A DNA stretch of 26,173 nucleotides from a virus, in IMG/VR virus record IMGVR_UViG_3300020472_000146, positions 1-26,173 of that record; one strand, written 5' to 3'. Below, in pieces: positions 1 through 26,173 of the stretch. How positions within the stretch are numbered: position 1 is the first letter of the stretch; each line of letters starts with the position of its first letter. Both the position numbers and the translations under genes were made by a program. Below the pieces are notes generated by a model. It did no database searches. It saw nothing but the letters and a program-made list of their open reading frames with translations, and was not told the DNA's origin.

Positions 1-359
1 TCTGCTGGTTTGTCTGGTATCAGATTATCATAGGGCATACCACCAGCAGGTGTAACAACCTGAACATGAATGAAATAATCCTGATCAGTGAGGTCAGTTG
101 ATAATGGTATCCAATCTTGCATTGTATCAATTGCTACTGCCTGACTATTAAACTCGTAGATAGTATAATGTTCACCAAATACTTCACCAATCTCATCGGT
201 TGGTATAGTATCCTCATAATATGTTTTAACTGTTGCTTGCTTGGCAGCATCCAACGTAGACCATTTAATATTATTAATGATAGCAATATACTTATTCTTT
301 GATTCAGCAGCATACTTGGCGAGTTCATATACTCGCTGTGCATTTAATGATATTAGCAT
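1..359 (-). CDS. Unrecognised protein, N-terminal part (runs off left edge)
   Basis: The reading frame starts with ATG at 359-357 and stays open to base 1, giving 119 residues; the C-terminus lies outside the window. The start is supported by a GGGAG ribosome-binding site at 367-371, 7 bases upstream, and by the one-base overlap TAATG with the stop of the preceding gene. The product begins MLISLNAQRVYELAKYAAES, which looks helical, and has acidic and aromatic stretches further on (YYEDTIPTDEIGEVFGEHY, then DWIPLSTDLTDQDYF) and a PAGG..YDN segment near residue 105. I see no signal peptide, membrane segment or known catalytic motif. I do not recognise the family. Its position as the last member of a virion operon, next to a chaperone-like gene, suggests a small structural or fibre-assembly protein, but this is inference only. 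Confidence 0.75.
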   Translation of the reverse strand, partial: MLISLNAQRVYELAKYAAESKNKYIAIINNIKWSTLDAAKQATVKTYYEDTIPTDEIGEVFGEHYTIYEFNSQAVAIDTMQDWIPLSTDLTDQDYFIHVQVVTPAGGMPYDNLIPDKPA

Positions 360-1294
360 TATAATTCTCCCTTTTCAATCTTGTCTAATAGATCTTCAAT
401 ATAATCTCTATTGACCTGATCATTGTTAGCAATTATTTGTTCTGCATGAGCTTCAGTATTACCAGTTAACAATGTATGGAATGGACTTACCATCACTCTT
501 GTTTCCTCACCAGTACCAATAGGTGCAATAACTGATGTTCTTGCAGCAAGATATAATGTCATTCTCTGTGTAAATGAATTCAGTGTACTTGAGTTCATCT
601 TCCAGAAATGATATGAACTATCAAGATAATCCTTATCTGTACCTTGTAGTCCTACCTTATCAATAACTAATTGATCAACTGTTATTGATTTCCTCTGTAC
701 ATACTCATCAGGAGTGATAGGAAATACCACATCAAATGGTGTCTCAGCATTCTGTAATGTAGGAATATCTCTAATGTATGATCTATACTGCTTCCACAAT
801 GCTTTCATCTCATCAGTGAGAGGTGCATCAGTTTGTTGAGTGAAATCACTATCTTGTAGAAGAAATCTTCTAACAACCTTTATCTTATCCCATGTTAATG
901 AATTGCTTCTAGCATACTCTTTTTGTATTGCTTGTTGATATGTATCCTCTGTTACATCTCTATACTCAATAAATTGTTCTTTTAATTTATCTCTTAGATC
1001 TGTTACATCATATTCAGCAACACCACTAGGATCAAATTCATATGAAATCCAAGTATTTGTATTGGTTTTAAAATCCTTCTTGTACTTATTTCTTTGTATT
1101 AAATACGATCCATCATCTCTATAGACAAACATCTCAAGTTTATCTTTAGCACTATCCCATAAAGGATAGATTATTGGACTGATATTTGTTTCCCAAAAAC
1201 TATCAGTCAATTGTTTCTGAACGCCTTTGTATTGGATAGTTCTTTCCAACGCATTCAGATATATATCAGTATTTTTAAGTGCTGTGCTTGCCAT
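359..1294 (-). CDS. Virion-operon protein with a tail-assembly-chaperone-like motif (311 aa)
   Basis: ATG at 1294 follows the stop of the giant glycine-rich gene by 2 bases. No strong Shine-Dalgarno is visible, so translational coupling is likely. The product is soluble-looking, with no signal peptide or membrane helix. Residues 167-195 contain W-K-Q-Y-R, I-R-D-I-P and then D-V-V-F-P, closely matching the 'W..YR..LRDIP......V.WP..P' signature that I recall for phage tail assembly chaperone proteins, which usually sit directly downstream of tail-fibre genes. Here the motif lies in the middle of a longer protein: residues 1-160 are charged, with aromatic-rich strands, and residues 200-311 are mostly helical and acidic. 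Known chaperones of this kind are often shorter, so this may be a fusion, or a structural protein that has taken up the motif. A fibre-assembly role for the upstream 2973-residue protein is inferred from motif and position. Confidence 0.8.
   Translation of the reverse strand: MASTALKNTDIYLNALERTIQYKGVQKQLTDSFWETNISPIIYPLWDSAKDKLEMFVYRDDGSYLIQRNKYKKDFKTNTNTWISYEFDPSGVAEYDVTDLRDKLKEQFIEYRDVTEDTYQQAIQKEYARSNSLTWDKIKVVRRFLLQDSDFTQQTDAPLTDEMKALWKQYRSYIRDIPTLQNAETPFDVVFPITPDEYVQRKSITVDQLVIDKVGLQGTDKDYLDSSYHFWKMNSSTLNSFTQRMTLYLAARTSVIAPIGTGEETRVMVSPFHTLLTGNTEAHAEQIIANNDQVNRDYIEDLLDKIEKGEL
367..371 (-). promoter_or_regulatory. Shine-Dalgarno (GGGAG) for the left-edge partial gene
   Basis: GGGAG lies 7 bases upstream of ATG 359, inside the final codons of the 311-residue gene. 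It supports the start even though the gene is cut by the window edge. Confidence 0.6.
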
Positions 1295-1296
1295 AT

Positions 1297-4200
1297 TTAG
1301 AATGCTTTTATAAGGTATTTAGCTCTGTGGTATCTAGTTATGAGAGGTATATTCTCTTCTGGTGTTGCCGTGGCATTAACAGATATTGGTGTTGATGAAG
1401 ACAATGCGAATGTACCATCAGCAAATCTAATATTAGATTGTGATGCACTAACAGTCTTTCTAACCTCATCTATACCAGTATTAGGTCCACATGTTCCTAT
1501 ATTTCCTGGTATTTCAGAATTAGTAGAAGGTGTGAACACTTGTGATGTAACCTGACCAAATTTAACACCAAATTCAGCAAGACCCCATATATCAGCACCA
1601 TCATCATCCCAGTCACTACCAGAATTAGATGGTCTAGTCTGACGTAATACTAGATATATACCAGTTTCTTTAATTGGACTAGTATCATCAACTGCGTATT
1701 CATATTTCTTCCACCCTTGATCAGTTGTAGTAATACTAGCAATTACTTGCAATAGAGTATCATTAGCCTGATCAACACTAGTTTTATAATACATTGCTAA
1801 ATCTTCTTCTGGTGCATCACCACCATTAGTACCATCACCTTTAATAATATAGAATACCAATTTATCTGCTGCTGCTAGATTTAATGGTCCTAACTGTAAG
1901 TACCTGTCACCATCACCAACAAACTTAACAAATTTAGTTGATTGTGTTGAATAAGCAGGGAACGTACCAGTTGCAGGAAGTATTACATCTACATCTTCAC
2001 TAGCACTGTGCCATATATCACCACCAAGAGTTGATGAAGTTGCTGGCCAAATTGAATTATCAGGATAACCAGGAACTTCATAAACATTTCCTCTAGGAAC
2101 AGTATATCCACTAGGGGGATTAGCACTACCTGCAATAACTCTTTGTGCTTCAACCTTAGCAGCTCCTTGTCCACCAGATTGTGAGTTACCACCAGATCCA
2201 CCGTTACCAGGATTTCCTAAGTTAACAACAATGTCAGTAGCACCATCAGAATCATCAAATGCCCACTCTACAGTTAAGACACCACCACCACCTGCACCAC
2301 CACCAGAGGGATCTACAGTATTACCCTCATAATGTACAGTGAAGTTAACGTATCCACCTCCAGATGATCCAGCACTTTCAGTAGCATTATGGACAAAATT
2401 AGTATTATAAGAAGATCTACCAGCATAACCACCAGATCCTGATCCAGTGTTGACGTGTCCAGCACCAGCAACTCCTGACGCTCCACCCTCACCACCTGTA
2501 CCATCTCCAGCACCAGCACCGCCGCCGCCTCCTCCACCAGCTGTGCATCCTCCTTCACCACCACCATTACCATATCCAAATCCGATAGATTGAGTTGCCA
2601 TTAAACCTTGTGCAGGTGGATTACCTGGTCCACCAGTCCAACACTTATCATATATTGAACCACCATTATATCCACCACCGCCAGCACCACCGCCACCGCC
2701 AGCACCAGCTCCAATAATATATGTGTTAGCACCTGCTACTGATAATGATGTTGCACCACCACCAGCTCCAGCAGCAGAACCATTTCCCCATGCTCCACTA
2801 CCACCATATCCACCATCAGCAGCACCAGTACCTACATTATTATTTCTTGGTTCACTATTTGTTCCCTCTACATTATTATATCCTTGTCCACCTTGAGTAC
2901 CAATAGTAAATGTATAGTTATCTACTAGAGTACTACCATTACCTGATCTACCTGTTACTCGTCTACCTTGTCCACCACTTCCACCTACACCAGTTTGTGT
3001 GGAACCTGAACTATTAAGATATGACTGATCTTGACAACCTGCTCTTCTATTAGCATTACCATCACCACCTGCACCACCAGATACATCAAGATCAATATAA
3101 ACAATACTTGCATCAGAAGGAACTCTTGGATCAGCAGCAGCATTAAATGTACCACTACTACTAAAGTTTTGTTGAAAACTACCTATTGATGGTGTTGTTG
3201 CATAAGCACCATTACCACCACCACCAGCATTAACAAAATCACCCATATTTAGACCTGGTGCTCCATCAGGAGTTGAACTATCTTGTTGTCCTCCATCACT
3301 ACCATTTTGACCATTCAACTGAGTAGATATAACAAAATTTGCATCAGAAACTAATGCAGCAGGTACTAAGAATCCTCCACCTGTTCCACCATTACCACCT
3401 GACTGTCCAGCAGTACCACCAGTACCACCATAAGCATAGATGGTATACTGAGATTTTACTCCATTAATAATATAATCAAATGTAGCAGATACATTTCCAC
3501 CTGTTCCACCATTACCTTGTGAACCACCACCTCCACCACCAGGAGCAACGAGACTTATCTTATACTTTCTTACATCAGCAGTTCCTGAAGATGCACTCTT
3601 AGTAATAGTTCCAGATGATGTTATCATCTCTTCATATCCTGGAACTGGTTCATAGTCATCAGGATCTTGTGATAATATTGGTTTACCACCTATTCTAGTT
3701 TGAGTATCAACTACCCATACCTTAGGATCTGGTATTGTAGTAACATCTGAGAAATAACCTGCTGCTTCTCTAACTTTACCAGTAGCATCTCCATTACCAG
3801 CAGCAGGTGCATTAGCAGGTTCTACTTTAAATGTATTTGTATTAAATCCTTCTTGTATAATTTGGAATGTACTATCATACCCTGATCCAACTTCCAAGAA
3901 TGTTATCCAATCACCAACAGCAAATCCATGATCTGCTTCAGTTACACATGTAATTTTCTGACCATCACTGCTAACAGTATTAATAGCAATAGATGGTGCT
4001 TCAGTAATCTTATAATTCTTACATCCACCAGTTCCAAAATCTTTATCACCAGCTTCTAATGGGAATGATCTATCCTCACCCCAAATAACTCTGACTCCAC
4101 CATCACCACCTTTTCCACCAGCAGCACTGTAACCAGCACCACCACCACCTCCAACTTCACCACCAAATCCACCAGTCATAGGTGTGAATGTTCCAGCACC

Positions 4201-7200
4201 TCCAGGTTGATATATTTGCTCTGCATAATCAGAAGCCATGAATGGGAATGATCTTACATTTCCAACACCCCATATAATTCTTACAGCACCATTTCCTCCA
4301 TTTCCACCAGCGATATTATAACCACCACCACCTCCACCACCGTGGCCGCCACCTTGACCACCACCATATGATGTCCATCCAGCAGAAGTAACAGCATCAG
4401 CTGATGTTTGTTTTCTATCACCTGTATTACCTGTTGTATGAACAGACCAAGCAACACCAGCAGGGTTAGCAGCCCAGTTATTTTGAGATGAATTATAATT
4501 CTTAATTGTATACCCTACTACATGATCACCAGCAGCTACACTTCCGAGATCATATATTGTACTGGAAGTAGGTGACGTAACAGTACTTGGTTGACCACTA
4601 CCATAATTTTGTGTTGTTACATCATCAGTATCTGTTGATGGGAATGATCTATTGGATCCCCAAATAATTCTTACCGCACCAAATCCACCAGCACCACCTT
4701 CATATGGTGAACTTCCACCATATCCAGCACCACCACCTCCACCATATCCACCGCCAGGTCCACCAGCGACTGATCCAAATGTTGTACCTGTACCAGGATT
4801 ATATGCTTGTGTTGGTTGATCAGTAGTTAATGTACTAGGGAATGCTCTACCTGTTCCCCACATAATTCTTACAGCACCGTCACCACCATCACCACCAGTA
4901 TATCCAGCACCAGCAGGTATTCCACCACCAATATTACATGCACCACCTCCACCACCGATAGCACCACCATTACCACCATCAAAATCAGTATGAGTACTAA
5001 AAGTAGTAGTAGCCATGTCAAGTGAGTCAAGGATCATAGATCCCCACTTGTCATTTGGATTTGTATATATTATCCACGCAATACCAGCAGGGTTAGGACC
5101 ATTCCAAGCACCAGTACCGATGTTAGTTAAAGTACCAAGTACATAATGTCTACCAGCACTAAGAGTTCCTAAGTTATATGTTACTCTACCATCAGTAGCT
5201 TGTTGAGTTTGGTTGGTAAGTGACCATTGTATACCAGTGTAACCAACACCAGTAGGTAAGTAACCTACACCTATAGTACACTCATCATCAACCATTACAT
5301 CAATATATACCTGATTCAATGTAGCTGGAACATCAAATATTTTACCCCAAGGTTCAGCCGAATTATTCCAAGGATAAGGACTGCTAAGATTAGTTGGGAG
5401 TGCTCTACATACAGCCCAATCATTCATGAACTGATCCCACATGTTAGCAGCACCCCATGTATTAGGATCCCATGGACCTGAACGTTGCCAGTGACTAGTA
5501 CTTAGATAAGGCATACCACTTGGACTATCTTGTCCGTCAGCACCACCTGATCCACCAGTACCACCTTCTACTTGAGCACCATAATTTTGTGGTATACAAT
5601 TATAGGAAACAATACTATTATTTCCACTGGCTCCTTGACCATATATTCCTACTCCACCACCACCAGCACCACCAAAATTACATTTACTACCTGCACCTGT
5701 GCCACCGCCTCCACCACTATTTCCAGCAGTATATCCACCAGCACCACCACCACCTTGATAGGCAGCAGTTGAATTTCCATTATCACCACCTTGTCCTACA
5801 TAACCACCACCAGTTGATACTAAATTACTTGCCCATCCACCACCACCACCTCTACAAGTAGTTTGATCAAGGAAATAACTATCTCCACCTCTATTTGCAT
5901 TAGTAGAACTACCAGAAGATGATCCAGCACCACCAGCACCAACAACAATAGTATACGTCTGTCCTGGTGTGACTTGAACCGCATTACGCCAAGCTAATCC
6001 ACCACCACCACCTGAACTATTATTAACACCACCAGCACCACCACCAACTGCTACAGAACAAACTTCAGTTACTCCAGCAGGTGCTGTCCATGTATATGTA
6101 CCAGGAGTTGTCCATTCTGCTTGACCTTGAGCAGGAGTTGGAGTAGCACCACTTGATGAAGAAGGAGATGTAATTGCAGTACCAGCACTACCACCTGATC
6201 CTCCTCCACCACCACTCATTGCTGTGCTTGCTGAATTTTGTACAACTGGATTACCAGCAGCACCGCTACTACCTTGTCCTTTAATACCAACTCCACCACC
6301 ACCTGATCCAGCACCTGTGCCAGTTACAGTAGTTGAACTACCAACTCCACCACCACCGCCTTGTCCAGTAGGATTAGCAGCAGATCCACCCGATCCTGAA
6401 TATCCAGCGGCTCCACCACCGCCACCTGCGGATCCTTTTCCACCACCTACGCCTCCTCCATCACCGACATAGGTTCCACCAGTACCATTATTACCACCAC
6501 CACCTTTTACTGTGGTAGCATTAATGAAATAACTATCTCCACCACTATTACCTTGTGTTCCTGTTGTTCCTGATCCAGCTTGTCCAACGACTACTGTATA
6601 CGACTGACCTGGAACGACTGTTATATTATTCTTATATCCTAGGCCACCACCGCCTCCACCAGCATTATCATTACCACCACCTTGACCAGCACCAACCGCT
6701 ACAACTGCTACTGATGTCACACCAGCAGGTGCTGTCCAATTCTGTGAACCTGCTGTTGTAAATTCTTCCTGACCTCTTGCTTCTGCTCCACCACCACCAA
6801 GGGCAACACCATCCCAACTAATAGTTGCTTCATTGTCTGATTGTACTTCAATACTAAGATTTTGAGTACTTGAAACATTGAAACTATGAGAATTACCCTG
6901 CATCGCATTAATATATGGATCCTGTCCATCATTAGCTGGTATTGATTTATAAATCGCATAGTCATGCATGAAGCTAGACCAGAAAGAATACTGAGGTCCA
7001 CCAGTCAATACCCATGAATCTGATAAAGTAGGACTCACTACAGTGGCTCCATCAGTACCATTGGATCCTCCTTGACCACCTAACATCTGAATATTTTGAT
7101 CACTAGTAAACTGAGGATCTGCTCCAGAACCACTAGATGCTTGTCCAAATATACCTACGCCACCACCTCCAGCACCACCATTAGGAGCACCAGAGAATGC

Positions 7201-10200
7201 CATACCAGCACCACCACCTCCAGCATTTCCATCTACTACTGTTCCTCCACCACCATTTCCAGCGTATCCAGCAGCACCACCACCAGATCCGTATTGTGTT
7301 TTAGCACCACCTACACCACCGCCTTCTCCTGTATATCCACCACCTGTACCTGATGCTGATCCACCACCACCTTTTACAGTATTTGTATCAATAAAATAAC
7401 TATCTCCTCCAGCACCACCTTGAGCATTAATAGATCCTTGACCACCTGCACCAACTTCAACAGTATACGAATTTCCTGGTGTTACTGATATTGAGTTTTT
7501 CCATCCTAATCCACCACCTGATCCACCATTAACACCTTGTCCACCACCAGAACCACCACCAACTGCAAGTACAGAAACCTGAGTTACTCCAGCAGGTGCT
7601 GTCCATGTATATGAACCTGGTGCAATCCAAGCTTGTTGTCCTATTGCAGGAGTTGGATTTGTAGAATTTTGTTCTGTTGGTGCAATAACATTACCACCAT
7701 TAGTACCACCTGATCCACCTCTACCACCTTGCATTATTCCACCTTCAGTGGTTTGTGTGCTAGGGGTTCCATCAACACCAGTAGTTCCTTGTCCTTTAAG
7801 ACCTACTCCACCACCTCCAGCACCACCTCCAGTGACATCTGTATCTGATCCTGTTCCACCACCACCTTGGTTAAGAGCATATCCACCAGCTCCACCACCT
7901 CCACCATTTGTGGATGAAGGGTCACCATTACCACCACCATCACCTACAAATGTTCCATAACTCTTTGAATCACCAGGTGTTGATGTACCACCACCTTTAC
8001 CTACACATGTAGTTTGATCAAGGAACCAACTATCTTGTCCTGGAAGATCAGCAGTGGAAGAAGATGATCCAGTATTACCAGCACCCACGAATAAATTATA
8101 TGTCTGTCCTGGAACCACTGTTACATCGTTGTGGTATCCTAGGCCAGCACCACCACCACCTTTTGTTCCACCAGCACCACCAGCACCACCACCAACTGCT
8201 ACTACACAAACTGATTGAACTCCAGTAGGACATGTCCATGTATGAGACCCTGTAGTAAGCCATTCTTCTTGTCCAGTAGTACCACTAGAACTAGAAGTAT
8301 ACTCACCAATACCACCAGTATTACCATAGGTTGCAGTAGCAGAGTTTGATGGTCTATATGATGTCAAACCATGTGAGTGACCTAAAGCAATCTCATCACT
8401 AGTACTTGGTGTAAATGATAATATATTACCTTTAAGATTCTGATACCTAGTAGTAAATCTATCATTACCACCAAAAGATTGTTCTTGCTGCTGATCTACT
8501 TCACTAGCAATAAGATAATGATCATGTGATGCTGGTCTATTGAAAATATAATCCTGTATAGGTCCAACAGTAAATTGCTTTTCACCACTTAAATATGCTT
8601 GGCACTGAGTCTGCACATCACCATATCCTGATGTTACAACATCACTAATAGTAAAGAACTCTGCTGGATCATCTATCACAGTGGTTGGTATATACCATGC
8701 ACCACCAATATCACCAACTTCTATTGTTGGTCGTGCTTCTACTAATGGAGTACCTGCACCCTCAACACCTTCACCATATCCAATTAACTTTCTATCTCTA
8801 TAGTCTGGTACTCTAAATTTTCCTAATAGGTATGGATAATCTGATTGACTATATCCTTTTCTAATTCTTGCTTTAGGATGTCCTGTTATAACACCAGCAG
8901 TATTAGTATATGGTCCTAAAGTAGCCCATTCTATGTTAAAAACATTATCAGTTACATTACTAGTTACACCAGTTATGGTAAGATTATTAGTATAGTTAGG
9001 ATTACCACTATATGTTGGTATTAATGAACCAGAACCAGCAGTAAAATCTAAACTCTGTATTAAATCCTGCCCATTTGACAGTTTAGCAATAACATTAAAT
9101 CTATAAAGATGCTTCTCACCTCCCTCTGGTTGTGGTCCTGAATATCCACTATCTCTAATCCACCATGCAGCAGTACCTAATGGTGGTTGTACAGATGATT
9201 GTGATACTGTATTACCTTGTATAGTAGCACCTGCTGGTAATACAGCATTACTCTGTAAACTCGTAACAGAAGCAGGAATACCTGTTACATGCCACTGCAC
9301 CATGTCTTGCAATGACATATTCTGAAGAAATATTTCATATGAATCAACTTGAACACCAGCTGGCATTCCATTTAAATTACTCCAACTAAATGAAGGACTA
9401 TAATTTAATGCGTTTGGTTCATATGAAGTATATCCACTAAGATATGGTAATCCAGTACTTGCATCAATTGATCCTGGCACAGCTTCAGGAACAGTACCAT
9501 AATATTCTATCGGTAGTATATAATACTGATCTGCACCAGATGGAGTAATAAGAGTATCAGAAGTAATAGACCAATTGACATTTACAGTTGATGTTACTAC
9601 AGTTGTAGTAGTTGTTATTGCCTGATTGACTAATATTCTATGTACTGTAGTATCTTGTCTTGTTGAAAGATTCTGATACGTTGGATTATATTCCAGATAA
9701 TAATCTTTATCTGCTTCAAATACATTACTACTACCAGCAGGGAAATCTCCAAGAGATCCAACAAACCTTAACTTTGACTCGTGTGGTATAGCACGTTGTT
9801 TAATAACAGAAGATCCTCCTACTGGAGTGAACTCATACTTAAATACTTCTGCATATATGTCAGTACCTTCAATAAATGTTCTGAAAACAGTTCCTGGTTC
9901 ACCAGAACTAGTAAAAGTATATGAGTTAGAGTTAATTAATTCTGTTGGTGTTAAGTAATCATTCCCAATCAATTCATATAATAAAGGATAATCTCTAATG
10001 TCATAAGAAGTACCATCACAATACAAATACCCTTTATGGGCATAATGAGGTGGATTTATAGTACCTATATTATCACTATAATCATTAACCAATACTGGTA
10101 CGATAGCACCAATTGTGCCATAAGATCCGCCCTTATCGCTATACCAATTAGGGGTCTCTGTTGTACCAGTTACAGAACCCTGAGTATTAAAAGTATTACC

Positions 10201-10218
10201 TTGCTTATAAACGGCCAT
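1297..10218 (-). CDS. Giant glycine-rich tail fibre with split collar domain (2973 aa)
   Basis: ATG at 10218 shares its A with the TGA of the upstream gene (TGATG). Domains in order: (i) first half of a phage tail-collar domain, residues 62-90 (GYLYCDG, then RDYPLLYELIG); (ii) insert of about 370 residues holding a PEBP-like domain (about 270-380); (iii) second collar half KFRVPDYRDRK at 467-477; (iv) two H-x-H motifs, 565-567 and 614-616; (v) from residue 649, four glycine-rich modules interleaved with two copies of a beta module; (vi) a second, nested-looking glycine-rich pair; (vii) a reelin-like beta-sandwich; (viii) a C-terminus ending RAKYLIKAF, like the two sister collar proteins. Known relatives are tail fibres or adhesins, so this is probably the host-binding distal fibre. 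Glycine codons are almost all GGT or GGA, giving the + strand its CCA/ACC look. The function as receptor-binding protein is inferred. Confidence 0.9.
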   Translation of the reverse strand: MAVYKQGNTFNTQGSVTGTTETPNWYSDKGGSYGTIGAIVPVLVNDYSDNIGTINPPHYAHKGYLYCDGTSYDIRDYPLLYELIGNDYLTPTELINSNSYTFTSSGEPGTVFRTFIEGTDIYAEVFKYEFTPVGGSSVIKQRAIPHESKLRFVGSLGDFPAGSSNVFEADKDYYLEYNPTYQNLSTRQDTTVHRILVNQAITTTTTVVTSTVNVNWSITSDTLITPSGADQYYILPIEYYGTVPEAVPGSIDASTGLPYLSGYTSYEPNALNYSPSFSWSNLNGMPAGVQVDSYEIFLQNMSLQDMVQWHVTGIPASVTSLQSNAVLPAGATIQGNTVSQSSVQPPLGTAAWWIRDSGYSGPQPEGGEKHLYRFNVIAKLSNGQDLIQSLDFTAGSGSLIPTYSGNPNYTNNLTITGVTSNVTDNVFNIEWATLGPYTNTAGVITGHPKARIRKGYSQSDYPYLLGKFRVPDYRDRKLIGYGEGVEGAGTPLVEARPTIEVGDIGGAWYIPTTVIDDPAEFFTISDVVTSGYGDVQTQCQAYLSGEKQFTVGPIQDYIFNRPASHDHYLIASEVDQQQEQSFGGNDRFTTRYQNLKGNILSFTPSTSDEIALGHSHGLTSYRPSNSATATYGNTGGIGEYTSSSSGTTGQEEWLTTGSHTWTCPTGVQSVCVVAVGGGAGGAGGTKGGGGAGLGYHNDVTVVPGQTYNLFVGAGNTGSSSSTADLPGQDSWFLDQTTCVGKGGGTSTPGDSKSYGTFVGDGGGNGDPSSTNGGGGGAGGYALNQGGGGTGSDTDVTGGGAGGGGVGLKGQGTTGVDGTPSTQTTEGGIMQGGRGGSGGTNGGNVIAPTEQNSTNPTPAIGQQAWIAPGSYTWTAPAGVTQVSVLAVGGGSGGGQGVNGGSGGGLGWKNSISVTPGNSYTVEVGAGGQGSINAQGGAGGDSYFIDTNTVKGGGGSASGTGGGYTGEGGGVGGAKTQYGSGGGAAGYAGNGGGGTVVDGNAGGGGAGMAFSGAPNGGAGGGGVGIFGQASSGSGADPQFTSDQNIQMLGGQGGSNGTDGATVVSPTLSDSWVLTGGPQYSFWSSFMHDYAIYKSIPANDGQDPYINAMQGNSHSFNVSSTQNLSIEVQSDNEATISWDGVALGGGGAEARGQEEFTTAGSQNWTAPAGVTSVAVVAVGAGQGGGNDNAGGGGGGLGYKNNITVVPGQSYTVVVGQAGSGTTGTQGNSGGDSYFINATTVKGGGGNNGTGGTYVGDGGGVGGGKGSAGGGGGAAGYSGSGGSAANPTGQGGGGGVGSSTTVTGTGAGSGGGGVGIKGQGSSGAAGNPVVQNSASTAMSGGGGGSGGSAGTAITSPSSSSGATPTPAQGQAEWTTPGTYTWTAPAGVTEVCSVAVGGGAGGVNNSSGGGGGLAWRNAVQVTPGQTYTIVVGAGGAGSSSGSSTNANRGGDSYFLDQTTCRGGGGGWASNLVSTGGGYVGQGGDNGNSTAAYQGGGGAGGYTAGNSGGGGGTGAGSKCNFGGAGGGGVGIYGQGASGNNSIVSYNCIPQNYGAQVEGGTGGSGGADGQDSPSGMPYLSTSHWQRSGPWDPNTWGAANMWDQFMNDWAVCRALPTNLSSPYPWNNSAEPWGKIFDVPATLNQVYIDVMVDDECTIGVGYLPTGVGYTGIQWSLTNQTQQATDGRVTYNLGTLSAGRHYVLGTLTNIGTGAWNGPNPAGIAWIIYTNPNDKWGSMILDSLDMATTTFSTHTDFDGGNGGAIGGGGGACNIGGGIPAGAGYTGGDGGDGAVRIMWGTGRAFPSTLTTDQPTQAYNPGTGTTFGSVAGGPGGGYGGGGGAGYGGSSPYEGGAGGFGAVRIIWGSNRSFPSTDTDDVTTQNYGSGQPSTVTSPTSSTIYDLGSVAAGDHVVGYTIKNYNSSQNNWAANPAGVAWSVHTTGNTGDRKQTSADAVTSAGWTSYGGGQGGGHGGGGGGGYNIAGGNGGNGAVRIIWGVGNVRSFPFMASDYAEQIYQPGGAGTFTPMTGGFGGEVGGGGGAGYSAAGGKGGDGGVRVIWGEDRSFPLEAGDKDFGTGGCKNYKITEAPSIAINTVSSDGQKITCVTEADHGFAVGDWITFLEVGSGYDSTFQIIQEGFNTNTFKVEPANAPAAGNGDATGKVREAAGYFSDVTTIPDPKVWVVDTQTRIGGKPILSQDPDDYEPVPGYEEMITSSGTITKSASSGTADVRKYKISLVAPGGGGGGSQGNGGTGGNVSATFDYIINGVKSQYTIYAYGGTGGTAGQSGGNGGTGGGFLVPAALVSDANFVISTQLNGQNGSDGGQQDSSTPDGAPGLNMGDFVNAGGGGNGAYATTPSIGSFQQNFSSSGTFNAAADPRVPSDASIVYIDLDVSGGAGGDGNANRRAGCQDQSYLNSSGSTQTGVGGSGGQGRRVTGRSGNGSTLVDNYTFTIGTQGGQGYNNVEGTNSEPRNNNVGTGAADGGYGGSGAWGNGSAAGAGGGATSLSVAGANTYIIGAGAGGGGGAGGGGYNGGSIYDKCWTGGPGNPPAQGLMATQSIGFGYGNGGGEGGCTAGGGGGGGAGAGDGTGGEGGASGVAGAGHVNTGSGSGGYAGRSSYNTNFVHNATESAGSSGGGYVNFTVHYEGNTVDPSGGGAGGGGVLTVEWAFDDSDGATDIVVNLGNPGNGGSGGNSQSGGQGAAKVEAQRVIAGSANPPSGYTVPRGNVYEVPGYPDNSIWPATSSTLGGDIWHSASEDVDVILPATGTFPAYSTQSTKFVKFVGDGDRYLQLGPLNLAAADKLVFYIIKGDGTNGGDAPEEDLAMYYKTSVDQANDTLLQVIASITTTDQGWKKYEYAVDDTSPIKETGIYLVLRQTRPSNSGSDWDDDGADIWGLAEFGVKFGQVTSQVFTPSTNSEIPGNIGTCGPNTGIDEVRKTVSASQSNIRFADGTFALSSSTPISVNATATPEENIPLITRYHRAKYLIKAF
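1560..1980 (-). other. Reelin-like beta-sandwich near the fibre C-terminus
   Basis: The segment RYLQLGPLNL, LVFYIIKGDGTNGGD, EDLAMYYKT, TLLQVIASI, GWKKYEYAV, and RQTRPSNSGSDWDDD ending DIWGLAEFGVKF follows the strand order of reelin-subrepeat or related jelly-roll domains (acidic ridge, 'D.W.I..' last strand). It could bind calcium or glycan. Assignment is by eye and tentative. Confidence 0.4.
2140..3640 (-). repeat. Second glycine-rich region of the 2973-aa fibre
   Basis: One glycine-rich domain opens with RKYKISLVAPGGGGGG (about 3570-3520). A second opens with SSSGTFNAAADPRVP and YIDLDVSGGAGG (about 3160-3060). Ends GGYVNFTVHYEG (about 2330-2360) and GGGGVLTVEW, then VVNLGNPGNGG and KVEAQRV (about 2290-2140) follow in that order. 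This is consistent with one domain inside the other. Sequence differs from modules A-D, with no VRIIWG end. Confidence 0.55.
4435..4566 (-). other. Beta module X, C-terminal half only
   Basis: IYDLGSVAAGDHVVGYTIKN and NPAGVAWSVH match the second half of X' (YNLGTLSAGRHYVLG, NPAGIAWII). It has no FM.D(Y/W)A half in front of it and lies between the second and third VRIIWG ends. Confidence 0.65.
5055..5500 (-). other. Beta module X', complete copy
   Basis: It contains WDQFMNDWAVCRALPTN, a DDECTIG strand, LGTLSAGRHYVLG and NPAGIAWII. It is the complete counterpart of the split module X and sits after glycine-rich module D. The pattern resembles a lectin-like or PA14-like beta-sandwich, a weak analogy only. 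Confidence 0.65.
6780..7019 (-). other. Beta module X, N-terminal half only
   Basis: WVLTGG, FWSSFMHDYAIYKSIPAN and SDNEATISWDG form the first half of a beta module also present intact at 5055-5500. The second half (LG...AG.H.........NPAG.AW) is missing here: the chain enters glycine-rich module C a few residues after WDG. The lost half appears at 4435-4566. Confidence 0.65.
9079..9411 (-). other. PEBP-like (YbhB/RKIP-type) domain inside the glycine-rich fibre
   Basis: Residues about 270-380 of the 2973-aa protein contain the PEBP series in the right order: SPSFSW (family S-P-x-L-S-W), a strand VDSYEIFLQN, QWHVTGIPA (family W-V-x-x-N-I-P), LPAGA, and WWIRDSGYSGPQPEGGEKHLYRF (written here in pieces: GYSGPQPE, GGEKHLYRF; family GY.GP.PP.G..H.Y.F). 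It falls between the two halves of the collar domain. The ligand-site aspartates of active PEBPs are not clear (LQNMSLQD instead of a D-P-D type motif), so a structural or binding use is more likely than a signalling one. Confidence 0.6.
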
Positions 10219-11567
10219 CAGATCTTAATAAAGTATTCGGTGACAACATATGGTTGTATGTATTTATCTGCTTTTGGAGCATTGTTTACTGCTAATGATA
10301 TTTTAGATACCAATCCACTATCTGCCCTAGCAGTTGATGCTCTTATATTCATAACAAATGTATGAGAAACATCAGAATTAAAATCTAATCTATGTCTATG
10401 AGTAGCATCGTTACCCCACTCACCTGTTAATTTATGATTATTAGAAACAGCAGCATATCCAGTTTGGTAAGAATCATCTAAAGGAGCAAATGGAAGGTTT
10501 ATATCACCTAACAAATCGGTAGGCAAACCTGCTCCTACTGTAGTTTTTACTTCATCTAGAGGTGTAACTCCATTAGTACCACCCCAACAGATTCCAAATA
10601 TAGGTGGGCAAACACAAGTATGTGTCCAAGTAAGTGGATAATTTACAGAACCCCATGTTGTACCTTCTGTTTGTGCATGACCATCATTACATCCATTATT
10701 TGCAGCACGTGTATTCCACGTACCTATAGGTACATTAGGACACGTTACGCTATCTGGCCACAAACAATATCCTTGAGAGACAAAATTATTACATGAATTC
10801 CAACAATGACCATACTGAATTTCATATGAGGTAGGTTCATCATCTTGACCAAAATCTCCAGAAGTTATTTGATCTGTATAATACCAATAACACAAATCTT
10901 GTCTAGCATACTCCCACCATTTACATACATTTAATGTTGTCTTGGTTCTAACAGAGTTTACTTGTCTTATACCAAAATGATTACCACTAGCATCAACTTG
11001 CCTTGATCTCAAGGTAGTAGTTCTATGCATATGTGGCTGAAATGCTTCGTCAGGAACTTCAGCATTAAATGTATATGATCCTGTCTCAACAGCAAAGGAT
11101 GGTTCTCCTCTTAATGCCTGTGATTGTGGTGGAATATAAAATGATCCATTATATGTTAATGTAAATGGACTATCAACATTCATCAACACATCTAATTGAA
11201 CACCTGATTTTACTTCTTCATTACCAGCAGCATTTGTTACAGTAAAATCATTAAATGTACCAATATTAGATGATGTAGTTGCTCTTATATGCTTACTTCT
11301 TAAATCTGGTAATTGAAACTGATCAATTGACAATGCTTGTGATGATTTCCTAAACTTAGATGAATCACCTGTACCTAAAACAACTGCTAATAATGGATAG
11401 TCTTCTGATGTTAAAACTCTACCATCACATCGTAAATAACCTGCTGGTAACTTATTTGTAGAAACAGAAGCAGCAGGATTTTCAGTGTCAACTTCTACTG
11501 GGAATGATATGATAGTACCAGTTAATGACCCATGTATTCCTTTTTGTTTATTATAGAATACTGCCAC
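10218..11567 (-). CDS. Tail-collar-domain fibre protein with Cys/Trp-rich insert (449 aa)
   Basis: I place the start at GTG 11567-11565, not at TTG 11573. GTG has a GAGGG site at 11575-11579 with 7-base spacing, overlaps the upstream stop as TAGTG, and gives MAVFYNKQ, like the MAVYKQGN start of the sister gene downstream; TTG would lie 1 base from the site. Numbering from TTG: collar domain at about 42-94 (LPAGYLRCDG, SEDYPLL, then LPDLRSK), H-x-H at 181-183 (HMH), an insert at 217-330 with ten cysteines and nine tryptophans, H-x-H at 392-394 (HRH), and a C-terminus ending VVTEYFIKI. The collar plus C-terminal Y-x-I-K arrangement fits T4 gp12-like short fibre or baseplate-distal proteins, probably trimeric. 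The partner and receptor cannot be read from sequence. It lies between two paralogues in the same operon. Confidence 0.88.
   Translation of the reverse strand: MAVFYNKQKGIHGSLTGTIISFPVEVDTENPAASVSTNKLPAGYLRCDGRVLTSEDYPLLAVVLGTGDSSKFRKSSQALSIDQFQLPDLRSKHIRATTSSNIGTFNDFTVTNAAGNEEVKSGVQLDVLMNVDSPFTLTYNGSFYIPPQSQALRGEPSFAVETGSYTFNAEVPDEAFQPHMHRTTTLRSRQVDASGNHFGIRQVNSVRTKTTLNVCKWWEYARQDLCYWYYTDQITSGDFGQDDEPTSYEIQYGHCWNSCNNFVSQGYCLWPDSVTCPNVPIGTWNTRAANNGCNDGHAQTEGTTWGSVNYPLTWTHTCVCPPIFGICWGGTNGVTPLDEVKTTVGAGLPTDLLGDINLPFAPLDDSYQTGYAAVSNNHKLTGEWGNDATHRHRLDFNSDVSHTFVMNIRASTARADSGLVSKISLAVNNAPKADKYIQPYVVTEYFIKI
10587..10925 (-). other. Cysteine/tryptophan-rich insert of the 449-aa collar protein
   Basis: Ten cysteines (residues 217, 228, 257, 261, 270, 278, 295, 320, 322, 329 counted from TTG 11573) and nine tryptophans fall within 114 residues, bracketed by the two H-x-H motifs. 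Pairs such as HCWNSC and HTCVCPP suggest metal binding or disulfides. No equivalent is present in either paralogue. Confidence 0.75.
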
Positions 11568-12988
11568 TACCAAGCCCTCATCATATAGATCATTGTTTGT
11601 GATGGTGTATTTGGATTGATACTTACTGTCATAGCACTATCAACTGATACTGGTGATGTAGTTCCTGTTGAAACATTATTAACCAAAGTAGTTGTTGATA
11701 TTCCCAAACTTCCTTTACCCATTGATACCTCCATAGCATCATGTCTATGAGATCTTAAAGACGCTGATGCAAATCTTTCTGCATCATGATTAAGAGTTGT
11801 GGTAAATGTATTACCAGTATTTACAGCAGAATCAAAGGGTCCATTTGTATTTATTGGTTGTGATGTGGCACTAGGATCATATACCATATCATCAATATAA
11901 TCAGTACCCATACCAGATCCTCTATGAGTATCAGGTATATCTGGAGAAGCATAAAAATTTCTTCTTCCACTATATCTTCCTGGTGGTGGGAATGATCCAG
12001 TTAAAGCATCTGAAGCAACATCTGCAACACCACTATAATCATCATCATAACCTAATTCTAATGTATGTGATTGTTGTATAGCTCTTGTCTGAGCAGGGTT
12101 TCCAGGATAGACTTGTGTATCTGGTAATTTAGTCTTGTTAATTTGTACTATTCTACTTTGCTCTCCATCTAGAAGGGCATTTTCAGTTACCTGATCATAC
12201 CAAGTAATTCTTGCAGTTCCTGGTGAAGTAAAAGAATGTGCTGGTTCAGAATTACTCTTCTGTCCAACTGGTGCTATAGAACTAATATTACTACCATTAG
12301 GCAATGCTCTTCCTGGAACAAACTCTAGTACAGGAGATGCAAGAGGAAATGCACTAACAAACTGATCATATTCATCATCACTTGCTGGTCTATGAATATG
12401 TGCTGGTGTATGATCTATCCCCAATTTTCTAGGAACAGTGTATACACTTGTAAAATATACTGGTTCTTCCATTGTTATACCAGTTATTCTACCAGAAAGA
12501 TTATTTGATGGTTCAATATCAAATATTAAATCAACACCACTCTTAACTAAAGTTTTTGCTTGTTTTCCTTCAGTAGAACCATTAACACTAATAAAATCAC
12601 CAATGATAGCTAAAGCATCATTAGGTATTCTAGTTGATTCAATATCAACCAATGAAACCTGATTTAAATTAGGTAAATCAAACACATCAACATGTTTTGA
12701 TTCATCATGATCAGGATGTCCTATGGGTGGATTATATGGGAAATCATTTACTATCCCTAAATTAACACCAATAACTTGTCCTGCATTATCTGGAAATGGT
12801 CCATATGTATTCTTAACTATCCTAGCAAGAAGAGGATAATCACGAGCAAACATACCCTTTTTAGAAGAATTACAGATTAACCATCCAGTCGGTATACCTT
12901 CCTCGGTAACACCAGAACTACCTGTCCAAGGCATGATAGTACCAATAGGCATATGTTGAGCTGCCTTGATACGATTATAACTTGCCAT
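11567..12988 (-). CDS. Tail-collar-domain fibre protein (473 aa)
   Basis: ATG at 12988 has a strong GGAGG site at 12997-13001, 8 bases upstream, lying inside the last codons of the giant gene, whose stop is 3 bases away. The product begins with PIGTIMPW at 14-21, followed by PTGWLICNSS and ARDYPLLARIV (33-58) and DLPNL at 104-108: a phage tail-collar domain in the style of T4 gp12, with asparagine replacing the usual aspartate in 'CDG'. Two H-x-H motifs follow, HIH at 197-199 and HRH at 414-416, and the protein ends with TMIYMMRAW, the position of the Y-x-I-K-A end in its paralogues. The middle (200-410) is polar, low in cysteine and unrecognised. A short tail-fibre or adhesin role, with the H-x-H pairs as possible trimeric metal sites, is inferred from the T4 fibre precedent. 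Confidence 0.88.
   Translation of the reverse strand: MASYNRIKAAQHMPIGTIMPWTGSSGVTEEGIPTGWLICNSSKKGMFARDYPLLARIVKNTYGPFPDNAGQVIGVNLGIVNDFPYNPPIGHPDHDESKHVDVFDLPNLNQVSLVDIESTRIPNDALAIIGDFISVNGSTEGKQAKTLVKSGVDLIFDIEPSNNLSGRITGITMEEPVYFTSVYTVPRKLGIDHTPAHIHRPASDDEYDQFVSAFPLASPVLEFVPGRALPNGSNISSIAPVGQKSNSEPAHSFTSPGTARITWYDQVTENALLDGEQSRIVQINKTKLPDTQVYPGNPAQTRAIQQSHTLELGYDDDYSGVADVASDALTGSFPPPGRYSGRRNFYASPDIPDTHRGSGMGTDYIDDMVYDPSATSQPINTNGPFDSAVNTGNTFTTTLNHDAERFASASLRSHRHDAMEVSMGKGSLGISTTTLVNNVSTGTTSPVSVDSAMTVSINPNTPSQTMIYMMRAW
11575..11579 (-). promoter_or_regulatory. Shine-Dalgarno (GAGGG) that fixes the GTG start at 11567
   Basis: GAGGG is 7 bases upstream of GTG 11567-11565 but only 1 base from the alternative TTG at 11573, so it supports the GTG and the 449-residue product. 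Confidence 0.65.
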
Positions 12989-12991
12989 TGA

Positions 12992-15900
12992 TTAAACCTC
13001 CTTGAGCCACCAACCAGTAACAGATCCACCAACTACATTATTATCAGAATCAGTTCCTCCAAGATATACTAGAGTAAATGCAGCATTAGGTGTCTGTACA
13101 ACCAATTCACCAGAACCCCATATAGTAGTTCCTTCAATACCTAGACTTGTTCCCTGTGCATCTCCCTGAACTCTTGTTCCAGTACCTTGTGCTCTAACAA
13201 CAAGTGATGTATTATATGTTAGATTACCCCCAACATCAATTATACTAACTTCATCCCCACTGTTAGGGTTATCAGGTAAGTAAACAACAAACGTATCACC
13301 ATTTGCTACGTTAGCAAAGTATTGTATATTCGCTGTTAAATATTTATCAGACTCATCAGCACCAGTAGCAACATATCTAGCGTGACGACCACCAGATTTA
13401 GTTGTGAAGTTATTGATACCAAATGCATCAATTGATTGGTCTTGGTTAATGACATACTTGTTAGCACCACTGACTCCCAAATTATCAATAGTTAACTTAG
13501 GTGTTCTAGTTGGAGACTGAATTGCCTCACCAGTAACAGTGAATGTACTACCAGCAACAACATTCTTGAATACGTCAACAGAGAATGATGGATCACAACT
13601 ATTAACTGCTACATTCTCTGGGCAAGATGTAGAGTAGAGAGTAATAGTACCTCTACCAATGATACCTGCTTCAAAGTCTATATTTGCTGCATGGTCAGCA
13701 TGACCATCATCATTTCTGAACGCAAATAATTTTGTCTTCTTAACAGAATCATATACAGTAATGTCACCACCAATCATTGTAAGGTCTTTATTGACCGTGA
13801 GATCACCAGTTTGATGTGGAACCACACCAGCATGGGTGAACTCATTCATCACATCTTGATGAACATTTCCAAACAAGCAACCCTTATTAACAGCACTGTT
13901 TATATCATCACCAACATAGAAGAATGCATCATCAAATGTACCAGTTGTTCTAGTGTCATGGAACCTTACCCAGTTAGCATAATCTAGCTTAGTCTGTACA
14001 ATATATCCCTTCTCTAAAATAAGAGAAACATATGGTATATCAACACCAGATATAGTTCTAGTTCTAGATTGGATATCAAATACAGAAGAACTCTCAGGAT
14101 GCTTCAATAATCTCATTACAGTAGTGTTACCAGAACCTGCTGTGTAATTACTTAAAGCAAGTGCTGTTGTTCCTTCCTGTCCAGGAGCACATCTAAGAAC
14201 CTTATTGACTTCATCAACAGCCTCAATCTTCATTATTTCAAATGTCTGCTCACCAGCAGTTAATCCTCTGTTAGCAATATCTTGAGCATCACCAACGATG
14301 ACAAGATCACCAACTAAGAATAAACCATCAGCAACACCAATTTGCGACACTGGTAAGTAAACAGATCCAGGAACAGTACCAGTAGTTGCATTAGAAGATA
14401 ATGCTGATATTGGTCCATTTGACTGAAGAACCTTAGGATCCAACCAATAAGAATATGCTCTTATATGTTCCTTAACAGATCTAAATGCTGTCTCTGTATC
14501 AGCAGCATCTTGTACATCAGGAAGACATCTACTTACTTGTATTCTTCTATACTGACTACCTATTTCTAATGTAGCAGTACATGTATCAAGATACAATGAA
14601 TTCTGATTAGAACCGTTAGTAATCGTTACCTCTTCATTCCTAGAAGCAGAGAACGAAGCATTATTAATAGCAGATAACGCACCTATTCCATTACTGAGTG
14701 TGATAGAAGTATCATCAATTTCAGTAATCCTTGTATTTACTGGTAGGATAGGTCTTTGATTCTCGTTATATGATGTAAGTTTAACGATATCACCAACTTG
14801 TAACTTAGCAATATCATCAGTATCAATACCACTAATACCAGTAGCATTAACAGTACCACTCTCAGCAATTACATCACCTATGAATGATGCAGCTGGTGGA
14901 TCATTAGTACCAAATGTTCTAACTGTTGATCCACATCCACCATTTAGAGATACAGAATTATCAATGGTAAGTTTACCACCAACATATGTGTCACCAGTTA
15001 CAGAATTAACTTCAAATACCGTTTTTGCAGGACTATCACAATCATTAATAGTAAATACCTGTGCTACTTCATCCTTAATCTCAGCAATCTTAATAAATTC
15101 ACCAAGTGTTCCTTGAGCATCACGTCCAACAATTATATAATCAGCAGTATCTAATGACCCACCAAACTCTGCAAGATATACATCATCTTGTGGTCCAGTG
15201 TTATCAAGATCCTGTGTTGTCCAAGTAGAATTGAACTGAATCTCACACTTATATAATACTGTAAAGTCTAAATGAGAATTAACAGCAGCAGCAAAGTTTC
15301 CTAATGGATTTCTTCTAACCTTTATCCAGAAAGGAGCGATAGATGCTCTAGTTAACTCAACAACCTCAACTATCTCAGGATGACCACCAGTAACTATTGG
15401 ACTATTGATTAGAATATAATCACCAACAGCATAGTAATTATCACAAGCATTTAATAATGGTAGATAGAAACAATTCTCGGATTCTGGTATTTCAGGAAGA
15501 GTTTGTGGTGCAACCTCTGGTATACCACCAACTTGAGTCTTAGCAAGACGGAAGTAAACACTACCCCAATAGTTGAAACCACCAGTATTAATCTGGTTAT
15601 AACCAGTATCATTAGGACCTGTGACTAATACATTAACTAGATCAACATTCTTGTCTGGATTCTCTGGATCAGCAGCAAGACCATTAGTATGATTAATAAT
15701 AGTAGTTCCAAGTTGACCTCTATTACCAACATAGTAACCAGAAGAATTACCACCACACAATTCAACATTTGAATTGAACTTAGCAGATGCTGCTACCTCT
15801 AAAGAGTTGTTAATAGTTGTTACACCACCTTGACCTGCAATATTAATTTCAGATGCTTTAGTAGCAAAGTTAACTGTAGAAGGACCACCAGAGTTAGAAA

Positions 15901-18900
15901 GGAAATTAACTACTGTAGCCTTAGATTTAAAGTCAACAGTCTGAGAAAGATCAGTAGGAGTTCTTCTCCATCCTAACCAAACATCACCATCTATTTTGAA
16001 ACTCTTAGTTCCTATTCTAGTCTCAGAAGCAGACTCAACACTATTATAAGCACCACCAATAGTAACCAACGAAACATTAGTTCCATTAGTAGCACCTGTT
16101 TCTATAGTTCCATCTACAGTATCAGCAATAGTAATAGTACTATGAGTACTAACATTACCAATCTTGATGTCCTGTATATCTGTTGTGGCATTACCTATCT
16201 CAATATTATGAAGATAACCTGCCATCTTCAATCCATTAGTACCTGCAACACTAGAAGTTGCTGCAATACCCTTGAATGTGGTATCATTAACAAACTCAAA
16301 TGTACCAGTATCAATAGTAGTTGTGATGTTAGCAATGTTACCACCGCCTCCACCATTGACCGCTAGATCATTTTCTACACGTAAGTTCTGACTGATATAC
16401 CCACTACCATCTACAGCAAGTGCTGCATTGAAACGAGTATCAGCAGTACCATTCAATTGTCCATTGGTTACATTAATACCAACACGACCACCATTAGTAG
16501 TAGAAACTCTTAGAGTTGCTTCATTATCCTGTAAAGGAACATTGTTAGCATCAACTCCTGGTCTACTGTCACCACCAACTAAGAATGCATTATCTACAGA
16601 AGATTCAGTTCTATTTCCTAATACACTATTTGTTAACCAATTAGTATTATCAAACGTCTTACCACTAATAAATGCTGTACCAACAACATCTAAGTTAGCA
16701 CGTGGTTCGGTTGCTAATTCAGTCCATGCATTCTTAGCAGATTGATGTTCAGCACGTGCAACTGTATTGATACCAAGTTTATATTCACCAAGGTAATCTA
16801 CATTAGCTCTAATAGCTTCAGCACCAATAACTCCAAACTCCTTCCAAGAAGAGTTAGAGTATTCCATCAACAACGAAGGATTATTTAATGATACTTCTGT
16901 TGACCATAACCTTACAACATCACCTGAAATATCAGTTCTCTCATTACCAATATCTAAATTAAATTCAACCCAAGTATTTGTCTTGTCAAATGATCCTGGT
17001 ATAATATTAAATGTATCATTGAATGCACTATCAAGCATTCCATTGATTCTGATTTGAGAACCACTGGTAAGACCAATAGATTGGTTAGTTAATCCATTCC
17101 AATATATTCTAATCTTTCTACTTGGAACTGAAGTTGATTCAGGTTGTAGAGAGTATATACTTGCATTAGCAACATCAGCATAATAATTAGCATATATCCA
17201 ACCAAGTGAACCACTCTTACCTACTTCCTCACCCTTGAGAAGCATATCTCCAGTTAGAGGTGCTCCAGCAAAACTATAAACTACGTTCTGTTCTGGATAT
17301 AATGCACTACCACCATTAACAACTAAAGGAGTTTGATTTGGTGTTACATTAGATCCAAGTAATCCAACAACATGGTTTTGTATTCTATATCCTTGAGCAG
17401 CACCATTTGAACCACGTGGGTTAAATTGGAATACAGATGCAGCAACTCTATTCTTAGATATTACTACATCACCTTTAGTGTCACCATTGAGGAACTGAGC
17501 AGTTCTATCAAGAGACTGATCTTCAGTATCAGCAGCATTGGTGCTTATATTTGATTGTATGATTAAAGCATCCTTGCCTATGGTTCCAAGAACATTAACT
17601 TCAACAGGTGAATTAAACCTATTGACCATGTTCTGATCATCACCACCATTAACTGTGATATTCTTATTAAATGTTACAGGAGTATCAAAGGTAGTAACAA
17701 GACTTCCTAAATCTTCTCCATCATCCTCAGAATCAACTAATGCTGCTCTTTCTAGGAATACTTCCTCACCAGTGATAGCATCAATCTTACGGTTACCAAT
17801 GTATAGGTCACCATTAGAGTTTAGACCAGTGTAGAATACTAGACCACCATCTTGCTTCTTAGACTGTGAGTAGAAGTCTTGAGTTGTGGTAAGAACAACT
17901 TCCTGTCTCTGAGGTAAACCAGTTGAGTAGTTACCTGGACCAAAACCAAGGTATTCAAACGTATGGTTACCAGCACGTGCTATAGATGGTCGTCTAAGTT
18001 CAACATATAACTTCTGTTGTGATACAACATCATTAGTACCAGTAATAGGAATCAAACGATCTTCTGAACCAGAAGAAGCATTACCTGGTTTTGCTTGAAT
18101 AGTACTGGTTCCTGTATAACTGTAATCAATTAATGCTGATGTTTTAGTGAAATCAACAACTGCTTCCTTGGTCATTGAACCTTTAAAATCATTAACCTTA
18201 ACTAAACCATGAACATAGTTATCAGCAGCAGAGTATGTTGCAGGTGGATCAATTGCAGCTGGGTCTAATTTAGGATGCTGATACCAGAGAGGATCATTCT
18301 TATAGTTAAGAGGATATAACTTACTGATTGGCTGAGAGAACTTCATATTTCTGAAGTTACCTAAGTTACCAGCACCTGTTGGATATGGTGAATGGTTACC
18401 ACGAACAGCAGTAATATAGTATACACCTTCTTGTTGCTCAAAAATACGTCTCTTAATTTCCTGAACATTGAAGATATAGAATGTATCATCAATATCACCT
18501 GCATCTTCTACAGACACAACACGGTAATCATTACCAGTATCATCTGGAATAATATCACCAGGAGTTATTGTATAAACAGACGCACCTAATTGCTTGTAAT
18601 AATACTGGGGTAAATTTTTTCCAATTAGATCTTTTGTATCAAGCGATTTGCCGTAGTCAGGATCACTCTTAAGATCTGCATAAACTGAACCCTGTTCAAA
18701 TCTAATGTTATCAGTTTCAGAGAACAGAAGCTTACCTGTTGTATTAACAACACCCTTAAGAATCAAATGCCACTCTGATGGAGTACCAGGAACTTGACAT
18801 ACAGCGTGGATATAACCATATCCAGTAGCATGAGGTGAATTCCAAACAACCTTGTTAAATGTAGGTTGTGTGTTATCATCTTGCTTAAGATCCTTACTGA

Positions 18901-21900
18901 AACTAAATCCAGTAGCAGTACTACCACCTTCAGGTGCAGTAATCTTAACTGTTGTTAGTTTTTCATTAGCAAGGGCAGCATTATTAATATAAGGATCAAT
19001 TACTGTCAATTCAATGTTAGCACCTGTTAAGTACCTAGCAGATTGAACTGTCATTCCAACATAATTGTTAGAAGTAATCTTCTTAATAAATGTAGATCCA
19101 ATAGGATCACTATCTAGAACCTTTCTGTATGGATCATACTGATTGTCTATTAATATATTATTACTTGGATCATCAAATTGTGATTGAGTAGAACCAATCT
19201 TCTCATTAGACTGATTAGGGTTAGAGAACTGTGCTAATGCTGTTCCAGTAATAGGTTCAAGTACTAACCTCTGTGGTAATAGTTTTCTAGTCTCATCCTT
19301 ACGTACCTTAATGGTAAATCCATTTAGAGGATCACGAACAGACTTAAGATACTTAGGAATAACATAACGGAAGCGATAGATACGCTCATCTGCTTCTCTA
19401 TCATCTGTAACTCTTTCAAACCAACTATCATTAGTCTTATCTTGTCCAGAGTTCTGATTATATGCTTGAGTATGAAGTCTGGCCAATATCTCCATAGATG
19501 TATTGGTGTTGGCTCCATCTGAGTTAGGTTTAACATTCAAGTACCACTTACCCATCTCAGTTGAATTTGGATTATCAAATGATGGATCAAATCTCATTGG
19601 AGACTGACGCTTATCAGCAAATACAAAGAACCCATAAGTAGTACTAGGATCTGGTGCAAAGTCAATAGTAATCTGACCTTGTACTGCTAATTCTGCTGTC
19701 TTATAAACAGTGAATACCTTAGCATTATCATACCTTACATAGAAGAACTTATCATCTCTGATCTTACCTTGATTAGTTCCACTTTGGAATGTAACAGCAG
19801 GGTCAAAAGCATATGTACCAGAAACTGAAGGTAATTTCTTACTGTTATCTGTATCTTCTCTAAAGAATACCTTATGTGCTGTAGGTGGCTTAGCAGGTGA
19901 TCCTGTATTCTCATGTGGGACATCAAATACATGAGGAACATCAGTACGAATACCAGAAGGTACTGTTCCATCCATCTTACAACCATACTGGTGTAGATCA
20001 TACTTATCATCAAGTATGAATTGATACACATCAATCTCTACATCAGGATCTATTGCTTCTACTTCAGCAGAATGTAAGTAGATACCAGCAGCAGCATTTT
20101 CTACACTGCTTGCCAACATGAAGTATACTTGAGAGTTCTCATTACCATTAAATTGAGACACACCAGAATAATTTTCTGGTAATGTATTTCTACCAGATGC
20201 TATAACATAATACTTCTCGTTAGTTTCAAAACCATTTGGTAGTCTAACCTTACGCTTATCAACATCAACACCAGCCTTAGGTCTTGGAACAAGACGTACA
20301 GCAGTACCAGTCTCTAAACCATGTGGGTTAGTTCCAGCAATCTTCCATAGTGTTGCTCTATTTGAAAGAGCACCAACACTAGCAGCCTGTGCTCTAGGAA
20401 CACTATTCAAACCATTCTGAATAATAGTCTTGATGTTAGCAAAGAACTGACGGACAGCATCAGACTGACTATTACACTGTGGATACCCTGCATCAATAGT
20501 AATTGAAGTATCAGTAGATGGTGTGAACAGAGTAGGATCAGCGTATATACCTGCTGGTAAAGTAAACCAAAGGTAACTATTTGTAGTTGTTGTATTAGGA
20601 TTAACTGAAGCACCAAAAGAAACTCCCTCTGGTGATGTTTTTCTCTCTATACTATTAAGATAACCTGTTGGGTTAGATGATGTAGCATCATTAATAGTTG
20701 TTGTGAGAATACCAAACAGAGTACTAATAGTAGACGCTACATTCTGACAAGAACCATTAGAAGAACTTCTTGAGATACTATTAAGTGAAGATGGTGTAGT
20801 GATAGTATTCTGTATAATAGTAAACAGAGTATCAATAGAATTTCTTACATCCTCACACTTACCAGCAGATCTAACTCTAGTTACTAAAGCAAGACTCTCA
20901 GGTGCTGTAATAGCATTACTAACAATACCTGATAATGTATTGATTGCAGACTCTACAGTAGGACACTTATAAGTAGCACCAGTACGTGTAACACTGAGTA
21001 GTGAAGAAGGTGTACTGATAGTATTGGTAAGAATCTGTACTAAAGATGTAACAGTTGCTTTTGGAGCATCACAATCACCATTAGTAACACCATCAGTGAT
21101 AGAGGTATCAGTTGCTTGTGCTAGTGATGTATGACCACCAACTGTAACTGCCTCATTTGTCATGACCTGTCTTATAAGGTCACGAACCTGATTGAATGCA
21201 TAGATTGTTTCATTTTCTGATCCAGCAGCATGAGCACCAGCAACATACATGTTAGCAGCATCCCATACACGATCATTACCACCGTATGCTAGGTTGTGTG
21301 CTACAACATCTACAACATCCTTAAGGTCATCAAGACAATCAGTAGAACTATAACCAGTCTGCCATGTATATGAAGGATACTGTGTGATCATCCTTCCAAG
21401 AGCAATTTCTGCCACGAAATTTTTATTGGAAACGATCAAATCTCTTGCATCAGCTACCTTATTGTTAATTGGATTAGCAACAAATGATGTGATACCAGTA
21501 TTATATGTTTGTGTGCCACCATGAGAACCAATGACAAGAACCTTTTCATTTCTCATCACTTGAATCATTATCTCAGTAGCATCTTTGAATGCAGCAAGAG
21601 TTTGCTCTTCTTCACCAGCAACGTGAGCACCTGTTACATACAGATTTGCCATGTCCCAAGTTCTATCGTTACCACCAAATCCTACGTTGTATGATACTTC
21701 ATTAACAAAATCAGCAATATCATCAATACAATCCTGTGGATTACCTGTTGGTGGTAAGAATCCAGCATTGTTGAGAATCATTCTTTCGTATGCTTCTTCT
21801 GCAATAAATTCTTTATTAGATTGAATCAAATTGTATGCATCACCACCCTTATTATCAGCAGTTTGAGCAAAGTCTGTTGTGATTTGACTGTTCATACTCT

Positions 21901-24900
21901 GAGTCAAACCATGAGATCCAATAGTAAGAACCTCCTGATTTCTACTTACCAAAGCAGCCATCTCCTTAGCATAATCAAAGACTACATTAGTCTCAGATTC
22001 TTCACCAACAACATGATTACCTGTCTTGTATGAATACGCAGCGTCCCATACCTTATCGTTACCACCATATGCTACGTTATCTGCAACAGCCTTCAATACA
22101 TCTACAACATCATCAACACAATCCTTACTATGATAGATCTTAGAAGCAGGATTAGTTCCACCAACATAGAATACCTTATGAATTGAATTATCTACAGCAT
22201 CTACAAAGGTGTGTGGATATTGTCCACCAGATATTACAGCACCAGGATCTGCTATTACAAATGTATGAGGATACTGCTGACCAGAAGCACCTACATTAAC
22301 ATTAACTGTAATAGTTCCACCTTGCTTAAGTATTCCACCAGTAGCACCTCTCTTGAATGTATGTGCAGACTGAGGAAGATGTTTTACTGAGTTAGGACTA
22401 CCATCTACAAATGTATGTAAAGACTGTGGTTCATACTCAACAGCATCAGGAAGTGCCTCTACAAATGTATGTGCATACTGATTGTTAGCATCAGCATCAA
22501 AACCTACATTGATTGTAAATGTTCCATCTTGTCTCGTAATACCACTACCAGTTGCTTCCACAAATGTATGATTGGATGTATCCTGAGATATACCTACATT
22601 AACTTCAAATGCATTAGCAACAACATTAGAGATCTTCAACCATCTTCCACTTGAAGGATCAAATCCAGTACGAGGGTATGATTTCTCTGCGGTATCACCA
22701 TCTAATTCACATGTAAATTTGAGTGAGTTATCAGCAATCTGAATATAATCTCCATTAGAGAATCCATGATTAGCAATAGAAATTAGTAGAGATCCAGTAG
22801 AAGGAGTATATACAGCACCAGTAGCAGTATGTGTTGTAGAACCAACTGCTGTTACAGCTATAGACTTACCAGCATAAGGGTCAGTACCAGGACGAGGATA
22901 AGAATGCTCTGTTGCATTACCATCTTTATCACAAGTAAAGGTAAGAGAATTATCTTTAAGAGTAATGTCAGAACCAACTGCAAGTCCATGCTGTCCTACA
23001 GTAAGAACCATCTCACCAGTAGCAGCATTATATGTTCCAGCAGTAGGTTGGAAATACTTATCATCACCTGCAACACCTACATTAACTGTAACTGTTGTAC
23101 CAGTTATAGATTTAATAGGAAGAGATCTTCCTGATGCCTGATCTTTACCTGCACGTGGATATGTCTGAGCAACTTGATTACCATCCATTGTACATGTAAA
23201 TGATAATGCATCATTATCAATGGTAATACCATCACCCTGTGATAATGCATGAGATCCAATAGTAAGAGTTAGATCACCAGTTGCAGGATCATATGTTGTT
23301 CCTGTTGTTGGAGTATACTGTTGATCAGCACCTGCTGCATCAACATTAACTTTGAAAGTGTTGACAGTTGCATCTGATATTGTTAACCATTTATCATTCT
23401 TAGGATCACTAAGTCTTGGATATGCATGTTCTGTGAGGTTATTGTCAAACAAACATGTGAAGGTCAAAGACCCCTCGGAAATTTTTATGGAATCGCCATT
23501 TGCAAAACCATGATTTGCTACAGTTAATTCTAGAATACCAGTTGCAGGATCATAATCAGCATCAGTTGCTGTATGATTTGATGAACCAACAGATGTAATT
23601 GGTAACGCTGTCTGATATGCTGGATCAGTTGCACGTGGATAAGAATGCTGTGTTGCATTAGCATCCTGTCCACATGTAAATTTGATAGAATTGTCAGCTA
23701 ATCTAATACTCTGTCCTTTTAATAGTTTGTGGTTGCTTATGCTTAGAGTTAGATCTCCAGTAGTATGATTGTAAGAAGCACCACCAACATCATAAGTCTT
23801 CTCTACTGACTTACCTACATTAACTGTAACTGTATTAGCAGTTGTATCTCCAATAGCAAGTAATGCACCACCAGAAGGATCACTTACACGAGGATAAGTA
23901 TGCTGACTGCTATTACCATCCATTCCACAAGTAAAGGTTAAAGCATTGTAATCAATTCTAATAGCATCATTCTCTCTCTTAATACCACTAGCAGTAAAAG
24001 AAGCAGGAACAGAAGCATGAACATAATCACCACCAGTTACAACTGAGTTATCAGTAGAATGAACAAACGTATGAGCACCAGCAGTAGCATCATTAGCTTG
24101 ACCTACATTAACTGTAATTGTATTAGAAGTTACAGAATCAATAGCAACACCATTGACGATTGGGTCTGTTGCTCTTGGATAAGTATGCTCTGTTGCATTA
24201 CTATCTTTAGCACAAGTAAATCTTAATGAGTTCTGAGCAATTTTAATATTTGTACCAGCAGTCAGTCCATGAGCACCAACAGTTAGTACCATAACTCCTG
24301 TTGCTGGATTGTAATCAGCACCAGTAGGAGTAAATGATATTAGAGGAGAATCACCAACATGAACATCAAATGTATTTGTAGTTACATTAGAAATCTCTAA
24401 CCATTTACCAGATACAGGGTCAGTTGCTCTAGGGTATGCATGTGTGGTAGTATTATTATCCATACCACATGTAAATGCAAGAGATCCATCAGTAATATGA
24501 ACTCTCTCACCTTCAACCATACCATGACCATTAGATGTAATTGTAAGAACACCTGTGCTTGCAGTATAGTCAGCATCAGATGCTGATAATGATGTTGCTC
24601 CTGTAAGTCCATGACTATTAATAGTCAATGTTAGATCACCACTAGCAGGGTTATAGGCAGCAGCAGTTGGAGTGAACTTCTCTGTAGAAGACTGAAGTAG
24701 CATCCTCTCAACAGACTCATGTGCAATGAGATCTGCATTAGCAAGGATTAAATTACGTGCGTCACCAGCCTTATCATTAACTGGGTCTGGTGCTACAGCA
24801 GTAATAGGATCACTCGCTGTTGTAATAGCAGTATTAGAAGAATTGAGTTGTGCAGTAGTATTAACCTGAGTTAATCCATGACTACCAAAAACAAATATAT

Positions 24901-26173
24901 CTTCCTTACGCATTACCTGAATTGCCATGTCCTTGGCATATTCAAAGCAACGAATAGTTTCGTCTTTCTTAGCATCTAGGTATGCAACAGCACCACTATC
25001 ATAATGGTATGCAGCATCCCATGTCTCTGCGTTACCACCAAATGCTACGTTCTGTTCAATTGCTTTCAGTGCATCAGAAATATCATCAAGACAATCTTGT
25101 GATGTATATCCTGTAGGTGAAGTATATCCAGGGAAGTCAATTGACATCCTATCAAATGCTTCAGCAGCAATGAATGCTCTGTTTGCTTCAATTAAGTTAG
25201 CAGCATCACCATGACGATTAGAGAATACTTTCTTCTCTCCAGTTAAATTCTTAACTCCAAGTTCAATAGTTGCTGAGTCAACAACACGCTTAACATATGT
25301 GTTATCTGGAACGACAGGTGAGTTAGGACGTGTAGCATTCGCTTGTAACTGTCCATTAGGGAACTGAGTAGGATCATAGTCAGCAACAGTCATACCTTGA
25401 ACGATACCACTAGTGTCACCAACATTAACTAATGAAGAAGTTGCAACTGTCTCACAACCCTGACGTAGGTACACAAAGTTACGAGATGCAGCAATTGCTA
25501 GATCTCTAGCATAATCATATGCTTCCAATGTTTCTGTTAATTCACCAGTAATATAACTGAGTTGACTGGTTCCTTGAGTCTGGACATAATAAGATTCAGC
25601 AGCCTGAATAGTATTAATATTACCACCCAATCTTAAATCTTGTATAGTAGCACCAAGTAGATAACCAATATCTCTACGACACTTGACTATATCAATATTG
25701 TCATTAATTTTTAAATTAGGATACTTACCTAGGATATATCCATATGCTTCATAAGCAATGAAATCTTTATTTGCTTCAATCCTATTAGCAGTATCAAGGT
25801 TAGCATTGTTAGGTGTATAACCAGATGGATTTAATACCTCTGCTGATACAGTAAACTTATCAAAACCAGTTGGTGTTAAAGTAGAACTATACTCATTATA
25901 ACCAGTATCATTTGGTTGAAGTTTAACTTTAATCTCATCATCTAACTTAGCACCTATACGATAACCCTCTATAGTTGCTGCTGGACGTTTCTTAGGATCA
26001 TATGCTAAGTCATCACCAATATACAATTTAGTATGGTTGCCAACATCATTAGATGCTTGTACATCTAGAGTATAGTAAGCATTCTTCTTAACATTTCCTG
26101 ATGAAGTGGAGACAACCTGAGGAGGAATAATATCAGTAATATATCCACCCTTATCTTGGTTAAAGGCATAACC
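12992..26173 (-). CDS. Giant virion structural protein, 5' end beyond right edge (at least 4393 aa)
   Basis: A TTG at 26026 could start the frame, but it remains open through base 26173 with no stop (reading GYAFNQDKGG, then IPPQVVSTSS, then NVKKNAYYTLDV), so I regard the true start as lying outside the window. Order of parts: N-terminal strands; helical modules at 25795-21115 (five copies); a nested stack of eight beta units at 24680-22200 inside the third helical module; four 36-residue Cys-led repeats, 21073-20633; a broad beta-rich middle with 'PHGLETGTAVRLVPR' at about 20330-20280; fibre-shaft-like repeats (VGINVT, LAVNGG, LTIDNS), about 17700-14930; and a C-terminal tip domain (GDTFVVYLPDNP, VSIIDVGGN, WWLKEV). 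I see no signal peptide, protease or self-chaperone domain. It resembles the very large 'virion structural protein' family of marine T4-like phages; a baseplate or side-fibre role is inferred. Stop TAA at 12994-12992. Confidence 0.9.
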   Translation of the reverse strand, partial: GYAFNQDKGGYITDIIPPQVVSTSSGNVKKNAYYTLDVQASNDVGNHTKLYIGDDLAYDPKKRPAATIEGYRIGAKLDDEIKVKLQPNDTGYNEYSSTLTPTGFDKFTVSAEVLNPSGYTPNNANLDTANRIEANKDFIAYEAYGYILGKYPNLKINDNIDIVKCRRDIGYLLGATIQDLRLGGNINTIQAAESYYVQTQGTSQLSYITGELTETLEAYDYARDLAIAASRNFVYLRQGCETVATSSLVNVGDTSGIVQGMTVADYDPTQFPNGQLQANATRPNSPVVPDNTYVKRVVDSATIELGVKNLTGEKKVFSNRHGDAANLIEANRAFIAAEAFDRMSIDFPGYTSPTGYTSQDCLDDISDALKAIEQNVAFGGNAETWDAAYHYDSGAVAYLDAKKDETIRCFEYAKDMAIQVMRKEDIFVFGSHGLTQVNTTAQLNSSNTAITTASDPITAVAPDPVNDKAGDARNLILANADLIAHESVERMLLQSSTEKFTPTAAAYNPASGDLTLTINSHGLTGATSLSASDADYTASTGVLTITSNGHGMVEGERVHITDGSLAFTCGMDNNTTTHAYPRATDPVSGKWLEISNVTTNTFDVHVGDSPLISFTPTGADYNPATGVMVLTVGAHGLTAGTNIKIAQNSLRFTCAKDSNATEHTYPRATDPIVNGVAIDSVTSNTITVNVGQANDATAGAHTFVHSTDNSVVTGGDYVHASVPASFTASGIKRENDAIRIDYNALTFTCGMDGNSSQHTYPRVSDPSGGALLAIGDTTANTVTVNVGKSVEKTYDVGGASYNHTTGDLTLSISNHKLLKGQSIRLADNSIKFTCGQDANATQHSYPRATDPAYQTALPITSVGSSNHTATDADYDPATGILELTVANHGFANGDSIKISEGSLTFTCLFDNNLTEHAYPRLSDPKNDKWLTISDATVNTFKVNVDAAGADQQYTPTTGTTYDPATGDLTLTIGSHALSQGDGITIDNDALSFTCTMDGNQVAQTYPRAGKDQASGRSLPIKSITGTTVTVNVGVAGDDKYFQPTAGTYNAATGEMVLTVGQHGLAVGSDITLKDNSLTFTCDKDGNATEHSYPRPGTDPYAGKSIAVTAVGSTTHTATGAVYTPSTGSLLISIANHGFSNGDYIQIADNSLKFTCELDGDTAEKSYPRTGFDPSSGRWLKISNVVANAFEVNVGISQDTSNHTFVEATGSGITRQDGTFTINVGFDADANNQYAHTFVEALPDAVEYEPQSLHTFVDGSPNSVKHLPQSAHTFKRGATGGILKQGGTITVNVNVGASGQQYPHTFVIADPGAVISGGQYPHTFVDAVDNSIHKVFYVGGTNPASKIYHSKDCVDDVVDVLKAVADNVAYGGNDKVWDAAYSYKTGNHVVGEESETNVVFDYAKEMAALVSRNQEVLTIGSHGLTQSMNSQITTDFAQTADNKGGDAYNLIQSNKEFIAEEAYERMILNNAGFLPPTGNPQDCIDDIADFVNEVSYNVGFGGNDRTWDMANLYVTGAHVAGEEEQTLAAFKDATEIMIQVMRNEKVLVIGSHGGTQTYNTGITSFVANPINNKVADARDLIVSNKNFVAEIALGRMITQYPSYTWQTGYSSTDCLDDLKDVVDVVAHNLAYGGNDRVWDAANMYVAGAHAAGSENETIYAFNQVRDLIRQVMTNEAVTVGGHTSLAQATDTSITDGVTNGDCDAPKATVTSLVQILTNTISTPSSLLSVTRTGATYKCPTVESAINTLSGIVSNAITAPESLALVTRVRSAGKCEDVRNSIDTLFTIIQNTITTPSSLNSISRSSSNGSCQNVASTISTLFGILTTTINDATSSNPTGYLNSIERKTSPEGVSFGASVNPNTTTTNSYLWFTLPAGIYADPTLFTPSTDTSITIDAGYPQCNSQSDAVRQFFANIKTIIQNGLNSVPRAQAASVGALSNRATLWKIAGTNPHGLETGTAVRLVPRPKAGVDVDKRKVRLPNGFETNEKYYVIASGRNTLPENYSGVSQFNGNENSQVYFMLASSVENAAAGIYLHSAEVEAIDPDVEIDVYQFILDDKYDLHQYGCKMDGTVPSGIRTDVPHVFDVPHENTGSPAKPPTAHKVFFREDTDNSKKLPSVSGTYAFDPAVTFQSGTNQGKIRDDKFFYVRYDNAKVFTVYKTAELAVQGQITIDFAPDPSTTYGFFVFADKRQSPMRFDPSFDNPNSTEMGKWYLNVKPNSDGANTNTSMEILARLHTQAYNQNSGQDKTNDSWFERVTDDREADERIYRFRYVIPKYLKSVRDPLNGFTIKVRKDETRKLLPQRLVLEPITGTALAQFSNPNQSNEKIGSTQSQFDDPSNNILIDNQYDPYRKVLDSDPIGSTFIKKITSNNYVGMTVQSARYLTGANIELTVIDPYINNAALANEKLTTVKITAPEGGSTATGFSFSKDLKQDDNTQPTFNKVVWNSPHATGYGYIHAVCQVPGTPSEWHLILKGVVNTTGKLLFSETDNIRFEQGSVYADLKSDPDYGKSLDTKDLIGKNLPQYYYKQLGASVYTITPGDIIPDDTGNDYRVVSVEDAGDIDDTFYIFNVQEIKRRIFEQQEGVYYITAVRGNHSPYPTGAGNLGNFRNMKFSQPISKLYPLNYKNDPLWYQHPKLDPAAIDPPATYSAADNYVHGLVKVNDFKGSMTKEAVVDFTKTSALIDYSYTGTSTIQAKPGNASSGSEDRLIPITGTNDVVSQQKLYVELRRPSIARAGNHTFEYLGFGPGNYSTGLPQRQEVVLTTTQDFYSQSKKQDGGLVFYTGLNSNGDLYIGNRKIDAITGEEVFLERAALVDSEDDGEDLGSLVTTFDTPVTFNKNITVNGGDDQNMVNRFNSPVEVNVLGTIGKDALIIQSNISTNAADTEDQSLDRTAQFLNGDTKGDVVISKNRVAASVFQFNPRGSNGAAQGYRIQNHVVGLLGSNVTPNQTPLVVNGGSALYPEQNVVYSFAGAPLTGDMLLKGEEVGKSGSLGWIYANYYADVANASIYSLQPESTSVPSRKIRIYWNGLTNQSIGLTSGSQIRINGMLDSAFNDTFNIIPGSFDKTNTWVEFNLDIGNERTDISGDVVRLWSTEVSLNNPSLLMEYSNSSWKEFGVIGAEAIRANVDYLGEYKLGINTVARAEHQSAKNAWTELATEPRANLDVVGTAFISGKTFDNTNWLTNSVLGNRTESSVDNAFLVGGDSRPGVDANNVPLQDNEATLRVSTTNGGRVGINVTNGQLNGTADTRFNAALAVDGSGYISQNLRVENDLAVNGGGGGNIANITTTIDTGTFEFVNDTTFKGIAATSSVAGTNGLKMAGYLHNIEIGNATTDIQDIKIGNVSTHSTITIADTVDGTIETGATNGTNVSLVTIGGAYNSVESASETRIGTKSFKIDGDVWLGWRRTPTDLSQTVDFKSKATVVNFLSNSGGPSTVNFATKASEINIAGQGGVTTINNSLEVAASAKFNSNVELCGGNSSGYYVGNRGQLGTTIINHTNGLAADPENPDKNVDLVNVLVTGPNDTGYNQINTGGFNYWGSVYFRLAKTQVGGIPEVAPQTLPEIPESENCFYLPLLNACDNYYAVGDYILINSPIVTGGHPEIVEVVELTRASIAPFWIKVRRNPLGNFAAAVNSHLDFTVLYKCEIQFNSTWTTQDLDNTGPQDDVYLAEFGGSLDTADYIIVGRDAQGTLGEFIKIAEIKDEVAQVFTINDCDSPAKTVFEVNSVTGDTYVGGKLTIDNSVSLNGGCGSTVRTFGTNDPPAASFIGDVIAESGTVNATGISGIDTDDIAKLQVGDIVKLTSYNENQRPILPVNTRITEIDDTSITLSNGIGALSAINNASFSASRNEEVTITNGSNQNSLYLDTCTATLEIGSQYRRIQVSRCLPDVQDAADTETAFRSVKEHIRAYSYWLDPKVLQSNGPISALSSNATTGTVPGSVYLPVSQIGVADGLFLVGDLVIVGDAQDIANRGLTAGEQTFEIMKIEAVDEVNKVLRCAPGQEGTTALALSNYTAGSGNTTVMRLLKHPESSSVFDIQSRTRTISGVDIPYVSLILEKGYIVQTKLDYANWVRFHDTRTTGTFDDAFFYVGDDINSAVNKGCLFGNVHQDVMNEFTHAGVVPHQTGDLTVNKDLTMIGGDITVYDSVKKTKLFAFRNDDGHADHAANIDFEAGIIGRGTITLYSTSCPENVAVNSCDPSFSVDVFKNVVAGSTFTVTGEAIQSPTRTPKLTIDNLGVSGANKYVINQDQSIDAFGINNFTTKSGGRHARYVATGADESDKYLTANIQYFANVANGDTFVVYLPDNPNSGDEVSIIDVGGNLTYNTSLVVRAQGTGTRVQGDAQGTSLGIEGTTIWGSGELVVQTPNAAFTLVYLGGTDSDNNVVGGSVTGWWLKEV
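12995..13400 (-). other. C-terminal tip domain of the giant protein
   Basis: The last about 135 residues read RYVATGADES, YFANVANGDTFVVYLPDNP, then EVSIIDVGGNLTYNTSLVVR, a QGDAQG turn and FTLVYLG, ending GWWLKEV. The pattern 'LP..P..GD.V.I.D.G.N...N...V...G..I.G' is, from memory, a common C-terminal beta domain of phage tail fibres. A distal or trimer-capping position is inferred. Confidence 0.55.
12997..13001 (-). promoter_or_regulatory. Strong Shine-Dalgarno (GGAGG) for the 473-aa collar gene
   Basis: GGAGG lies 8 bases upstream of ATG 12988 and is embedded in the codons of the last three residues (KEV) of the giant gene. It is the clearest ribosome-binding site in the window and would let this gene initiate independently of the upstream giant cistron. 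Confidence 0.75.
15700..17700 (-). other. Fibre-shaft-like beta repeats of the giant protein
   Basis: This part carries short irregular beta repeats typical of tail-fibre shafts: FNKNITVNGG, VLGTIGKDALI, TLRVST with GRVGINVT, AALAVDGSGYIS with LRVENDLAVNGG, and a ladder of I-x-I/V-x-I strands (DIKIGN, TITIAD, SLVTIGG). A beta-helix or triple-beta shaft is inferred; no copy number is claimed. Confidence 0.55.
20633..21073 (-). repeat. Four tandem 36-residue repeats each starting with Cys
   Basis: Cys codons sit at exactly 21073, 20965, 20857 and 20749, 108 bases apart. Each unit reads C....V...I.TL..I..N.I..P.SL..(V/I).R; the fourth is extended by 6 residues before its Arg. The amphipathic pattern predicts a helix, a PxSL turn and a short second helix. 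I do not recognise a named family. Confidence 0.85.
21115..25795 (-). repeat. Five helical modules, the third split by the beta stack
   Basis: Each module has an N-half, 'LI.AN..fIA.EA..RM', and a C-half, 'CLDDI.D....v..N.a(Y/F)GGN...WDAA..Y..GA', then 'QVMRNE' and 'GSHG.TQ'. Copies lie at about 25795-25470 (divergent: GYLLGA, LRLGGN), 25210-24865, 24768-24690 plus 22140-21895 (two halves separated by the beta stack), 21848-21509 and 21460-21115. The module resembles helical repeats I recall from marine T4-like structural proteins. Function is unknown; the alternation of module and exposed insert suggests a scaffold carrying projections. Confidence 0.8.
22200..24680 (-). repeat. Stack of eight beta units (opener, FTC..YPR core, VNVG strand, HTFV closer)
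   Basis: Eight FTC codon triplets lie at about 24467, 24212, 23927, 23672, 23453, 23192, 22931 and 22709, each followed by D-x-N/D and a YPR. Eight openers of the form Y-x-P-A-T-G-x-L-x-L-T-I-x-x-H-G occur. HTFV or HTFK closers occur at 24062, 22559, 22460, 22406, 22352, 22256 and 22202 (low coordinate of each), plus one degenerate closer (DYVHASVPASF) after the first. Core spacing is 219-285 bases. The closers are not in tandem order with the cores: six are piled up at the end. These units are known to me only as a recurrent motif of marine T4-like phage structural proteins; fold and ligand are not established here. Each unit carries one conserved cysteine. Confidence 0.85.

Follow-up and report, generated by a model that had tools for sequence, protein, structure and literature searches.

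How does a single phage fibre gene come to carry the beginnings of several domains in one run and their endings in a second run far downstream? The question is raised by gene P0001 in an IMG/VR virus record (IMGVR_UViG_3300020472_000146, positions 1 to 26,173); the window, meaning the whole stretch of DNA analysed, comprises 26,173 nucleotides. P0001, of 2973 aa, lies on the minus strand at window 1297-10218 and has a single open frame through all its residues; it belongs to a T4-like marine phage, and its product is a tail fibre/receptor-binding protein of the gp12-like kind. The answer that we favour, with a probability of about 0.8, is that a block within this protein arose as whole domains were inserted into other domains, giving A[B[X[C[D[X']]]]].

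Split domains in the fibre gene

The modules of the block and its surroundings, with openers in upper case and ends in lower case, are as follows.

8280..9678, minus strand: fibre region ahead of the block, gp12-like and conserved among orthologues
4033..8277, minus strand: whole nested block under the favoured reading, P0001 residues 648-2062 (1415 residues)
7681..8271, minus strand: glycine-rich opener A, profile 1-218, 115 bits
7033..7638, minus strand: opener B, profile 1-218, 154 bits
6784..6996, minus strand: N-terminal half of X, broken off behind the WDG strand, 52.9 bits over 10-77 of the 154 X-profile positions
6166..6771, minus strand: opener C, profile 1-218, 149 bits
5515..6123, minus strand: opener D, profile 1-219, 143 bits
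4981..5460, minus strand: X', complete, X profile 8-153, 57.6 bits
4828..5007, minus strand: end d, VRIMWG, profile 212-265, 27 bits, aligned with D to Pam3 gp24
4627..4791, minus strand: end c, VRIIWG, profile 211-266, 33 bits
4381..4623, minus strand: x, C-terminal half of X (LGSVAAG..NPAGVAW), X profile 67-147, 34.3 bits
4240..4386, minus strand: end b, VRIIWG, profile 200-263, residues 1921-1993, 18 bits
4057..4179, minus strand: end a, VRVIWG, profile 220-263, 22 bits
359..1294, minus strand: P0004, tail fibre assembly chaperone (PF16778)
22184..24676, minus strand: P0005 residues 500-1330, nested TFTC..YPR..HTFV modules, unrelated to the P0001 domains

The likeness of P0001 to the gp12 short tail fibre of T4-like cyanophages resides in the part preceding the block, which is in part similar to annotated gp12/short tail fibre proteins at 26-32% identity, S-RSM4 (2e-11) and Syn1 (4e-5) among them. 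For the part after the block, a scan for relatives gave six stretches, none of which was confirmed. The gene that follows P0001, P0004, matches PF16778 at 33.6 bits (cut-off 26.6), and a chaperone gene adjacent to the fibre gene is likewise found in Pam3, where gp25 lies beside gp24.

The glycine-rich profile was built from 57 uninterrupted domains of other phages (266 positions), leaving out the window and its relative L001. All four openers match this profile at 115-154 bits (E 2e-36 to 4e-48), and in each the match runs no further than 218/219. They start at P0001 residues 650, 861, 1150 and 1366 (window 8271, 7638, 6771 and 6123), three bases away from the positions 8274, 7641, 6774 and 6126 given in the first-pass annotation made from the sequence alone, and the four late ends stop precisely where it had placed them (4855, 4657, 4267 and 4078). 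These VRI(I/M)WG ends match the same profile at 18-33 bits (E 8e-7 to 3e-11) over approximately 200-266, and they are pieces of about 50 residues, comprising the last glycine loop and the final strand, rather than lone strands. The proposals that X breaks off behind its WDG strand with its other half returning later, and that a complete X' sits at the centre, are supported by the complementary X-profile halves (10-77 and 67-147) and by the nearly full-length match of X', respectively. Additionally, PF21722 (Gly_rich_2) is matched by P0001 at 104.7 bits (gathering cut-off 24.3) in four stretches, yet never covered whole in one of them: the best opener spans 1-208 of 226, where the domain breaks off, whereas an unsplit domain in a relative (L086) reaches 225. 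Judged by these profile matches, the glycine-rich modules are interrupted PF21722 members, the remainder being supplied by the late ends.

The nested order would have been refuted by ends that pack as ordinary tandem domains, each with its immediately upstream glycine tract. No such reading is seen in the sequence, because ordinary domains also need profile positions 1-218, which are missing from the ends. A tandem arrangement of the window's glycine-rich domains was also rejected, as no end stands between the openers.

Relatives with the same or simpler arrangements

The relative L001, whose individual modules show 57-94% amino-acid identity to those of the window, has an identical module order and identical boundaries, so that a one-off assembly error is unlikely; an assembly artefact was likewise thought unlikely given the single-cell origin of the L086 record. 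The most conspicuous segment conserved between the window and L001, residues 1129-1877 (a score reached by 0/30 shuffles), nearly coincides with the balanced unit C..c, which seems to have been exchanged, or conserved, as a whole. The simplest form, N[X]c, with X within one glycine-rich domain, occurs in 11 proteins, five of which (L027, L031, L050, L059 and L063) lay beyond the tolerance of our script and were counted from a separate comparison.

Glycine-rich domains also occur inside glycine-rich domains, the outer one covering 1-67 and 69-266 in L086 and 1-66 and 74-266 in L186. The outer domain of the self-nest in L009, L236 and L276 covers 1-195 and 201-266, and that of L021 covers 2-101 and 105-196 and then, after another domain, 191-264. 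Self-nests in three further families thus use other sites, and the outer domain resumes at its stopping point. In total, 8 of 250 distinct proteins were self-nested, in four families judged by eye; the script flagged nine, and L146 was left out as a permuted-order domain. The same permuted domain type was observed in L140, L144, L157 and the first ORF of L280. The slots used (about 67, 101, 195 and 218) fall at or close to points of length variation in ordinary domains (73, 101, 200 and 218), but nine length-variable positions exist and the coincidence of four slots is therefore only mild evidence.

Empty sites were found in 11 orthologues of the fibre (L094-L098, L104-L106, L108, L116 and L117), in which GH(S/A)HGL..YGN..GIG leads directly into the next domain without any block, while other orthologues carry unrelated cassettes at the site. 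The count comprises 10 of the 21 loci passing a motif filter, which 26 had entered, plus L095 from a separate comparison; L099, L100, L101, L113 and L114 failed the filter, and L118 was cut off. Among 27 loci of this fibre gene, no fewer-level forms (A..a only, or A[B]..b a) were found. A search of the phage collection with D-X'-d gave two records, both with openers only, and 27 loci from bacterial and archaeal genomes contained complete, partial or permuted domains with no self-nesting seen. The nested order put forward in the first-pass annotation is supported by the complementary halves at four glycine-rich levels plus X, by relatives with one or two levels (a comparison with homologues of fewer modules had been proposed there), by the empty-site orthologues and by the conservation of residues 1129-1877.

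Two other origins of this order have to be weighed here. The openers could be truncated tandem domains and the VRIIWG pieces remnants of other copies, without any nested fold. Lone halves are the leftovers expected of such decay, and the ends are short and disordered in the B..b model described below, but the four openers share a stop position near which four ends resume, the numbers balance (four of each, as well as X with x), no stop interrupts the 2973-residue frame, and the arrangement is kept in L001 and, as N[X]c, in the eleven relatives; we consider decay highly improbable. We give equally little credence to tandem duplication followed by one rearrangement, which would yield a palindromic order without repeated insertion. 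It would fit the relatedness of A and C (a clade of 6, support 0.965) and the absence of fewer-level forms among the 27 loci of this gene, whereas B and D lie on other branches, one event does not give a palindrome of types with X split in register, and one-step nests are present in other phage families. The openers A-D as a whole do not form one clade, as their common ancestor spans 108 of 157 tips.

Fold models and a proposed growth at the tip

A model of D-X'-d matches the Pam3 fibre (7ypx) over 152 residues at 34% identity (Z 12.4, rmsd 3.4), model residues 1..425 falling onto chain 80..277 across X', so that D and d align together. Opener C alone reaches only chain 76..245 (Z 12.5, rmsd 2.5, 143 residues). 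The expectation from Pam3 that the first and last strands lie in one sandwich is met for D-X'-d only, in a model with a mean pLDDT of 51.9 and a glycine core below 50; the Foldseek E for this match is merely 2.5e-3, with unrelated folds alongside. In the B..b model (1140 aa, 46 opener-only rows, mean pLDDT 48) residues 836-1140 were disordered, which left every end unplaced and gave no sign of the X halves folding together. Compared with solved structures, this model is informative on the openers and X' only. Searched by sequence, solved structures gave no match to either of two queries, the glycine-rich sequence probably having been filtered.

For X, considered as a possible PA14/CBM-like lectin, many beta-sandwich folds are tied at Z of about 6, with no Pfam match; Foldseek listed Cea1A, Epa1A and others at E 4e-3. 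The TG domain of the animal receptors ALK/LTK (TNF-like, glycine-rich) was listed as a structural match at Z 7 to 8 for both models, and unrelated folds can reach Z of about 7. We know of no nesting in ALK/LTK TG domains.

By structural alignment, Pam3 gp24 (PDB 7ypx, 7yfw) shares the TNF-like plus glycine-rich fold of the P0001 modules, as a single uninterrupted domain, whereas P0001 has four copies with domains in a loop, making six levels including X and X'. TNF-like strands, with the first and last together at the base of gp24, lead to a distal domain that is rich in glycine and comprises six loops, whose tips are hypervariable and proposed to bind receptors; the fibre is folded by the chaperone gp25, encoded alongside (PMC9608196). 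By inference from this analogy, each glycine-rich domain of P0001 would be a TNF-like base sandwich holding the first strands of the opener and the last strand of the end (VRIIWG), topped by glycine-rich loops with hypervariable distal tips. That the slots are such tips is carried over from Pam3 gp24, with no measurement in P0001.

Under the insertion reading, a whole domain would enter the tip loop of another and, leaving and re-entering at its own base, stack on that tip. Repetition would lengthen the fibre, from base to tip as A, B, X, C, D and X', and new binding surfaces, X and X', would land at the middle and the tip, their binding being inferred. The openers come from different family branches, so the block probably grew as domains from the phage gene pool were inserted. 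What is observed directly is that domains are split into halves, that four levels share one slot (profile 218), that relatives have fewer levels and that orthologues have an empty site.

Domain insertion as such is well known, and siphophage adhesion proteins carry inserted carbohydrate-binding modules, although, as far as is known, at one level, in a different receiving domain and without the self-nesting of P0001. To our knowledge, there is no case of self-insertion repeated to six levels, and no description of self-insertion nesting in phage fibres was found in the open-licence literature searched. Nesting would explain how a tip can change without disturbance of the fibre base, and why the domains of phage adhesins come out truncated in annotation tools; it further predicts which pieces, thousands of bases apart, form one domain. 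A nested fibre is also a possible scaffold for multi-domain binders.

Pairing of openers with ends and a second series in P0005

A further alternative accepts the nested origin but has the final strands interchangeable, with crossed pairing (A-b, B-a, C-d, D-c) or domain swapping within a trimer. No preference for the nested partners shows in sequence affinity: measured against 130 homologous domains, the nested pairing ranked 8 of 24 for the window and 16 of 24 for L001, which is no signal. From X and x it follows only that A and B go with b and a, and C and D with d and c, so that A-a/B-b and A-b/B-a are not resolved by sequence alone, and swapping is made conceivable by the Pam3 fibre, an intertwined trimer (PMC9608196). 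Against crossing, insertion of functional domains yields nesting by itself, and in L086, L186, L009, L236, L276 and L021 the two parts of the outer domain flank a complete one. When the 57 contiguous domains were aligned to B..b, all fell on C and c, which is in effect one aligner decision. A last point against it comes from P0005, as described below, and we regard crossing or swapping as unlikely, though less so than decay or duplication.

For the favoured insertion of domains within domains, we see roughly even odds that it reflects a general habit of marine phages, namely recursive fibre building in which a multi-slot scaffold takes whole domains, including its own family, so that growth by insertion at the tip can go to any depth, balanced units pass from phage to phage, and another domain of the operon, unrelated to the first, follows the rule independently. 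That a second gene follows the rule had also been suggested from the sequence alone, and this is supported. P0005 is a neighbouring gene in the same operon as P0001, and its modules have differing cut sites while their ends come back last-in-first-out, an order established partly by eye.

Split domains in the P0001 fibre

Residues 648-2062 of the fibre protein P0001 form a block that the first-pass annotation had read in the order A B X C D X' d c x b a, where A-D are openers (first parts of a glycine-rich domain), d-a are its VRI(I/M)WG ends, X and x are the N- and C-terminal halves of a second domain type, and X' is a complete copy of it. This order is borne out by complementary matches to two profiles, one of 266 positions from 57 uninterrupted glycine-rich domains of other phages (the window and L001, another contig with the same fibre gene, were excluded) and one of 154 positions from 11 uninterrupted X domains. 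The openers A, B, C and D end at profile position 218/219 (matches 1-218, 1-218, 1-218 and 1-219), and the later pieces d, c, b and a cover 212-265, 211-266, 200-263 and 220-263. The same pattern is found in L001, where openers reach 218/219 and ends begin at 203-219. On the X profile, X, x and X' match 10-77, 67-147 and 8-153 in the window and 11-77, 83-147 and 10-153 in L001.

The best solved match of a D-X'-d structure model (mean pLDDT 51.9, with about 70-92 in the first strands, 74 in the final strand block and <50 in the glycine core) was the Pam3 cyanophage tail fibre gp24 (Z 12.4 and 11.7), followed by a Bxb1 tail tip protein (Z 9.4) and then LTK/ALK (about 7). Since the Pam3 alignment covers model 1..425 and chain 80..277, D and d are fitted to one domain across X', with a Foldseek E-value of 2.5e-3 that is not significant. 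In a B..b model, opener C fits Pam3 chain 76..245 only (Z 12.5), and the final portion of that domain is thus absent from the opener. The ends d, c, b and a were unplaced in this model, so that the X halves and outer pairs are without structural evidence. The modelled likeness of X to sugar-binding beta-sandwiches is not settled.

The block in its gene

The window is a single virus contig of 26,173 bases with genes on the minus strand.

Predicted genes of the window
P0005, minus strand, 4393 aa, start open
P0003 and P0002, minus strand, tail collar/short tail fibre families
P0001, minus strand, 2973 aa
P0004, minus strand, tail fibre assembly chaperone (PF16778)
Partial gene, minus strand, after P0004 in the gene list

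Sequence matches mark P0001 as a gp12-like fibre from a T4-like marine phage: its part upstream of the block resembles cyanophage proteins annotated gp12 or short tail fibre, with 31 matching records altogether, and P0004 matches Synechococcus phages in 16 of 18 records. The tail collar motif of P0001 (GYLYCDG..DYPLL + FRVPDYRDRKLIG), unbroken in P0002, seems to have its two halves (residues 62-86 and about 467-485) separated by some 380 residues; a profile match (iE 9e-4) covers the first half only. The first part of the fibre also matches PF01161 (phosphatidylethanolamine-binding protein fold; 33 bits, residues 271-379).

The first part of the gene is common to five loci (83% identity in L001's contig, 45-47% in the others), and a profile scan for it gave 27 loci. 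In 11 orthologues (L094-L098, L104-L106, L108, L116, L117) the site is empty, the GH(S/A)HGL..GIG motif being followed directly by the next domain, and in others (L093, L102, L103, L107, L115, L109-L112) it holds unrelated cassettes; on this comparison, the whole 1415-residue block would most simply be an insertion. The gp12-like ORF of L093 carries an X domain (residues 150-296) at a different place of the same fibre gene.

Divergence between the window and L001 tracks the layers of the nest, with third-codon-position identities of 76, 62, 76, 90 and 89% for A, B, X, C and D, and 88, 98, 94, 72, 74 and 79% for X', d, c, x, b and a. The most outstanding segment in the whole gene, residues 1129-1877 (90% vs 76%, a score that none of 30 shuffles reaches), nearly coincides with C D X' d c (1149-1868), a balanced unit that was either recently exchanged or more strictly retained. 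Because a contiguous exchange gives the same pattern, the conserved segment backs the unit but not how its parts pair.

Among 157 opener sequences placed in a tree, the window's four openers are scattered, their common ancestor covering 108 tips; A and C group with glycine-rich domains that hold X inside (clade of 6, support 0.965), and the closest sequences to B and D come from L046 and L052, respectively. As the openers do not cluster, the block, as far as this tree can tell, did not originate by local duplication of one domain.

A second nested series in P0005

Residues 500-1330 of P0005 (window 22184-24676) appear to hold a second, unrelated module family, nested last in, first out, with differing cut sites and one module interrupted twice. 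Five contiguous modules, taken from L009, L011 and L171, went into the module profile.

P0005 openers on the module profile
Openers 1-3: 1-28; 2-90; complete; then opener 1 resumed, 26-90
Openers 4-8: 1-80; 2-88; 4-86; 1-83; complete

Openers 4 and 7 are without the TVNVG strand, and the subsequent ends, listed by eye from motifs, run strand+HTFV, HTFV, HTF(K), strand+HTFV, HTFV. One strand-bearing end reaches 6 bits on the profile (E 8.4) and the other lies under the 4-bit listing threshold. This order is exactly that predicted by last in, first out (7, 6, 5, 4, 1), and first in, first out fails. The earlier proposal that an unrelated family in a second gene follows the same rule thus gains moderate support, and no more, because, with two strand-bearing ends to place among five, one arrangement out of ten would agree with it by chance alone.

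Relatives with fewer levels and proposed fibre growth

The survey comprised 272 sequences (the window and related loci; 27 genome contigs were left out), and its counts are not frequencies, as scans retained the best 80 loci each. The glycine-rich domain occurs in at least 250 distinct proteins, as a single complete copy in at least 185 and as tandem complete copies in at least 15; among the matches listed, split domains are rarer than complete ones. The nesting has counterparts in homologues with fewer levels, with X at slot ~218 of one glycine-rich domain in at least 11 proteins (L026, L027, L031, L033, L050, L057, L059, L063, L072, L077, L159). One glycine-rich domain lies inside another in at least eight proteins, those of the window and L001 included, grouped by eye into four families, three of them additional to that of the window.

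Self-nested families
Window and L001
L086 (Marine virus AG-345-P14, from a single amplified cell) and L186: outer domain stops at 67 / 66, resumes at 69 / 74
L009, L236 and L276: stops at 195, resumes at 201
L021: stops at 101, resumes at 105; a second, different domain at 196/191

The outer domain picks up close to its stop in all eight, the largest overlap being 18 positions, at window b. Pairing within {A,B}-{b,a} and {C,D}-{d,c} is argued from insertion logic and other cases, not from sequence affinity.

According to the gp24 report, strands of its TNF-like sandwich continue into a glycine-rich domain at the distal end, whose six loops vary increasingly toward their tips; the tips are proposed to bind the receptor, and the chaperone gp25 holds the sandwich and glycine-rich parts during folding (PMC9608196). 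Ordinary marine glycine-rich domains vary in length at about profile positions 38, 73, 101, 124, 151, 171, 200, 218 and 239, and the insertion slots 67, 101, 195 and 218 lie at or near four of these. We infer that the slots are loop tips; an inserted domain would stack on the tip, since its own two ends meet at its base, and repeated tip insertion may yield a longer fibre. The function of the block's domains is likewise inferred.

In a frame 2 ORF of L184 (residues 44-855), one glycine-rich domain holds, by eye, three different domains at three places: one unknown, one LamG-like and one X domain. Permuted glycine-rich domains (profile order 1-40, about 72-237, 40-71, 241-266, an arrangement resembling a shift of the glycine core into another loop) are present in L140, L144, L146, L157, L280 (first ORF) and L207. 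Several adjoining short genes with one complete domain each, in L226, L231, L232, L253 and L271, represent another way to multiply the domain, and X-like domains occur in L090 (S-RIM8) and L091 (S-RIM2), in proteins encoded shortly after psbA and psbD.

Follow-up and report, generated by a model that had tools for sequence, protein, structure and literature searches.

Genomic setting of the nest

The window, that is, the whole stretch of DNA analysed, is a virus record of 26,173 bases (IMG/VR IMGVR_UViG_3300020472_000146). The region studied here, hereafter the nest, is located at window positions 22157-24676 on the minus strand and comprises 840 residues, corresponding to residues 451-1290 of a minus-strand open reading frame (ORF). 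The ORF is open at its 5' end, extending for 4393 aa up to the contig end, which leaves room for a true start other than the TTG at 26026. Profile searches matched the window protein to the cyanophage tail-fibre and structural families PHROG 4527 and PHROG 5342 (E 0 and 6.1e-221), and the neighbouring genes match tail-collar, short tail fibre and tail-assembly families. The named-phage relatives amount to 321 records; the label is Synechococcus, Prochlorococcus or cyanophage in nearly all of them and only 'Marine' in nine. A separate ORF of 2973 aa (window 1297-10218, minus strand) has a phosphatidylethanolamine-binding-protein match (PF01161) at aa 271-379 and also four glycine-rich domain matches.

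The nest is flanked by ERMLLQSSTEK on one side and SKDCVDDV on the other. The other helical repeats of the window protein have a short loop (DRMSIDFPGYTSPTGYTSQDCLDDI, ERMILNNAGFLPPTGNPQDCIDDI) at the position corresponding to the nest. Thus, the entire nest is inserted, at its root, into a loop of one helical repeat, the helical character being inferred from the sequence. This placement is an addition to the initial annotation, which had proposed from sequence alone that the region consists of nested beta units. One of the four helical repeats, which carry the motif GDAxNLIxANRxFIA..RM..DCLDDI..GGN, is matched by Pfam Phycobilisome (PF00502) at 33.4 bits against a curated cut-off of 22.2 (window 24899-25207, minus strand; aa 274-376). 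Such a helical, phycobilisome-like fold would be unexpected in a virion protein of a cyanophage, and the match may be spurious.

The repeating unit and its order in the nest

The unit is ~100 residues long and is composed of an opener hairpin (O, consensus Y.P.TG.L.LTI..HGL), a core (C, DNSLTFTC...HTYPR), a strand (V, NTITVNVG) and a closing hairpin (H, HTFVSA..NAI). The canonical order O-C-V-H is fixed by solitary, uninterrupted copies in the relatives (95 distinct). Four position-specific profiles of these motifs, blind to their order, were trained on all relatives and applied to 79 related viral contigs, with six false hits (four H and two V) in 339,520 aa of shuffled protein. In the long ORF of one relative (L007), a lone O-C-V-H unit lies at residues 4086-4134 of the same giant protein, away from the large nests.

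The profiles identified 8 O, 8 C, 8 V and 7 H in the window, in the order O O C V O C V H C V O C O C V O C V O C O C V H V H H H V H H. The eight cores are of the form FTC...YPR, and HTFV or HTFK occurs at 24062, 22559, 22460, 22406, 22352, 22256 and 22202. The eighth closer, that of unit 1b, is VHASV at aa 670 and is degenerate in the window (profile score -4.8). It is intact at the same place in L001 and L010 (89% identical), as HQFSTATASGI / VHQFSTATASGI with a score of 23.5.

All features of the nest are on the minus strand. Opener 1a (FTPTAAAYNPASGDLTLTINSHGLTGAT.., 24587-24676; O score 59.8) has no core before the next opener and represents the first half of unit 3. The opener, core and V strand (VHVG) of unit 1b follow at 24338-24586 (profile scores O 42.3, C 51.0, V 41.7), and the V-H loop of 1b holds unit 2, a contiguous O-C-V-H at 24029-24334. 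The degenerate closer of 1b (DYVHASV...GIKREN) occupies 23969-24028. The core and V strand of unit 3 (23795-23968; C 60.6, V 27.1) are preceded by DAIRIDYNAL (23939-23968) in place of an opener. Unit 4 (23576-23794) provides an opener, a core and an outgoing neck strand (ITSVG) and is cut ahead of V; units 5 (23315-23575) and 6 (23054-23314) each provide an opener, a core and a V strand; and unit 7 (22832-23053), which also provides an opener and a core, is cut ahead of V after its outgoing neck strand (VTAVG). Unit 8 (22526-22831) is the innermost and is a contiguous O-C-V-H. After unit 8, the closer groups run V+H, H, H, V+H, H, namely TFTINVG and HTFV for unit 7 (22430-22525; V 18.1, H 33.7), HTFV for unit 6 (22376-22429), HTFK for unit 5 (22319-22375), TITVNV and HTFV for unit 4 (22226-22318; V 18.7, H 26.2) and HTFV for unit 3 (22157-22225; H 31.4). 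Six of the eight units (1b, 3, 4, 5, 6 and 7) are interrupted, and the contiguity of each domain that would be expected of a tandem repeat is not met.

The inventory of the initial annotation held in all parts. It had counted eight openers, cores, VNVG strands and closers, of which one closer (1b) proved degenerate. Its proposals that the core of unit 3 lacks its own opener, and that 1a and 3 are the halves of one unit split by 1b enclosing 2, are supported by DAIRIDYNAL ahead of the core and by the motif order and model spans, respectively, with units 3 and 1b weak in the models. The claimed cut of units 4 and 7 one strand earlier is confirmed by the extra V in their closers and by long model strands, and that of units 3, 5 and 6 after the V strand and before HTFV by the profile order. 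The closers after unit 8 had been assigned in the reverse order 7, 6, 5, 4, 3, which the profiles, relatives and models all support. Taken by itself, the window has five closer groups of which two are V+H; these allow 10 possible orders, and a match to the predicted order is a 1-in-10 event. The evidence on order from the window alone is therefore weak, and its strength rests on the relatives and the structure models.

Bracket grammar in related phages

Motif strings were scored with a minimum-edit parser under a nested grammar, in which whole units are allowed after O, C or V, and under a tandem grammar. Minimum-edit parsing replaced greedy stack parsing, in which one missed motif breaks the remainder of the string. 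For the distinct strings, which hold 8 to 60 motifs each and 1147 in all, parsing cost 169 edits under the nested grammar, 571 under the tandem grammar and 641 after shuffling; the window string required 1 nested edit against 17 tandem edits. Perfect nested parses include L042 (44 motifs), L061 (36) and the complete string of L010 (32), and seven distinct perfect strings of at least 16 motifs were observed, against none from a first-order Markov surrogate (20 rounds). Twelve isolate records, obtained afterwards and not used to build the profiles, gave 16 nested, 132 tandem and 161 shuffled edits for 258 motifs, with 12 of 17 blocks parsed perfectly. Homologous strings are not independent. The leftover edits in some relatives' strings probably reflect weak or missed motifs; truly unbalanced nests are not excluded.

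The balanced nests form 33 patterns of up to 14 units and a depth of up to 7, with insertions after V (85), after C (43) and after O (30). Many hosts in these patterns carry two or more inserts, making forked trees. Relatives with the same grammar occur in named phages: that of P-RSM4 is directly upstream of gp9, that of ACG-2014d is separated from gp9 by one more gene on the same side, and that of S-RIM44 is the tail-fibre gene downstream of a baseplate wedge gene. Cyanophage Syn1 shares the grammar. Closely downstream of the S-RIM44 tail-fibre gene are two tryptophan halogenase genes as well as 2OG-Fe(II) oxygenase genes (L080 27162-30273), and Sf-CH11 has genes similar to these.

One alternative is that the units are ordinary tandem domains without a final strand, and that the HTFV repeats, 18 residues each, form a separate array behind them with a fold of its own. 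The closers do resemble a short tandem repeat spaced by ~18 residues (1186, 1204 and 1222). However, the tandem grammar costs far more edits than the nested grammar both in the relatives and in the isolates, the extra V strand accompanies closers only where a unit is cut before V, and the counts of cores and closers correlate at 0.97 across 58 proteins. The structure models also put the closers in earlier domains. An array of this kind can be discounted almost completely.

Another alternative is that the closers pair in a first-opened-first-closed manner, or promiscuously with any open unit. The closers are alike, and in a residue-coupling analysis of cores against closers (131 contiguous units for training, 75 interrupted units for testing) the last-in-first-out pairing could not be told apart from others. 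However, with the closing groups put in reverse order, 15 of 17 informative strings became more costly to parse and none became cheaper, and the model ranges obey the last-in-first-out order. Pairing of this kind is left with next to no support, and nested, last-in-first-out pairing is the reading retained here.

Gain and loss of whole units

Comparisons of close architectures showed that units come and go as wholes. In L014 and L015 (55-58% identical to the window), unit 2 is absent as a block, which amounts to 103 aa in L014. Both have a complete extra unit of 107-108 aa within unit 8, between HGF and GDYIQIADNS, the same kind of site as the one that separates 1a from 3. A complete 104-aa unit is present in the V-H loop of unit 7 in L009, and L012 has a complete 97-aa unit relative to L061 (82% identical). 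The whole-unit indels span 97-108 aa at distinct loops, and no core gained without a closer was seen among the L014/L015, L009 and L012-L061 comparisons. These insertions of whole O-C-V-H units into single loops support the nesting, in which an opener and its closer are gained as a matched pair.

Structure models of the nest

The AlphaFold model of units 5-8 with their closers (422 aa) has a pLDDT of 91.6 and a pTM of 0.78, and that of the whole region a pLDDT of 86.0 and a pTM of 0.54. Because of the latter pTM, the relative placement of the domains is uncertain. The underlying alignments are shallow (17-18 sequences; 18 of identical architecture for units 5-8), and L004-L008, in which the N-terminal half has another architecture, were trimmed from the whole-region alignment. 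The domain composition was assigned by aligning the models to single domains of known structure, using only the first and last aligned residues, and strands were taken from the secondary structure; alignment rows mixing residues of two units (e.g. 185-819) were left out.

In the whole model, the inner units span residues 615-719 (unit 8), 538-753 (unit 7), 453-768 (unit 6) and 367-787 (unit 5), and the outer units 294-820 (unit 4), 4-834 (unit 3), 114-216 (unit 2) and 28-237 (unit 1b). All eight spans start at the predicted opener and end on the last-in-first-out closer, with 54-85 residues aligned; that of unit 3 links opener 1a to the last closer. The spans of units 3 and 1b are weak (Z 2.6 and 3.5), as are those of units 4 and 5 (Z 2.5-3.9). 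The sub-model of units 5-8 is concordant, with unit 6 at 86-402 and unit 5 at 1-422, and its residues 246-350, unit 8, match beta-barrels at a Z of about 8. The longest strands of the whole model, E607-618 and E715-725 in unit 7 and E360-370 and E784-794 in unit 4, coincide with the two hairpins that are cut one strand early, as expected of two-stranded necks; their pairing as necks is inferred. The models support nesting for all eight units, weakly for unit 3. The folding of the displaced closers into their predicted cores is a prediction of these models, with no experimental structure.

A further alternative is a domain swap, in which the units are nested in sequence and the closers complete units of a neighbouring chain in a virion oligomer such as a trimer. 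Tail fibres are commonly oligomers, often trimers, the window protein matches tail-fibre families, and motif order alone cannot distinguish pairing within a chain from pairing between chains. However, confident single-chain models place the closers in the same chain, and solitary contiguous O-C-V-H units are common in the relatives, so that a unit can close within one chain. A domain swap is thus highly improbable without being ruled out.

A probable recursive insertion tree

Taken as nested within one chain, the region is in all probability a recursive insertion tree of a single beta-barrel unit. The motif order, the bracket grammar in relatives and the whole-unit indels behind this reading are shown; the folding of the closers into the expected domains is shown only as a model prediction. 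The tree of the window is, with similarly high confidence, 3[1b[2], 4[5[6[7[8]]]]], with six levels and a fork at unit 3. The initial annotation had pictured a spike in which the chain runs out to unit 8 and returns, each domain being inserted in a loop of the previous one. This holds in part: the tree is forked rather than one linear spike, because unit 3 hosts 1b with 2 in one loop and units 4-8 in another.

In the proposed mechanism, three loops of the unit, those following O, C and V, may each be interrupted, and every interruption would be a whole unit of the same kind, itself open to interruption. The chain would go outward domain by domain and come back through successive closers, each of which completes the most recently opened domain. 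Folding is inferred to proceed inside-out. Evolution would add whole O-C-V-H units to a loop or remove them from it; the brackets would stay matched, since loss of the closer alone would leave a unit short of strands. By inference, the nest probably forms a stiff, forked, elongated spike on the tail or baseplate, in which neighbouring domains are joined by two strands and not by one linker. That the spike contacts surface glycans is an inference without binding data, and we are inclined to doubt it slightly more than to accept it.

Repeat proteins are usually viewed as tandem arrays, and read in this way the phage protein looks like broken units plus a small repeat. The correct units emerge only with bracket pairing, so that a polypeptide can encode a branched domain tree, as RNA encodes stems. 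The nest also poses a folding puzzle, as a domain opened at residue 451 is completed ~820 residues later. The phage nests form a series found in nature, in which every step has matched relatives, and can serve to study how nested domains fold, how such trees grow and why cyanobacterial phages build them.

Comparison with known systems

A profile search of the PDB gave no convincing sequence relative of the unit (best E 0.0027, no stretch passing alone). The solved folds closest to unit 8 are the endosialidase beta-barrel (phi92 4hiz, K1F 1v0e/3ju4) and a stretch of the ubiquitin E1 Uba1, which we take to be the FCCH domain (Z 7-8, 73-85 residues, rmsd 1.9-3.8). A Z at this level, including that of the endosialidase-type barrel (Z 8.1, 80-82 residues, rmsd 2.2-2.5), could be explained by a common arrangement alone. 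In the K1F endosialidase tailspike, the barrel binds sialic acid, and this site affects host discrimination (PMC12632334). Unlike the phage unit, the endosialidase barrel and the FCCH domain are single domains that are not self-nested. Tandem FnIII or Ig arrays resemble the nest as elongated strings of small beta domains, but their domains are in tandem and uninterrupted. FnIII arrays, the top Foldseek PDB hits of a four-unit model, were rejected as generic (global rmsd above 17 Å).

Among the cyanophages (T4-like, Kyanoviridae), the window protein matches PHROG 4527 and 5342, and relatives adjoin baseplate wedge or gp9 genes. The two families carry the annotation tail fibre or structural protein, and nesting is absent from the annotations examined; the open-licence literature searched likewise contained no account of nested domains in the tail proteins of cyanophages.

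The principle of deep recursive self-insertion is already known from Si3 of the cyanobacterial RNA polymerase beta-prime-2 subunit (RpoC2), in which eight domains are arranged recursively over six levels, with bifurcating hosts (PMC13114784). The crystal structure showed that its SBHM-2 to -5 are built from distant parts of the chain and not in simple tandem (PMC10802570). As in the phage nest, copies of one beta domain (SBHM/HABAS hybrid-motif domains in Si3) are discontinuous and inserted in one another, over several levels (six in the window) and with hosts that carry more than one insert. However, the phage unit differs in sequence and, as far as tested, apparently in closest fold; the Si3 chain 8emb reached only Z 3.1 over 37 residues in the fold search with the model. 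The phage nest also lies in a tail protein beside tail-collar and tail-assembly genes and not in the trigger loop of an RNA polymerase. What is new is thus that the insertion occurs in phages and in another repeat family, that the trees are larger and vary among many phages, and that whole units were directly seen to be gained and lost. On a bolder reading, which we consider more likely than not, marine cyanophages own a protein construction system with a balanced-bracket domain order, in which one beta unit with three permissive loops gives variable forked trees (up to 14 units, seven levels) that evolve by whole matched units into a branched single-chain spike, independent of and deeper than Si3. 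Deep self-insertion, known from the RNA polymerase that the hosts of these phages carry, thereby has a second and apparently independent case in the nest, with trees of many shapes among the relatives and three insertion loops per unit.
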